Assembly (NCBI GenBank): GCA_003221695.1
Contig: QHSX01000053.1
Coordinates: 1-64,000, forward strand
DNA from: Candidatus Rokuibacteriota bacterium
GTDB lineage: Bacteria > Methylomirabilota > Methylomirabilia > Rokubacteriales > CSP1-6
Reading direction: 5' to 3'
Length of the DNA stretch: 64,000 bases
Shown: positions 1 through 64,000 of the stretch, in pieces
Position numbering within the stretch: position 1 is the stretch's first letter
Layout: every line of letters begins with the position of its first letter
Notes under the pieces: generated by a model
What the model was told of the DNA's origin: nothing
The model's database searches: none
The model's input: the letters and a program-made list of their open reading frames with translations, nothing else
Made by a program: the position numbers and the translations under genes

Positions 1-47
1 AGGACCGGCACGATCGCGGCCACGCGGTGCAGGACGAGGCGAGCCAT
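1..47 (-). CDS. ABC transporter permease, N-terminal fragment (DppB/OppB type, partial)
   Basis: Only the first 15 codons lie in the window; the gene runs off the left edge. The visible peptide starts MARLVLHRVAAIVPVL, a basic residue pair followed by a hydrophobic stretch, which is the usual N-terminus of DppB/OppB inner-membrane permeases. It begins 27 bases after the stop of the family-5 substrate-binding gene and on the same strand, the normal binding protein-permease order. The assignment rests mainly on this position and is therefore tentative. Confidence 0.6.
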   Translation of the reverse strand, partial: MARLVLHRVAAIVPV

Positions 48-74
48 GGCGCGCGGCTGCCGGTCAGCCGGACC

Positions 75-1613
75 TCATCGGAGCCACACGTCCTTGAACC
101 GCATCATTCCATCCGGAATCGGCTCGTAGCCCTGGACCCTGGGGCTGAAGGCCTTGGGTTCGACGGGGTGGATGATGAAGATCATCGGCAGCTCTTCCTG
201 GAGGATCTTCGTCAGCTCACCAAAGAGCCTCTTCCGCTCGGCCTGGTTCGCCACCTCGCGGGTCCGGTCGAGGAGCGTGTCGATCTGCGGGTTGGAGATG
301 CCGGACCAGTTGAGCGACGTGCCCGGGGTGGTCTTGAAGAACTGATAGGTGTTGCCGTCCGGGTCCGGCCGGCCGCTCCACTGATAGCTGATCATGTCGA
401 AGTTTCGGCTGTTGCCGTCCGAGAGCAGCGTGGCGGAATCGACCAGCTTGATCTTCATGGTGATACCGGCTTCACGGAGCTGGGCCTGGATCACCTCGCT
501 CTCCTGGATGTTGATCGGGATGTTGTTGGTCGTCAGGGTGAACGCGAAGCCGCTCGGCTGCCCGCCCTCGGCCAGCTTGGCCTTGGCGCGCGCCAGGTCG
601 CGCTTGATGGGCGGGATCGTCCTGTCATAGGCCCAGCTCGTGGGCGGGACGGGGCCGTTGGCCGGCACGCCGACGTTCAGCCACACGCCCCTGACGATCT
701 GCTCCAGATCCAGGCCGTAGGCCACCGCCTGACGCAGCGCCTTCACGTTGAAGGGCGGCCGCGTGTGGTTGAGTTGATAGGCGAAGTCGGCCAGCGACGG
801 CACGTCGACCACGACCACGTTCCGGTCCGCCTTGACCGCGGCCACGTCGCGGGGCTGAACGTAGTCCATCACGTCGATCTCGCCGGCTTGCAGACTCTGC
901 AGCTTCACGGTGTCGTCAGGGATCGGGCGGTAGCGGACGCGATCGAGATAGGGCCCGCCCTGCTTGTTCCAGTAGTTCTCGTTGCGCTTGATCAGGAGAT
1001 GGTCGTCCCTGATCCACTCGACGAACTCGAAGGGGCCAGTGCCTGCTCCCTTGGCGTTGCGCTGCAGCTCTGCGCCACGGTCCTGGACGACCTTCGGGGA
1101 GATCATCATGCCGGCCCGGTCGGTGAGCGTGGCCAGCAGGGCCGCGTCCGGCTTCTTCAGATTGATCCTGATCGTGTGGGGATCGACCACGTCGACCGAT
1201 TCGATGTTGGCCACCTCGCCCTTCCGGACCGACTTCGGCTCCGTCTTCATCCGGTTGAAGTTGAACCGGGCGGCCTCGGCGTTGAAGTCGGTCCCATCGT
1301 GGAACTTCACGCCCTGGCGGAGGTTGAAGATCAGCGTTCTGGAGTCCGGCTGCTGCCACGACTCGGCCAGGCCCGGCCTGATCCCGAGCTTGGTGTCGAG
1401 CGTGACGAGCGGCTCGTAGATGTTGTGATAGATCTGGCGGTCGACCTTGCTGCCCGAGAGGTGAGGGTCCATGGTGGCGGCCTCGATGTAGAAGCCGACG
1501 CGCAGCGTGCCACCCGTCTTCGGGGCGTCAGCGCCGTCGGCCGGCCCCGGCGCGAGCCCCGCGACTGCGCACAACCGGAGGAAGGTACGACGAGACACCG
1601 CCATCCGTTCCAT
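75..1613 (-). CDS. ABC transporter substrate-binding protein, family 5 (peptide/nickel type)
   Basis: Periplasmic solute receptor of an oligopeptide/dipeptide/nickel-type importer, about 512 residues, which is normal for the SBP_bac_5 family. The start at 1613 is chosen because GGAGGAG lies 5 bases upstream; an open frame extends further 5' but has no ribosome-binding site and reads into non-conserved sequence. The N-terminus carries a twin-arginine motif (SRRTFL) followed by a hydrophobic segment, so export through Tat is likely. After the signal comes GGTLRVGF and the typical TMDPHLSGSK region, then the family's LAESWQ and GVKFHDGTDF motifs around residues 85-110. The permease gene follows directly on the same strand. 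The substrate cannot be told from sequence; some members bind heme or sugars instead of peptides. Confidence 0.9.
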   Translation of the reverse strand: MERMAVSRRTFLRLCAVAGLAPGPADGADAPKTGGTLRVGFYIEAATMDPHLSGSKVDRQIYHNIYEPLVTLDTKLGIRPGLAESWQQPDSRTLIFNLRQGVKFHDGTDFNAEAARFNFNRMKTEPKSVRKGEVANIESVDVVDPHTIRINLKKPDAALLATLTDRAGMMISPKVVQDRGAELQRNAKGAGTGPFEFVEWIRDDHLLIKRNENYWNKQGGPYLDRVRYRPIPDDTVKLQSLQAGEIDVMDYVQPRDVAAVKADRNVVVVDVPSLADFAYQLNHTRPPFNVKALRQAVAYGLDLEQIVRGVWLNVGVPANGPVPPTSWAYDRTIPPIKRDLARAKAKLAEGGQPSGFAFTLTTNNIPINIQESEVIQAQLREAGITMKIKLVDSATLLSDGNSRNFDMISYQWSGRPDPDGNTYQFFKTTPGTSLNWSGISNPQIDTLLDRTREVANQAERKRLFGELTKILQEELPMIFIIHPVEPKAFSPRVQGYEPIPDGMMRFKDVWLR

Positions 1614-1960
1614 CGCGTCTCCTCCGCAAGGGGTTCGAGAGTTGCCGAGGCGCGGATGAGTATACCCTGCCCGTCGATGAAGCTCGGAATCCGGGCTCGG
1701 CGAGCCATCCAGTTCAACCGCACCGACTACCCGGCCTCGACCCGCGTCGTCTCCGAGCTCGATCTGCACTATTTCCGGCTCGGGTGGATCTGGCAGCTGC
1801 CGGTGATCCCCGGCAAACTCAGAGCCGGTCCCCTCCTGGGGCGAAGGGGTTCGTGGTCGAAGGGATTCGAGCTTCGCCAGGCTCCGACTCTCCGGCCCGT
1901 TCGTGGGAGCGACCCTCAGGTTCTGACGGCCTTCGGGCCCAGCGTGGGGTCAGACCCGCG
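1614..1960. other. Intergenic region, 347 bp
   Basis: No convincing gene. It lies between the 5' end of the family-5 binding protein and the 3' end of the ABC permease. On the minus strand, TATACT at 1659-1664 could be a -10 box for the binding-protein gene (leader of about 40 nt), but no good -35 is visible. The plus strand from 1656 to about 1830 stays open and includes a hydrophobic, non-repetitive stretch (LDLHYFRLGWIWQLPVIP); I do not recognise it and see no ribosome-binding site. It may be a remnant of a lost gene. Confidence 0.4.
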
Positions 1961-2779
1961 TCAGTCCCGACGGTCCAGACGGAAGACCATCTGCGTCGGG
2001 CGCACGAGGCGGAGCGCCAGCACGAGGACGGCCAGCACCACGGCCATGTAGATCACGGCCATCGCGTCCACCGAGTAGATGGGGCGCATCCCGGCGGCGA
2101 AGACCGCGTAGTAGAGGGCGACGACGAGCGTCTGCGAGCCCGCGCCCGAGAGGAGGAAGGTCAGCTCGAAGTTCGCGACCGTGTTGACGAGGACCAGGAG
2201 CCCCGCGGTCAGGAGGCCGGGCAGCGCCAGCGGGACGATGACCCGGCGCACGACCCCGAGGCGCGTGGCGCCGTGCACGCGGGCCGCCCACTCGAGGCTC
2301 ACGCTGATCTGCTCGACGAAGGGCAGGAGCACGAAGATCGCGAGCGGCAGCATCGGCACGAGGTTGGCCGCGATCACGCCGGCGACGGTCCCGCCGATGC
2401 GGTAGCGGTAGAGCGTCGTCGCCAGCGGGATGCCGTAGGTCATCTGTGGAACCAGGAGCGGCAGGAAGAAGAGCAGGAGCAGCGGGCCCTTCCCGCGGAA
2501 GTCGTGCCGCGCGAGCAGGTAGGCGGCGGGGAAGCCGAGGACGAGCGCCGCCGCGGTGACGGTGCCGGCGACCGTCAGCGTCACCCCGAGAACCTGGTCG
2601 AGCTGGAACTCGCGCCACGCGTACGCGTACCACTCCGTCGTGAGCGCGCCGGGGAGCGGCGTCGCGAACCAGCGCCGCGCGAGCGACGACACGAGCACGT
2701 GGCCCACGACTCCGGCGAGGTTCAGGACGAAGCCGACGACGAACAGGAAGACGGCGAGGCGCCAGAGCCGGCCACGCAT
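1961..2779 (-). CDS. ABC transporter permease (PotC/ThiP type, second permease)
   Basis: Inner-membrane channel subunit of 272 residues, about six hydrophobic segments, with the binding-protein-dependent transport signature around residues 175-200 (HGATRLGVVRRVIVPLALPG, the EAA loop that docks on the ATPase). It starts with ATG sharing one base with the upstream permease stop (TGATG), so the two are translationally coupled. Together with the upstream permease, the ATPase at 3621-4688 and the binding protein at 5661-6821 it makes a complete importer of the iron(III)/spermidine/thiamine class. The substrate is unknown. Confidence 0.88.
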   Translation of the reverse strand: MRGRLWRLAVFLFVVGFVLNLAGVVGHVLVSSLARRWFATPLPGALTTEWYAYAWREFQLDQVLGVTLTVAGTVTAAALVLGFPAAYLLARHDFRGKGPLLLLFFLPLLVPQMTYGIPLATTLYRYRIGGTVAGVIAANLVPMLPLAIFVLLPFVEQISVSLEWAARVHGATRLGVVRRVIVPLALPGLLTAGLLVLVNTVANFELTFLLSGAGSQTLVVALYYAVFAAGMRPIYSVDAMAVIYMAVVLAVLVLALRLVRPTQMVFRLDRRD

Positions 2780-3624
2780 CAGCGCTTCCCCGCGCCCATG
2801 GTCGCCACGCCCGTCCCCGCCATCCGGCGGCGAAGGAACAGGATCACGGCGAGCCCGGCGAGCTGGCAGACGCCCATCACGACGGCGATCGCCGAGGCCA
2901 TGGACATGTCGTAATGCTCGAAGGCCTCCTGGTACGCCGCGATCGCGATCGTCCGCGTCGCCCCGGCCGGCTGGCCGACGAGCACCGCCGAGGGGAAGAC
3001 CCCGAAGTTCATCACGAAGACGAGTGCCCCCGCGATGGCGACGCCGGGGGCGATGAGCGGCCACATCACTCGACGAAAGACCGCCCACGGGCCGGCGCCG
3101 AGCACGCGCGCGGAGGCCTCGAGCGCCGGGTCGATGCCGGAAATGTAGCCGAGTAGCATCAGGAAGCAGAACGGGAAGTGCTGGACGAAGAGCGCCAGCA
3201 TCACGCCCGTGTAGTTGTGCGTGAGGCGTGTCGGCTCGGCCAGGCCCAGCGACAGCAGCGCCTGGTTGAGCCACCCCTTGGGGCCGTAGAAGCCGTTGAT
3301 GCCCTCGGCGACGAGCACCGTGCCGAGCGCGATGGGGAGCACCAGCATTGTCGTGATGGTGCGCTCGAGCCAGATGCCCCCGCGCATCGCGTAGGCGACG
3401 ATCAGCGCGAGCAGCACGGTGAGGAGCGTGTTGGGCACGGCGATCGACGCGGTCACCCAGATCGTGCGCGCCTGCCACGGGTCGAGGAAGAAGGCGACGT
3501 AGTTCGCCAGGGAGACCCCCCCGCCCTTCGGGCGGAGCGAGAGGAGCACGCCGTAGGCGAACGGGAACACGAACATGACGAGGAGGTATGCGACCGACGG
3601 CGCCAGCAAAGAGACGACTCTCAC
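2779..3624 (-). CDS. ABC transporter permease (PotB type, first permease)
   Basis: Inner-membrane permease, 281 residues, with an N-terminal hydrophobic segment (SVAYLLVMFVFPFAYGVLLS) and about five more. The EAA-like loop EASARVLGAGPWAVFRRVMW lies in the C-terminal third. GTG start at 3624 overlaps the ATPase stop as GTGA, and its own stop overlaps the next permease start. Same importer as 1961-2779, 3621-4688 and 5661-6821. Family membership is clear from the domain; the cargo (polyamine, ferric ion, phosphonate, thiamine or other) is not. Confidence 0.88.
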   Translation of the reverse strand: MRVVSLLAPSVAYLLVMFVFPFAYGVLLSLRPKGGGVSLANYVAFFLDPWQARTIWVTASIAVPNTLLTVLLALIVAYAMRGGIWLERTITTMLVLPIALGTVLVAEGINGFYGPKGWLNQALLSLGLAEPTRLTHNYTGVMLALFVQHFPFCFLMLLGYISGIDPALEASARVLGAGPWAVFRRVMWPLIAPGVAIAGALVFVMNFGVFPSAVLVGQPAGATRTIAIAAYQEAFEHYDMSMASAIAVVMGVCQLAGLAVILFLRRRMAGTGVATMGAGKR

Positions 3625-4688
3625 CGGGCGCCGTCCTCCGCCGGCAGGATCACCACGCGCTCGGGCGGGAGCCGGAGCGCGAGCGCGCTCCCGACGGTGA
3701 CGGGATGCGCGAGGCGGACCGTGAGGGTCGGCCCGCCCTCGAGCGCGACCTCGACGCCGTGCTCGCGGCCGAGGTACTCGGTGAGCCGCACCGTCCCCCG
3801 CACCACGTTCGGGCCCGGGGGCTCCGTGGTCGTCTCCACGTCTTCGGGTCGCACCGCGGCGACGGCGGCGTCTCCCGGTCGGAGGGGTACGACGGTGCGC
3901 CCCCGCAGCGCCAGGGCTCCCGCTCGGGCGAGGACCGTGTCACCCTCCTCCGAGGCCACGGTCAGCGGGAAGAAGTTGCGGTAGCCCATGAAGTCCGCGA
4001 CGAACACGGTCTGCGGCCGGTCGTGGATCTCGGCGGGCGTGCCGGCCTGAATCACCCGACCGTCGCGCAGGATGACGATCCGGTCGGAGAGCGAGAGCGC
4101 CTCGGCCTGGTCGTGGGTCACATAGATCGACGTGAGCCCGAGGTCGGCGTGCAGACGTTTGATCTCGCCCCGCATCTCGAGCCGGAGCTTCGCGTCCAGG
4201 TTCGACAGCGGCTCGTCGAGGAGGAGCACGCGGGGCTCGACGGCGAGCGCGCGGGCGATGGCGACGCGTTGCTGCTGGCCGCCCGAGAGCTGGCCCGGGT
4301 AGCGATCCGCGAACCCGGTGAGCCGCACCAGCTCGAGCATGCGCCGCACGCGCTCGGCGATCTCGGCCTTGCCGCGCCCGCGCAGGACCAATCCGAACGC
4401 CACGTTCGCCCCGACGGTGAGGTGGGGGAAGAGGGCGTAGTTCTGGAAGACCATGCCGAAGCCGCGGCGCTCGGGCGGCAGCCCGTCGATCCGGACGCCG
4501 TCGAGGCGGATCTCGCCACGCGTCGGCTGGGTAAGCCCTGCGAGCAGGTTGAGCGCGGTGGACTTGCCGCACCCCGAGGGCCCGAGAACGGTGACGAACT
4601 CGCGGCCGCGCACCTCGAGGGCCAGGTCGTCGAGGACGACCTTCGCGCCGAAGCGCTTGGTGAGGCGGAACGCGAGGCTCGTGATCAA
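3621..4688 (-). CDS. ABC transporter ATP-binding protein (PotA/FbpC type)
   Basis: Cytoplasmic ATPase of the importer, 355 residues. Walker A GPSGCGKST is at residues 36-44, the Q-loop sits in VFQNYALFPH, the signature is LSGGQQQRVAIARAL, Walker B VLLLDEPLSNLD and the H-loop YVTHDQ. The C-terminal 120 residues form a TOBE-type regulatory domain (VRPEDVE, LTEYLGREHGVEVAL), as in PotA, FbpC and MalK. The only sensible start is TTG at 4688, since an in-frame stop lies a few codons upstream; the ribosome-binding site is weak. The SMP-30-like gene ends 38 bases upstream and separates it from its binding protein. Confidence 0.92.
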   Translation of the reverse strand: MITSLAFRLTKRFGAKVVLDDLALEVRGREFVTVLGPSGCGKSTALNLLAGLTQPTRGEIRLDGVRIDGLPPERRGFGMVFQNYALFPHLTVGANVAFGLVLRGRGKAEIAERVRRMLELVRLTGFADRYPGQLSGGQQQRVAIARALAVEPRVLLLDEPLSNLDAKLRLEMRGEIKRLHADLGLTSIYVTHDQAEALSLSDRIVILRDGRVIQAGTPAEIHDRPQTVFVADFMGYRNFFPLTVASEEGDTVLARAGALALRGRTVVPLRPGDAAVAAVRPEDVETTTEPPGPNVVRGTVRLTEYLGREHGVEVALEGGPTLTVRLAHPVTVGSALALRLPPERVVILPAEDGAR

Positions 4689-4726
4689 GCGATCCCTGAT
4701 CCGAATGGCTTCTCAGCGCGGCCCAG

Positions 4727-5566
4727 CTACGGATGCCCTGCGCCGGGAATAGCGACGCGGACCATATCGACGCGGGAAGTCGATTCGCCTCGCGCCAGTC
4801 CTTCGTGCGTGGTCTGAGCGCTTATGCAAAAGAGGCTGCGGCGATCCGCACCGCCAAGCGCGCATGCGATACCGCGGCCCGGCAGGGCGATCCGGTCCGT
4901 CATGTGCCCTTCGCGATCAACGCGGACGACGGAATCTTCTTTGAACGCGCCGACCCAGACACCTCCCTCGCGATCGAGGCAGATTCCATCGGGCTCGCCG
5001 ATGTGAGCGAAGCGGCGGCGGAATGTGAGCGAGCCGTCCGGGCCGATTTCGAACTGCGAAAGGCAATCGCCGTTGCTTTCAGCAACGATCAGGCTGCAGT
5101 TGTCGGCCGATACTGCGATGCCGTTGGGAAAGTGGAGTCCGGTCGCGCCGGTCCGGGCGACGCCCTCTGGTGTCACGAGGACCAATCCGCCGGTCGCAGC
5201 GGCGGGGACGCTCTTCCGCAGATCGAATCCGAGATCGCCAACGAAGGCGCGCCCCTCGCCATCGATGATCATGTCGTCGATCGTGCCGCGCGCGACTTTC
5301 GAGAGGTCGGCGTACGTCGTCACTCGCCCGTTGGAGTGCCTGAGCAGTGACCGTTGGAACATGGCCGTGACGACAGTCTCGCCCGTTGGCAGAAAACCCA
5401 TGCCCGCGGGGACGTCTGGGACTTCCCACAGAGTCTCACAGTGCCCGGCGCTATCGATCCTCAAGACCGTGCGCGCCAGGCTATCGACCAGCCAAAGAAA
5501 TCCGTCGCGCCAACGAGGGCCCTCGAAGTACCTCCCAGTCGTCAATGTATGTAGGGGGCGGTTCAT
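4727..5566 (-). CDS. SMP-30/gluconolactonase/LRE-like six-bladed beta-propeller protein
   Basis: About 279 residues. N-terminus LTTGRYFEGPRWRDGFLWLVD matches the SMP-30 family opening, where the Glu of EGPRW is a metal ligand; later motifs include PNGIAVSADN and GEPDGICLDREGGVWVG, which carry the Asn and Asp ligands. Known relatives hydrolyse sugar lactones with one divalent metal; the substrate here is unknown. Start at 5566 is preferred because the conserved domain begins immediately after it; AGGAGG lies directly in front of another in-frame ATG at 5584 with no spacing, so that start is possible but poorly spaced. The gene sits inside an ABC importer operon between binding protein and ATPase and is visibly less GC-rich than its neighbours, suggesting later insertion. 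Confidence 0.85.
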   Translation of the reverse strand: MNRPLHTLTTGRYFEGPRWRDGFLWLVDSLARTVLRIDSAGHCETLWEVPDVPAGMGFLPTGETVVTAMFQRSLLRHSNGRVTTYADLSKVARGTIDDMIIDGEGRAFVGDLGFDLRKSVPAAATGGLVLVTPEGVARTGATGLHFPNGIAVSADNCSLIVAESNGDCLSQFEIGPDGSLTFRRRFAHIGEPDGICLDREGGVWVGAFKEDSVVRVDREGHMTDRIALPGRGIACALGGADRRSLFCISAQTTHEGLARGESTSRVDMVRVAIPGAGHP

Positions 5567-5660
5567 GCGACCGATTTCCTGCATCCTCCTTAAAACGGAC
5601 TCCCGCCCCTTGTCTCGCATGCCTCGCCGCCTTGGCTCCGCAATCCGTTTTTGGCTCGGA

Positions 5661-6821
5661 CTAGAATTTCTTGATCCGCTGCGCGCCCACCTCCTTGTCC
5701 CACCGATCCATCGCGGCGATCAGGTCCTTCACGGGGAGCTGGGCGACGATCCGGTACTTCTTCTCCATGTCGGTGTACTCGGGCCGCCAGTGCTCCCGCA
5801 CGAGCGTCTGGATGTCGGCGGGCGCCCGGTCGAGCGTCGCCGCCTTGATGGAGGGACCGATGAACGCCTTCCACGTGAGCACCTGCTGCTCCGGCCGCCG
5901 CATGAACTTCATGAGGTCCAGGATGACCTCCTGCTCGGCAGCCGGCACGCCCTTCGGGATCGCCCAGTAGTGGCCGTCGATCACGAACGCGGTATTCGGC
6001 AAGATGAAGATCTTCGAGTCGGGTGGGATCGTGCCCTCGGCCCGCGGCTTCATATCCCACTCCATGATGCCCGCGATGATCCAGCGCGTGCCTTCCGCGA
6101 ACTCCTTGAGCGTCACCGCGGTGCCCGTCGGGTAGTACTCGACGTACTCGCCGACCTCCTTGAGGAACGCCCAGGTCTTGTCCCAGCCGGCGACCGGGTC
6201 CCGAGGGTTCTTGTCGCCGAGGACGTGGGGCAGACCGCAGATGATCGAGCGCCCCGGACCCGAGTTCGCGGGACGCGCGTACATGAACTTGCCGGGGTTG
6301 GCCTTCACCCACGCCTTGAACTCGTCCGCCGTCCGAGGCGGCTGCTTGACCCTGGCGGGGTTGTAGATGAAGACGGGCCCGCCGTTGCTCACGACCGACG
6401 GTAGCAGGAAGCCCTCGCCCTCGGCCTGCAGCACCTTTCCCGCGTCGGTCAGCTCGTCGCGGGGGAAGAGCGTGTCGTGCTGAGGGAAGAGTCGGATGAG
6501 CTGGCCGTTGTGGGCGAGCACGGAGCCGGCGTCCTGCCCGACGAGGAGCAGGTTCACGTCGACACGTCCCGCGTCCTGCTGCGCCTTGATCTTCGCGGGC
6601 AGCTCCGGCGCGGGCGCGCGCTGGACGTTCACCGCCTTGACCTTCTGCGGATGGGCCTTCGCGTAGTTCTCGATGATGACGCGCGTCGACGAGAGATCAC
6701 CGGAGACGTCGATGACGGAGATCGTGATCGGCCCCTGGGCGGCGGGGTGGCCGGGAGGATCGATGGCGATCCACGTCAGCGGAAGCGCGAGCGCGACGGC
6801 AGGGACGAGGGCGCGTCTCAT
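5661..6821 (-). CDS. ABC transporter periplasmic solute-binding protein (AfuA/PotD type)
   Basis: Receptor for the importer encoded downstream. 386 residues with a Sec signal peptide (basic start, hydrophobic core, AAQ-type cleavage near residue 29), then a type-2 periplasmic binding fold: ITISVIDVSGD opening strand, the hinge-region motif GFLLPSVVSNGGPVFIYNP and C-terminal KFMRRPEQQVLTWKAFIGPS. The start is supported by AGGAGG 5 bases upstream. A TTGACA box at 6871-6876 (minus) with a weak TACCAA 17 bases on may be its promoter. Family-1-like binding proteins of this type take up iron, polyamines or organic acids; I cannot decide which. Confidence 0.85.
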   Translation of the reverse strand: MRRALVPAVALALPLTWIAIDPPGHPAAQGPITISVIDVSGDLSSTRVIIENYAKAHPQKVKAVNVQRAPAPELPAKIKAQQDAGRVDVNLLLVGQDAGSVLAHNGQLIRLFPQHDTLFPRDELTDAGKVLQAEGEGFLLPSVVSNGGPVFIYNPARVKQPPRTADEFKAWVKANPGKFMYARPANSGPGRSIICGLPHVLGDKNPRDPVAGWDKTWAFLKEVGEYVEYYPTGTAVTLKEFAEGTRWIIAGIMEWDMKPRAEGTIPPDSKIFILPNTAFVIDGHYWAIPKGVPAAEQEVILDLMKFMRRPEQQVLTWKAFIGPSIKAATLDRAPADIQTLVREHWRPEYTDMEKKYRIVAQLPVKDLIAAMDRWDKEVGAQRIKKF

Positions 6822-6847
6822 AGAGCCTCCTCTGGGAAAGCACCCCG

Positions 6848-6876
6848 TTGGTACTCGAACGCCCGAACGGTGTCAA
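6848..6876 (-). promoter_or_regulatory. Candidate promoter of the 5661-6821 binding-protein operon
   Basis: On the minus strand a perfect TTGACA (6876-6871) is followed after 17 bases by TACCAA (6853-6848), a poor -10. Predicted transcription start is near 6841, giving a 20-nt leader that contains the AGGAGG ribosome-binding site. It lies in the only gap between yraN and the binding protein. Confidence 0.45.
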
Positions 6877-6890
6877 GGCGCGCGCGAGCC

Positions 6891-7268
6891 TCACACCATC
6901 CCGGTGGCGTCGAAGGCGGCGGGCAGGTGGCGGACGTCGATCGTGCCGTCGTCGCCCACGCTGACGGCGACCACGTCGAACCGGCATCGGACGTCGCCGA
7001 GGCGCTTCCACTTGAGGTAGTGTTGGGCGAGGCGCACGAGGCGCCGGCGCTTCCACCATTCGACCGCCGCCGCCGGGGCGTCGCCCCAGCGCGCCTGACG
7101 GCACTTCACCTCGACGAACACCCATGCGCTCCCGTCGCGGCAGACCAGGTCGAGCTCGCCGCGCGGGAACCTCACGTTCCGCTCGACGATGGCGAGGCCA
7201 GCCTGTTCGAGGAAGCGCGCCGCGGCGTCCTCTGCCCGCCGGCCAAGCGAACGACGGTGGTCAGCCAT
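6891..7268 (-). CDS. yraN: YraN family protein (UPF0102, endonuclease-like fold)
   Basis: 125-residue member of the UPF0102/YraN family, which has a PD-(D/E)XK nuclease-like fold and unproven function. Visible motifs: LGRRAEDAAARFLE near the start, then RFPRGELDLVCRDG and WVFVEVKCR, which supply the acidic and Lys residues of the E-x-D...E-x-K active site. The start at 7268 begins the conserved part (MADHRRSLGRRAE); a longer frame upstream adds unrelated residues. In many bacteria yraN is next to rnhB; here rnhB is 11 kb away in the ffh-trmD cluster. It is divergent to the HAD gene. Confidence 0.9.
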   Translation of the reverse strand: MADHRRSLGRRAEDAAARFLEQAGLAIVERNVRFPRGELDLVCRDGSAWVFVEVKCRQARWGDAPAAAVEWWKRRRLVRLAQHYLKWKRLGDVRCRFDVVAVSVGDDGTIDVRHLPAAFDATGMV

Positions 7269-7346
7269 GCCGCCAGCGTGCGCCACGCGGCGCTCCGCGA
7301 GAATGTCCAATCTTTGGAACACTCAGAGTCGGCCGCGACCGTGACA

Positions 7347-7375
7347 TTGACTTCGCGGTGGCCGTCACGTACAAG
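7347..7375 (+). promoter_or_regulatory. Candidate promoter of the HAD/DUF1989 pair
   Basis: TTGACT (7347-7352), 17-base spacer, TACAAG (7370-7375), 23 bases upstream of the ATG at 7399. Between them and the gene lies a tandem decamer (GAGCGGACAC twice, about 7374-7393), possibly a protein-binding site or chance. The -10 is weak, so this is tentative. Confidence 0.35.
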
Positions 7376-7398
7376 AGCGGACACGAGCGGACACGGCG

Positions 7399-8082
7399 AT
7401 GACCCGACTCTATGACATCGTCACCTTCGACTGCTATGGCACCCTGATCGACTGGGACCGAGGCATCGTCGACGCCTTCGCCGACGCGGTGGCGGCCCAT
7501 GGCGGGAATCTCGACGAACGCCGGGCGCTGGAGACCTACGAGAGGGTGGAGCCCATCGTCGAGGCCGAGGGCTACCGGAGCTACCGCGAGGTGCTGACCG
7601 AGAGCGTGCGCCGCGTGGCGAGGGAGCTTGGCTGGGCGCTTCCCGAGTCGCGCGCGGGGTTCCTGGCCGAGAGCCTGCCCTCCTGGCCGCCGTTCCCCGA
7701 CACGAACGCGGCGCTGGAGCGGCTCGCACGCGCGGGGTTCCGGCTCGGCATCCTCTCCAACGTGGACGACGACCTCCTGGCGGGTACGCGCCGGCAGTTC
7801 AGGGTGGACTTCGATCTCATCGTCACGGCTCAGCAGGTGCGCTCCTACAAGCCCGCGGACGGCCACTTCCTCGAGGCGCGGCAGCGCATCGGCGGGAAGC
7901 GCTGGCTCCACGCGGCGCAGAGCCACTTCCACGACGTCGTGCCGTGTCAGCGTCTGCGCATTTCCGTCGCGTGGGTCAACCGTAAGGGGCTGGTCGTGCC
8001 CGGAACGCAGAAGGCGGAGCGTGAGCTCCGCACGCTCACGGAGCTCGCCCACTGGCTCGAGGAGGACGACAATGACGGCTGA
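7399..8082 (+). CDS. HAD superfamily hydrolase, haloacid dehalogenase type II-like
   Basis: 227-residue cytoplasmic hydrolase. HAD motif I is FDCYGTLIDWD (nucleophile Asp at residue 10), motif II is ILSNVDDD around residue 118, motif III Lys is in SYKPADGHF and the final acidic motif is the HDVVPC region. The DCYGT form and the HFHD motif are characteristic of 2-haloacid dehalogenase type II and close phosphatases, so either C-halogen or phosphate-ester hydrolysis is possible. The reading frame overlaps the following DUF1989 gene by 11 bases, so they are co-translated. Confidence 0.85.
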   Translation: MTRLYDIVTFDCYGTLIDWDRGIVDAFADAVAAHGGNLDERRALETYERVEPIVEAEGYRSYREVLTESVRRVARELGWALPESRAGFLAESLPSWPPFPDTNAALERLARAGFRLGILSNVDDDLLAGTRRQFRVDFDLIVTAQQVRSYKPADGHFLEARQRIGGKRWLHAAQSHFHDVVPCQRLRISVAWVNRKGLVVPGTQKAERELRTLTELAHWLEEDDNDG

Positions 8083-8704
8083 CACAATCGCTGGCACCGC
8101 GCAGCACGACGAGGTGCTGGAGCCGAGAGGACGCACCGCCTTCGCTGTGAGAGCGGGGGAGACCGTGCGGATCGTCGACCTCGACGGGCAGCAGGTCGCG
8201 GACTTCGTCTGCTTCGCGCGGGAGGATCCCGCGGAGAAGCTCTCGGTGCACAACACGGCCCTGATCCAGGGGACGATCTACATCAGCGCCGGGCACCGCC
8301 TGCTCTCCGACCGCTGCCGCGCGCTGATGACCATCACCCAGGACACCTGCGGCAAGCACGATCTGTTCGCCGGCTCGTGCAGCGAGGGCACGAACCGGTT
8401 CCGCTACGGGATCGCCGACACCCCGAACTGCCGTGCGAACCTCGAGCGGGCCCTCGCGCCCTTCGGGATCCCGCTCCGGGAGATCCCGTACAGCTTCAAC
8501 GTCTTCATGAACGTGCCGATCGAGCCGGACGGGCGGATTTCGATCCGGGAGCCGATCTCCAAGCCCGGCGACTACATCGACCTCCGCGCCGAGACGGACT
8601 TGATCGTGGGGATCTCGAACTGTCCGCAGGAGCGCAACCCCTGCAACGCTTTCAAGCCGACCCGTCTCCGCGTCGTCGTGTATCGGGCCGGAGAGGGCCG
8701 ATGA
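8072..8704 (+). CDS. DUF1989 (urea carboxylase-associated) family protein
   Basis: 210 residues, start ATG at 8072 inside the end of the HAD gene, preceded by GAGGAGGAC. The body matches the DUF1989/urea-carboxylase-associated family: GETVRIVDLDGQQVADFVCF near residue 28, the TCGKHDLFAGSCSE cysteine-rich segment, FNVFMNVPIEPDGRISI and a C-terminal NCPQERNPCNAFKPT. Cysteines and histidines in these motifs suggest metal binding. Members are found next to urea carboxylase or guanidine-degradation genes, but neither is here; the role with the HAD hydrolase is unknown. Confidence 0.85.
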   Translation: MTADTIAGTAQHDEVLEPRGRTAFAVRAGETVRIVDLDGQQVADFVCFAREDPAEKLSVHNTALIQGTIYISAGHRLLSDRCRALMTITQDTCGKHDLFAGSCSEGTNRFRYGIADTPNCRANLERALAPFGIPLREIPYSFNVFMNVPIEPDGRISIREPISKPGDYIDLRAETDLIVGISNCPQERNPCNAFKPTRLRVVVYRAGEGR

Positions 8705-8765
8705 CTCCCGAGTTCGGGCACCTGCTCCGCGCGGCGCGAGCGCTCTGACCCCCCGGCGTCCCGGA

Positions 8766-9494
8766 TCAGCCGCCGAGGTACGCCCGGCGGACGCGGTCGT
8801 TGCCGAGCAGCTCCGCCGCCGGTCCGCCGAGGACGACGCGACCGGTCTCCATCACGTAGCCGCGGTCGGCCATCCTGAGGGCGAGGTACGCGTTCTGCTC
8901 GACCATGAGCACCGTGGTCCCGCGCCGCCGGATGTCGGCGATGATCCCGAACGTCGTCTCCACGAGCGCGGGGGACAGCCCGAGCGACGGCTCGTCGAAC
9001 AGGATCAGCCGCGGTCGTGCCATGAGCGCGCGGGCGATGGCGAGCATCTGCTGCTCGCCCCCCGAGAGCGTGCCCGCCATCTGGCGGCGCCGCTCGGCGA
9101 GGATCGGGAAGTGGGTGGAGACGCGCTCGAGGTCCGCGTCCACGCCGCGGCGGTCGCGCCGCACGTACGCACCCATCTCGAGGTTCTCCCGCACGGTGAG
9201 GTGAGGGAACACGCGACGTCCCTCGGGGCAGTGGGCGATACCCGCCACGAGGATGTCCGCGGGCTCGGCGCCGTGGATCGGGCGTCCGTCGAACACGATG
9301 CGTCCCCGGGTGGGCGAGAGAAGGCCGGACACCGCGCGCAGCGTGGAGGTCTTGCCGGCCCCGTTGGCGCCGATCAGGCAGACGAGCTCGCCCGGGTGCA
9401 CGACGAGATCGAGACCCCGGAGGGCCACGACGGGGCCGTACGCCGCGTGGAGGTCCTCGAGGCTGAGTAATGGCGTGCGGTCAGGCGCGGTCAC
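8766..9494 (-). CDS. livF: Branched-chain amino acid-type ABC transporter ATP-binding protein LivF
   Basis: 242-residue ATPase. Walker A GANGAGKTS near residue 40, signature LSGGEQQMLAIARAL near 143, Walker B LILFDEPSLGLSP, and the H-loop region VLMVEQNAYLALRMADRGYV, whose EQN wording is typical of LivF. GTG start at 9494 lies inside the end of livG (14-base overlap). Last gene of a livJ-livH-livM-livG-livF run. Liv systems take up leucine/isoleucine/valine, but homologues of the same family import amides, urea or aromatic acids, so the cargo is open. Confidence 0.93.
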   Translation of the reverse strand: MTAPDRTPLLSLEDLHAAYGPVVALRGLDLVVHPGELVCLIGANGAGKTSTLRAVSGLLSPTRGRIVFDGRPIHGAEPADILVAGIAHCPEGRRVFPHLTVRENLEMGAYVRRDRRGVDADLERVSTHFPILAERRRQMAGTLSGGEQQMLAIARALMARPRLILFDEPSLGLSPALVETTFGIIADIRRRGTTVLMVEQNAYLALRMADRGYVMETGRVVLGGPAAELLGNDRVRRAYLGG

Positions 9495-10269
9495 CGGCGG
9501 ATCCCAGGTAGGCGCGGATAACGTCCGGGTGCGCCTGGATGGCGGCGGGCGTGCCTGCGGCGATCACGCGGCCATGGTTCAGCACGATCACGGCGTCCGA
9601 GATCGACATGACCATCCGCATGTCGTGCTCGACCAGGAGCACGGTGGTGGCCTGGTCACGAATGCGATAGATCAGGTCGGTCACCGTCGTCTTCTCGGCG
9701 GTGGTCATGCCCGCGCCGGGCTCGTCGAGGAGCAGGAGCCGTGGCCGGGCCCCGAGCGCGACGGCGAGCTCGACGAGCCGCTGCTCGCCGTACGGGAGCT
9801 CGCTCGCCCGCTCGCCGCGGCGACGGCCGAGGCCCACGAAGTCGAGGATCCCGTCGGCCTCGCGGGCGAGCCGCGACTCCTCGGCGGCGAGACGGCGGCG
9901 TCGGAGGGTCACGTCGACCAGGCCCGCCACTCCCCGGAGATGGAGACCGATCATGACGTTGTCGGCGACGGTCAGCGCGGGAAAGACGCTCGTGCGCTGG
10001 AACGTCCGGACGATCCCGCGCGCGGCGATGGCCGAGGGTCGGAGCCCCGTCAGCGGGCTGCCGTCGTACTCGATCCGTCCGCGCGTGGGGGCGAGGTATC
10101 CCGTGATCGCGTTGAACGCGGTCGTCTTCCCGGCGCCGTTCGGTCCGATCACGCTCGTGATCGTGCCGGGATGAACGTCGAAACTGACGCCGGCGAGCGC
10201 CGCGACGCCGCCGAACCTGACGGCCAGGTCGCGCACGGCGAGGGTCAGGGTGCCTGCCGCACGCGCCAC
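9481..10269 (-). CDS. livG: Branched-chain amino acid-type ABC transporter ATP-binding protein LivG
   Basis: About 262 residues. Walker A GPNGAGKTTAFNAITGYL, the LivG-type FQRTSVFPALTVADNVMIG Q-loop region, signature variant ELPYGEQRLVELAVAL and Walker B LLLLDEPGAGM with VEHDMRMVM. The signature LPYGEQ instead of LSGGQ is normal for LivG. The start is uncertain: GTG at 10269 gives MARAAGTLTLAVRDL, while CTG at 10248 would overlap the livM stop as CTGA; no strong ribosome-binding site favours either. A longer frame to 10356 only re-reads livM sequence. Confidence 0.9.
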   Translation of the reverse strand: MARAAGTLTLAVRDLAVRFGGVAALAGVSFDVHPGTITSVIGPNGAGKTTAFNAITGYLAPTRGRIEYDGSPLTGLRPSAIAARGIVRTFQRTSVFPALTVADNVMIGLHLRGVAGLVDVTLRRRRLAAEESRLAREADGILDFVGLGRRRGERASELPYGEQRLVELAVALGARPRLLLLDEPGAGMTTAEKTTVTDLIYRIRDQATTVLLVEHDMRMVMSISDAVIVLNHGRVIAAGTPAAIQAHPDVIRAYLGSAGDRA

Positions 10270-11180
10270 GCGGCGATCGCGGGGACGATGCCGCGCGGGA
10301 GGAAGACGACGAGCAGGATGAGCAGGACGCCGTAGGCGAGCATCTGCCACTGCCACGACACCACGGCGCGCAGCGCCTCGGGCAGCACCGTGAAGATCAG
10401 CGCGCCCACGAGCGGCCCGGCGAGCGTGCCCTTGCCGCCGGCCACGACCATGATCACCATCGTCACCGTGTAACTGAAGAGGAACACCTCCGGGCTCACG
10501 AAGCGCGTGTAGTGCGCGTAGAGGCTCCCCGCCAGGCCGGCCATCGCCGCGCTCACGACGGCCGCGAGCACGAGGTAGTGCGTGACGTCAACGCCGACCG
10601 ACTCGGCGAGCGGTTCGTTCTCCCGGAGGGCCACGAAGGCGCGGCCGATCCGCGAGTGGACGAGGCGACGGCAGACCAGGGACGCGAGCAGCACCGCCGC
10701 GAGCACGAGGTAGTAGTAGGCCGGCTTGCCGCGGAGGGACCAGGGACCGAGGGTCGGCGCCGGCACACCGGGGAGCCCGAGCGGGCCGTTGGTCAGCTCC
10801 ATCCAGTTGACGCTCACCAGCGCCACGACCCCTGCGAAGCTGATGGTGACGAGGACGAAGTAGGCGCCCCGGAGCTTGAGGGCCAGGCGCCCGATCAGCC
10901 AGCCGGCCAGCGCGGCCAGGGCGACCGCGGCGGGGAGCGCCAGCCAGAACGACCACTCGAGCCTGAGCGTCAGGAGCGCCGAGGCGTAGGCGCCGATGCC
11001 GAAAAAGGCGGCGTGGCCGAGCGAGAGCTGCCCGGTGTAGCCGAGGAGGAGGTTCAGCGAGAGCGCCAGGACGCCGAAGATCCCCGCCATGATGGCGACG
11101 TGGAGGAAGTACGGGTTCGGGAGCCAGAAGGGCAGCGTGAGCGCGAGGCCAGCCAGCACGGCGCGCCCAGCTCCGCTCAT
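10245..11180 (-). CDS. livM: Branched-chain amino acid-type ABC transporter permease LivM
   Basis: 311-residue inner-membrane permease with about eight to ten hydrophobic segments and the LivM motif LLLGYTGQLSLGHAAFFGIGAY. The conserved loop VALRENEPLAESVGVDVTHY lies around residue 190. ATG at 11180 is the likely start; the frame continues upstream through a repeat element into livH, which would add about 29 odd residues. In the ancestral layout the livM start almost certainly overlapped the livH stop; a 65-bp repeat with a 23-bp direct duplication now separates them. Confidence 0.93.
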   Translation of the reverse strand: MSGAGRAVLAGLALTLPFWLPNPYFLHVAIMAGIFGVLALSLNLLLGYTGQLSLGHAAFFGIGAYASALLTLRLEWSFWLALPAAVALAALAGWLIGRLALKLRGAYFVLVTISFAGVVALVSVNWMELTNGPLGLPGVPAPTLGPWSLRGKPAYYYLVLAAVLLASLVCRRLVHSRIGRAFVALRENEPLAESVGVDVTHYLVLAAVVSAAMAGLAGSLYAHYTRFVSPEVFLFSYTVTMVIMVVAGGKGTLAGPLVGALIFTVLPEALRAVVSWQWQMLAYGVLLILLVVFLPRGIVPAIAAWRVRQAP

Positions 11181-11275
11181 CCAATTCTCTCTGTTGGAGC
11201 GGGGGCCGCGAGGCCGGTGCGATCGGTTGGTGGCCTGAGAGAGGTGCTTGTGGCTCCGCTCATCCAATTCTCTCT
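11170..11275 (-). repeat. R1 repeat (copy a) flanked by a perfect 23-bp direct duplication
   Basis: The plus-strand sequence GCTCCGCTCATCCAATTCTC (plus TCT) occurs at 11170-11192 and again at 11253-11275. The copies contain the livM start codon and the livH stop codon respectively. Between them, 11193-11257 is a member of the dispersed R1 family (minus-strand reading GGAGCCAC ... GGCCACC ... CGGCCCCCGCTCCAAC). The arrangement is what an insertion with target duplication would leave. Confidence 0.85.
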
Positions 11276-12132
11276 TGCTTCGTGAAGAGGCCGGCGGGGC
11301 GGAGCAGCAGCACCAGGATGATGATCACGAACCCGACGGCGTCGCGGTAGCCGGAGGAGATATAGCCCGCGCCGAGCTCCTCGGCGATGCCGAGCAGGAG
11401 GCCACCGAGCGTCGCGCCGGGCAGGTTGCCGAGGCCGCCCAGGATGACGACCGAGAACGCCTTCAGCGACGCGAGGTCGCCCATCGAGGGGTAGGCGAGG
11501 AAGACCGGCCCCAGGAGTGCCCCCGCGGCGGCCGCGAGGCCGGAGCCGAACGCGAACGTCACCGTGTGCATGCGGTGGATCCGCACACCCATGAGCGCCG
11601 CCGTGTCCCGGTCCTGGAAGGTGGCGCGCATCGCCGTGCCGAGCCGCGTCCGGTGGATCGCGAGGTACGCCATGACGATGAGGCCCGCCGCCAGCACGAG
11701 GACGAACGCCCGGAGCGGGGCGATCGAGACCGGGCCGAGCACGAGCGGCGCGGTCGGGAACGGATGGGGGATCGACTTCGCCACGCCTCCCCAGATCAGG
11801 AGCTCCGCGTTCTGCATCGCGATCCACACGCCGATCATCACCAGCATCGTCGTGTCGATCGATTCGGCGCGGAGCGGGCGCAGGAGCGCCTGCTCGCACA
11901 GGGCGCCCAGCACCGCGCCGCACGCGATCGCCGCGAGCACCGCCGCGAAGAAGTTGGCGCCCGCGAGGCCGAGCGCCGCAAACGTCGCGTACGCGCCCAG
12001 CGTGTAGAACTCGCCGTGGGCGAAGTTCACGACGTTCATCAGGCCGAAGATGAGCGTGAGGCCGATGCCCAGCAGGGCATACGTCCCGCCGAGCACCAGG
12101 CCGTTCACCAGGTGCTGAAGGAGCTCCGCCAT
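11260..12132 (-). CDS. livH: Branched-chain amino acid-type ABC transporter permease LivH
   Basis: 290-residue inner-membrane permease with about eight hydrophobic segments. Family motifs: GLVLGGTYALLGIGLTLIFG at the N-terminus, VVNFAHGEFYTLGAY, RTRLGTAMRATFQDRDTAAL, and VVILGGLGNLPGATLGGLLLG. It starts 14 bases after the binding-protein stop. The 3' end (KQERIG stop) is duplicated 83 bp downstream around the R1 repeat. Forms the channel with LivM. Confidence 0.94.
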   Translation of the reverse strand: MAELLQHLVNGLVLGGTYALLGIGLTLIFGLMNVVNFAHGEFYTLGAYATFAALGLAGANFFAAVLAAIACGAVLGALCEQALLRPLRAESIDTTMLVMIGVWIAMQNAELLIWGGVAKSIPHPFPTAPLVLGPVSIAPLRAFVLVLAAGLIVMAYLAIHRTRLGTAMRATFQDRDTAALMGVRIHRMHTVTFAFGSGLAAAAGALLGPVFLAYPSMGDLASLKAFSVVILGGLGNLPGATLGGLLLGIAEELGAGYISSGYRDAVGFVIIILVLLLRPAGLFTKQERIG

Positions 12133-12145
12133 GCGCCGCGGGACG

Positions 12146-13318
12146 CTACTGCTTCGCGAGGAAGTCGGGCAGCGCCACCTTGCCGTCCCGGATCTGGACG
12201 ACGAAGATGCTCGGCTTCGACTGGCCGCTCTCCTTGCCGGTGGGGCCGTCCTTCTCGAACCTGATCGGGCCGTTGACGCCCACGAGGCTCACGCGCCAGA
12301 GGGCGTCGCGGACCGCCGTGGGCTCGTCACGGCCGGCGACGCGGATCGCCTCGACGATCGTCGCGATGCCGTCGTGACCGCGGAACCCCTCGGTCAGCCC
12401 CTCGAACGGATGGCCGCGCTTGGACCACTCGTCCACGAACGCGCGGGCGAGCTTGGCGTCGGGCATCGCCTCGGGGAACCACGGCATGAAGAAGACGATG
12501 TGGTAGCTGCCCTCGGCCGCCGCGCCCGCCTGCTTGATGAGCTGTGTCGGCGACGAGCTTCCGCCGGTCGTCACGATCTTGCGCGCCAGGCGCTGCTCCT
12601 GCGCCTGCTTCAGCACGAGCGTGATCTGCTCGACGGCCGTGGTGAGGAAGAGCGTGTCGCCGCCCGTGCCCTTGATCTTCGTGAGCTGGGCGTTCATGTC
12701 GGTCGCCGCCTGGTCCATGTACTCGGCGGCGCCGACGGCGACGCCCTTCTTCTTCAGCATATCGCCGAACGCGGCGATCGCCCCGCGTCCCCAGTCCGTG
12801 TTGACGGCGAGGAAGTCGGCGCGCCTCACGCCGAGCCGGTCCACGTACTGCTCGAGGCCGAGCGCCTCCATGTCGGAGGGCGGGCTGATGCGGAAGATCC
12901 ACGGGTTGCCACGCTTGGTGATCGCGGCCGCGCTGGAGGTCTCGACGACCATCGGCACGCCGTACTCCTCGAGCTTCGGCATCGCGGCCAGGGTCATCGA
13001 GCTGCCCCAGGCGCCCATGATCGCGGGCACCCGGTCGCGGACGATCAGCTTCTCGGCGGCGCTCGCCGCCTCCTTGGGATCGGACTTGTTGTCCTCGATG
13101 ATCAGCGTGATCTTGCGGCCGTTGACGCCGCCCCGGGCGTTGATCCAGTCGCTCGCGATCTCGGCGCCCATGCGGACGTAGTTCCCGGACGCCGCGACGG
13201 GCCCCGAGAGGGGCTCGATGACGCCGATCTTGATCGGCGCCTGCGCCGAGACGGTGGACGACGCCGCGAGCGTCGCGGTCGCGACGAGAGCTACCAAGAC
13301 TGCGAGCGGTCGTGTCAT
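12146..13318 (-). CDS. Branched-chain amino acid-type ABC transporter substrate-binding protein (LivJ/LivK type)
   Basis: 390-residue periplasmic receptor (type-1 binding fold, Peripla_BP_6). Sec signal peptide with cleavage near VSAQA at residue 25, then IKIGVIEPLSGPVAASG, the GGVNGRKITLIIEDNKSDP ligand-region motif and AIMGAWGSSMTLA. The start is supported by GGGAGG 6 bases upstream. First gene of the Liv cluster and divergent to the molybdopterin oxidase at 13413. Ligand unknown; the family includes amino acid, amide, urea and aromatic-acid binders. Confidence 0.93.
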   Translation of the reverse strand: MTRPLAVLVALVATATLAASSTVSAQAPIKIGVIEPLSGPVAASGNYVRMGAEIASDWINARGGVNGRKITLIIEDNKSDPKEAASAAEKLIVRDRVPAIMGAWGSSMTLAAMPKLEEYGVPMVVETSSAAAITKRGNPWIFRISPPSDMEALGLEQYVDRLGVRRADFLAVNTDWGRGAIAAFGDMLKKKGVAVGAAEYMDQAATDMNAQLTKIKGTGGDTLFLTTAVEQITLVLKQAQEQRLARKIVTTGGSSSPTQLIKQAGAAAEGSYHIVFFMPWFPEAMPDAKLARAFVDEWSKRGHPFEGLTEGFRGHDGIATIVEAIRVAGRDEPTAVRDALWRVSLVGVNGPIRFEKDGPTGKESGQSKPSIFVVQIRDGKVALPDFLAKQ

Positions 13319-13412
13319 CGGGAGCCTCCCTCGAAGCCAGACTGGTGACCGGGAGCATAGCGCACGCCTCGTCGGCGGAAAAGCCGGTGTATAGTCGCCT
13401 GCTGGACGGGCG

Positions 13413-15755
13413 ATGGGAGCCAGGTATTTCGGCGCGGCGGTGCGGCGGCGGGAGGACCCGCGGTTCCTGCGGGGGGAGGCGCGCTTTGTCGACGACGTGA
13501 CGCTCCCGGGGATGCTCCACGCGGCGTTCCTGCGCGCGCCCCACGCCCACGCCCGGATCGTCGCGATCCGGACCGAGGCGGCGCGCGCGCTGCCGGGCGT
13601 CGCCGCCGTCTTCGCCTTCCGGGACCTCGAGCGCTGGATGAAGCCACTGCCCGTCTTCGGCGCGCCACCGCCCGGCCTCGCCGCGGCGATCACGTTCGAC
13701 CTCCGCCAGGCGCCCCAGTGGGCCCTCTGCCGCGATCGTGCGCGGTACGTCGGTGAGGCGGTCGTGATGGTCGTGGCCGAGAGCCGTGCCGCCGCGGCGG
13801 ACGCGCTCGACCGGATCGAGGTGGCGTGGGAGCCGCTGCCGCCAGTGGTGGACATGACGCAGGCCGCCGTGCCGGGCAGTCCCCTCGTCCATCCCGAGTG
13901 GGGAACGAACGTCGCGATCGCCTTCACACACTCGATCGGCGACCCGGACGCGGGGTTCGCGCGGGCCGCTGTCGTCGTGAGCGAGACACTCCGCATCCAG
14001 CGCTACGTCGGGATGCCGCTCGAAGGCCGCGGCGTCGTCGCCCACTGGGACCGGCGCGACGGGACTCTCACGACCTGGAACTCGACGCAGGTCCCCCACT
14101 TCGTCCAGCAGGGGCTCATCGGAGCGCTCGGGCTCCCACCCCACAAGATCCGCGTGATCGCCCCCGATCTCGGCGGCGGCTTCGGGACGAAGGCGTCGGG
14201 CTACGCGGAGGACGCCCTGGTCCCGATCGCGGCGAAGGTACTCGGCCGTCCCGTCAAGTGGATCGAGGACCGGCGCGAGCACATGTCGGCCGCCGCCCAC
14301 GCGCGCCACCAGACGCACGCGATCAGCCTCGCGGCGAGCCGCGACGGGACGATCCTCGGGCTCCGCGACCGGATCTCGATCGACCTCGGAGCGTACAACG
14401 TCTGGGGGGTCGTCCTGCCCTACAACACGGTCGCGCACCTGATCGGTCCGCATCGAATCAAGGACATGCGAGTCGACGTGCACGGAGTCGTCACCAACAA
14501 GACGCCGAACGCGCCGTACAGAGGGGCGGGCCGGCCCGAGACCGTCTTCGCGATGGATCGGATCCTCGACTGCCTCGCGCGCGAGCTCCGGCTGGATCCG
14601 GCCGACCTCCGCCGCCGGAACTACATCCGCGCGGACGAGCTCCCGTACGACTTCGGCATGCCCTACCGCGATGGCAATCCCCTCGTCTACGACACCGGCG
14701 ACTTTCCCGCGGCGCTCGAGCAGGCGCTCGCCGCCGCCGGGTACAAGGAGTTCCGCAGCGAGCAGGGGCGGCTGCGGGCCCAGGGCGTCTACCGCGGCAT
14801 CGGCATCTCGGGCTACGTGGAGGGCACCGCCATCGGCCCCTTCGAGGGCGCCACCGTGAAGCTCGACCTCCACGGCCGCGTCGTCGTCGCGACGGGCGCG
14901 GTGAACTCGGGGCAGGGACACGAGACGAGCTTCGCCCAGGTCGCCGCGGACGCCCTCGGCGTCCCGCTCGACTGGGTGACCGTGTCGGGCGGCGACACGG
15001 CTGCCGTGCCCTTCGGCATCGGGACCTTCGCGAGCCGGAGCGCGGTCACGGCGGGCAACTCCATCGCCGACGCCTGCCAGGTGGTGCGGGGCAAACTGGT
15101 GAGCGCCGCGGCGACCTTGCTCGAAGCCGCGCCCGAGGACGTCGAGCTCGAGGACGGCCGCGCGTTCGTCCGCGGCTCACCGCAGAAGGCGCTCGATCTC
15201 GCGCGGGTCGTGCAGGCCTCGATCCCGACCTTCGCCGCGCCCGGCGTCGCGTCACCCGACTTCGAGGCGAGCGCCTACCACCACGTGCCGACCGTCACCT
15301 ACGCGAGCGCCGTCCACGTCGCCCAGGTGGAGGTGGACGTCGAGACCGGCGGCGTGAAGCTCTTGCGCTACGTCGTCGCCCACGACTGCGGCAAGGTGAT
15401 CAACCCCGTCATCGTGGAGGGCCAGGTCCACGGGGGGGTCGCCCAGGGCATCGGCGGCGCGCTCTTCGAGGACATGGCCTACGACGAGGCGGGGCAGCTC
15501 CTGACGGGGTCGCTCATGGACTATGCCCTCCCGAAGGCGGACGACCTGCCGCCGATCGAGACGGTCCACCTCGAGTTTCCGTCGCCCCGCAACCCGCTCG
15601 GCGCCAAAGGGCTCGGCGAGGGCGGCGCCATCTCGCCCCCCGCCGCCATCGCCAACGCGATCGAGGACGCGCTCGCTCCGTTCGGGGTACGCATCACCGA
15701 GACCCCGGTCACGCCGGCGCGCGTCCGCGCCCTGCTCGTGGGCCGCGTCCCGTGA
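13413..15755 (+). CDS. Xanthine dehydrogenase/aldehyde oxidase family, molybdopterin-binding large subunit
   Basis: 780 residues, full length for the family. N-terminal Ald_Xan_dh domain (YFGAAVRRREDPRFLRGEARF, opening typical of CoxL-like subunits), then the molybdopterin-binding part with DLGGGFGTK, PYRGAGRPE and the C-terminal GAKGLGEGGAI, whose Glu is the base that activates the molybdenum ligand. The CO dehydrogenase active-site loop with its Cys (VAYRCSFR) is absent, so this is a form II or general aldehyde/N-heterocycle oxidase rather than a CO oxidase. Unusual: no FAD or 2Fe-2S subunit gene is adjacent, so partners must be elsewhere. The stop overlaps the cyclase start as GTGA. Confidence 0.9.
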   Translation: MGARYFGAAVRRREDPRFLRGEARFVDDVTLPGMLHAAFLRAPHAHARIVAIRTEAARALPGVAAVFAFRDLERWMKPLPVFGAPPPGLAAAITFDLRQAPQWALCRDRARYVGEAVVMVVAESRAAAADALDRIEVAWEPLPPVVDMTQAAVPGSPLVHPEWGTNVAIAFTHSIGDPDAGFARAAVVVSETLRIQRYVGMPLEGRGVVAHWDRRDGTLTTWNSTQVPHFVQQGLIGALGLPPHKIRVIAPDLGGGFGTKASGYAEDALVPIAAKVLGRPVKWIEDRREHMSAAAHARHQTHAISLAASRDGTILGLRDRISIDLGAYNVWGVVLPYNTVAHLIGPHRIKDMRVDVHGVVTNKTPNAPYRGAGRPETVFAMDRILDCLARELRLDPADLRRRNYIRADELPYDFGMPYRDGNPLVYDTGDFPAALEQALAAAGYKEFRSEQGRLRAQGVYRGIGISGYVEGTAIGPFEGATVKLDLHGRVVVATGAVNSGQGHETSFAQVAADALGVPLDWVTVSGGDTAAVPFGIGTFASRSAVTAGNSIADACQVVRGKLVSAAATLLEAAPEDVELEDGRAFVRGSPQKALDLARVVQASIPTFAAPGVASPDFEASAYHHVPTVTYASAVHVAQVEVDVETGGVKLLRYVVAHDCGKVINPVIVEGQVHGGVAQGIGGALFEDMAYDEAGQLLTGSLMDYALPKADDLPPIETVHLEFPSPRNPLGAKGLGEGGAISPPAAIANAIEDALAPFGVRITETPVTPARVRALLVGRVP

Positions 15756-17617
15756 ACCCTCCCGGGGTCCAGCGTCGGCTCGCCGCGATCCTCAGCGCCG
15801 ATGTCAAGGGCTACAGTCGCCTCATGGGCGAAGATGAGATCACGACCGTCCGCACACTGACGGCCTACCGCGAGGTGATGTCGGCCCTCATCCGCGAGCA
15901 CCGCGGCCGTGTGGTGGATGCCCCGGGAGATAACCTGCTGGCCGAGTTTGCCAGCGTCGTGGATGCGGTGGAGTGCGCGGTCGAGCTCCAGCGAGAATTC
16001 AAATCACGGAACGCCGAGCTACCGACGCCGCGCCGGCTGGAGTTTCGCATCGGCATCAACCTCGGCGACGTGATCGTGGAGGGCGAGCGGATCTACGGGG
16101 ACGGCGTGAACATCGCGGCGCGCGTCGAGGGCCTTGCCGAGCCCGGCGGCATCTCGATCTCCGGCACTGTCTATGACCAGGTCAAGAACAAGCTCGCGCT
16201 CGCGTACGAGCCGCTGGGCGAGCACGCCGTCAAGAACATCCGGGAGCCTGTCCGGGTCTATCGGGTCCGGCCCGAGCCCCAACCCCCTGGTACGCGTCCG
16301 GAAGTCGGCAAGGCCGCTGGGCGGCGCTCGTGGCGTCGGGCGACGTTGCTTCTGGGCGTCGTGCTCCTGGTCGTCGCGGCAGGCGTGGCGGTCTGGAGCC
16401 TCTCCCTCCGGTCGCGTTCTCCCGGAGCTGGGGTGACCGACAAGCCCTCCGTCGCCGTGCTCCCCTTCGAAAACATGAGCGGCGACGCGGGGCAAGAATA
16501 CTTCAGCGACGGGATCACCGAGGACCTCATCACCGGCCTCTCCAAGCTCTCGGGGCTGTTCGTGATCGCGCGCAACTCCGTCTTCGCGTACAAGGGTAAG
16601 ACGCTCCAGCCCGCTCAGGTGAGCCGCGAGCTGGGCGTGCGCTACGTCCTGGAGGGCAGCGTTCGCAAGGCCGGCAACCGCGTGCGGATCACCGCGCAGC
16701 TCGTGGACGCCAGCACGGGGTACCACGTGTGGGCGGAGCGTTATGACCGGGATCTGAAGGACGTCTTTGCCCTGCAGGACGAGGTGACCCAGAAGATCGT
16801 CGGGGTCCTCGCGGTGAAGCTCACCGTTCCGGAGAAAGACCGTCTCGGGAGAGCGCCCACCCGGAACCTCGAGGCCTACGACGCTGTCTTGCGCGGCCTG
16901 GAGTACCACCGGCGCACCACGAAAGAGGCGAATGCCGAGGCGCGAAAGATGTACGCGCGAGCCGTGGAGCTGGACCCGGGGTACGCCATGGCGTACGCCG
17001 CGCTCGGGTGGACCCACTTGCAGGCGTGGCAGTTTCAGTGGAGCCGAGACCCCGAGACGCTGCAGCGGGCCTTCGAGCTGGCCCAACAGGCCATTGCCCT
17101 CGATGACTCGCTGGCGGGCCCTCATGGCCTGTTGGCCCAGGTCTATCTCTGGAAGAAAGAGCACCAGCGGGCGATCGCCCAGGCGGAGCGGGCCGTCCTT
17201 CTGGCCCCCAACGATGCTGACGGCTACGAGACCCTGGCGGAAGTCCTCGCGTGGTCCGAGCGAGCGGACGAGGCCATCGGATACATCAAGCAGGCGATGC
17301 GACTCAATCCCCAGTATCCCTTCTTCTATCTGTGGACGCTGGGTCACGCCTATTACCTGACCGAGCGGAGTGACGAAGCGATCGCGACCCTCAAGAAGCT
17401 GCTCGAGCGGAATCCTAATTTCGTGGCCGCCCACGCCTTCCTCGCTGTCCTCTACGGCGAGCGGGGCCTCGAGCACGAGGCGCGATCCGAGGCGGCGGCT
17501 GCCGCGAGGCTCAACCCGCAGGCCTCACTGGAGAGCCTGAGGCAGCTCGTGCCCTACAAGAATGAGAGGGACCTCGAGCGGTTCCTGGCCGCGATGCGAA
17601 AGTGGGGGCTGAAATGA
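15752..17617 (+). CDS. Class III adenylate/guanylate cyclase with membrane segment, TolB-like domain and TPR repeats
   Basis: 621 residues starting at a GTG that overlaps the previous stop. Domains: class III cyclase catalytic domain (residues about 8-165; metal-binding Asp in ILSADVKGYSRLM, GDNLLAEF, then GDGVNIAARVEGLAEPGG), one transmembrane helix (about 192-212, LLLGVVLLVVAAGVAVWSL), a TolB/FlgO-like region (SVAVLPFENMSGDAGQEYFS to about 350), then four to five tetratricopeptide repeats to the C-terminus. It makes cAMP or cGMP and probably responds through the TPR part. Proteins of this layout are abundant in soil bacteria. Coupling to the molybdopterin oxidase is unexplained. Confidence 0.9.
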   Translation: MNPPGVQRRLAAILSADVKGYSRLMGEDEITTVRTLTAYREVMSALIREHRGRVVDAPGDNLLAEFASVVDAVECAVELQREFKSRNAELPTPRRLEFRIGINLGDVIVEGERIYGDGVNIAARVEGLAEPGGISISGTVYDQVKNKLALAYEPLGEHAVKNIREPVRVYRVRPEPQPPGTRPEVGKAAGRRSWRRATLLLGVVLLVVAAGVAVWSLSLRSRSPGAGVTDKPSVAVLPFENMSGDAGQEYFSDGITEDLITGLSKLSGLFVIARNSVFAYKGKTLQPAQVSRELGVRYVLEGSVRKAGNRVRITAQLVDASTGYHVWAERYDRDLKDVFALQDEVTQKIVGVLAVKLTVPEKDRLGRAPTRNLEAYDAVLRGLEYHRRTTKEANAEARKMYARAVELDPGYAMAYAALGWTHLQAWQFQWSRDPETLQRAFELAQQAIALDDSLAGPHGLLAQVYLWKKEHQRAIAQAERAVLLAPNDADGYETLAEVLAWSERADEAIGYIKQAMRLNPQYPFFYLWTLGHAYYLTERSDEAIATLKKLLERNPNFVAAHAFLAVLYGERGLEHEARSEAAAAARLNPQASLESLRQLVPYKNERDLERFLAAMRKWGLK

Positions 17618-17618
17618 G

Positions 17619-18302
17619 TCAGAGAGTTCGGCCGGAGCTGAGTGCGGGTTCGCGGCGGAAGGCGAACTTGTAGTAAGTGATCCAGGCGGTGATCAACGGC
17701 GTGCCGACGACGATCGGCCAGAGCCAGCGGACCGTGGTCGGCAGGAACGTGAAGTTCACCACGGAGAAGGCCGTGACGGTAGCGATGTAGGAGCCGAGCA
17801 TCCCTTGCATGTGAGCGAACCACCACGCGTTGCGATCGGCGGGCGGCCACCCGAACCTCCAGAAGTCGAGCCCCGCGAGAATGATCCCAAAGACGCCGAA
17901 GACCACCGGGACGACGCCGACGCGCTCCCAGGCGGGGCTCGGCCGCACGATGCCCAAAATGGTCATCCCCGCGCTCGCCGCCAACATCACGACTGCCGCG
18001 GTCCAGTCGAGTGACAGCGCGCCCTGCCCTTCCCGCGGGCGCTTGCGGAAGAGCGCCCGGTAACCGTAAAAGGCCGAGTAGAAGCTAAACACGGCGAGGA
18101 GGGCGAGAAAAACCACGGGGCGCCAGGCGGCGAGGATGACCGCCGTCACCGCGACGACCGCCATCGCCCAGAAGTAGACCTGGCCCCAGCGACGGTGGGT
18201 CCCGCCGCCCTTCGCCGTGAGCATCGGAATCGGCGCGACGACGAGCGCGAGCGTGCCGGCCGCGACGTGGACGAGACGGATGGCGGCGATCATGGACTCC
18301 AT
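17619..18302 (-). CDS. Integral membrane protein, DUF2306-like
   Basis: 227 residues with about six hydrophobic helices. The N-terminus (IAAIRLVHVAAGTLALVVAP, then KGGGTHRRWGQVYFWAM) resembles the DUF2306 family of unknown function, including the conserved histidines and HRRWG loop. ATG at 18302 follows GGAG with proper spacing. Its stop faces the end of the cyclase gene, so the two genes converge within 2 bases. Function not known. Confidence 0.65.
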   Translation of the reverse strand: MESMIAAIRLVHVAAGTLALVVAPIPMLTAKGGGTHRRWGQVYFWAMAVVAVTAVILAAWRPVVFLALLAVFSFYSAFYGYRALFRKRPREGQGALSLDWTAAVVMLAASAGMTILGIVRPSPAWERVGVVPVVFGVFGIILAGLDFWRFGWPPADRNAWWFAHMQGMLGSYIATVTAFSVVNFTFLPTTVRWLWPIVVGTPLITAWITYYKFAFRREPALSSGRTL

Positions 18303-18434
18303 GGTGACTCCTACCTGCGCCCCGTGCGACGCGCGGTGCGCGCGCCGAGTCGCTTGAGCGTGACGAGGGTTTCTTCACCAGCGCCCCGAGGATTGCGAAT
18401 CGGCTCGTGTTCGCCCGCTGCGCACACGCGGCGG

Positions 18435-19076
18435 TCAGTCGTCCTCCTCCAGCACGAACAGCTCGCCCTGACGCCACACCCCGGCGAACGAGCGCCGGTG
18501 GATCGGGCACGGCCCGTGGCGGTCGAGCGCGGCGAGGTGCTCGGGCGTCGCGTAGCCCTTGTGGCGGGCGAAGCCGTACGCGGGGAAGTCGCGATCGGCC
18601 TCGAGCATGATCCGGTCGCGCGTGACCTTCGCAACGATCGAGGCCGCCGCCACGCTCGCGCAGCGCCGGTCGCCGGCGACGAGGTTCCGCTGCGGGCAGG
18701 GGAGGGCGGGGAGGTTCACGAAGTCGGTGATGATCAGCTCCGGCATGACGGCGAGCCTCGCGAGCGCCTCCGCCATGGCCCGGCGGGTGGCCTGGAGGAT
18801 GTTGATCCGGTCGATCGTCTCGTGGTCGACGACGCCCACGCCGACGCTCACGGCGCGCTCCTGGATCAGCTGGAATAGCCTTTCGCGCTCGGCCGGTAGG
18901 AGGAGCTTCGAGTCGGCGACCCCCTTGATGCGCCGGTCGGAGGCGATGACGACCGCGGCGGCGACCACCGGCCCGGCGAGCGGCCCGCGCCCGGCCTCGT
19001 CGACGCCCGCGACCAGGGTGACACCGGTCCGCCAGGCCCGGGCTTCGTAGCGGTACGGCGCCGAGAACGGCGTCAC
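18435..19076 (-). CDS. rnhB: Ribonuclease HII
   Basis: 213 residues; removes ribonucleotides from DNA and RNA-DNA hybrids. Catalytic motifs: VDEAGRGPLAGPVVAAAV (first Asp and Glu), ITDFVNLP region with the third acid, and ASIVAKVTRD with the final Asp, followed by GYATPEHLAAL. Start is GTG at 19076, 18 bases after the rplS stop. Standard position at the end of an rpsP-rimM-trmD-rplS cluster. Confidence 0.95.
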   Translation of the reverse strand: MTPFSAPYRYEARAWRTGVTLVAGVDEAGRGPLAGPVVAAAVVIASDRRIKGVADSKLLLPAERERLFQLIQERAVSVGVGVVDHETIDRINILQATRRAMAEALARLAVMPELIITDFVNLPALPCPQRNLVAGDRRCASVAAASIVAKVTRDRIMLEADRDFPAYGFARHKGYATPEHLAALDRHGPCPIHRRSFAGVWRQGELFVLEEDD

Positions 19077-19093
19077 GCCGGTGGGGTGGGGGC

Positions 19094-19468
19094 CTACGTG
19101 TCTTCGGTCGTGGTGGGGATCACGACGGCGCGCTTCTCCTTGAGCCTCGCCGCTTTGCCCGCGAGCCCGCGCAGATAATAGAGCTTCGAGCGCCGCACCC
19201 GGCTCCGCCGCACGACCTCGACACGCTCGATGCGCGGGGAGTGCAGCGGGAACGTGCGCTCGACCCCGACACCGTAGGAGATGCGCCGGACCGTGAACGA
19301 CGCGCGAGCGCCCTCGCCGCGCCGCCGGATGACGATGCCCTCGAAGAGCTGCGTGCGCTCCTTCTCCCCCTCGACGACCTTGACGAGCACGCGGACCGTG
19401 TCGCCCGGCCCGAATCCCTCCCGGTCCTTCTTGATCTGCCCGGCCTCGACCAAGCGAATCGCATCCAT
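19094..19468 (-). CDS. rplS: 50S ribosomal protein L19
   Basis: 124 residues. The start at 19468 ([15 protein letters not shown]) matches the L19 N-terminus; motifs [56 protein letters not shown] and [19 protein letters not shown] are diagnostic. Located between trmD and rnhB. L19 sits at the 30S-50S interface. Confidence 0.97.
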
Positions 19469-19484
19469 GACCTCGTCCCTTTCC

Positions 19485-20240
19485 CTAGGGTGCGGAGGCG
19501 TCGATCTGCTCCGGCGTCTCCCCACGCTCGAATCGTTCGACGAGCCGCCGCTCGTCGGATGTCAAATCCGCGTCCTTCAAGAGGTCCGGCCGGGCCCGCC
19601 ACGTGACCCAGAGCGCCTGCACCCGCCGCCACCGCGCGACCCGCGTGTGATCCCCGGAGCGGAGCACCGCCGGGACGCGCGCGCCACGGAACTCCTCGGG
19701 CCGTGTGTACTGCGGCGGCTCGAGCAAGCCGCTCGCGAACGACTCGCGCTCTGTCGCCCCCTCGGCGCCGAGCACCCCGGGGAGGAGCCGCGCGACCGCG
19801 TCGGTCACCACCAGCGCCGGCAGCTCGCCGCCCGTCAGCACGTAGTCGCCGATCGAGATGAGGTCGTCGGCGAGCCGCTCACTCACCCGGGCGTCGACGC
19901 CCTCGTACCGCCCCGCAAGGAGGATCAGGTGCGTCTCGCGCGCCAGCTCCGCCGCGACCGCCTGCGTGAACGTCCGGCCCCGCGGGTCCATCAGGATGAC
20001 GCGCGCGCCCGGTGTGGAGAGCGCGTCCACCGCGGCGAACAGCGGCTCGGGCTTGAGCACCATGCCGCCGCCGCCGCCGAACTGGTAGTCGTCGGTGATC
20101 CGGTGCTTGCCCCCGGCGTAGTCTCGGAGATTCACCACCCGGATGTCAACGAGCCCGCGCGCCCGCGCGCGACCGAGCATCGACGCGTCGAGCACCGGCT
20201 CGACCATGCCAGGGAACAGCGTCACGACGTCGATCCGCAT
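19485..20240 (-). CDS. trmD: tRNA (guanine-N1)-methyltransferase TrmD
   Basis: 251 residues; methylates G37 of tRNAs using SAM through a trefoil-knot fold. Motifs: [17 protein letters not shown] start, [32 protein letters not shown], and the knot segment [27 protein letters not shown]. Part of rpsP-rimM-trmD-rplS with short spacers. Confidence 0.97.
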
Positions 20241-20247
20241 CCCGCGC

Positions 20248-20766
20248 CTACAGATCGAGCAGCCCCGCGGGCGGGCGGATCACCACCCGGCGCGCCGCGA
20301 GATCGACCTCGCTCACGATCTCCGGGACCGCCGGGATCAGATGCTCCCGCGTGTCGTCCCGCACGATCCACAGGTCCTGCGCCGGCGACCGCTCGATGCC
20401 GGTCACCCGCCCGACCTCCCGCCCGTCCTCCGTGAGCACGCGGCAGCCCTCGAGCTGCCAGGGATAGAAGCGTCCCGGCCCGAGCGGCAGCGCCTCGTCC
20501 TCCGGCAGCGCCACGAGGCGTCCCACGAGCGCGGCCGCCGCCTCGGCGGAGGCGCACCCCTCGAGCGTCATCACGATCGCCGCGCCCTGCCGCCGCGTGC
20601 CGGTGATGCGGTACCGCTCGCGCCGGTCGTGCGCCGCGTCCCACAGCACACACTCCCGCACCCGCCCGAACCGCTCCGGGTCGTCCGTCATCGGCGTCAC
20701 ACGAACCTGGCCCGAGAGCCCGTGGGTCCGGGCGATGGCGCCGATCACGACGAGGCGGTCCTTCAC
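20248..20766 (-). CDS. rimM: 16S rRNA processing/30S maturation protein RimM
   Basis: 172 residues, two domains: N-terminal RimM domain ([18 protein letters not shown]) and a PRC-barrel ([20 protein letters not shown], then [20 protein letters not shown]). GTG start overlaps the rpsP stop as GTGA. Assists maturation of the 30S head through ribosomal protein S19. No KH-domain gene lies between rpsP and rimM, unlike in many other phyla. Confidence 0.95.
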
Positions 20767-21005
20767 TCGGCCTTCACGTTCGCCAGGAGCCGTCGCACGG
20801 TGTTCGACGGCTGGGCACCCTTGGCGATCCAGGCCTGGACTTTCGCGCGGTCGATCTTCACGGTCGGCGGCTTGGTCAACGGGTTGTAGTGTCCGAGGAT
20901 CTCGAGGAACCGCCCGTCACGCGGCGCGCGCGTGTCCGCGACGACCACCCGGTAGGTCGGCCGCTTGTTCGTTCCGGTGCGTCTCAGTCGAATCGAAACC
21001 GACAC
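20763..21005 (-). CDS. rpsP: 30S ribosomal protein S16
   Basis: 80 residues, the normal length. [20 protein letters not shown] opening, [20 protein letters not shown] middle and [17 protein letters not shown] near the end are diagnostic. GTG start at 21005, 5 bases after the ffh stop. Confidence 0.97.
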
Positions 21006-21009
21006 GTCG

Positions 21010-22338
<1,329 letters not shown>

Positions 22339-22489
22339 GGAATTCCCAACTTTACGGAATCACTTACACAATAGCAACCAGAAGGGATCGCGCAAGCAAC
22401 GAAGCCGAGCGAAGTTCCCCCGGCAGTCCCGGCCGTGCCCCCCGAAGGATGTGCGGCGAGTCCTACGAATCGAGTATACTTTCGCGGAG

Positions 22490-22942
22490 ATGAAGACGTG
22501 GGGTGCAGGCATCCTTCTGGTATTCGCGACTCTGGTCGCGTTTACACCTGCGGCGGCCCAGGTGAAACCTGCCCCGGTGAAGCCTAAAATTGTGACCACC
22601 CAAGCGACACCGCCACCTTGCTCTCCCGGCAGCCTAGATTTCAGCTGTTTCCCCGCTCCCCACCCGGCGATGCCGTGGGCCTTCTTCAACCCCAACGTTG
22701 GTGCGTGGGACTACGGCGCCGTCGTCCAGTACATTCCAGTCCCGTCGCAGCAGGTTGTGATCCAAGTCCCGGTCCTGGACACCGTGTCGCCTGAGACGCG
22801 CGCGCAGACGGTCGAAATCCCCGGCTACTACATCGCCGAGACCACGACCGGCTACTGGTATCCAGAGCGCTGGGGGCTCCAGCAGCCCAACGTCGGCGTC
22901 TACCAGTGGGTGAAGCTCCCCGCCGAGTTCCGCAGGAAGTAG
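22490..22942 (+). CDS. Secreted protein of unknown function
   Basis: 150 residues with a clear Sec signal peptide (residues 1-24, ending PAAAQ), a Pro-rich linker, then an uncharacterised domain rich in aromatic residues (MPWAFFNPNVGAWDYGAVVQ, PGYYIAETTTGYWYPERWGL). Two cysteines (CSPGSLDFSC) could form a disulfide. I do not recognise a family. TATACT lies at 22475-22480, ending 9 bases before the ATG, with GGAG touching the ATG, so the leader is very short. The preceding 150 bp separates it from the divergent ffh. Confidence 0.7.
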   Translation: MKTWGAGILLVFATLVAFTPAAAQVKPAPVKPKIVTTQATPPPCSPGSLDFSCFPAPHPAMPWAFFNPNVGAWDYGAVVQYIPVPSQQVVIQVPVLDTVSPETRAQTVEIPGYYIAETTTGYWYPERWGLQQPNVGVYQWVKLPAEFRRK

Positions 22943-22943
22943 G

Positions 22944-23522
22944 CTAGGGAAGCAGGTCGGCGACGGCGATCCGAGCCGTCGGGGCGCCGAGGGGCGAGAC
23001 GGTTGTGCCGGGTTTCAGCACCCGCACGCTCTTGTACTTCCAGCCGTAGCGCGCTGACGCGGAGCTGACCGGCTGACGGTAGACCTCGAGGGCACGGCCC
23101 ACGAGGTTGACGATCCAGTAGTCCTCGATGCCCGCCCGCGCGTAGAGCCCACCCTTTCGCCGTCGATCGAAGGCGAGGCTCGCCTGCGCGACTTCGACAA
23201 CGAGCACCGGACGCGAGGGATGCTCGGCCAGATAGTCGCGCGGCGCGCCGCGCACGACGGTGACATCGGGCTCGGGCTCCGAGTCGTCGTCGAGGGCGAC
23301 AGGTTCCAGTGCCCGGACCCACCACCCGGCCCCGAACGCGCCGCGCAGCGCCTCGACCACGAGCGCAGTCGCAGTCACGTGCGGCGTGTGCCGCGGCTCG
23401 CGGACGACCATCTGGCCGTCCACCAGCTCGATTGGCTCGTCCTCGTGGAGGACACCGAGCTCGACGAGTCGGTCGTACTCTTTGCGAGTCCAACGCCGCG
23501 TCCGGATCGGAAGCATGCTCAT
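22944..23522 (-). CDS. Uma2 family (DUF820) PD-(D/E)XK endonuclease-like protein
   Basis: 192 residues. Pattern typical of Uma2/DUF820: TRKEYDRLVELGVL, IELVDGQMVVRE, DSEPEPDVTVVRG (catalytic Asp), PVLVVEVAQASLAFDRRRKG (Glu and basic residue) and YARAGIEDYWIVNLVGRALEV. These proteins are common in cyanobacteria, chloroflexi and soil bacteria, often near mobile DNA, and their role is not known. It converges with the secreted protein gene, one base apart. Confidence 0.88.
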   Translation of the reverse strand: MSMLPIRTRRWTRKEYDRLVELGVLHEDEPIELVDGQMVVREPRHTPHVTATALVVEALRGAFGAGWWVRALEPVALDDDSEPEPDVTVVRGAPRDYLAEHPSRPVLVVEVAQASLAFDRRRKGGLYARAGIEDYWIVNLVGRALEVYRQPVSSASARYGWKYKSVRVLKPGTTVSPLGAPTARIAVADLLP

Positions 23523-23524
23523 GG

Positions 23525-23863
23525 TCAGTACGCCGGCGGCGCGTAGACGGTGACGAAGAAGAGCGGCGCCGCGCCGGGATTCCTGACGTGGTGGCGCGTG
23601 CCCGCCGGGATCATCACGAGCGCTCCCGGCCCCGCCTTGTGCTCCGCATCGCCGAGCCGCACGATCGCCTCGCCCTCCACAACGTACACGATCTGGTCGG
23701 CGTCGTGCACCTCGGGCGGCCCCGCGTCAGCCCCGGGCGCCACGGTCATCACGGCCGTCTGGCTCCGCGCCGTCTCCTGCAGGACGCGGAAGAACTGCCC
23801 GCGGTGGGCGAAGACGTCGACGACGCTCGCCGGCTCGTGCTCAGCGCGCCGTGGCGGCATCAC
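23525..23863 (-). CDS. Small cupin-domain protein
   Basis: 112 residues, single cupin beta barrel. Motif 1 is seen as PPEVHDADQIVYVVEGEAIV with His and Glu metal ligands, motif 2 as PAGTRHHVRN with the last His. The start is GTG at 23863 or ATG at 23860; either overlaps rpe by about 20 bases. Substrate unknown; single-cupin proteins range from mannose isomerase-like to small dioxygenases. Sits at the end of the rsmB-rpe run, before the Uma2 gene. Confidence 0.85.
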   Translation of the reverse strand: MMPPRRAEHEPASVVDVFAHRGQFFRVLQETARSQTAVMTVAPGADAGPPEVHDADQIVYVVEGEAIVRLGDAEHKAGPGALVMIPAGTRHHVRNPGAAPLFFVTVYAPPAY

Positions 23864-24500
23864 GGATCGCCCGTACGGCCGCCGCCGGATCGGCGGCGCC
23901 GAAGATCGCCGAGCCCGCGACGAGCGTGGACGCGCCGTCGTTCGCGAGCGCCTTCGCGAGGTCGGCCTTCACGCCGCCGTCCACCGAAACATCGACGCGT
24001 CGGTGTCGGTCGCCGAGGAGCGCGCGGATGTCGCGGATCTTCCGGTGGGTGCTCGGGATGAACGCCTGCCCTCCGAAGCCGGGGTTGACCGACATCACGA
24101 GGACGAGGTCCAGATCGTCGAGGACGTACTCGAGGGCGTCTGGCGGCGTCGACGGGTTCAGCGCCACGCCGCCCCGCGCGCCGAGCTCGCGGATCTGGGC
24201 AAGGGTGCGCTGCAGGTGCGGGCAGGCCTCCGCGTGCACCGTGACCATGTCGGCCCCCGCGGCCACGAACTCCGGGATGTAGCGCTCGGGCTCCACGATC
24301 ATCAGGTGCACGTCGAGCGGCAGCCGCGTGCGCTTCCGGATCGCCGCGACGACGACGGGGCCGATCGTGATGTTGGGCACGAAGCGGCCGTCCATGACGT
24401 CCACGTGGAGCTGGTCGGCGCCACCGGCCTCGACCCGCGCGATGTCGTGGCCGAGGGCGGCGAAGTCGGCGGAGAGGATCGAGGGCGCGATCTTGATCAC
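23841..24500 (-). CDS. rpe: Ribulose-phosphate 3-epimerase
   Basis: 219 residues, TIM barrel. KIAPSILSADFAALGHDI start, LHVDVMDGRFVPNITIG (metal His and Asp), LDVHLMIVEPERYI, LVMSVNPGFGGQAFI, and VDGGVKADLAK with VAGSAIFG phosphate-binding end. GTG at 24500 overlaps the rsmB stop as GTGA; the frame upstream belongs to rsmB sequence and is not used. Pentose phosphate/Calvin cycle interconversion of ribulose-5-P and xylulose-5-P. Confidence 0.96.
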   Translation of the reverse strand: MIKIAPSILSADFAALGHDIARVEAGGADQLHVDVMDGRFVPNITIGPVVVAAIRKRTRLPLDVHLMIVEPERYIPEFVAAGADMVTVHAEACPHLQRTLAQIRELGARGGVALNPSTPPDALEYVLDDLDLVLVMSVNPGFGGQAFIPSTHRKIRDIRALLGDRHRRVDVSVDGGVKADLAKALANDGASTLVAGSAIFGAADPAAAVRAIRDAATAR

Positions 24501-25936
24501 GGTGCTGTTATACCCCGAGTGAGCGACCGGCGGAAGCGGACCGCCGTGAACCCGTCGGTGCCGTGGTGGTGGGGCAGGCAGCGGAGCGTGCCGTCCGGGT
24601 CGAGGGGAAGGGGAAACTCTCCGGGCGGGTCCGGGCGGAACTCGGGGTGTGCCGCCAGGAACCCGCGCGCGACGTCGTCGTTCTCCTCGGGCTCGAGCGA
24701 GCAGGTCGCGTAGACGAGCCGGCCGCCCGGCTTCACCAGCGCCGCCGCGGCCTCGAGGATCCGCGCCTGGCGCTCGGCGTTTAGGGCGAGGTCGGTCGCG
24801 CCTCGCCGCCACTTTGCGTCGGGATTGCGCCGGAGGACCCCGAGGTTGGAGCAGGGCGCGTCGACGAGAACGCCGTCGCAGGCGCCGCCAAAGCGGGGAA
24901 CCTGCGTCTCGACCGCGCCCTCGACGGGCTCGATGCTCGCGAGCCCGAGCCGCGCCGCCGCCTCACGCACGCGCGCGAGGCGCGCGGGCTCTCGGTCGAA
25001 GGCGAGCACGCGGCCACGGTCCGCCATGAGCTCGGCGAGGTGCGTGGTCTTGGTCCCGGGCGCGGCGCAGACGTCGGCGATCGTCTCAGCGGGGCGCGGC
25101 TCGAGGAGTCGCCCGACGAGCATCGACGCCTCGTCCTGGACGACGAAGCTCCCGTCGGCGAAGGCTCCCCAGCTCCCCGGGGCGCCGCCGGGTTCGACCA
25201 CGAGCCCCTCGGGCGCCCACCGGGCGGGCCGCCAAGCGAGGCCCTCCTCCGTGGTGAGGCGCGCGGCGAGCGCATCGCGCGAGCCGCGCAGGGCGTTCGC
25301 GCGGAGCGTGAGCGGCGGGCGCTCGTTCATGGCTCGCATCAGGGTCTCGGCGTCCTGCCAGCCGAACCGCAGCACCCAGCGCTCGGCGATCCAGGTCGGG
25401 AACGAGCAGCGTGTCGCGAGCGCGTCGAGGGGATCGCGGGCCGGTCGCGGCTCGCGCTCGCGGACCCCGCGCCGCGCGAAGGCGCGGAGGACGGCGTTGA
25501 CGAACGCCCTGACGCCGGGCGTCCCCGGTGCCAGGGCGACCGCATCGTTCACGACGGCGAACGACGGGACGCGGTCGAGGAACGCGATCTGGTACGCCGC
25601 CATCCGGAGCAGCACGCGGACGCGCGCGTCGAGCGACTCGAGGCGGCGCCGCGAGTGCGGGCCGAGGATCCAGTCGAGGTAGCGCTGCCAGCGGAGTGTG
25701 CCGTAGACGAGCTCCATCGCGAGCGCGACGTCGCGCGGCGAGAGCTGCAGGGTCGTGAGCGCCCGGTCGAGCAGCACGTCCGGGTACGCGGCGACGGCCT
25801 CGACGCGCTCCAACACGTGGGCTGCGACCTCGCGTGCTGGTGAGGGACGTGTCGGCGGGGGGCGGGAGGGGTTCCTCCGCTCGGAACCCCACTCGCTCGG
25901 GACCCCTCCCGCCCCCCGCCTCTTCGCGCGTGTCAC
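24497..25936 (-). CDS. rsmB: 16S rRNA (cytosine-967-C5)-methyltransferase RsmB (Sun)
   Basis: 479 residues. N-terminal NusB-like RNA-binding domain (AREVAAHVLERVEAVAAYPD to FVNAVLRAFARRG), then a SAM-dependent methyltransferase: DVCAAPGTKTTHLAELM, DAPCSNLGVLRRNPD with the catalytic PC motif, and YATCSLEPEEND with the second Cys. GTG start at 25936 overlaps the fmt stop. Residues about 6-28 are encoded by a long perfect hairpin (25854-25920) and are absent from the family, so the native start may have been nearer the NusB domain. Confidence 0.95.
   Translation of the reverse strand: MTRAKRRGAGGVPSEWGSERRNPSRPPPTRPSPAREVAAHVLERVEAVAAYPDVLLDRALTTLQLSPRDVALAMELVYGTLRWQRYLDWILGPHSRRRLESLDARVRVLLRMAAYQIAFLDRVPSFAVVNDAVALAPGTPGVRAFVNAVLRAFARRGVREREPRPARDPLDALATRCSFPTWIAERWVLRFGWQDAETLMRAMNERPPLTLRANALRGSRDALAARLTTEEGLAWRPARWAPEGLVVEPGGAPGSWGAFADGSFVVQDEASMLVGRLLEPRPAETIADVCAAPGTKTTHLAELMADRGRVLAFDREPARLARVREAAARLGLASIEPVEGAVETQVPRFGGACDGVLVDAPCSNLGVLRRNPDAKWRRGATDLALNAERQARILEAAAALVKPGGRLVYATCSLEPEENDDVARGFLAAHPEFRPDPPGEFPLPLDPDGTLRCLPHHHGTDGFTAVRFRRSLTRGITAP
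25854..25920 (-). repeat. R2 hairpin (copy C), inside the 5' end of rsmB
   Basis: Inverted repeat with 22-base arms (25854-25875 and 25899-25920), 21 of 22 pairing, around a 23-base loop. The loop read on the minus strand, GAGCGAGTGGGGTTCCGAGC, closely resembles the loop of the hairpin in rsmE. It is translated in frame. No T-tract follows, so it does not look like an ordinary terminator. Confidence 0.8.
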
Positions 25937-26856
25937 GGCGTCGTGAAGAGGGCGCCGGGAGCCAGACGCGCGCCGCGCAGATAGTCGTCCCAGGACATCG
26001 GGCGGCGATTCTCGGGCTGAACTTCGACGGGCCGGAGTGCCCGTTCGCCGGTCACGATGACCACGCCGCTGTCATTCCGGACGAGCGTGCCGGGCGGCGC
26101 CCCGGACGGCGCGTCCACGGCCGCGGCGCGCCAGATCGTGAGCTGGCCGGTCGGGGCCTTGGCGACGGCGCCCGGCCACGCATTACACCCGCGGATCAGA
26201 TTCACGAGCTCACGCGCCGGTCGCGCGAGGTCGAGATGGCCGTCGGTCTTCTTGAGTCGTGGCGCGAGCGTCGCCGCGTCGTGGCGCTGCGGTGTCGGCG
26301 TGAGCGTGTCGAGGCGCGCCAGCGTGTCCACGAGGAGCCCGGCGCCGAGCGCCGCGAGGCGCGCCGCCAGCTCGCCCGCCGTCTCGTCGACGCCGATCGG
26401 CGTCGTCGCCGACGTCAGGATGGGTCCCGTGTCCATGCCCTCGTCCATCTGGAACGTCGTCACGCCCGTGACCGTCTCCCCACGGATGATCGCCCACTGG
26501 ATCGGCGCCGCGCCGCGGTATCGGGGCAGAAGCGAGGCGTGGACGTTGATGGAGCCGCGCGTCGGCACCTGGAGCACGGATTTTGGCAGGATTTGCCCGA
26601 AGGCGACGACGACGGCCACGTCGGGGCGAAACTCGGCGAGGCGGCCCGGCCACTCCGGGTCCCGCAGCCGCGCGGGCTGCACCACGGGGAGCCCGGCGGC
26701 GAGCGCGCGAACCTTGACCGGTGGCGGCGTCAGACGCCGGCCGCGATGCGCGGGACGGTCGGGCTGGGTGACGACCGCGACGACCTCGTGCAGGCGCAGG
26801 AGCGCTTCGAGGGTCGGGAGCGCGAACTCGGGCGTTCCGTAGAAGAGGACTCTAAA
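25933..26856 (-). CDS. fmt: Methionyl-tRNA formyltransferase, no recognisable start codon
   Basis: About 307 residues. N-terminal domain begins RVLFYGTPEFALPTLEALLR, continues VVTQPDRPAHRGRRLTPPPV, then FGQILPKSVL, INVHASLLPRYRGAAPIQWA (catalytic Asn/His) and TFQMDEGMDTGPIL; the C-terminal tRNA-binding domain follows from about residue 205. Formylates initiator Met-tRNA. The codon where Met should be is TTT (26856-26854). No ATG, GTG or TTG is available upstream before unrelated def sequence, and the first in-frame GTG (26685) would remove the substrate-binding N-terminus. A single missing G next to the def stop would restore a TTG start. Listed from the TTT; either an unusual start or a sequence error. 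Confidence 0.85.
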   Translation of the reverse strand, partial: FRVLFYGTPEFALPTLEALLRLHEVVAVVTQPDRPAHRGRRLTPPPVKVRALAAGLPVVQPARLRDPEWPGRLAEFRPDVAVVVAFGQILPKSVLQVPTRGSINVHASLLPRYRGAAPIQWAIIRGETVTGVTTFQMDEGMDTGPILTSATTPIGVDETAGELAARLAALGAGLLVDTLARLDTLTPTPQRHDAATLAPRLKKTDGHLDLARPARELVNLIRGCNAWPGAVAKAPTGQLTIWRAAAVDAPSGAPPGTLVRNDSGVVIVTGERALRPVEVQPENRRPMSWDDYLRGARLAPGALFTTP

Positions 26857-27376
26857 GCGCGAAGGCGTGGTGGGCGGCGTCCTCGCGGAGGCCTTCCTTC
26901 TTGATCCTCCGCTTGATGCGGTCGCGGGTCATTGGGTCGAGGCGGTCGATGAAGAGGATCCCGTCGAGATGGTCCAGCTCGTGCTGGAAGACGCGCGCGC
27001 GCAGCCCCTGCGCCTCGATCGAGAGCGGCTGACCGTCGGCGTCGTAAGCCTCGAGCCTCACCCACGCCGAGCGCGTGACCGGCGCGAAGACGCCGGGAAT
27101 CGACAGGCACCCTTCCTCGGCGGTCGCCTCGCCGCCCTCCCCGGTGATGACCGGATCGAGCAGCGCCTGGGCGCCCCGCCCCTCCTCGTCTCCGACCACG
27201 ATCAGCCTGAGCGCGACGCCGACCTGCGGCGCGGCGAGGCCGATGCCGGCCTCGTCGTACATCGTGTCGATCATGTCGGCGATGATGGCCCGGATCTCGG
27301 GCGTCACCTCGCCGACGGGCTCGGCGCGCCGGCGGAGGACGGGGTCGCCGTATTTCCGGATCTTCAAAACGGCCAT
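26852..27376 (-). CDS. def: Peptide deformylase
   Basis: 174 residues. Motif 1 GIGLAAPQVG, motif 2 EEGCLSIPGV (metal Cys) and motif 3 QHELDHLDGILFIDRL (two His ligands and Glu) are complete. MAVLKIRKYGDPVLRRRAEPV is the normal N-terminus. Overlaps the end of priA by 13 bases; followed by fmt, its partner in N-terminal formyl processing. Confidence 0.97.
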   Translation of the reverse strand: MAVLKIRKYGDPVLRRRAEPVGEVTPEIRAIIADMIDTMYDEAGIGLAAPQVGVALRLIVVGDEEGRGAQALLDPVITGEGGEATAEEGCLSIPGVFAPVTRSAWVRLEAYDADGQPLSIEAQGLRARVFQHELDHLDGILFIDRLDPMTRDRIKRRIKKEGLREDAAHHAFAL

Positions 27377-29220
27377 TCGACCGGATCCACCTCCACGTCT
27401 ATGATACCGCGGCCCTCCTGGCGGCCCCCCCGGAACTCCTCGAGCGCCGCCCCGACGAGCCGCGGCAGCTCGGCGGGGCCCTTCACGACGACCCGCCGGA
27501 CTCGGTTCCGCCGGTCGGCGCCCGGCGGATAGACCTGGAGCGCCGTCGAGGTGCGGAGCGCGGCACTGACCCGCGCGGCCAGCCGCTCGGTCTCGGGCGC
27601 GCTCTGGCCCCGGACCGTGAGGGTCGCCAGCCGACGGAACGGCGGGTAGCCGAGCTCGCCGCGGAAGCGGAGCTCGTGCGCGTAGAAGGCGGCGAGGTCC
27701 TGACGGACCACGGCGTCGAACGCGTAGTGCGTCGGGTTCTGAGACTGGATGACCAGCGCGCCGCCCTCCACGACGCGCTCGGCGGCGGCCCACAGAAGCG
27801 CGAAGGTCCGCTCGCCCGCGCGGAAGTCGGGGACGCGCAGGAGCTGGTCGGCCGACACGAAGCCGGCGAGGCCGAGGGTAGCGCGCCCGAAGAGCCGGAG
27901 CGCGCCGCGCGTGCCGATGACGACCTGGGCTGCCGCCGCGGCGGCGCGCTGCGTCTCGCCGCGCGCGCCGCGGAGTCCGTCCGGGTCGTAGCGGGCGATG
28001 CGCGCGTCGGGGAAGCGTCGCCGCACCGCGTGCTCGACGCGCTCGACGCCCCATCCGAACGGCGACAGGCGCCGGCCCTGGCAGCTCGGGCAGGTGTCGG
28101 GGAGCGGCGCCGTCCGCCCGCAGAGCCGGCAGGCGAGCGTCGCGGCGGCGCGTGAGTAGGCGAGCGCGAGCGCGCACTCCGCGCAGCGGACGATGGCGCC
28201 GCACTCGTCGCACGCGAGGGCCGAGGTGAGCCGGGTCACGGCGAGAAAGACCCGCCGGCCGGCGGCGAGGGTCTCGCGGACCGCCCGCGCCAGCGCCGGT
28301 GTCAGCGGCTCGCGGCGGAGGATCCCCCGCGTGTCGGCCAGGCTGACGGCGGGCCACGGACCCGGCGGCGCGGGGACGGCCTCGGCGCGCCCGCTGTCCG
28401 CCCGCCACCACATCTCTACGCTCGGCGTCGCGGACGTCAGCAGGAGGGTCGCGCCCTCGCGCGCCGCGCGCTCGAGCACGACGTCGCGCGAATGGATGCG
28501 CGGCGGGCCCGGGGGCTTGTGGGCGGCCTCGTGCTCGTCGAGCAGGACGAGCGTGCCCGGCGGCGCCACTGGCGCAAGCAGCGCCGAGCGCGTGCCGGTC
28601 GCGAGCCGCGCCGAGCCGTCGGCCAGCTGCCGCCACGCCTTGGCACGAACCTCCTCGTCCACGCCGGAGTCGAGCCGGACGACCTGATCGACCTTCGCGA
28701 GCCGCTGCGCCCAGCGCGCCGCCGTGTCCACGTCGGCCGCGATCACGAGCGCGCCGCCCTTGGCTCCCTCGATGCGCTCGAGCACGCGCTGCTCCCGACC
28801 CGCACCGACCAGCAGCGTGGGGCGTCGCTCCGGCGCGTTCCGAGGGGCGCCGGCGGGTGGCTCCATGCGAGTGGCGTGCCGAGCGCCCGAGCCGCTCCCG
28901 GGCCCGGTCGCTCGGGAGTCGAGCAGCGGGGGAGGCAGCAGGGCCGCGCAGGTCGAGCCGAGGGACGAGAGGCTCTCGGCCGCGATCCAGCTGGCGAAGT
29001 CGAGCTGGGCGGGCGAGAGGATCGGTGTGGAATCGGCGACGCGGAGCAGCGGCTTCAGGCGTGCGTCATCGCCCTCGCGGAGCGCCACCACCATGCCGAC
29101 ACGCGCCGCCCCGCGCAAGGGCGCCAGCACGCGCTGACCCGGCGCGGGCTCCCAGCCGTCGGGCACTCGGTAGGAGAACGGATGCGAGACCGGAGCGTCG
29201 AAGGCGACGTCCGCAATCAT
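27364..29220 (-). CDS. priA: Primosomal protein N' (PriA), helicase motif I degenerate
   Basis: 618 residues, shorter than the typical 730. N-terminal 3'-DNA-binding domain (DVAFDAPVSHPFSYRVPDGW) is intact. The helicase core is present, with LVLLDEHEAAHKPPGPPRIH as the DEEH region, TSATPSVEMWW, and all eight zinc cysteines (CDECGAIVRCAEC, CRLCGRTAPLPDTCPSC), then VVIGTRGALRLF and ELGYPPFRRLATL. However the Walker A segment expected as a GxTGSGKTEVY-like loop reads LLVGAGREQRVLERIEG, with no Lys-Thr/Ser. As in actinobacterial PriA, it probably cannot hydrolyse ATP as a helicase but can still recruit the replication-restart machinery. Confidence 0.9.
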   Translation of the reverse strand: MIADVAFDAPVSHPFSYRVPDGWEPAPGQRVLAPLRGAARVGMVVALREGDDARLKPLLRVADSTPILSPAQLDFASWIAAESLSSLGSTCAALLPPPLLDSRATGPGSGSGARHATRMEPPAGAPRNAPERRPTLLVGAGREQRVLERIEGAKGGALVIAADVDTAARWAQRLAKVDQVVRLDSGVDEEVRAKAWRQLADGSARLATGTRSALLAPVAPPGTLVLLDEHEAAHKPPGPPRIHSRDVVLERAAREGATLLLTSATPSVEMWWRADSGRAEAVPAPPGPWPAVSLADTRGILRREPLTPALARAVRETLAAGRRVFLAVTRLTSALACDECGAIVRCAECALALAYSRAAATLACRLCGRTAPLPDTCPSCQGRRLSPFGWGVERVEHAVRRRFPDARIARYDPDGLRGARGETQRAAAAAAQVVIGTRGALRLFGRATLGLAGFVSADQLLRVPDFRAGERTFALLWAAAERVVEGGALVIQSQNPTHYAFDAVVRQDLAAFYAHELRFRGELGYPPFRRLATLTVRGQSAPETERLAARVSAALRTSTALQVYPPGADRRNRVRRVVVKGPAELPRLVGAALEEFRGGRQEGRGIIDVEVDPVEWPF

Positions 29221-29221
29221 C

Positions 29222-29914
29222 TCACTTCGTTCGGCGGCGGTCGTACTCCCGTTTGGCGAGCTTCAGGTCCTCCCAGGCCATGCGCCGGTACTCGGGCCCC
29301 GGGTTACGGAGCAGGAACGCCGGATGGAACGTGGGGATCAGCACGGCCGAGCCGTACGGATGGACCTTGCCGCGGAGCTTGCCGATCGCCTCGCGGGTGC
29401 CGAGCAGCGCCTGCGTGGCGACCGAGCCGAGGGAGAGGATGACCTTCGGCTGGATCACGGCGAGCTGCGCGGCGAGGAAGGGCGCGCACGCGGCAAGCTC
29501 GTCCGCTTCGGGGTTTCTGTTGCCGGGTGGGCGGCACTTGACGGTATTCGAAATATAGGCTTCGTCACGCGGGATATCGACGGACGCGAGCATCTTCGTG
29601 AGGAGCTGGCCGGCGCGCCCGACGAAGGGCAACCCCTGCGCGTCCTCGTCCGCGCCCGGCCCCTCGCCGATGCAGACGAGGTCGGCCCGCGGGTTCCCCG
29701 CGCCGAAGACGATCGTCGTCCGTCCCTCGCAGAGCTTGCAGCGCCGACAGCCGGCGAGGGCGCGCTCCTGCGCGCGGAGCGCCTCCGCGGGAGAGAGCAG
29801 GTACTCACCCGCGAGCGGCAGCGCCGTGAAGCCGAGGTCGCGGTGGTGGCGGAGCGTGGCGCCGAGCGCGCCGAGCGCCTCGGTGAGCATCTCCCGGGGG
29901 GTCGCGGTCGTCAT
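29222..29914 (-). CDS. Uracil-DNA glycosylase, family 4 (4Fe-4S)
   Basis: 230 residues. ATG at 29914 overlaps the preceding gene as ATGA. Cluster cysteines CRRCKLCEGR near residue 55, then FGAGNPRADLVCIGEGPGADEDAQGLPFVGRAGQLL (active site, split here by text), ISNTVKCRPPGNRNPEADE with another Cys, ACAPFLAAQL, and TFHPAFLLRNP with the catalytic His. Excises uracil from DNA. Some relatives are annotated as DNA polymerase-associated. It precedes priA in a repair/replication run. Confidence 0.94.
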   Translation of the reverse strand: MTTATPREMLTEALGALGATLRHHRDLGFTALPLAGEYLLSPAEALRAQERALAGCRRCKLCEGRTTIVFGAGNPRADLVCIGEGPGADEDAQGLPFVGRAGQLLTKMLASVDIPRDEAYISNTVKCRPPGNRNPEADELAACAPFLAAQLAVIQPKVILSLGSVATQALLGTREAIGKLRGKVHPYGSAVLIPTFHPAFLLRNPGPEYRRMAWEDLKLAKREYDRRRTK

Positions 29915-30293
29915 GCGGCGAGGCGCGCCTTCCGTCCCGTCACGAACACGAGGATGGCGAAGAGGCCGGTCACGACGGCGTTGAGCCACCAGTACCAGAG
30001 GGCTCCGTTGAAGCCGCGCACCAACGCCTGCGCCACGATCGTGACGAAATAGATGGCGGGAAGGAGCGCGTATAGGATCACGAGGCTCCGGTATCGGTCG
30101 AGGTCGCCGACGATACGGAGCTCCATGAGGCCCAGGACGACCAGCGGAATCCCGAAGGCGCGCAAGAAGTAGTTCTCTGGAGCGTCGCCTGCTGGGTGAT
30201 CGCCGTCGTCCACCTGGGGACGAGGAGGTACGGGAGCCCGTACACGAAGAGGATGATCGCCTGGATCGTCATCACCGTCTTGAGCGTGGTCAT
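29911..30293 (-). pseudogene. Small four-helix membrane protein gene broken by a frameshift
   Basis: Two overlapping reading frames form one protein. The 5' part starts ATG at 30293 (MTTLKTVMTIQAIILFVYGL, then LVPRWTTAITQQATL) and continues in a different frame from about 30180 as ENYFLRAFGIPLVVLGLMEL to a C-terminus at 29911. Total 383 bases, one short of a multiple of three, so a single-base loss (for example one C in the CTCCAG context) explains it. Flanked by ATGA overlaps with both coaBC and udg, showing the intact gene was part of the operon. Could also be a sequencing error. Small DUF-type membrane protein, function unknown. Confidence 0.7.
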
Positions 30294-31513
30294 GAGCGGA
30301 CCGCCTTCTTCCGGGCCGCGGCGGCGCGGAGCGCGAGGATGTGGCTCAGAATGAGGTCGGCGACGTCCGTCTTCGGCATGCGAGGCAGCGCGCGCGTGCC
30401 GCCCCAGCGGTCGAGCAGCAGCACCTCGTTCTCGTCGGCGTCGAAGCCGATCCCCTGCTGGCTCACGTCGTTCGCGACCAGCAGGTCGATCCCCTTGCTC
30501 TCGAGCTTCGCCCGCGCGTTCTCGGCGACGTCGTGGGTCTCCGCGGCGAAGCCGACGATGAACGCGCCGGTGCCGCCGCCGGCGACCTCGGCGAGGATGT
30601 CCGGGTTCGGCGTGAGCTCGATGGTCAGGTCACGCTTGCCCTTGATCTTGGCGGCGGCCGGGTGCTTGGCGCGATAGTCCGCGACGGCGGCCGCCTTGAT
30701 CACGACCGTGGCCGCGCCGAGATGCTGGAGCACCGCCTCGCGCATGTCCTCGGCGGTTTGCACTGGGACGAAGACCGCGCCGGGCGGGGGCGTGAGCTGT
30801 GTGGGGCCCGAGATCAGCGTCACCTGCGCGCCGCGCCGGAGCGCGGCGGCCGCGAGGCCGTAGCCCATCTTGCCCGACGAGCGGTTCGAGATGTAGCGCA
30901 CCGGGTCGAGCGGCTCGCGCGTCGGCCCCGCAGTGATGAGGAGCCGCTCACCCGACAGGTCGCGCGCGGGCGTCAGCACACGCAAGAGCGCTTCGACGAT
31001 CGCGTCGGGCTCGGGGAACCGTCCCTTGCCCGACAGGCCCGAGGCGAGCGCGCCCGCGTCCGGCTCGAGGACGGTGACGCCGCGCCCGCGCAGCGTCTGG
31101 ACGTTGGCGACGACCGCCGGGTGCTCCCACATGCCGCCGTCCATCGCGGGGACCATGAGCACCGGCGAGCGCGTGGCCAAGAGGAGGGTCGTCAGGAAGT
31201 CGTCGGCGATCCCGTGCGCCGCCTTGGCCAGGAGGTTCGCCGTGGCGGGCGCGACGAGGATCGCGTGGGCCCGCTCGGCGAGGGCGACGTGCTCGACGGC
31301 GTCGGGGGTCTGCGGGTCGAAGAGGTTGATGAGCACCGGCCGGCCGGAGAGCGTCCGGAACGTGAGCGGGCCCACGAACTCCGCCGCGTGCTCGGTGAGG
31401 CACACGGTGACCCCGGCGCCGAGCCGCGTCAGCTCGCGGAGCAGGTACACGGCCTTGTACGCCGCGATGGACCCGGTGACACCGAGGATCAGCTCCCGGC
31501 CGGCGAGGCTCAT
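30290..31513 (-). CDS. coaBC: Bifunctional phosphopantothenoylcysteine decarboxylase/phosphopantothenate-cysteine ligase
   Basis: 407 residues. CoaC half: ILGVTGSIAAYKAVYLLREL, FMN-binding with VEHVALAERAHAILVAPATANLLAK, and VPAMDGGMWEHPAV. CoaB half: LLITAGPTREPLDPVRYISN RSSGKMG, VKAAAVADYRA-like motif (VVIKAAAVADYR), and KIKGKRDLTIELTPNPDIL. Two consecutive steps of coenzyme A synthesis. ATG at 31513 overlaps the rpoZ stop. Confidence 0.96.
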   Translation of the reverse strand: MSLAGRELILGVTGSIAAYKAVYLLRELTRLGAGVTVCLTEHAAEFVGPLTFRTLSGRPVLINLFDPQTPDAVEHVALAERAHAILVAPATANLLAKAAHGIADDFLTTLLLATRSPVLMVPAMDGGMWEHPAVVANVQTLRGRGVTVLEPDAGALASGLSGKGRFPEPDAIVEALLRVLTPARDLSGERLLITAGPTREPLDPVRYISNRSSGKMGYGLAAAALRRGAQVTLISGPTQLTPPPGAVFVPVQTAEDMREAVLQHLGAATVVIKAAAVADYRAKHPAAAKIKGKRDLTIELTPNPDILAEVAGGGTGAFIVGFAAETHDVAENARAKLESKGIDLLVANDVSQQGIGFDADENEVLLLDRWGGTRALPRMPKTDVADLILSHILALRAAAARKKAVRS

Positions 31514-31725
31514 GCCTTCGCGGTCTCTCCGTCGTCCTTGACCCGGTACTCGACCTTGGCCGCCGCGATCTCCTCGAGCGCGTGGCTCGTGGGCTTCTTG
31601 TGCTTGGTCTCGACGCGTCCTGCCGCGCCGCGGTTGATCTGCCGCGCCCGCTTCGCGGCGAGCACGACCAGCAGGTAGCGGTTGGACACCTTGTTCAGCG
31701 CACCTTCGAGCGAGGGAAAGGCCAT
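31510..31725 (-). CDS. rpoZ: DNA-directed RNA polymerase omega subunit
   Basis: 71 residues. KVSNRYLLVVLAAKRARQIN is the diagnostic omega motif, followed by KPTSHALEEIAAAKVEY. Start taken as ATG at 31725, sharing one base with the gmk stop (TGATG); a GTG one codon earlier is also possible. Assists RNA polymerase assembly. The gmk-rpoZ-coaBC order is common in bacteria. Confidence 0.95.
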   Translation of the reverse strand: MAFPSLEGALNKVSNRYLLVVLAAKRARQINRGAAGRVETKHKKPTSHALEEIAAAKVEYRVKDDGETAKA

Positions 31726-32339
31726 CACTCAGACACCTCCAGATCGGGGAATGTGAGGCTGAGACGGCTCGTGCGGCAGCGTTCTGCCTGGATGATCGCC
31801 GCCAGCTGCTCCATCGCCTCCTTCACGTCACGGTTCACGATGAGATAATCGTACCGCCGCCACAGCGCGATCTCCTCGCGGGCACGCGCCAGGCGGCGCC
31901 TGATCTCGGCCTCGGCGTCGGAGCGCCGCTCCCGCAGCCGCTGCTCGAGCTCCTTCACGGACGGCGCCACGATGAACACGAGCACGGCCTCCGGGTACCG
32001 CGCCCGGAGCTGCGCCGCGCCCTGCGTGTCGATGTCGAGCAGCACGTCGTGGCCGGCCCCGAGCGACTCCTCGAGCGCGCGCGCCCGCGTGCCGTAGAGG
32101 TGGCCGTGCACGGTCGCCCACTCGGCGAACTCGCCCCGCGCGAGCATCGCACGGAACTCGGCCTCGCTGACGAAGCGGAAGTCCGCGCCGTCGATCTCGC
32201 CGGCCCGCGGCGCCCGCGTCGTCACCGACACCGAGTACGCGAGGTCGGGCAGGCGCAGCCGCATCTCGCGGCACAGCGTGGTCTTGCCCGCCCCGGACGG
32301 GGCGGAGACGACGAACAGCGTGCCGCGACGCCTGATCAC
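31725..32339 (-). CDS. gmk: Guanylate kinase
   Basis: 204 residues. P-loop FVVSAPSGAGKTTLCREM, SVSVTTRAPRAGEIDGADF, EFAEWATVHGHLYGT and DIDTQGAAQLRARYPEAVLVF are complete family motifs. GTG start at 32339. Converts GMP to GDP. Follows yicC by 30 bases. Confidence 0.96.
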   Translation of the reverse strand: MIRRRGTLFVVSAPSGAGKTTLCREMRLRLPDLAYSVSVTTRAPRAGEIDGADFRFVSEAEFRAMLARGEFAEWATVHGHLYGTRARALEESLGAGHDVLLDIDTQGAAQLRARYPEAVLVFIVAPSVKELEQRLRERRSDAEAEIRRRLARAREEIALWRRYDYLIVNRDVKEAMEQLAAIIQAERCRTSRLSLTFPDLEVSE

Positions 32340-32369
32340 CGGCCGCGCCCCGCTCCCCCACCGTGCGCG

Positions 32370-33284
32370 CTACTCAAGATTCTGCACCTGTTCGCGCATC
32401 TTCTCGATCAGGCCCTTCGCCGCGAGCGCCGCCTGGCTGACCTCGAGGTCGTCGGCCTTCGAGGCGACCGTGTTGACCTCGCGGTTCAGCTCCTGGATCA
32501 GGAAGTCGAGCGGCCGGCCGACGGCCCCGCCGCGGCCCAGCACCTGCGCGAGCTGCTCGAGGTGCGCGCGGAGCCGGATGAGCTCCTCACGCACGTCGGT
32601 CTTCTCCGCCCAGACCGCCACCTCGCCGAGGACCCGCCCCTCGTCGATCGGCGCCTCGCCGAGGAGCGTCCGGATCCGCTCCCGCAGCCGCGCCTCGCGC
32701 CGCTCGACGGCGGCGGGCACGCGCGCCTCGACCAGGTCCGTCTGCGCCCGGAGGTCCGCGGTGAGCTTCTGGAGCTCGGCGCCGAGCGCCTCGCCCTCCG
32801 CCGTGCGCCGCAGGATGAGCTCGTCGAGCGCGCGCGCCAGCGCGTCCGAGAGGACCGGCCAGGCGGTGTCGGGGGCGGGCGCGTCCGCCTCGTCCAGGCG
32901 CACGACGCCGGGGCGCTCGAGCACCCAGGCGAGCGTCACGTCGCCGCCGACGCCAATGGCCGCCCCGAGCTCGCGCGCCCGCGCGACGTACTCTGCGGCG
33001 AGCGCCTGGTCCACGCGGACTTGCCGGGTGGAGGCGTCCGGCGCGGGCAAGAGCTCCACGGCGATCTCGACACGCCCGCGCTCGAGACGCGACTGAACGA
33101 GACGACGCGCGTCCATCTCGAGGCCGGTGAGGGTGCGCGGCAGGCGGAGTGTCACGTCGAGGTGACGGTGGTTGAGAGATCGCGCTTCCACAGCGATCGT
33201 GATCGGCCCGGCGCTGACCTCCGCCCGACCGAATCCCGTCATGCTGCGAAGGGACGAGATCCGCGCGGCTCGGGTGGGTGTCAT
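32370..33284 (-). CDS. YicC family endoribonuclease-like protein
   Basis: 304 residues. RSMTGFGRAEVSAGPITIAV near the start, EARSLNHRHLDVTLRLPR, and C-terminal DUF1732 part (EAPIDEGRVLGEVAVWAEKTDV, RLRAHLEQLAQVL, GRPLDFLIQELNREVNTVAS, KADDLEVS) identify the family; E. coli YicC is an RNA-degrading enzyme. The start at 33284 is supported by a TTGACA-N18-TAAGAT promoter ending 6 bases upstream, which would make the message leaderless; the later ATG at 33242 lacks a ribosome-binding site as well. First gene of a long run down to uma2. Confidence 0.92.
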   Translation of the reverse strand: MTPTRAARISSLRSMTGFGRAEVSAGPITIAVEARSLNHRHLDVTLRLPRTLTGLEMDARRLVQSRLERGRVEIAVELLPAPDASTRQVRVDQALAAEYVARARELGAAIGVGGDVTLAWVLERPGVVRLDEADAPAPDTAWPVLSDALARALDELILRRTAEGEALGAELQKLTADLRAQTDLVEARVPAAVERREARLRERIRTLLGEAPIDEGRVLGEVAVWAEKTDVREELIRLRAHLEQLAQVLGRGGAVGRPLDFLIQELNREVNTVASKADDLEVSQAALAAKGLIEKMREQVQNLE

Positions 33285-33290
33285 CTAGTG

Positions 33291-33320
33291 ATCTTAGGGC
33301 GAAATCTCCTGTAGTGTCAA
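33291..33320 (-). promoter_or_regulatory. yicC promoter (TTGACA-N18-TAAGAT)
   Basis: Minus-strand -35 TTGACA at 33320-33315, 18-base spacer, -10 TAAGAT at 33296-33291, then 6 bases to the yicC ATG. Predicted start is at the A of ATG. The -35 forms one arm of a perfect inverted repeat with the divergent promoter. Confidence 0.65.
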
Positions 33321-33336
33321 TATGTTGCGATTGACA
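33315..33336. promoter_or_regulatory. Palindrome TGTCAAT-N8-ATTGACA spanning both divergent -35 boxes
   Basis: Perfect 7-base inverted repeat (33315-33321 and 33330-33336) with an 8-base centre (ATGTTGCG). Each arm contains the TTGACA of one of two divergent promoters. A dimeric regulator bound here would block both; alternatively the symmetry simply reflects two back-to-back -35 boxes. Confidence 0.6.
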
Positions 33337-33360
33337 GCCGGCGAGGGCCCGGCGTAGACT
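33331..33360 (+). promoter_or_regulatory. Promoter of the NMT1-type ABC importer (TTGACA-N18-TAGACT)
   Basis: -35 TTGACA at 33331-33336, 18-base spacer, -10 TAGACT at 33355-33360, 8 bases before the ATG at 33369. Expected start near 33367 gives an almost leaderless transcript. Same form as the pyrR promoter (TTGACA-N18-TAGAGT). Confidence 0.75.
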
Positions 33361-33368
33361 CCAACGCC

Positions 33369-34433
33369 ATGCGCCTCACCCGTCGCCGGTTCCTCCGGAC
33401 GACCGGCGTCGCCGGCGTCTGGCTCGCCGCCGGCCGCGCGCATGCGCAGGCCCCGAGGCCGATCACCGTCACGCACAGCGTCTCCACCTTCGTCTATGGC
33501 CAGCACCTGGTGGCGAGAGAGAAAAAGTTCTTCGAGGCGGAGGGCGTGAGCGTCCCGGGCTTCATCGTCCCCGGGGGCGGGGCCAAGGTGGTCCAGGCGC
33601 TCGCGGCCGGACAGGCGATGTTCGCGCTGGGCGACTCGAATCACCCGCTGAAGATCACGGAGAAAGGCCGGGACGCGCTCATGATCTTCGCGACGGACAC
33701 GCGGTGCAGCTACGCCAACGTCGTCGTCCGGAAGGACCTCTACGATAAGGGCGTGAAGTCGGTCGAGGCGCTCGCCGACCGGAAGCTCGTGGGGCGCCGT
33801 GCGGTGATCGCTGCGACCGCGATCGGCTCGGGCACCTACGTGTACGGCGTCTACGTGCTCAAGGAGACCAAGGCCCACGACGACAAGCCCGTCAACGACC
33901 ACGTGGACTGGGTCGGGGGCGGCGCCTCGACCACGATGCTCGGCGGGCTCAAGGCGGGCAAGTTCGACGCGATCATGGCGGTGCCCGAGTGGCAGTTCGC
34001 CGCGGAGAGCGAGGGGTTCGGGCGGGCGATCTACGACGTGCTCGACGAGCGCGCCTGGAACCGCGTCTTCGGCGGGCCCATACCCGTCACGGTCGGCTAC
34101 GTGCTCAAGGAGACCGTCGAGACGTCGCCCGACCTCGTGCAGGCGTACGTGAACGCCACCTATCGCGCCCAGCAGTGGATCCGGCGGGCGAAGGACGACG
34201 AGATCGTCGATCTCCTCCACACGCCGTACATGGACACCTTCAAGCGCGAGGATATCTTGAAGTCCGTGCGCTATTACAAGACGATCTTCGACTGGGACTT
34301 CATGATCGATGAGCGCGACTACGCGAACGGGATGAAGGTGTGGCTGCCGCTCGCGGTCGAGAAGCCGATCCCCTACGCCCGCGCCGTGGACATGTCGTTC
34401 GTCCGTCGAGCCCAGGCCAGATACAAGTCCTGA
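33369..34433 (+). CDS. ABC transporter substrate-binding protein (NMT1/THI5-like, SsuA/TauA type)
   Basis: 354 residues. Tat-type signal peptide with TRRRFLRTT and a hydrophobic core ending AHAQA near residue 28. The rest is a type-2 periplasmic fold of the NMT1/SsuA group: GQHLVAREKKFFEAEGV, VVQALAAGQAMFALGDS, VGRRAVIAATAIGSGTYVYG and KAGKFDAIMAVPE. Such receptors serve sulfonates, taurine, thiamine precursors or nitrate; no specific ligand can be assigned. First of a binding protein-ATPase-permease trio on the plus strand. Confidence 0.9.
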   Translation: MRLTRRRFLRTTGVAGVWLAAGRAHAQAPRPITVTHSVSTFVYGQHLVAREKKFFEAEGVSVPGFIVPGGGAKVVQALAAGQAMFALGDSNHPLKITEKGRDALMIFATDTRCSYANVVVRKDLYDKGVKSVEALADRKLVGRRAVIAATAIGSGTYVYGVYVLKETKAHDDKPVNDHVDWVGGGASTTMLGGLKAGKFDAIMAVPEWQFAAESEGFGRAIYDVLDERAWNRVFGGPIPVTVGYVLKETVETSPDLVQAYVNATYRAQQWIRRAKDDEIVDLLHTPYMDTFKREDILKSVRYYKTIFDWDFMIDERDYANGMKVWLPLAVEKPIPYARAVDMSFVRRAQARYKS

Positions 34434-35305
34434 GCGCCCGTCGGCCCCGCATCGTCGTCCGGGACCTCGCGAAGACGTTCCGCGAGGGTGCGCGCACGCT
34501 GGAGGCCGTCCGGGACGTGTCGTTCGAGGTCGCCGACCAGGAGTTCGTCGCGATCGTGGGGCCGTCGGGCTGCGGCAAGTCGACGATCCTCAACATGCTC
34601 GGCGGGCTCGTGACCCCGTCCGCCGGGGCGATCGAGGTGGACGGCGGGCCGGTGACCGACGTCCCTCGGAAGGTCGGCTACGTCTTCCAGAAGGACACCG
34701 TCTTCCCGTGGCGCACCGTGCGCCGCAACGTCGCGCTGGGGCTCGAGTACCGCGGCGTCCGGGGCACGGAGCTGGAGACGCGGGTGCGGGAGGGGGTCCG
34801 GCTGGCGGGGCTCGAGGGGTTCGAGGACGCCTTCCCGGCGACGCTGTCGGGCGGAATGCGGCAGCGCGTCGCGCTCATGCGCACGCTCGTCGTCAACCCC
34901 GAGATCCTTCTCATGGACGAGCCCTTCGGCGCGCTCGACACCCACACGAAGCTCAGCCTCCACGCCGAGCTCCTGACCCTCTGGGAGGCGCGCCACCAGA
35001 CGGTCGTCTTCGTCACCCACGACCTTTCCGAGGCGATCACGCTCGCCGACCGGGTCATCGTCATGACGCGCCGGCCCGGCCGGATCAAGCTCGTCCACGA
35101 CGTGCCGATCCCGCGGCCCCGCGACGTGATCAAGCTGCGTGAGACCGAGGAGTACGCCCACGAGTACAGCGTGATGTGGCACGTGCTGGGCGAGGAGCTC
35201 GGCGCCCCTGGTGGAGTGCAAGGCGACATGCGGACCGGAGCCGGGTCGCGCCTCGTCTCGGGCCACCCACAGAGCGCGCCGGGCGCGCGGCCCTCGCTCC
35301 AATGA
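34430..35305 (+). CDS. ABC transporter ATP-binding protein (SsuB/TauB type)
   Basis: About 291 residues. Walker A GPSGCGKST at residues 44-52, VFQKDTVFPWRTVRRNVALG, signature LSGGMRQRVALMRTL, Walker B ILLMDEPFGALD, H-loop FVTHDLSEAI. The PW in the Q-loop region is typical of SsuB/TauB ATPases. The start is unclear: a CTG at 34430 would overlap the binding-protein stop (CTGA), and the only standard alternative is ATG at 34340, adding 30 residues from the other frame. The last 22 residues (TGAGSRLVSGHPQSAPGARP) are encoded by an R1 repeat and are not part of the family. Confidence 0.92.
   Translation: MSARRPRIVVRDLAKTFREGARTLEAVRDVSFEVADQEFVAIVGPSGCGKSTILNMLGGLVTPSAGAIEVDGGPVTDVPRKVGYVFQKDTVFPWRTVRRNVALGLEYRGVRGTELETRVREGVRLAGLEGFEDAFPATLSGGMRQRVALMRTLVVNPEILLMDEPFGALDTHTKLSLHAELLTLWEARHQTVVFVTHDLSEAITLADRVIVMTRRPGRIKLVHDVPIPRPRDVIKLRETEEYAHEYSVMWHVLGEELGAPGGVQGDMRTGAGSRLVSGHPQSAPGARPSLQ
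35238..35302 (+). repeat. R1 repeat (copy c), ATPase/permease junction
   Basis: Plus-strand element running from GGAGCCGGGTCGC through GGCCACCCAC to CCCTCGCTCCAA, ending at the permease ATG. It is translated as the ATPase tail, and the ATPase stop overlaps the permease start (ATGA) just past the element. Diverged from the other copies in the middle but keeps both ends and the core. Confidence 0.65.
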
Positions 35306-36117
35306 GCGACCGCGGGCGGGTCCTCTTCTGGCGGCTCTTGATCCTCGTGGTCCTCGTCGGCGCGTGGGAGTGGCTCACGGGGATCAAGGCGATCTCGAAG
35401 ACGCCGGGCCTCTACTGGATCGACCCGTTCTTCATCAGCCGGCCCTCGGTGATCGTCAAGCGCTTCGCCTACCTCGCCTCCGGGGAGGTGCGCCTGTCCA
35501 TCTGGGCGATGGCCCTCTCGACCGTGCAGTCCACGCTCTGGGGGTTCGTCGTCGGCGTCTCGACGGGCTTCGCCGCGGGGCTCGGGCTCGGTCGGCACGA
35601 CCGGCTCGCGCGGGTCTTCGAGCCGTACATCATCGCCTTCAATTCGCTCCCGCGCATCGCGCTCGTGCCGCTCGTCACCATGATCTTCGGCTTCGGGCTC
35701 CTGGCGAAGATCGTGCTCGCGTGGACGATCGTGTTCTTCATCGTCTTCTTCAACACGTTCCAGGGCGCACGCAGTGTCGACGCCGACCTGATCCACTCGG
35801 CGCGCTTCCTCGGCGCCTCGGAGCGGCAGGTCGTGCGCACGGTCATCGTCCCCTCCGCGCTCGCCTGGACCTTCGCCGCGCTCACGCCGTCCGTCTCGTT
35901 CGCGCTGATCGGCGTCGTCGTCGGCGAGTTTCTCGGTGGCGAGTCCGGGGGCGGCCTCGGCTACCTCATCATCCAGTCGCTCGGCACGCTGAATGCCGCG
36001 GACATGATGGTGGCGCTCCTCACGCTCGGCGTGATCGGCATCGTGATGGCGCTGGGGATCAAGCAGGTCGAGCGGCGGCTTCTCCGCTGGCGGCCAGAGT
36101 ACCGGAAGGGCCCGTGA
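35302..36117 (+). CDS. ABC transporter permease (SsuC/TauC type)
   Basis: 271 residues, about six transmembrane segments (LFWRLLILVVLVGAWEWLTG first). The EAA loop lies in LIHSARFLGASERQVVRTVI. VGEFLGGESGGGLGYLI is the family's C-terminal motif. Starts with ATG overlapping the ATPase stop; its own stop overlaps a small membrane gene (GTGA). Confidence 0.93.
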   Translation: MSDRGRVLFWRLLILVVLVGAWEWLTGIKAISKTPGLYWIDPFFISRPSVIVKRFAYLASGEVRLSIWAMALSTVQSTLWGFVVGVSTGFAAGLGLGRHDRLARVFEPYIIAFNSLPRIALVPLVTMIFGFGLLAKIVLAWTIVFFIVFFNTFQGARSVDADLIHSARFLGASERQVVRTVIVPSALAWTFAALTPSVSFALIGVVVGEFLGGESGGGLGYLIIQSLGTLNAADMMVALLTLGVIGIVMALGIKQVERRLLRWRPEYRKGP

Positions 36118-36485
36118 CGCGCTGGGTGCTCGCGGCCCTTGGCACGGTCCTCCTCCTCGGCCTGGCCGTCGCCGCCGCGGCACGCTTCCTCGGCCGACCC
36201 GGCTCGCGCGCCTCGATCCTCGTCTCGGTCGTCGCCTCGTGGCTCGGCGCGTGGATCCTCTGGACCTTCGCGGGCGGGCTCCTGGTGCAGGGGGGTGTGC
36301 TCGCCACCTACCAGGGCGCCCTCTTCGCGCCCGTCGCGCTCCTCGGCGCCCTCGCTCAGTACCGGGTGTACGTGCGGGCGGGGCGTGTCGAGGGGCTCGT
36401 GGTGTTCGTCGGGGGTCAGCTCGCCTGGCTCGCCGTCGTCCTCGTCCAGAACGGGGCGCTCGGGGACCTCTGGGGCGAGCGTTAG
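36114..36485 (+). CDS. Small membrane protein of unknown function
   Basis: 123 residues, four hydrophobic helices (VLAALGTVLLLGLAVAAAAR, VVASWLGAWILWTFAGGLLV, ALFAPVALLGALAQY, LVVFVGGQLAWLAVVLV). GTG start overlapping the permease stop ties it to the ABC importer. No family recognised; could be an accessory subunit or an unrelated downstream gene. Confidence 0.7.
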   Translation: MTRWVLAALGTVLLLGLAVAAAARFLGRPGSRASILVSVVASWLGAWILWTFAGGLLVQGGVLATYQGALFAPVALLGALAQYRVYVRAGRVEGLVVFVGGQLAWLAVVLVQNGALGDLWGER

Positions 36486-36492
36486 GCTTGGA

Positions 36493-36705
36493 TCAGCGTC
36501 GTGACGCCTGTGCGTCGATCGGCGTCGTGAACCTCTCCAGTGAGGCCACGACCTGACTCAGCGGATACGACTCGTCGCTCTTGCGCGTCCGGCCGCAGAC
36601 CATGCATTTCCAGAAGAGCGACACGTCATCACGCAGCCCGAGCCTGACTGCGTCCTGCAGGTGCTGAAGATCGAAGCGAAGTAGCCCGCCGCAGTGACAC
36701 TTCAT
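36493..36705 (-). CDS. Small zinc-ribbon protein
   Basis: 70 residues. Two cysteine pairs, MKCHCGG at the N-terminus and WKCMVCGRTR near residue 33, form a likely zinc ribbon; the rest is helical (LSQVVASLERF). ATG at 36705 with a purine-rich stretch upstream. Converges with the small membrane protein gene. No specific family recognised. Confidence 0.65.
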   Translation of the reverse strand: MKCHCGGLLRFDLQHLQDAVRLGLRDDVSLFWKCMVCGRTRKSDESYPLSQVVASLERFTTPIDAQASRR

Positions 36706-36922
36706 GATCCGGTTCCCCCTCGGTCCTGGGTCTTCGACCGAAGTGAGAACAGCAAGCGGGGTGCCAGGGCTGGGCCAACCCTAGATCGTGATGGCGCGTG
36801 CGATTTTGAAGACGCCGTCGTGCGGGCCGCGGGGGCGGTGAGAAAGCGCCAGTCCGACCGGCCGAGGATTTACCAGGACGGTCCGCCCGGAGCGCTGGGC
36901 GCTCCGGGCTCGCCACCCCGGA
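36706..36922. other. Intergenic region, 217 bp
   Basis: Between the zinc-ribbon start and the peroxiredoxin stop. It holds a perfect 10-bp hairpin with a 5-base loop at 36885-36909, immediately downstream of the peroxiredoxin. No gene seen in the remainder. Confidence 0.5.
36885..36909 (-). terminator. Hairpin downstream of the selenoperoxiredoxin gene
   Basis: Arms GCCCGGAGCG and CGCTCCGGGC pair perfectly around CTGGG, 13 bases after the peroxiredoxin stop. No T-tract follows on the minus strand, so it may be a Rho-aided or structural 3' end rather than a classical terminator. Confidence 0.45.
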
Positions 36923-37474
36923 TCAGGACGCCGACGCTTTGACCGCCTTGAGCACGTCGTCGGGGTTGAGGAGATCGAGCGGGTTGTCCAGGACCTTCAC
37001 GAATTTCACGGTCCCGGAGGTGTCGACGATGAAGTACGCCCGCTTCGCGTAGCGGTAGATCGGGCTCGCTTCGTTCGTCTCCATCGCGCCCCAGGCGGGC
37101 AGCATCTGGCGCCGAAAGTCGGAGAGGAGGAGTTGCTTGGACGATTGCGCCTTCAGCCAGCCGGCGAGCGCGAGATAGTGATCGGTGCTGACGCCCACGA
37201 CCTGGGCGCCCACGGCCTCGAACTGCGGCAGCGCCGCCTCGAAGCCGTTCAGCTCACGGGTTCAGGTCGGGGTGAACGCCGCGACGAAGGTATAGATCAC
37301 GACGGGACCCTTGGCCGTCAGCTCGGAGAGCTTGACGGGCTTGCCGTCGGGTCCGACCAGGGAGAAGTCGGGCGCCTTCTGCCCGACTTCGAGGGCCCCG
37401 GCGGCGCCGGCCAGAAGCAGGACAGCGAGGCCGCTCAGGACGAAAGCACGAGTCACCGCACGTTTGGTAGGCAT
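36923..37474 (-). CDS. Secreted peroxiredoxin-like selenoprotein (in-frame TGA read as selenocysteine)
   Basis: 183 residues if TGA (37264-37262) is decoded as Sec. ATG at 37474 has GGAGGGAG just upstream. Sec signal peptide (residues 1-28, AGALE). AhpC/TSA domain: VGQKAPDFSLVGPDGKPVKL, VVIYTFVAAFTPT-Sec-TRELNGFE, then GAQVVGVSTDHYLALAGWLK, LLLSDFRRQMLPAWGAM, RAYFIVDTSGTVKFVKV. The TGA falls exactly at the peroxidatic position (Thr-Pro-x-x-Cys/Sec-Thr-x-Glu), and the frame is fully conserved on both sides. The mature protein has no cysteine, so it would be a one-Sec enzyme reducing peroxides with an external thiol. A GC-rich 5-bp hairpin with a 3-base G-starting loop lies 25-37 nt after the TGA. 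Confidence 0.85.
37225..37237 (-). promoter_or_regulatory. Candidate bacterial SECIS hairpin
   Basis: Minus-strand GCGGC-GCT-GCCGC: perfect 5-bp stem, 3-base loop starting with G, located 25-37 nt downstream of the TGA. This fits the loose bacterial SECIS rule (small apical loop with a G in its first two positions, roughly 16-37 nt after the UGA). Short, so supportive rather than decisive. Confidence 0.45.
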
Positions 37475-37608
37475 AGCTCCCTCCATGGCGCTCCGGTTAG
37501 GAACTGCCGAGACGTCGGCATGGTTCCGGTCTCGAGTACTTGACGACTCCGCGGTCTGGGCGCATGTTGCGACTATCTCCGGACTCCGGAGCGGGAGAGA
37601 GGACGTCC

Positions 37609-38271
37609 ATGAAGAGGACCGTCGTGACCGCCTTCGTGACTCTCGCCGCGAGCCTCGCGCTCACGCCGACGGCCGCGCTCGCCGACGGATTTCGCGGTGG
37701 GGCGGGTGGCGGGCACGCCGCCGGCAGCCGGCCCGTGATCAGTCGTCCGTTCGTGGCGAACCCGTTCATTCATGATCGGTCTGTTCATCGCCCGTTCGTC
37801 CATCGCCCCCTCTTCCGTCCCGTCATTCCCTTCGCGGTGATCGCGGCTCCCGTCGTCGTCTACGCGCCACCGCCGGTGTACTACAGCGCGCCGCCAGCGT
37901 ACTACAACTCGCCGTCCTCTTACGACCCACCGGTCGTCTACGGTCCGCCGGCCCGTGGCACGGTGGCGGTCGCTCCGGCGCCGGCCCCTCCGCCGATGCC
38001 TAGCGTCGTCCAGTATCCGCACGGGCGGTATGAGCTTCGCGGCGACGGGACGACGGTGCCCTATACCTGGGTCTGGATCCCGAATCCCCCGCCGCCTCCG
38101 CCGCCAGCCGGAGCGCCGCCCGCGCCGCCGGCCATGGAGGAGCCGGCGCCAGAGCGCCACAGCCAGCTCTACCGCTGGACCGATGCGCAGGGCGTAGCGC
38201 ACTGGACGGATCGCTGGGACGCCGTCCCGCCACAGTACCGCGCACAGGCGACACAACCCCGGACCTCGTGA
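37609..38271 (+). CDS. Secreted Pro/Tyr-rich protein with C-terminal DUF4124-like domain
   Basis: 220 residues. ATG at 37609 preceded by GAGAGAGG. Sec signal peptide (1-25, AALADG), a His/Arg/Pro-rich middle (SRPFVANPFIHDRSVHRPF), YAPPPVYYSAPPAYYNSP repeats, a poly-Pro stretch and a C-terminal DUF4124-like motif (LYRWTDAQGVAHWTDRWDAV). DUF4124 occurs in many envelope proteins of proteobacteria-like groups; function unknown. Divergent to the selenoperoxiredoxin. Confidence 0.75.
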   Translation: MKRTVVTAFVTLAASLALTPTAALADGFRGGAGGGHAAGSRPVISRPFVANPFIHDRSVHRPFVHRPLFRPVIPFAVIAAPVVVYAPPPVYYSAPPAYYNSPSSYDPPVVYGPPARGTVAVAPAPAPPPMPSVVQYPHGRYELRGDGTTVPYTWVWIPNPPPPPPPAGAPPAPPAMEEPAPERHSQLYRWTDAQGVAHWTDRWDAVPPQYRAQATQPRTS

Positions 38272-38298
38272 TCCGTCGGGCCGGCGGGCGAGCTCCAA

Positions 38299-38868
38299 TC
38301 AGACGCGGCTGCCCGGCTTGACGGCCTGGCCGCCTGCGCTGCAGAGCGGGCACTCCTCGGGCTCCCAGGTCTTCGCCTGGATCGTCGCGAGCGCGACACG
38401 CTTCATCGGGAATCGGACGGCGCCGCCCGAGCGATCGATCAGCGAGCCGACGCCCACGACGACGCCGCCGGCTTTCTCCGCGCATGCCACCACTTCACGC
38501 GTCGAGCCGCCGGTCGTAATGACGTCTTCGACGACGAGACAGCACTCGCCCGCCGACAGCGTGAAGCCGCGACGCAGCGCCATCGCGTCGTTCTCGCGCT
38601 CGGTGAAGAGCGCGCGGGCACCGAGGGCCTTGGCGACCTCGTGGGCGACGAGGATGCCGCCGATCGCTGGGGCGAGCACGGTCGTCGCGCCCGCGGCGCG
38701 GAAGGGGTCTGCCAGGGCCGCGCCGAGCGCGGCGGCGTGCTCGGGATGCTGGAGGACGAGCGCCGACTGGAGGTAGACGTCCGAGTGGAGGCCGGAGGTC
38801 AGACGGAAATGGCCGCGCATGAGCGCCCCGGTCTTTTCGTAGAGCTTCAGCGTCTGTTTTTCGGTCAC
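38299..38868 (-). CDS. pyrE: Orotate phosphoribosyltransferase
   Basis: 189 residues. GHFRLTSGLHSDVYLQSAL, IGGILVAHEVAKALGARALFTERE, and the PRPP-binding motif CLVVEDVITTGGSTREVV. GTG start overlaps the pyrF stop (GTGA). Makes OMP from orotate and PRPP. A C-terminal CPLC pair after residue 170 is a local addition. Last gene of the pyrimidine operon. Confidence 0.96.
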   Translation of the reverse strand: MTEKQTLKLYEKTGALMRGHFRLTSGLHSDVYLQSALVLQHPEHAAALGAALADPFRAAGATTVLAPAIGGILVAHEVAKALGARALFTERENDAMALRRGFTLSAGECCLVVEDVITTGGSTREVVACAEKAGGVVVGVGSLIDRSGGAVRFPMKRVALATIQAKTWEPEECPLCSAGGQAVKPGSRV

Positions 38869-39594
38869 GCGAGCTGACTCAGGATTTCGCGCGCTGCGGC
38901 GGCCGGATCCGCCGCCGCGGTGATCGGACGGCCGACCACGAAGTAGTCGGCGCCGGCGTCCCGCGCCTGCCGGGGCGACGCGACACGCATCTGGTCGTCG
39001 GCCGGGGAGGCCCCCGGGGTGTCTGAGCCCCCTCCGGCCGACGACATCCGGATCCCGGGCGTGACGATCACCCAGTCGGGGCCCAGCGCCAGACGCAGCG
39101 CGCCGATCTCTCGCGGCGACGCGACGCAGCCGTCGAGCCCGGCTTCGCGCGCGCGATCGGCCAGGTGGAGGACGTGCGCGTCGACGCTCGCCGGCACGCC
39201 GACCTCGGCTTGGAGCGCCCGCCGGTCGAGGCTCGTCAGCACGGTCACGCCGAGGACGAGAGGACGCGGAACCGCGAGGTCCTGCGCCGCCTTCGTCGCG
39301 GCTTCGGCGGCGGCGCGCATCATCCGGACGCCGCCGCTCGAGTGCACATTGAGCATGAACACACCCAGGCGCGCGGCCTCGCGCGTGGCACCGGCGACCG
39401 TGTTCGGGATGTCGTGGAACTTGAGGTCGAGGAAGACACGGACGCCGCGCTTGCGCGCCATCTCGACCGCGGCGGGCCCGGCAGCCGTGAAGAGCTGGGT
39501 GCCGATCTTGCAGCCGGTGACGACGCCGTCGAGGCGTCGGAGGAGTTCCTCCGCGTCGGCCAGGCTCTCGACGTCCAGCGCGACGAAGAGGCGG

Positions 39595-39608
<14 letters not shown>
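38865..39608 (-). CDS. pyrF: Orotidine 5'-phosphate decarboxylase
   Basis: 247 residues. [17 protein letters not shown], the catalytic [17 protein letters not shown] (Asp-Lys-x-x-Asp) and C-terminal [20 protein letters not shown] at 39608 overlaps carB by 14 bases. Between VTPGIR and DDQMRV there is a Gly/Ser-rich insertion of about 10 residues encoded by a hairpin (38997-39042), at the phosphate-gripping loop where family members have only a few residues. Confidence 0.95.
38997..39042. repeat. Hairpin inserted in frame in pyrF
   Basis: Outer arms GTCGGCCGG and CCGGCCGAC pair perfectly, followed inward by GGAGG against CCCCT and a 17-18 base loop. It encodes the extra Gly/Ser/Pro residues in PyrF. 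The loop does not share the R2 family core, so it is listed separately. Confidence 0.5.
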
Positions 39609-42800
<3,192 letters not shown>

Positions 42801-42801
<1 letters not shown>

Positions 42802-43067
42802 TACTCCTCCACGAGGCCGTACACGATGGAGGTCTCCGGCGCCGCCTCCTCGCGCTTGTAGAGGACGTCGTCGAGCCGGCCTTGGCCGACCCACGCGACC
42901 TCGCCGTTGCCCCAGAGCTGCTCGCCCAGGACGCTCATCCGCCGCTCGACCCGCTCGCGGATCGCGTGGGCTTCGAGGGACGTGTCGCTCGTCGTCGTGA
43001 ACGACGTCCACTCGGGCTTCTGGCCGGCCCCTTCGGTCTTCCGATACGAGATCAGGTACTTGGGCAT
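42801..43067 (-). CDS. Small protein of unknown function between carA and carB
   Basis: 88 residues ([20 protein letters not shown], then [20 protein letters not shown]). ATG at 43067 with GGGAGG 11 bases upstream; stop overlaps the carB GTG. Predominantly alpha/beta, no signal or membrane segment. I know no family. Its fixed place between the two carbamoyl-phosphate synthase genes suggests co-expression, not necessarily a role in the enzyme. Confidence 0.7.
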
Positions 43068-43075
43068 GACGTCGT

Positions 43076-44200
43076 TCAGCCTCCCTTCAGTGTCATGAGG
43101 TCGGTGAACCGGCGGAACAGGTACGCGGCGTCGTGTGGGCCCGGCGACGCCTCCGGATGATACTGCACCGAGAACGCCGGCCACTCGCGATGGGCGAGCC
43201 CCTCGCACGTGCCGTCGTTGAGGTTCACGTGGGTGGGCTCCCACCCGTGGCGAGCGACCGACGCGGGCTCGACAGCGAATCCGTGGTTCTGGGCGGTGAT
43301 CTCGACCTTGCCCGTCTTGAGGTCCTTCACCGGGTGGTTCGCGCCGTGGTGGCCGAACTTGAGCTTGTAGGTGCTGCCGCCGCCGGCGAGCCCCATGATC
43401 TGGTGGCCCAGACAGATCCCGAAGACCGGCAGGCGACCGAGGAGCCCGCGAACCGACGCGATCAGGTAGGGCACCGCCTCAGGGTCGCCCGGCCCGTTCG
43501 AGAGGAAGACGCCGTCAGGCTTCGTCTCGAGCACCTTCTCCGCCGGAGTCGCCGCGGGCACGACGGTGACGTCGCAGCCCGCCATCCGGAGCTGGCGCAG
43601 GATGTTGTGCTTGATTCCACAATCATAGGCGACGACCCTGAAGCGCGGCGGCGGCGGCGCCACGTAGCCCTGCGAGAGTGCCCAGCCGCCCTCGTGCCAG
43701 CCGTAGGGCTCGGCCACGGTGACCTCGGCGACGAGGTCGCGCCCGACGAGGCCCGGCAGCGCGCGCGCGCGCCCGGCGAGCTCCGCCGGGTCACGCGCGA
43801 CCGACGAGATGATCCCGTCCTGGGCGCCGTGGTCGCGGAGGTGGCGCGTGAGGGCGCGGGTGTCGATCCCCTGGAGGCCGACGATCCCGTGCCGCTTGAG
43901 GTACTCGTCGAGGCCCACCGCCGAGCGGAAGTTCGAGGCGATCGGCGAGCACTCGCGGACGATGAGCCCGTTGACCCACGGCCGCCGCGACTCGACGTCC
44001 TCCGCGTTGATCCCGTAGTTGCCGATCAACGGGTACGTCATCGCCACGATCTGCCCGCGGTACGACGGGTCACTCAGGATTTCCTGGTAGCCCGACATCG
44101 CCGTATTGAAGATGACCTCTCCCCAGGTCTCCCCCGGCGCGCCGAGGAGCTGGCCGCGGAAGACGCGGCCGTCGCGGAGCACGAGCCAGGCGGTACTCAC
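43076..44200 (-). CDS. carA: Carbamoyl-phosphate synthase small (glutaminase) subunit
   Basis: 374 residues. N-terminal domain ([40 protein letters not shown]), then class I glutamine amidotransferase: [24 protein letters not shown] with the catalytic Cys, and [14 protein letters not shown] with His/Glu. GTG start at 44200 in a context with weak Shine-Dalgarno. Supplies ammonia to CarB. Confidence 0.97.
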
Positions 44201-44248
44201 GAGTGCACGACCTGATTCATGGGCTCGCCTCGGACGGCGGGGGCTCGA

Positions 44249-45577
44249 TCACAGACTCGCCTCGCCTTCGGCTGCGGCTCGCACCGCGGCCCCGCGTTGT
44301 CCAAAGGTATGCACGACCTTTCCACCGACGATCGTCATCCACGGCCCGCCCGTGAGCCGGGAGCCGCCGAAGGGCGTGTTCCGGCTCTTCGACCGAAACC
44401 GCGCGGGGTCGACGGTCCACTCGATCTCGGGGTCGAGGATCGTCACGTCCGCGGGAGCGCCGGGGGCAAGGCTCCCGCCCGTCAGGCCGAGGAGCCGCGC
44501 CGGGTCGCGCGAGAGCCGCGAGACGAGCGTCGCGAGCGGCAGGAGGCCGGGGCGCACGAGCCGGTCGAGCAGGAGGGCCACGGCGGTCTCGAGCCCGACG
44601 ATTCCGAAGGCGGCCTGATCGAACTCGCCCTCTTTCTCCGCGAGCGCGTGGGGCGCGTGGTCGGTCGCGACGCAGTCGATCGTGCCGTCGGCGAGCGCCT
44701 CGAGGAGCGCCTCGGTGTCGCGCTTGGTCCGGAGGGGCGGCGCCATCTTCGTGTTCGGGTCGAACGTCCGCACGGCGTCCTCGGTGAGGAGCAGATGGTG
44801 CGGGGTGACTTCGGCCGTCACGCGCACGCCGCGCGATTTGCCGTCGCGGACGAGACGGACGGCCCCCGCCGTCGAGAGGTGGGCGATGTGGACGTGGGCG
44901 CCCGTCAGCTCGGCGAGGAGGATGTCGCGCGCGACCATCACGTCCTCGGCGGCCGCGGGCGCACCCGGCAGCCCGAGCTCCGTCGAGACCACGCCCTCGT
45001 TCATCGTGAAGCCGCGACCGAGGCTCGCGTCCTCGGCGTGGCTGATGACGGGCACGCCGAAGGGGAGGACGTACTCCATCGCGCGGCGGTAGAGACCCGC
45101 GTCCATCACGCACGTGCCGTCGTCCGAGAAGGCGACGCAGCCCGCCTCGGCGAGCTCCGCCAGCTCGGCGAGCTCCGCGCCCCGGAGGCCGCGCGTGACC
45201 GCGCCGATCGGATGGACGCGCACCACGCCGTCCGCGCGCGCGGTGGCGAGGATGTAGTCGGTGACGGCGCGATTGTCGTTGACGGGGGTCGTGTTCGCCA
45301 TGCACGCGACCGCCGTGAAGCCGCCCGCCGCCGCCGCGCGCGTGCCCGTCGCGACGGTCTCCTTGTACTCGTGGCCCGGCTCGCGCAGGTGGACGTGGAT
45401 GTCGATGAACCCGGGGCAGACGATCTTGCGCGCGGCGTCCACGACCTCCGCCCCCACGGGCGCCTCGAGACGCTTCCCGACGCGTTCGATCTTGCCCTGA
45501 GCGATCAGCACGTCCTGCACGCCGTCGGTGTTGTTCGCCGGGTCGATGACGCGGCCGTTCTTGACGAGGAGGCTCAC
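44249..45577 (-). CDS. pyrC: Dihydroorotase
   Basis: 442 residues, long (type I, PyrC-like of Gram-positives and deeply branching groups). CPGFIDIHVHLREPGHEYKE metal-binding motif, ACMANTTPVNDN, SDDGTCVMDAGLY, VISHAEDASL, CVATDHAPHA with the catalytic Asp, and GGSRLTGGPWMTIVGGKVVH. GTG start at 45577 overlaps pyrB (GTGA). Closes the ring of carbamoyl-aspartate. Confidence 0.96.
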   Translation of the reverse strand: MSLLVKNGRVIDPANNTDGVQDVLIAQGKIERVGKRLEAPVGAEVVDAARKIVCPGFIDIHVHLREPGHEYKETVATGTRAAAAGGFTAVACMANTTPVNDNRAVTDYILATARADGVVRVHPIGAVTRGLRGAELAELAELAEAGCVAFSDDGTCVMDAGLYRRAMEYVLPFGVPVISHAEDASLGRGFTMNEGVVSTELGLPGAPAAAEDVMVARDILLAELTGAHVHIAHLSTAGAVRLVRDGKSRGVRVTAEVTPHHLLLTEDAVRTFDPNTKMAPPLRTKRDTEALLEALADGTIDCVATDHAPHALAEKEGEFDQAAFGIVGLETAVALLLDRLVRPGLLPLATLVSRLSRDPARLLGLTGGSLAPGAPADVTILDPEIEWTVDPARFRSKSRNTPFGGSRLTGGPWMTIVGGKVVHTFGQRGAAVRAAAEGEASL

Positions 45578-46509
45578 GACGCCTCCCCTCGGCTGCCCGC
45601 GAGCAGGAGCAACACCCCCATCCGCACGGCGACGCCTTTCGCCACCTGGTCCAGGATCACCGAGTACGGCCCGTCGGCGACCTCGGGCGACAGCTCGATG
45701 CCACGGTTGACGGGCCCCGGGTGCATGATCAACACGTCCGGGCGCGCGTGGACCGCGAGCTTCTCGAGCGTGAGGCCCCAGTAGCGCGAGTACTCGCGGA
45801 GGGACGGGACGAGGCCGTTCGTCATGCGCTCGTGCTGGAGGCGCAGCATCATGATCACGTCGACGTCACGGATGGCGTCCTCGAGCCGGTAGCTCACCTT
45901 CACGCCGAGCTCTTGCACGAAGGCCGGGATCAGCGTCGGCGGCCCCGCCACCGTCACCGTCATGCCGAGCTTGCGCATCCCGTGGATGTCGGACCGCGCC
46001 ACGCGGCTGTGGGCGATGTCGCCGACGATCGCGACGTGCAGCCCGTCGAAGTGTGCCTTCTTCTCGCGGATGGTGAGGAGATCGAGGAGGGCTTGCGTGG
46101 GGTGCTCGTGGGCGCCATCGCCTGCGTTCACGATCGAGCACGGGAGCGTGCGCGCGAGCAGCGCGGCGGCGCCGGCTGAGGAGTGACGGACGATGACGAC
46201 GTCCGGGCTCATCGCGGCGATATTTTTCGCCGTATCGATGAAGCTCTCGCCCTTCGTGGTGCTCGAGCCACTGCTCGCGAAGTTGATGACGTCAGCCGAG
46301 AGCCATTTGCCGGCGATCTCGAACGAGGTGCGCGTGCGGGTGGACGGCTCGTAGAAGAGGTTGACGATGGTCTTGCCCCTGAGCGCCGGCACCTTCTTGA
46401 TCTCCCGCGTCGCAATCTCCTGGAGGGAGGCCGCGGTGTCGATCAGGAGGACGATCTCGCTCGCGTCGAGCTCCTGCATCGTGAGCAGATGTTTCCTCGT
46501 CCAACCCAT
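45574..46509 (-). CDS. pyrB: Aspartate carbamoyltransferase catalytic subunit
   Basis: 311 residues. FYEPSTRTRTSFEIAGKWLS phosphate-binding motif, SSTTKGESFIDTAKNI, VVIVRHSSAGAAALLA, HEHPTQALLDLLTI, and MHPGPVNRGIELS. Starts with ATG 2 bases after the pyrR stop. No pyrI regulatory subunit gene is seen, consistent with control by PyrR. Confidence 0.97.
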   Translation of the reverse strand: MGWTRKHLLTMQELDASEIVLLIDTAASLQEIATREIKKVPALRGKTIVNLFYEPSTRTRTSFEIAGKWLSADVINFASSGSSTTKGESFIDTAKNIAAMSPDVVIVRHSSAGAAALLARTLPCSIVNAGDGAHEHPTQALLDLLTIREKKAHFDGLHVAIVGDIAHSRVARSDIHGMRKLGMTVTVAGPPTLIPAFVQELGVKVSYRLEDAIRDVDVIMMLRLQHERMTNGLVPSLREYSRYWGLTLEKLAVHARPDVLIMHPGPVNRGIELSPEVADGPYSVILDQVAKGVAVRMGVLLLLAGSRGEAS

Positions 46510-46511
46510 GC

Positions 46512-47691
<1,180 letters not shown>

Positions 47692-47692
<1 letters not shown>

Positions 47693-48462
47693 CAATCCGC
47701 CAGCGTCGCGACGACCGGCGCATGGTCGGAGGGCTTCGTCCCCTTGCGCTCGTCGCGATCGATCTCGACGGAGCGGCAGCGCGCGGCGAGCGCGGGCGTG
47801 ACCAGAATATGGTCGATCCGGAGCCCCCAGCCGCGGTGGAAGGCGCCGGCGCGATAGTCCCACCACGTGAAGAGACCGCCCTCCTGGCGGTGAAGCCTGA
47901 GCGAGTCCCGGAGTCCCCACGAGAGCAGATCGTGGAACGCCGCGCGCTCGGGCTCGCTGAACATGATCTGGCCGCGCCACTTTTCCGGGTCCCAGACGTC
48001 GCGGTCCTCCGGCGCGATGTTGAGGTCGCCGCAGAGCACGACCGCCGCGTCGGGCGTGGCGGAGGCCTCGAGGAAGGCGCGGAAGCGACGGTACCAGTCG
48101 AGCTTGTAGGCGTACTTGTCCGAGCCGACCTCCTGGCCGTTCGGGCCGTAGACACTCAGGACCGTGAGGCCGGCGACCCGCGCCACCAGGAGGCGCCGCT
48201 GGGCGTCGTCGCCCTCGTCTGGAAGCCCGCGCGCGATGGCCTCGGCGCCCGCGCGCGCGAGGATCGCCACGCCGTTGTAGGTCTGCTGACCGGCGACCAG
48301 CGCCGTGTAGCCGAGCCCCTCGAGCTCGCCGAACGGGAACTGGTCGTCGGTGACCTTCGTCTCCTGGAGGCATACGACGTCGGGCCGCCGCCGCTCGAGC
48401 CACGCGAGGAGGCGTGGCAGCCGCGTGCGGATCGAGTTCACATTCCACGTCGCGATCTTCAC
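47692..48462 (-). CDS. xthA: Exodeoxyribonuclease III
   Basis: 256 residues. KIATWNVNSIRTRLPRLLAW, CLQETKVTDDQFP with the metal Glu, LSVYGPNGQEVGSDKYAYKL, VLCGDLNIAPEDRDVWDPEK, and C-terminal GLRIDHILVT with SDHAPVVATL. AP endonuclease and 3'-5' exonuclease in base excision repair. GTG start at 48462, with a 50-base gap to ntrX. Confidence 0.96.
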
Positions 48463-48512
48463 GCGAGCGGCTCGGCGCGGCGGTCTCGCCGTCGCATCGA
48501 CGCGCGGCGCGC

Positions 48513-49880
<1,368 letters not shown>

Positions 49881-49883
49881 GCG

Positions 49884-52112
49884 CTAGGCCTCGACCGGCG
49901 TGGGGGTGCGCGACACGGGCACCTCGATGATGAACCGACTGCCGCGCGGCTCGTTGTCCTCGACGTGGATCGTGCCGCCGTGCTCGGTGACGATCTCCCA
50001 GACGATCGGCAGCCCGAGCCCCATGCCCGCGGCCTTGGTCGAGAAGTAGGGCAAAAAGAGCTTCTCCTTGTCGTCGGGGCTGATGCCGGGCCCGGTGTCC
50101 GTCACGATGATCCGGGCGTGACCGTTCTCGGCGACCAGCGTGGTCTCGACGACGACCTCGCCCGTGCTGCCCACCGCCTCGACGGCGTTGTCGACCAGAT
50201 TCAGCACCGCTCGCTTGATGCGGTCGGGGTCCACCTCGACGGGCGGCAGGTTCTCCGCGTGCCGCGTGGCCAGCGTGAGTGCCGGGTGCGCCTCGCGGTA
50301 GAGCGCCACCACGGACTCGACGAGCGGCCGGAGATCGGTGGGCCGGGGGACCAGGACGGGCATACGGGCGAAGCGCGAGAACTCGTCCACCAGGCGCCGC
50401 AGGCCGTCGACCTCCTGGATGATCGTGCCGGTGCACTCCGCCACGAGCTGCGCGTCTTCGCGCGTGTCCCGTGCGAGCCGCCGTCGCAGCCGCTGAGCGG
50501 AGAGCTGGATGGGCGTCAGCGGATTCTTGATCTCGTGCGCGATCCGCTGCGCCACCTCCCGCCACGCCGCCACGCGCTGCGCCTTGATGAGCTCGGTGAG
50601 GTCTTCGAAGACGACGACCGCGCCGGCGTACTCGCCCTCGGGCCCGCGCAGCGCAGTCGCCGCGGCGAGCAGCGAGAGGGACGCGCCGCCGCGCCGCAGG
50701 TGGAGCTCCTGCTCGACGGCGCCGGCCTTCGGCCGCCGCGTCCGGTGAACGAGCGCCACCACGTCCGTGACGTCGGGACCGGCAAAGACCTCTTCGAGGA
50801 GCTGGCCGACGGCCGCCTCGCTCACGCCAAACATCTTCGCCGCGGCCCGGTTGATGGTCGTGAGCCGTCCGAGCGGGTCGAACGAGACGACGCCGCTCGA
50901 GAGCGTCTCGAGCACGGTCTCGATGTAGCGGCGGCGATCCTCGAGCTCCGTGTGCTTGTCGGAGAGGTCGAGGTACGCCTCCTCCAGCCGGCGGTTGGAT
51001 TCGCCGAGGTCGTCGGTCATCCGGTTGAACGACGCCACGAGCGCGCCCAGCTCGTCGTCGGCGCGCGCCTGGACCTTGTAGCTGAGGTTGCCGGCCGCGA
51101 CCTCACGCGTGCCCTCGGCGAGCTCGGCGATCGGGCCCGTGATCCCACGCGCCAGGTAGAGCCCGAACCAGGCGAACGAGAAGACCACGATCAGCGTCAT
51201 CAGGAGGAACAGGAGGATGTAGATACCCTTGATCGGCGTCTTCAGGAGCTTGAGCTGCTTGTACTCCTGGAACGCCTGCGAGATCCCGCGCACCCGCGCC
51301 TCGAGGCGCTCGGCGACGTGCGTGGCAACCACGACGACGCCGATGACGCGGAGCGGGGGGTCGCCGTGCGACGACCAGATCGGCATGAAGGCCTCGATGA
51401 GGTCCCCGGACTGGAGCTCGCGGACGGTCGTCACCTCCTGGCCGGCGAGCCCGTGCTTGAGCTGGCTCTCGTTCACGTCGCCGGTCGGAACGTCGCCGAG
51501 CACCGGGTCCTTCACGTGCACGAACTCCCGGCCCTGCGTGTTGAAGACGGTGATCGCGCTGATCCCGAGCTGCTCCTGCTGCTCGACCAGGTACGCGGCG
51601 AGCGCTCCGCGCCGGTCCGCGCGGAGGAGGCCCTCGCGGTCGATCACGCGGCCGATGTGCTGCGCGTGTCGGAGCGCGGTCCGCTCGAGGTTGTTGTAGT
51701 ACGTCTGCGCCACCCCCAGCGCCTGGTCGAGCGGGCGCTCCACCTGCGGCTTGAACCACCCCTCGATCGACTTGTTGATGAAGTTCGACGCGATGAGGAA
51801 GATCAGGATCGCCGGCGCGAGTGAGAGCGACAGAAAGGCGAGCACGAGCTTGGTCTTGAACTTCGCGCCGATGACGTTCTGCCGCCGCTCGAACCAGAGC
51901 TTGACCAGGTTCCGAAACAGCAGCATGACCAGCAGCAGCAGGACGATCAGGTTGAGGTTGAGCAGGGCGAAGATCGTGATGTTGGAGGCGATTGGCAGAT
52001 CGGGCGCGTAGACGTCGGTGTCCACGAAGTTCGCCACGCCGATGAGGAACAGGAACCCCGCGATGATCAGGAGGTTGCGCTTGCGCCGGGTCGCGTCGCT
52101 GAGCAGCGGCAT
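49884..52112 (-). CDS. ntrY: NtrY-like sensor histidine kinase
   Basis: 742 residues. Three N-terminal transmembrane helices (to about residue 110), extracytoplasmic sensor region with a further helix near 290-312 (IYILLFLLMTLIVVFSFAWF), HAMP, PAS (VLETLSSGVVSFDPLGRLTT), HisKA (QRIAHEIKNPLTPIQLSAQR with the phospho-His) and HATPase (NLVDNAVEAVG, TDTGPGISPDDKE, KAAGMGLGLPIVW). Typical NtrY layout. ATG overlaps the DUF4390 stop (TAATG). Confidence 0.94.
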   Translation of the reverse strand: MPLLSDATRRKRNLLIIAGFLFLIGVANFVDTDVYAPDLPIASNITIFALLNLNLIVLLLLVMLLFRNLVKLWFERRQNVIGAKFKTKLVLAFLSLSLAPAILIFLIASNFINKSIEGWFKPQVERPLDQALGVAQTYYNNLERTALRHAQHIGRVIDREGLLRADRRGALAAYLVEQQEQLGISAITVFNTQGREFVHVKDPVLGDVPTGDVNESQLKHGLAGQEVTTVRELQSGDLIEAFMPIWSSHGDPPLRVIGVVVVATHVAERLEARVRGISQAFQEYKQLKLLKTPIKGIYILLFLLMTLIVVFSFAWFGLYLARGITGPIAELAEGTREVAAGNLSYKVQARADDELGALVASFNRMTDDLGESNRRLEEAYLDLSDKHTELEDRRRYIETVLETLSSGVVSFDPLGRLTTINRAAAKMFGVSEAAVGQLLEEVFAGPDVTDVVALVHRTRRPKAGAVEQELHLRRGGASLSLLAAATALRGPEGEYAGAVVVFEDLTELIKAQRVAAWREVAQRIAHEIKNPLTPIQLSAQRLRRRLARDTREDAQLVAECTGTIIQEVDGLRRLVDEFSRFARMPVLVPRPTDLRPLVESVVALYREAHPALTLATRHAENLPPVEVDPDRIKRAVLNLVDNAVEAVGSTGEVVVETTLVAENGHARIIVTDTGPGISPDDKEKLFLPYFSTKAAGMGLGLPIVWEIVTEHGGTIHVEDNEPRGSRFIIEVPVSRTPTPVEA

Positions 52113-52678
52113 TACTGTACCCGTTGGATCGTGCGGTAGGCGGACTGGCGGAAGGTCTGCTCGGCCGTCCCGGCCATCCGCGCGAAGAACGTGTTCTCGC
52201 CGTTGAGCGCCGCCTCGGCGCTGACCCGAATGTAGATCACCGCGCTGGGGTCGAGGGTGCTGGCGGGCGTCATTTTGAGTCCGCGGAGCTCGGACAGGAC
52301 GCGCTGGGCGTCGCGGACGTCCCGCGTGATGTGGACGGGCCGCGCCTCACCCTTGAGGGACGCGACCCGGAACTCCTTGGTCACGACGTTGTAGGCGAGG
52401 GAGCGCTCGACCAGCTTCGTCGTCAGCCGCTGGTCGGGCCAGTAGCGCTTGTACTGCCAGAGCTCGACGGTGAACCGGACGTGCGTCGGGATCCCGCCCT
52501 GGATCCCCTCCTGGAAGGCGTCGGGGATGGCGCCGAACAACACGACGTGCACCGTCACCTCGTGGTCGTTGAGGAAGACGTCGAGGTCGCTGATGCGCAG
52601 CTCGGCGCGCGCGGGCGCCGTGACCCCCAGCGCCAACGCCGCTGCGAGGAGCGAGCGCTTCACACAGGTAGCACGCAT
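52112..52678 (-). CDS. Secreted DUF4390-like protein
   Basis: 188 residues. Sec signal peptide (1-25, APARAE). Body with ISDLDVFLNDHEVTVHVVLF, ELWQYKRYWPDQRLTTKLVE and YNVVTKEFRV matches DUF4390, which commonly precedes ntrY in bacteria that use NtrY-NtrX. Probably a periplasmic accessory of the sensor. TATAAT sits 14 bases upstream of the ATG. Confidence 0.85.
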   Translation of the reverse strand: MRATCVKRSLLAAALALGVTAPARAELRISDLDVFLNDHEVTVHVVLFGAIPDAFQEGIQGGIPTHVRFTVELWQYKRYWPDQRLTTKLVERSLAYNVVTKEFRVASLKGEARPVHITRDVRDAQRVLSELRGLKMTPASTLDPSAVIYIRVSAEAALNGENTFFARMAGTAEQTFRQSAYRTIQRVQ

Positions 52679-52692
52679 ACGCTGGACAGAGC

Positions 52693-52698
52693 ATTATA
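52693..52698 (-). promoter_or_regulatory. -10 element upstream of the DUF4390-ntrYX genes
   Basis: Minus-strand TATAAT, perfect consensus, 14 bases before the ATG at 52678. No clear -35 at 17-18 bases; the region there reads TTCGAC. It lies between lpxC and the DUF4390 gene. Confidence 0.4.
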
Positions 52699-52725
52699 GC
52701 GTGGGAGGTCGAACGGGCCCGCCGC

Positions 52726-53613
52726 TCAGATAGCGGCGAGGCCGGGGGCGGGGACCCGCGGCAGGACGCTGAGGGCGGCGCCGGCGGGCCGCCGCGCGAT
52801 GCCGAGGATGTGCTGGATCGCGCGCACGAGCTCGACGTTGAGCGTGTGGCCCCCGTTGCGCGCGACGACGTGCGCGAGGATCGGGCGACCCAGGAGCGCC
52901 AGGTCGCCGATGAGGTCGAGGATCTTGTGCCGGACGAACTCGTCGCGATAGCGCAGGCCGTTCAGCGGGCCGCCCTTCGCGAGCACGACCGCGTTGTCGA
53001 GCGAGCCGCCGCGCGCGAGCCCGTTCTTCCGCAGAATGCCGAGGTCCTTGAGGAACCCGTACGTGCGCGCCGGCGCGACGTCGTCGACGAAGGAGCGCTC
53101 CGTGGAGGGCGCCCAGGACAGGACCTGCGTGCCGATCGCCGGGTGATCCACGTCGAGCGTGTAGCTGATGCGGAAGGCCGGCGCGGGGAAGATGTGGATC
53201 CAGCGTCCGTCGTTCCCGACGCGGACGGGGCCGGGGAGGGTGAGCGGCCGTCGGCGCGCCGACTGCTGGTTCCGCCCGGCGGCGGCGAGCACGGCAACGA
53301 AAGGCTTCGCGCTGCCGTCCATCGCGGGGATCTCCGGCCCGTCCACCCGGACCTCGAGGTTGTCGATGCCGAGCCCGGCCGCCGCCGCCATCAGGTGCTC
53401 GACGGTCCCGACCCGCGTGCCGTTCTTCCCGATGGTCGTGGCGTAGTGTGAGTTGACGACGCTTTCAGGGGCGGCGGTGATCCGGTCGTCACCGGCCCGG
53501 AACACGATGCCAGTGTCCTCGGGCGCCGGAGACAGGGTGACCTTCGCTTGCTTGCCTGAGTGAAGGCCGACCCCCTCCAGCGTGACCGGCCTTTTGATCG
53601 TGGATTGGCGCAT
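52726..53613 (-). CDS. lpxC: UDP-3-O-acyl-N-acetylglucosamine deacetylase LpxC
   Basis: 295 residues. RQSTIKRPVTLEGVGLHSGK start, VGTVEHLMAAAAGLGIDNLE with the first zinc His, AMDGSAKPF, RTYGFLKDL, and RHKILDLIGDLALLGRPILA with the second zinc His and Asp. First committed step of lipid A synthesis, hence an outer membrane with LPS. The ATG at 53613 lacks a good ribosome-binding site. Confidence 0.96.
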   Translation of the reverse strand: MRQSTIKRPVTLEGVGLHSGKQAKVTLSPAPEDTGIVFRAGDDRITAAPESVVNSHYATTIGKNGTRVGTVEHLMAAAAGLGIDNLEVRVDGPEIPAMDGSAKPFVAVLAAAGRNQQSARRRPLTLPGPVRVGNDGRWIHIFPAPAFRISYTLDVDHPAIGTQVLSWAPSTERSFVDDVAPARTYGFLKDLGILRKNGLARGGSLDNAVVLAKGGPLNGLRYRDEFVRHKILDLIGDLALLGRPILAHVVARNGGHTLNVELVRAIQHILGIARRPAGAALSVLPRVPAPGLAAI

Positions 53614-53784
53614 AAGCCCGGCGCAGGATGAGCAACCCCGATGCCACGCGTTCCGAAAATCGGTAAATGGCTGCCGCCTAACACCTTCTGTGCCTGTCTG
53701 GGGCGACCGCCGTGCCTCCGCGGTGGCATCGATGACACGCGAGTGGCTCGCCGGTGTCTCGCATGGGAGACACGCGCGAGGTAC
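53614..53784. other. Intergenic region, 171 bp, with a 7-bp hairpin
   Basis: Between the archease stop and the lpxC start. Contains the inverted repeat GTGTCTC-GCATGG-GAGACAC at 53754-53773, right after archease, possibly its 3' hairpin. No promoter of the TTGACA type seen for lpxC. Confidence 0.4.
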
Positions 53785-54303
53785 TCAGACGTCGACGATC
53801 ACGCTCACCTGATGGCGCCCGTCTCGCTCCACGACGCTCGCCTGGTGAAGGGTGACGGCCTTGACGACGGTCCCCGGCCGGTGGCGACCAGTGTCGAACG
53901 GCTCACCGTGGAGGACGCCGTGGGCGAGCGTGTCGCTTGCCGAGAGGACCGTGATGCGGCGGGCGACGAAGCCCTCGATCTCGTGCACGTAGAGGCACTC
54001 GTTGATCCAGTTGACGAGCAGGCTCTCGGGCGAGTCGGCCTGCGCGCGGACCTCACGGTGCTCGCGCTCGTCGACCTCGTCGGGCGAGACGATCAGCGCG
54101 AAGACGCCGAGCGCCGCCTGGGCGAAGGCCTCCGTCCGCGTCGGACCCCACGCGCGCACGCCCACGTCGGCGTCCACGTCGAACTGCTCCCAGCCCGCGG
54201 TGGTTGTTGGAGCGGGGGCCGCGAGGCCGGTGCACTCCGTGGGTGGCGTGTCGTGGGTACGGCGTGGCTCCGTTCCCCCAATGCCCGTCGCGTCGTCGGT
54301 CAT
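53785..54303 (-). CDS. Archease, with an N-terminal extension from an R1 repeat
   Basis: 172 residues. The archease fold is clear: DVDADVGVRAWGPTRTEAFA, VRAQADSPESLLVNWINECL, GEPFDTGRHRPGTVVKAVTL and a C-terminal QVSVIVDV whose Asp binds calcium. Archease boosts RtcB RNA ligase and other RNA enzymes. ATG at 54303 overlaps the rsmE stop. Residues about 11-34 (TEPRRTHDTPPTECTGLAAP and following) are encoded by an R1 repeat and precede the conserved part. No rtcB is in the window. Confidence 0.92.
   Translation of the reverse strand: MTDDATGIGGTEPRRTHDTPPTECTGLAAPAPTTTAGWEQFDVDADVGVRAWGPTRTEAFAQAALGVFALIVSPDEVDEREHREVRAQADSPESLLVNWINECLYVHEIEGFVARRITVLSASDTLAHGVLHGEPFDTGRHRPGTVVKAVTLHQASVVERDGRHQVSVIVDV
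54206..54271 (-). repeat. R1 repeat (copy b) in the archease N-terminus
   Basis: Minus-strand GGAGCCACGCCGTACCC, GCCACCCACGGAGTGCACCG, GCCTCGCGGCCCCCGCTCCA. The second half is identical to copy a over 26 bases or more. In frame with archease and without stop codons. No flanking direct duplication recognised. Confidence 0.8.
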
Positions 54304-55109
54304 TGCAGGCCCCCGAATCGGCTCTGGAGGACGGCGAGGATCGCGGGGCCGGCGGTTTCCGACCTCAGAATACGCGGCCCGACGCCGACGACCCTGAAGC
54401 CGTGGGCCTCCGCGGTCTCGACCTCCCGGCGCGATAGTCCGCCCTCCGGACCGATCAGAAGATGCACGTGCGCGCCCACGGGCAGGGTGGGGGGCAGGCT
54501 CTGAGTGAGTGTCGTTCCGAACGGAAGAGCCTGCCCCCCACCCTGCCCCTGCGCCGCCGCGGCTTCCCCCCCGCCCTCCCCTTGGGCTGCCGCGCGTGGC
54601 CACAGGCAGAGCCGAAGGTCAGCGGGCTCGTCGAGCGCCAGGAACTCGGCGAGCGGACGCGCCACGTCGACGGGGGGAATGACGGCGCGGCCGCACTGCT
54701 TCGCCGCTTCCTTGGCCACCCGCTGCCAGCGCCGCGCGCGCTCGCGCCAGCGGCTCGGCTCGAGCGTGACGACCGTCCGCTCCGTGGTGACCGGCACGAT
54801 GCGCGCCACGCCAAGCTCGGTGGCCGCGCGCACGATCGCCTCCATCTTGTCGCCCTTCGGGACCGACTGGATGAGCGTGGCCCGGAGCGGCGACTCGGCG
54901 TCGGTCCGCGCGACACCGAGCACGGTGCCCGTGACGGTCTCGCCGACGTCCTCGAGGCGCACCGTGAAATCACGGCCGGCGCCGTCGGCGGCGATCACCG
55001 TGTCGCCCGCCTTGAGACGCAGCACGCGCGCGAGGTGGCGTGACTCGTCCCGATCGAAGAGGACGCGGCCGTCGTGGATCCGGTCAGGCGCGATCGTGAA
55101 GCGGCGCAC
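54300..55109 (-). CDS. rsmE: 16S rRNA (uracil-1498-N3)-methyltransferase RsmE, with a repeat-encoded insertion
   Basis: 269 residues. PUA-like N-terminal domain (SRHLARVLRLKAGDTVIAAD), then SPOUT knot: LIQSVPKGDKMEAIVRAATE, GVARIVPVTTERTVV, KEAAKQCGRAVIPPV, LLIGPEGGLSRREVETAEAH and GPRILRSETAGPAILAVL. GTG start overlaps prmA by 26 bases. Between LRLCLWPRAA and HVHLLIGPEGG about 35 low-complexity residues (GEGGGEAAAAQGQGGGQA) are added by a long perfect hairpin; the fold's flanking strands are intact. Confidence 0.93.
   Translation of the reverse strand: MRRFTIAPDRIHDGRVLFDRDESRHLARVLRLKAGDTVIAADGAGRDFTVRLEDVGETVTGTVLGVARTDAESPLRATLIQSVPKGDKMEAIVRAATELGVARIVPVTTERTVVTLEPSRWRERARRWQRVAKEAAKQCGRAVIPPVDVARPLAEFLALDEPADLRLCLWPRAAAQGEGGGEAAAAQGQGGGQALPFGTTLTQSLPPTLPVGAHVHLLIGPEGGLSRREVETAEAHGFRVVGVGPRILRSETAGPAILAVLQSRFGGLQ
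54480..54548 (+). repeat. R2 hairpin (copy A) inside rsmE
   Basis: Two perfectly complementary 22-base arms (54480-54501 and 54527-54548) around a 25-base loop. Plus-strand loop core GAGTGTCGTTCCGAACGGAA. Translated in frame in rsmE on the minus strand. Loop shared with copies B and C while the stems differ. Confidence 0.85.
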
Positions 55110-55980
55110 GGACGAGCTCGAGGGTGGTCCAACCCTCTGCCGAGATCGACGCGCGCGGAGCGAAGCCGTGGCCGCCGAGCGCGGCCTCGAGGCCGACCGC
55201 CTCCGCGTCGAGGATGCCGCCGAGCAGGAGGGCGCCTCCGGGGGCGACGTAGCGGGCGTAGCGCGGCGCCAGCCTGAGGTGCGCGGCGGTCAGGAGATTG
55301 GCCACGACGAACGGCGCCGCCGACTCGTCGAGCGCGCCCGCGTCGCCGAGGACACAGCGCACGCGATCGCAGACCCGGTTGCGGGCCGCGTTCGCCATCG
55401 CGGAGGCGACGGCGTCGGGGTCGTCGTCGACCGCGAGGACCTGACCGACGCCGAGCCGCGCGGCGGCGATCGCGAGCACGCCCGAGCCGGTCCCGAGGTC
55501 GATCAGCCGGCGCGGCGCCGTCCGGGCGATCAGCGACTCCAGCCGCTCGAGGCACCCGAGCGTGCTCGGATGCTGTCCGGTGCCGAAGGCGCGGCCGGGC
55601 TCGATCGCGATCACGAGGCGCCCGTTCGCGGGCGGCTGGTCCCAGGGCGGCGCGATCAACAGGCGTTTGCCGACGGGCAGCGGCCGGAAGTGGGCGCGCC
55701 AGGCCTCCGCCCAGTCCTCGCTCGCGAGCGCGACAACGCTCGGCTCGCCGGCCTTGGGAAAGCCGAGCGCGGAGAGCCCGGCGAGGTACTCGCGGACGCT
55801 CTCCTCGAGGGCGCGGGCGAAGAGGGTCTTCGGGAAGAAGGCGCGAAGCCTCGGTCGACGGCCGGGCGTCTCCTCCTCGACGACGCCGAGCGCTCCCAGC
55901 TCCCAGACGAGGTTCGTCAAGCCCTCGGACGTCTCCTCGGGAACCTCGACGGTGAGCTCCCAGTAGCGGGAGGACGACAT
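55084..55980 (-). CDS. prmA: Ribosomal protein L11 methyltransferase
   Basis: 298 residues. EVPEETSEGLTNLVWELGAL N-terminal ferredoxin-like domain, then SAM-binding core: EPGRAFGTGQHPSTLGCLER, LIDLGTGSGVLAIAAARLG, VDDDPDAVASAMANAARN, FVVANLLTAAHLRLAP. ATG at 55980, 4 bases after the dnaJ stop. In the dnaJ-prmA-rsmE order seen in many bacteria. Confidence 0.95.
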   Translation of the reverse strand: MSSSRYWELTVEVPEETSEGLTNLVWELGALGVVEEETPGRRPRLRAFFPKTLFARALEESVREYLAGLSALGFPKAGEPSVVALASEDWAEAWRAHFRPLPVGKRLLIAPPWDQPPANGRLVIAIEPGRAFGTGQHPSTLGCLERLESLIARTAPRRLIDLGTGSGVLAIAAARLGVGQVLAVDDDPDAVASAMANAARNRVCDRVRCVLGDAGALDESAAPFVVANLLTAAHLRLAPRYARYVAPGGALLLGGILDAEAVGLEAALGGHGFAPRASISAEGWTTLELVRAPLHDRA

Positions 55981-55984
55981 CGGC

Positions 55985-57076
55985 TCAGCCGAAGAGCTTC
56001 TTCATGCGTTCGAGGAACGCTTGCGCCAGTGGTCCGTGCTCGCCCCTCGACGCGGCCTCGTAGGCCAGCAGCGCCTCGCGCTGCTTCGCGTTGAGCTTCT
56101 GCGGCACCTCGAGGATGAGCCGGTAGCCATGGTCGCCGTGGCCGCGCTGGCGGAGGCGGGGCAGGCCCTTGCCCTTGAGCTTGAGGATCTGGTTGGGCTG
56201 ACTGCCGGGCGGAATTCGGAGCTCCGCCGTGCCGTTGAGCACCGGCACCTGGACCTCGGCGCCCAGCGTGAGCTGGGCGAAGCCGACGGGCAGATCGCAG
56301 TAGAGGTCGGCGCCCTCGCGCACGAAAATCTCGTGCTCGCGGATTCGCACGAGAACGTAGAGGTCGCCCGGCGGCCCGCCGTTGACGCCTCCGGAGCCCT
56401 CGCCGCTCAGCCGGAGCTGCATCCCGTCCTCGATACCCGCCGGGATCTTCACGGACAGGAGGCGCTCGGAGCGCTGGCGCCCCTCGCCCCGGCACCGCGC
56501 GCAGGGGTGCCGGTTCAGCTGGCCCGCGCCCTGACACTTGGAGCAGGGCTGCGCGACGGTGAGGAAGCCGTGCGTGCGCCGGACCTCGCCGCGGCCGCGG
56601 CAGAGGTCGCACATCTCGAGGCGGCTGCCCGGCTCGACGCCGGTTCCGCCGCACGCGTCGCACGACTCGAGCCGCGGGATCTGGATCTTCGTCTCGACGC
56701 CGGCCGCCGCCTCCTCGAGCGCGATCTTGAGCTCGTACTGGAGGTCCTCGCCGCGGGCGGCGCGGGAGCGGCGGCTCCCGCCCGCCCCACCCGAGAAGAA
56801 GTTCTCGAAGATGTCTTCGAACAGCGTGCCGAAGCCCGTGTCCGTGAAGCCCCCGCCCGGACCGACCGTGCCGAACCGGTCGAAGTGCGCGCGCTTCTCG
56901 GGGTCGGACAGGACCGCGTACGCCTCGCTGACTTCCTTGAAGCGCTCCTCGGCGCGTTTGTCCGCCGGGTTGCGGTCGGGGTGGCACTGCATCGCGAGCT
57001 GCCGGTACGCCTTCTTCAGCTCCGCGTCGGTCGCGCTGCGGGAGACTCCAAGGATCTCGTAGTAGTCGCGCGGCAC
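55985..57076 (-). CDS. dnaJ: Chaperone DnaJ
   Basis: 363 residues. J domain with HPD at residues 32-34, Gly/Phe-rich linker ([20 protein letters not shown]), four zinc motifs [32 protein letters not shown], and C-terminal substrate domain ([20 protein letters not shown]). GTG start, 4 bases after the grpE stop. Co-chaperone stimulating DnaK ATPase; dnaK itself is not in the cluster. Confidence 0.96.
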
Positions 57077-57080
57077 GGGC

Positions 57081-57623
57081 TCAGGCGTCCGCGTCGGGCG
57101 CCACGGCGACCACGACGAGCGCGGGGCGGAGCACGCGGTCGTGCAGCAGGTAGCCGGGCAGCTGCTCGCTCACGACGGTGTTGGGCGCGGCCGCGACGCT
57201 CACCACGCGCGCGATCGCCTCGTGCCGCGTCGGATCGAAGGCCTGTCCGACCGCGGAGTAGCGCGTGACCCCCGCCCGCTCGAGCACCTTCAGCAGCTCG
57301 CGCTGGGTGAGCTCGACGCCCTCGACGAGATTCGCCGCGGTGGACGCGGCCCGCGCGGCCTCGAGGGCCCGGTCGAGGTTGTCGAGGACCGGGATCAGGT
57401 CACGGAGCAGCGACTCGGTCGCGTACTTGGCGAACTCTTCGCGCTCGCGCTGGGCGCGCCGCCGCGTGTTCTCGGCGTCCGCGAGCGCGCGGAGCAGGCG
57501 GTCGTGCTTTTCGTCGAGCTGGCGTCGGAGCTCCTCGACCTCGGACGGGGGAGCCTGGGAGGCCTCCGCCGACCGCGCGCCCCCTGGAGTCATGGCTTCC
57601 TGCATCGAAGAATCGTCCACCAT
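57081..57623 (-). CDS. grpE: Nucleotide exchange factor GrpE
   Basis: 180 residues. Disordered N-terminus, long coiled coil ([40 protein letters not shown]), [20 protein letters not shown], and the beta-wing ([20 protein letters not shown]). ATG at 57623 is supported by TATAAT 6 bases upstream, suggesting a leaderless message; no Shine-Dalgarno is visible. Releases ADP from DnaK. Confidence 0.94.
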
Positions 57624-57629
57624 GATTGA

Positions 57630-57635
57630 ATTATA
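57630..57635 (-). promoter_or_regulatory. -10 element directly upstream of grpE
   Basis: Minus-strand TATAAT, 6 bases before the ATG, just downstream of hairpin B. Expected start coincides with the ATG. No convincing -35; no CIRCE element nearby. Confidence 0.5.
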
Positions 57636-57658
57636 GCAGCCGCCGAGCATCGGGGCCG

Positions 57659-57717
57659 GGCCGGGGCGGGGTTCGGCGGCGAGTGTCGTTTTCGAAGCCG
57701 CGAACCCCGCCCCGGCC
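57659..57717 (+). repeat. R2 hairpin (copy B) between hrcA and grpE
   Basis: Arms 57659-57680 and 57697-57717 pair over 21 bases with one bulge; loop GAGTGTCGTTTTCGAA. It fills most of the 104-base hrcA-grpE gap. Lacks a T-tract on either side. Loop core matches copies A and C. Confidence 0.8.
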
Positions 57718-57727
57718 TCGTCCCGTG

Positions 57728-58753
57728 TTACGACGGCAGGTAGAGATCCTGGCGGACGCGCGAGAGCGCTTCGGTCACGTGGCGCGCGGTCTCGTTGACG
57801 ATGGAGATGACGTCGGGGTAGGGCAGGCGCCGAGGGCCGACGACGCCGAGGATCCCGACGACCTGGTCGCGGTAGAGGTACGTCGAGGTGATCAGCGTGC
57901 ACTCACGCATCTCGGCGTACGGGTTCTCCTCGCCGATCGTGACGCGCAGCCCCTCGCCCTCGGCGAGCGTGGTCATGAGGTCGGTGAGGCGCTCCTTCTG
58001 CTCGAACGTGCGCAGCAGGTCGCGCGTCGTCTCGATGTCCCAGAACTCGGGGTGGTCGAGCATGTTGATGGTGCCGCTCACGTACAGCGTGCGCCCCTTC
58101 AGCAGCGCGACGATCTGCTCGGTGACGGCGCGTGCGCGGGTGTGCAGCGTGTCGAGCGGGTCGCTCGGCGCCGACTCCATGTCGACGATCTGCTCCACCG
58201 TCCTCCCGGCGAACTGCCGGGAGAGCTCGCGCCCGATCGAGCGTACCTCGTCGGCGGCGAGGGGCGGCTCGAGCGTGACCGCGCGGGCCGTGATCCAGCC
58301 GGCGTCGGTCACGAGGACCGCGAGCGCGCGGTCGTCCTCGAGGGGGATCAGCTCCACGCGGGCAAGGGTCGTGTTCTTGAGCGGCGGCGCCAGCAGGAGG
58401 CCCGTCAGCTTCGTCGCGACCGACAGGTGTGACGACGTGCGCTCCATGAACGGGTCGATGCCCGAGCGTCGCGTGGGCAAGGTCCCGGTCATGGGCGGCG
58501 CCTCCGCCGCCTGCGGCGGGGGGAACGAGTTCACGTAGAACCGGTACGCCTTGTCCGTCGGCACCCGCCCGGCACTCGTGTGCGGCTGGGCGAGGTAGCC
58601 CATTTCCTCGAGATCGGCCATCACGTTACGGATCGTCGCGGGGGAGAGCTGTGGGAAGTGCCGCCTGGCCAAGACGCGCGAACCGACGGGATCCGCCGAG
58701 TCGACGTACTCGCGGATGATCGCGATCAGGACGTCGCGATGACGGGCATCCAT
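57728..58753 (-). CDS. hrcA: Heat-inducible transcription repressor HrcA
   Basis: 341 residues. Winged helix (RHRDVLIAIIREYVDSADPV, SPATIRNVMADLEEMGYLAQ, HTSAGRVPTDKAYRFYVN) and the HrcA dimer domain (GTINMLDHPEFWDIETTRDL, IGEENPYAEMRECTLITSTY, GVVGPRRLPYPDVISIVN). TATAAT lies 8 bases before the ATG and overlaps the hemW stop. HrcA normally binds CIRCE; none was found in the window. Confidence 0.95.
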   Translation of the reverse strand: MDARHRDVLIAIIREYVDSADPVGSRVLARRHFPQLSPATIRNVMADLEEMGYLAQPHTSAGRVPTDKAYRFYVNSFPPPQAAEAPPMTGTLPTRRSGIDPFMERTSSHLSVATKLTGLLLAPPLKNTTLARVELIPLEDDRALAVLVTDAGWITARAVTLEPPLAADEVRSIGRELSRQFAGRTVEQIVDMESAPSDPLDTLHTRARAVTEQIVALLKGRTLYVSGTINMLDHPEFWDIETTRDLLRTFEQKERLTDLMTTLAEGEGLRVTIGEENPYAEMRECTLITSTYLYRDQVVGILGVVGPRRLPYPDVISIVNETARHVTEALSRVRQDLYLPS

Positions 58754-58762
58754 CGGCGTCGA

Positions 58763-59977
58763 TTATAGCAATTCGACGAACAGCGCATCCGAGACGAGGA
58801 AGCCCGCCTCGGTGAGCCGCACACGGTCGCCGGCGTCGGCCAGGAGTCGCTCGCCACGCCAGGCGTCGATCGTGCGGCGGAGCGGCTCGGCGTCACGGAG
58901 CCACGCCGCTCCTCCAGCAGGCCACCCACGGCTGGAACCGGGCTCGGGGCCCCCGCTACAGAGAAGCCGCGCCCCGAGCCACGCCGCCGGCACGCCATCG
59001 GCGGTCCGGAGCCCGAGGATGAGCCGCTCGGCGAGGCGCTGGCGCGGTGTGAGCTCCTCGAACGTATCGAGCGGCAGCCGACCCTCCTCGAGCGTCACCG
59101 CGTAGCGGGGCGTGGCCCGCACGTTCGCGTAGCGGACGCGACCGACGAAGCCGCACGCGCCCGGCCCGGCGGCGAGGTACTCCGCCGCGCGCCAGTAGAT
59201 TTGGTTGTGGCGCGAGCGGAAGCCGGGCCGCGCGTAGTTCGAGATCTCGTAGTGCTCGAAGCCGCGCTCCGCCGCCGCCCGCGCGAGCCGCCAGTACTGC
59301 GCCACCACCGTCTCTTCGGGCGGCAGACCGGCGACTCCGGCGGCGCCCCACAGGCTCCCCGCGTCCAGCGTGAGGCCGTAGGCGGAGAGATGGTCGGGCT
59401 GCCAGTCGAGGACCGCGTCGACGGTGCGGCTCCAACCCTCGGGGTCGAGCCCGGGGAGGCCGTACATCAGATCCACGCTGACGTTGGCGATGCCGGCGTC
59501 GCGTGCCGCCTCGAAGGCCCGTCGCGCGCCCCGCCCGTCGTGGAGTCGACCGAGCCGTCGAAGGATCGCGTCGTCGAGCGACTGGACGCCGAGGCTCAGG
59601 CGGTTCACCCCGGCCGCGCGGTACGCGTGGAGCTTCTCGCGCGTCACGCTCTCGGGGTTGCCCTCGACGGTGATCTCCGCGCCCGGGGCGACGGCAAAGC
59701 GACGCCGGAGACGCGCGAGGATTGCCGCCAGGGCCGCGGGGTCGAGGAGCGAGGGCGTCCCGCCACCGAAGAAGACGGTCTCGACCCGCACCCGCGGGGC
59801 CCACGCGAGCGCGCCGAGCAGGTCGAGCTCGCACCCGACGGCGGCGAGGTAGCGCGTCATCGCGGTCGCGTCGAGGGGCGCCGTGTTGAAGCTGCAGTAG
59901 TGGCAGCGCTGGGCACAGAACGGCACGTGGATGTAGAACCCGAGCGAATCCGACGCCGGTGGGTTGTCCGCCAGCAC
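58763..59977 (-). CDS. hemW: HemW-like radical SAM heme chaperone, carrying repeat insertions
   Basis: 404 residues from GTG 59977. Radical SAM cluster CAQRCHYCSF near residue 19, VETVFFGGGTPSLLDPAALA, ITVEGNPESVT, RLSLGVQSLDDAILRRLGRL, SVDLMYGLPG, HYEISNYARPGFRSRHNQIYW and GPGACGFVGRVRY. The start is uncertain because two tandem R1 repeats sit directly in front; the frame stays open through them to 60139. GGAGGAG in the repeat is 12 bases before the GTG. Near the C-terminus about 23 residues (LLCSGGPEPGSSRGWPAGGA) come from another R1 copy bounded by a duplicated AAWL. Confidence 0.9.
   Translation of the reverse strand: MLADNPPASDSLGFYIHVPFCAQRCHYCSFNTAPLDATAMTRYLAAVGCELDLLGALAWAPRVRVETVFFGGGTPSLLDPAALAAILARLRRRFAVAPGAEITVEGNPESVTREKLHAYRAAGVNRLSLGVQSLDDAILRRLGRLHDGRGARRAFEAARDAGIANVSVDLMYGLPGLDPEGWSRTVDAVLDWQPDHLSAYGLTLDAGSLWGAAGVAGLPPEETVVAQYWRLARAAAERGFEHYEISNYARPGFRSRHNQIYWRAAEYLAAGPGACGFVGRVRYANVRATPRYAVTLEEGRLPLDTFEELTPRQRLAERLILGLRTADGVPAAWLGARLLCSGGPEPGSSRGWPAGGAAWLRDAEPLRRTIDAWRGERLLADAGDRVRLTEAGFLVSDALFVELL
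58897..58987 (+). repeat. R1 repeat (copy d) inside the hemW C-terminal region, with 12-bp flanking duplication
   Basis: Element 58897-58960: GGAGCCACGCCGCTCCTCCA, GCAGGCCACCCACGGCTGGA, ACCGGGCTCGGGGCCCCCGC, TACA. GAGCCACGCCGC occurs at 58898-58909 and again at 58976-58987. Because this dodecamer is also the element's own left end, the second copy could be target sequence or a remnant. In frame with hemW, inverted relative to transcription. Confidence 0.75.
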
Positions 59978-60108
59978 GGAGCCACGCCGCTCCTCCGGCA
60001 GGCCCCCCTCGGCTGCAACCGTCCTCGCGGACCCCGCTACAACGGAGCCGGGTCGCACCTGGGCCAGGCCACCCTCGGCTGGAACCGTCCTCGCGGACCC
60101 CGCTACAA
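59978..60108 (+). repeat. Two tandem R1 repeats (copies e and f) between lepB and hemW
   Basis: Copy e at 59978-60043 and copy f at 60044-60108, each starting GGAGCC and ending CCCCGCTACAA. Both contain GGCTGNAACCGTCCTCGCGG. The tandem begins 3 bases after the lepB stop region and ends at the hemW GTG. Open in the hemW frame. Confidence 0.85.
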
Positions 60109-60111
60109 GAG

Positions 60112-60819
60112 TCAAGGGATGTAGCGTGCCAGCCGCCACCAGCGGAGCCAGTAACGGTCGCCGTCCCAGGACCAGTAAATCAGGAACGCCTTGCCCTTGA
60201 TCTTGTCGCGCCTGACGAACCCCCAGTAGCGACTGTCCTGAGAGTTGTCGCGGTTGTCTCCCATGACGAAGTAAGAATCGGGCGGCACGAGCGTTGGCTC
60301 GCAGCCGTAGGCGTAGCCGCAGTAGGCGTCCTGCGTCGAGCGCCCGGCGTCGGCGAACTTGGTATAGGGCTCGACGAGCGACGTGCCGTTCACGTACACC
60401 TGGCGGCCGCGGATCTGGATCCGGTCGCCGGGCGTCCCGATGATCCGTTTGATGAAGTCTCGCCGCTCGTCCTGGGGATACTTGAACACGATGATGTCGC
60501 CCCGGCGCGGGCTCCGCAGGCCCGGCATGTGCCAGGCGGTGAACGGCATCTCGGCACCGTAGAGGAACTTGTTGACGAGGATGTAGTCGCCGACGAGCAG
60601 CGTGTCCATCATCGAGCCGGACGGGATCGTGAAGGCCTGGACCACGAGCGTCCGGATGACGAGGGCGAGAAGGATCGCGATCCCGATCGCCTCCACGTAC
60701 TCGCGCAGGGCCGACTTTCGCGTGGGCTTCGCGGCCTCGACGACCCGCTCGGAAGCGGGCGGCGCCGGCACGGTCACACCGATCTTCGGGGGCTCGAGGT
60801 CGACCTTGCGCTCGTCCAT
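60112..60819 (-). CDS. lepB: Signal peptidase I
   Basis: 235 residues. ATG at 60819, 2 bases after the lepA stop. One N-terminal membrane helix (VEAIGIAILLALVIRTLVVQ), catalytic Ser at about residue 69 in FTIPSGSMMDTLLVGD, general-base Lys in RDFIKRIIGTPGD, and the family box VPPDSYFVMGDNRDNSQDSR. Cleaves Sec signal peptides on the outer face of the inner membrane. lepA-lepB order is conserved in bacteria. Confidence 0.96.
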   Translation of the reverse strand: MDERKVDLEPPKIGVTVPAPPASERVVEAAKPTRKSALREYVEAIGIAILLALVIRTLVVQAFTIPSGSMMDTLLVGDYILVNKFLYGAEMPFTAWHMPGLRSPRRGDIIVFKYPQDERRDFIKRIIGTPGDRIQIRGRQVYVNGTSLVEPYTKFADAGRSTQDAYCGYAYGCEPTLVPPDSYFVMGDNRDNSQDSRYWGFVRRDKIKGKAFLIYWSWDGDRYWLRWWRLARYIP

Positions 60820-60821
60820 GC

Positions 60822-62612
60822 TCAGCTCTTCAGCACCAAGAGGAAGGCCTCTTGCGGAACTTCGACGCGACCGACCTGTTTCATGCGCCTCTTTCCTTCC
60901 TTCTGACGCTCGAGGAGCTTGCGCTTGCGGGTGATGTCGCCGCCGTAGCACTTCGCGGTCACGTTCTTGCCCATCGCCTTCACGGTCTCGCGGGCGATGA
61001 CCCGGCTGCCGATCGCGGCCTGGATGGCCACCTCGAAGAGCTGGCGCGGGATGACCGCGCGCAGCTTCTCGACGAGCGCCTTGCCCTTCTCGTACGCCTT
61101 GTCGCGATGGACGATGATCGACAGGGCGTCGACGGGCTCGCCGTTGAGGAGGATGTCGAGCTTGACGAGGTCCGAGGCGCGGAAGTCCGCGAACTCGTAG
61201 TCGAACGACGCGTACCCCTTCGAGATCGACTTGAGCTTGTCGTAGAAGTCCACGACGATCTCCGCCAGGGGGAAGTCGAACCGGATGTGGACGCGCTTGC
61301 CGTGGTACTCGAGCGCCTTGTGCTCGCCGCGCTTCTCCTGGGCGAGCTTGTAGATCACCGTCATGAACTCCGTCGGGACGAAGACCGACGACGTGACGTA
61401 CGGCTCCTCCATCTCGGCGATCCGGTCCGGGGTCGGCAGCTTCGACGGGTTCTCGATGTCGAGGACCTCGCCCGCCGTGGTCTGGATCCGGTACCGGACG
61501 CTCGGGGCCGTGATGATCAGCGAGAGGTCGAATTCCCGCTCGAGACGCTCCTGGACGATCTCCATGTGCAGCAAGCCGAGGAAGCCACAGCGGAAGCCGT
61601 AGCCCAGGGCGAGAGATGTCTCCGGCTCGTACGTGAAGGCGGGGTCGTTGAGGCGAAGCTTTTCGAGGGCGTCGCGCAGGGCTTCATAGTCCGTGTCCTC
61701 GATCGGATAGAGGCCCGCGAACACCATCGGCTTGGCGTCCCGGTAGCCGGGGAAGGGCGCCGCGGTGGGCCGCGCGGCCTCGGTGATCGTCTCGCCGACC
61801 TTCGCGTCGGCCACCCGCTTGATCCCCGCGATGATATAACCGACCTGGCCGGCGGAGAGCTCCTCGACGGGTCGCATGTCGGGCGAGAAGACGCCGACCT
61901 GCTGGACGTCGTACGCGCGGCCGTTCGACATCAAGAGGATCCGCGTGCCGGAGCGCACGTGGCCATCCGTGAGGCGCACGTAGACGACGACGCCCTGGTA
62001 CGAGTCGTAGAACGAGTCGAAGACGAGCGCCTTGAGGGGCGCGTCCGGGTCGCCGGCCGGCGCCGGGATGCGTGTCACGATCGCCTCCAGCACCTCGGGC
62101 ACGCCCGTCCCGTGCTTGGCCGAGATGGCGAGCGCCTCGCTGCCGTCGAGGTCGAGCGTCGCCGTGATCGCCTCCCGCGTGCCCTCGACGTCGGCGGCCG
62201 GGAGGTCGATCTTGTTGATCACGGGGACGATCGTCAGGTTGGCGTCGCTCGCGAGGTAGAAGTTCGCCAGGGTCTGGGCCTCGATGCCCTGCGCGGCGTC
62301 GATGATGAGGACCGCTCCCTCACACGCGGCGAGCGCCCGCGAGACCTCGTAGGAGAAATCCACGTGGCCGGGGGTGTCGATCAGGTTGAGGGTGTACTCG
62401 TGGCCGTCGCGCCCCTGGTAGAGGAGACGGACCGTGTGGGCCTTGATCGTGATGCCCCGCTCGCGCTCGAGATCCATCGAGTCGAGCACCTGGTCGACGG
62501 CCTTCTTGGCGTCCATCGTGCCCGTGAGCGCCAGGAGCCGATCGGCCAGCGTGGACTTCCCGTGATCGATGTGGGCGACGATCGAGAAGTTGCGGATGCG
62601 GGACAGCGTCAT
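60822..62612 (-). CDS. lepA: Elongation factor 4 (LepA)
   Basis: 596 residues. [21 protein letters not shown]1, [13 protein letters not shown]2, [19 protein letters not shown]3, [11 protein letters not shown]4, SAKHGTGV G5, then EF-G-like domains and the LepA-specific C-terminus ([40 protein letters not shown]). Ribosomal back-translocase/assembly GTPase. ATG at 62612. Confidence 0.98.
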
Positions 62613-62674
62613 CGACTCAGTCTAACACGCGGCTTTCCCTCGCTCGCGGGCGCGCGCGTCCGTCGCCGGCGCCG

Positions 62675-63760
62675 TCAGCGGGTGAGCGTCGTGCGCTCGG
62701 GAATCACGGCCCCCGACTCGAGCACGATCCCCGGGCCCAGGCGCGCGTAGGCGCCGATCTTGACGTCGGCGCCGATCACGCACTCGCGCAGGACGGCGCC
62801 CTCGCCGACCTCGACCCGCTCCCAGAGGACGGCGCCCTCCACCCGCGCCTCCGGGCCGATTTTCGACCCGTCGCCGATGACGGCACCCGGACCGACCTGA
62901 CAGCGTCGGTGAAGCTCGACACGGGCGCCCACCACGGACGGCGGGACGAGACGGGCGTCGGCGGCCACGGAGCCGCCGCCGCCGATCCAGCTTCCCTCGC
63001 GGCATTCGCCAGGCGGCTGGAGCGGCATGCGCGCCCGACCCTCGAGCAGATCCATCTGCGCGGCGCTGTACGCTGCCGGGTTCCCGATGTCGCGCCAGTA
63101 CGCGGTGGGGCACCAGCCGAAGCACGGGATCCCGTCCGCGATCAACGCCGGAAAGAACTCGCGTTCGATGGAGCTCGGGCGCTCCGACGGAATCCGGCCG
63201 AGCAGGGGTGCGTCGATCAGGTAGATGCCGGCGTTAATCGTGTTGCTCGTGATCTCCGCATCGGCCGCCGGCTTCTCGCGGAACCGGCGCAGACGCCCGC
63301 TCGTGTCCGTCTCGACGAGGCCGTACTGCCGCGGGTCCGGCACGGGCTGCAGAAAGATCGTGGTGCGCGAGCCCCGGGCTTCGTGGAATTGCCGCATGGC
63401 CGTCAGGTCGGCGTCGGTGAGGATGTCGCCGTTGAGGACGAAGACCGTGCCCGCCACGAGGTCGGCGGCGTTCTTGACGCCACCGCCCGTCCCGAGGGGC
63501 TCCTTCTCGACAACGTACCGGAGCCGCACGCCGAGCTGGCTGGCGTCGCCCAGGGCCGCGCGGACGTCGTCCACGCGATAGGAGCAGGCGAGGATGACGT
63601 CGGTGACGCCGTGCTCGCGCAGCAGGGCGAGCTGGAAGGCGAGGAAGGGACGGTTGAGGAGTGGCACGACGGGCTTCGCGCGCGCGAGCGTGAGGGGGCG
63701 CAGACGCGTCCCCTGTCCGCCGGCCAGAATCACCGCCTGAGCCGGTCGCTCGCCCGCCAC
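62675..63760 (-). CDS. NDP-sugar pyrophosphorylase (mannose-1-phosphate guanylyltransferase-like) with hexapeptide repeats
   Basis: 361 residues. Nucleotidyltransferase domain: QAVILAGGQGTRLRPLTLAR, KPVVPLLNRPFLAFQLALLR, VEKEPLGTGGGVKNA, VFVLNGDILTDADL, NAGIYLIDAPLLGRIPSERP, then CPTAYWRDIGNPAAYSAAQM. C-terminal left-handed beta-helix (VGPGAVIGDGSKIGPEARVE, GAVLWERVEVGEGAVLRECV). GTG at 63760 shares a base with the upstream stop (TAGTG). Makes a nucleotide-sugar for surface polysaccharides; GDP-mannose and dTDP-glucose are both possible. Confidence 0.9.
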   Translation of the reverse strand: MAGERPAQAVILAGGQGTRLRPLTLARAKPVVPLLNRPFLAFQLALLREHGVTDVILACSYRVDDVRAALGDASQLGVRLRYVVEKEPLGTGGGVKNAADLVAGTVFVLNGDILTDADLTAMRQFHEARGSRTTIFLQPVPDPRQYGLVETDTSGRLRRFREKPAADAEITSNTINAGIYLIDAPLLGRIPSERPSSIEREFFPALIADGIPCFGWCPTAYWRDIGNPAAYSAAQMDLLEGRARMPLQPPGECREGSWIGGGGSVAADARLVPPSVVGARVELHRRCQVGPGAVIGDGSKIGPEARVEGAVLWERVEVGEGAVLRECVIGADVKIGAYARLGPGIVLESGAVIPERTTLTR

Positions 63761-63930
63761 TACCGTCCCGGCGACCAGGCCGTGGCCTCGTTGATCAGCA
63801 TGACCGGGATCCCGTCCCGGATCGGGTAGGCCTTGCGGCAGGCGGGACAGATGATACGCGTCTCCTCGAAGAGCAGATCGCCCTTGCACGCTGGGCAGAC
63901 CAGGATCGCCTTCAGCTCGTCGTCGATCAT
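63760..63930 (-). CDS. Trm112-like zinc-binding protein (UPF0434 family)
   Basis: 56 residues, the usual size. MIDDELKAILVCPACKGDLL, ICPACRKAYPIRDGIPVMLI: two CPAC pairs binding zinc and the RDGIPVML signature. GGAG 8 bases before the ATG, directly after the end of an R1 repeat. Trm112 partners with methyltransferases in eukaryotes; bacterial relatives are often next to lipid A or nucleotide-sugar genes, as here. Confidence 0.9.
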   Translation of the reverse strand: MIDDELKAILVCPACKGDLLFEETRIICPACRKAYPIRDGIPVMLINEATAWSPGR

Positions 63931-63943
63931 GGGCGGGTCTCCT

Positions 63944-64000
63944 TTGTAGCGGGGTCCGTGAGGCCGCGGCCACCGTGGGTGGCCTGCTGGAGGGTCGTGT
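63944..64000 (-). repeat. R1 repeat (copy g), truncated by the window end
   Basis: Minus-strand reading of the visible part: ACACGACCCTCCAGCAGGCC, ACCCACGGTGGCCGCGGCCT, CACGGACCCCGCTACAA. It ends 5 bases before the GGAG of the Trm112-like gene. The left end lies beyond 64000. Confidence 0.75.

Follow-up and report, generated by a model that had tools for sequence, protein, structure and literature searches.

The locus and its in-frame UGA codon

We analysed a window of 64,000 nucleotides, which is contig C102 of a Rokubacteria genome of 4.6 Mb with an estimated completeness of 100%; the nearest named relatives of this genome are MAGs of Candidatus Rokuibacteriota. A peroxiredoxin-like protein (Prx) of 183 residues is encoded on its minus strand from 37474 to 36923, and the sole internal TGA of this frame is codon 71, in the context FTPT-U-TRELNGFE. 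An ORF caller returned only a 96-residue fragment at the locus. The following features were annotated:

36923..37474, minus strand: putative Sec-peroxiredoxin gene, 183 aa plus TGA stop, AhpC/TSA fold, start ATG at 37474-37472
37262..37264, minus strand: UGA codon, putative Sec, residue 71, peroxidatic-Cys column; Cys in distant homologues, TGA in 53 family members
37212..37248, minus strand: SECIS-like hairpin, +14 to +50 after the UGA; stability excess only here, pair conservation and compensatory changes
37391..37474, minus strand: predicted cleavable signal peptide (MPTKRAVTRAFVLSGLAVLLLAGAAGAL, ~28 residues), found by eye; signal-like N-terminus in nearly all homologues
37480..37484, minus strand: Shine-Dalgarno-like GGAGG upstream of the Prx ATG, found by eye
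36886..36908, strand given as ".": perfect 10-bp inverted repeat (CCCGGAGCGC-TGG-GCGCTCCGGG) 3' of the Prx stop, found by eye

The inverted repeat is a possible transcription terminator, although it lacks a T run. No RNA gene was found in the window by an Rfam search at the gathering threshold or by ARAGORN. The neighbours of Prx are ABC transporter genes, a gene for a DUF4124-like protein, pyrE, pyrF and carB. This arrangement is shared only with the nearest relative (L018/L119) and thus carries no functional signal, and we rejected a reading of function from the neighbourhood.

The Pfam domain PF00578 (AhpC-TSA) matches the read-through protein across the TGA (residues 30-158, E = 5e-27, 94.7 bits with a cut-off of 26), and a match to Redoxin is found as well. 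The original prediction, that a TGA interrupts an AhpC/TSA frame exactly at the catalytic Cys, is thus confirmed, with a single TGA at 37262-37264. The N-terminus forms a hydrophobic, signal-like segment, and the read-through translation contains no other Cys, as had been predicted for the mature protein. The family members likewise have no Cys in their mature portion; four Cys residues do occur, but these fall in N-terminal extensions or in the signal segment. This leaves Sec as the only candidate redox residue.

Conservation and decoding of the UGA codon

We compared the codon to the corresponding position in homologous genes. In each of the nine public homologues from Rokubacteria, at 63-90% identity, the peroxidatic column holds TGA and the frame is otherwise free of internal stops; more distant homologues mostly have TGC or TGT there. 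Our survey of 95 Methylomirabilota genomes returned a related match in 68 and a full-length close Prx member in 39. After duplicate removal, 45 main-family and 8 sister-clade genes, 53 distinct genes in all, share TGA at the peroxidatic position, and none of them has a further stop. The alignment of homologues proposed with the original prediction thus yields TGA in 53 genes and Cys in distant homologues, and stops elsewhere in close relatives, which had been named as evidence against it, occur at no other position. A Sec codon is required to be an in-frame UGA that aligns with the Cys of homologues and is conserved across species, and this is what we find. Since 45 + 8 homologues share a single TGA in this column, sequence comparison indicates that its position is not due to chance.

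The sister clade (L156-L163) consists of FTPT-UGA-T proteins that are ~40% identical and have a similar hairpin; most also have, ~1 kb upstream, a TlpA-like gene without a stop.

Upstream of the UGA codon, dN/dS has a median of 0.06 over 13 close members, and well downstream of it a median of 0.16. Purifying selection thus acts both before and behind the TGA, and the downstream part is therefore translated and selected. A Cys-peroxiredoxin gene broken by mutation of its Cys codon to TGA would also show a frame interrupted by a stop codon, but the TGA in 53 distinct homologous genes, none of which has another stop, together with the purifying selection and the conserved hairpin, makes this hardly credible; we rejected the pseudogene, which the original prediction had already thought unlikely.

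A hairpin is located downstream of the UGA within the coding sequence. In the window it comprises ~37 nt and folds at -26.2 kcal/mol (z = -2.4 versus dinucleotide shuffles), with equal folding reached in 2% of synonymous-codon redraws. The small GC hairpin at SECIS distance that had been noted earlier is thus present and correctly spaced, but it is larger than was implied. We scanned 45 genes in 45-nt segments compared to synonymous-codon shuffles, and found a stability peak only at +12 nt after the UGA (mean -24.7 versus -17.7 kcal/mol, an excess of -7.0 kcal/mol). Pairing is kept in 451 of 473 pair cells (95%) over 43 distinct sequences, compared to 431 +/- 3 in a control in which codons were shuffled within column and amino acid, a figure in which shared ancestry remains. 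Two-sided changes are found at pair +15/+49 (12 sequences), at +26/+36 (6) and at others. In the published bSECIS model, a stem-loop places its apical loop 16-37 nt after the UGA, with a G in the first two loop positions. The apical loop in the window, GCU, lies 29 nt after the UGA and thus inside this range, and it contains the G of the model. Several family members have CCU instead and break the G rule despite their stem-loop, distance and covariation.

Bacterial selenoproteins require a genome that encodes tRNA-Sec, SelA, SelB and SelD, and the search for these genes proposed with the original prediction recovered all four. tRNA-Sec (69.8 bits, gathering score 47; ARAGORN tRNA-SeC, anticodon tca), selA (588.6 bits, cut-off 267.9) and selB (373.3 bits, cut-off 242.25) adjoin on contig C52, and selD (337 bits, cut-off 125) is found on C35. 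The selD gene (L191/L099, C35:113035-113976, minus strand) itself carries a TGA in frame close to its start (ATCAG-U-ASKM), presumably where known SelD proteins have Sec or Cys, and the SelD of this genome is likely a selenoprotein. Judged from its genes, the organism appears to use selenocysteine broadly. selA and selB are absent from the bins of two high-completeness MAGs that carry the Prx gene (G087 and G060); as selA, selB and tRNA-Sec cluster in the window genome, a missing contig could account for each case.

It is very improbable that the UGA is decoded otherwise, by near-cognate read-through as Trp or Cys or under a reassigned code. The Prx gene itself terminates in TGA, which is thus not globally reassigned, and we rejected such a reassignment; moreover, the genome has a full Sec system, the UGA column is that of a catalytic Cys rather than a Trp, and the hairpin is found at SECIS distance. 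The Sec machinery, the conservation of the TGA and the covarying SECIS-like hairpin together support the selenocysteine originally proposed.

One family member, L155 (G087:C79:22439-22975), has TGT (Cys) in place of TGA. It is located inside the Sec clade (support 96/87) on a long branch, and its hairpin is gone, the sequence folding at only -9.2 kcal/mol at this position. The Thr of the active-site motif is lost as well, leaving a degraded T-x-x-C motif. L155 is still followed by a TGA-containing TlpA-like gene (see below), and its bin, G087, gave no selA or selB hits.

In-frame TGA codons also occur in other genes of this kind. The window genome contains at least two further peroxiredoxin-like genes with one, for example L106 (C79:29715-30164, TPG-U-STC) and L105 (C1:57441-57908, GYW-U-PFC). 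TGA also occupies the peroxidatic position in some more distant peroxiredoxin homologues, from Chloroflexi (L043, AWTPI-U-TSQ; L048, AWTPI-U-SEQ) and from Proteobacteria (L044, AFTGG-U-TKE).

Fold, active site and relatives of the peroxiredoxin

The fold model of Prx has a pLDDT of 88.5, with most of the mature part above 90. The nearest solved structures, by fold and in agreement with a profile search, are the PrxQ/Bcp proteins Sulfolobus Bcp4 (3hjp) and Aeropyrum PrxQ (4gqf). PrxQ/Bcp enzymes use Cys, and many homologues have a second Cys 5 residues past the peroxidatic one, whereas Prx has a putative Sec and no second Cys; it scores 56.1 bits with model NF006960 (cut-off 140). The 1-Cys protein AhpE from Mycobacterium tuberculosis (1xxu) is also near, with a comparable fold and one catalytic residue, a Cys where Prx would have Sec.

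PrxU is presumably a cytoplasmic protein. Like Prx, PrxU from Eubacterium acidaminophilum (NF040737) combines an AhpC/TSA fold with an in-frame UGA and a peroxidatic Sec in T-x-x-U. In contrast to PrxU, Prx has a signal-like N-terminus, no Cys, and Val/Ile for the Pro of PxxxTxxU, and it reaches 34.4 bits with a cut-off of 270. The Prx-SUH thiol peroxidase (NF045827) is likewise a Sec-containing protein of peroxiredoxin fold, to whose model Prx scores 39.4 bits (cut-off 298). A recent review lists Prx-SUH as CxxU and names a 'Peroxiredoxin, TxxU' with the motif PxxxTxxU (PMC13188914); Prx is of the TxxU type. No NCBIfam equivalog thus claims Prx, the PrxU, Prx-SUH and Bcp models all scoring far below their cut-offs.

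Thr68 (U-3), Cys/Sec71 and the second active-site Arg, Arg145, do not vary. At the Pro of PxxxTxxC, which the Cys homologues have, the Rokubacteria family carries Val/Ile, and peroxidase chemistry is therefore not assured. Prx could be a true selenoprotein that is not chiefly a peroxidase, such as an exported protein-thiol oxidant or sensor built on a peroxiredoxin scaffold. The loss of the Pro throughout the family and the missing resolving Cys would fit such a role, but the invariant Thr and Arg and the match of the fold to PrxQ/Bcp and AhpE peroxiredoxins render it unlikely. We take Prx to be a probable one-Sec peroxiredoxin. From its signal-like N-terminus, which recurs in nearly all homologues, we infer that it is exported; its peroxidase activity is likewise presumed from sequence. 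Sec would be the only reactive residue of the peroxide-scavenging protein that this soil bacterium of the uncultured Rokubacteria appears to produce and export.

A TlpA/ResA-like partner and a possible selenoprotein relay

In 30 of the 45 main-family members, Prx is directly followed by a TlpA/ResA-like gene with the site W-x-x-W-UGA-x-x-C, and such tandems also occur in other families of the class. The partner has a signal-like N-terminus, one TGA and no other stop (for example L125, about 2051-2591). Its copy in the window genome (L179, C14:7531-7992, G000) is unlinked to Prx, as are most pairs in the window's clade. The partner is present in 39 of 39 genomes with a full-length Prx versus 3 of 56 others (Fisher 2e-23, ancestry ignored), and two of these three hold Prx fragments. 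The sequence after its UGA folds better than synonymous redraws (-16.6 versus -13.2 +/- 0.5), and the stem, with the loop AGUUG 16 nt after the UGA, fits the published bSECIS model. With the NCBIfam ResA model the partner scores 97 bits, below the cut-off of 170. The nearest kind are the ResA/TlpA-type selenoproteins (UGC-containing TlpA; NF041054, WAxxUGC), which are ResA-like and have an active-site Sec; the partner differs from these in its W-x-x-W-U-x-x-C site, its score (63 bits, cut-off 300) and its association with a Sec-peroxiredoxin.

Sec peroxiredoxins (T-x-x-U) and TlpA-like selenoproteins are each already known. Among selenoprotein operons, the 2026 review includes Prx/SELENOW-like and Prx-like/AhpD-like ones and not a Prx-TlpA pair (PMC13188914). 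A groundwater survey cited therein is reported to predict 63 selenoproteins in one Methylomirabilota MAG, and automated lists may therefore already include Prx-family members. Our literature search, which covered few subscription journals and preprints, returned nothing on Rokubacteria selenoproteins, a Prx-TlpA selenoprotein pair or an exported Cys-free one-Sec Prx. What seems to be new here is a Prx followed by a TlpA/ResA-like W-x-x-W-UGA-x-x-C gene with its own SECIS-like hairpin. This second selenoprotein gene, the loss of the active-site Pro and the Cys copy without a hairpin all go beyond the original prediction.

The sequence data support the conservation of the Sec codon, the recoding hairpin, the Sec machinery, and the linkage and co-occurrence of the partner; Sec incorporation at residue 71 and the path of the electrons we infer from these. 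SelB and tRNA-Sec would read UGA 71 as selenocysteine, helped by the hairpin downstream in the coding sequence, and the signal peptide would export the protein. In a PrxQ/Bcp-like fold, Thr68 and Arg145 would hold the selenolate, which is expected to reduce peroxides and to be oxidised to a selenenic acid. As the mature protein has no resolving Cys, Sec71 would need another molecule for its reduction, and the U-x-x-C TlpA/ResA-like selenoprotein is the best candidate. The anatomy of the protein and the gene linkage suggest these oxidation and reduction steps. TlpA/ResA proteins are recharged by a CcdA/DsbD-type protein, and a membrane protein of this type would probably recharge the partner; C35 encodes a DsbD_TM (CcdA-like) protein (C35:117521-118171), ~3.5 kb from selD.

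The partner may be linked to Prx in another way, for example in cytochrome c or metal-centre maturation, and not reduce it. TlpA/ResA relatives do serve cytochrome c and oxidase maturation, and the pair is mostly unlinked in the window's clade; on the other hand, the tandem recurs across several families of the class with near-perfect co-occurrence, and Prx lacks any internal reductant. We regard such another role as a real possibility with somewhat less than even chances. For the specific proposal of an extracytoplasmic two-selenoprotein relay for peroxide reduction, in which a Cys-free one-Sec Prx and a U-x-x-C TlpA-like reductase are usually encoded in tandem, the chances appear evenly balanced. 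The explanation as a whole, an exported one-Sec peroxiredoxin made by hairpin-aided UGA recoding with a TlpA-like selenoprotein as reductant, we consider probable.

Prx is easily missed, being reduced to a 96-residue fragment by the ORF caller, yet at least 39 of the 95 Methylomirabilota genomes in our survey have it. To use Sec outside the cytoplasm is demanding, as the selenol must survive there and be re-reduced. A Cys-free one-Sec Prx with a U-x-x-C partner would offer a clean, testable system for selenium retention, and the Cys copy L155, which has lost the hairpin, a natural comparison for why selenium is kept. If the relay holds true, selenium would serve both a peroxidase and its reductant in the extracytoplasmic space of an uncultured phylum.
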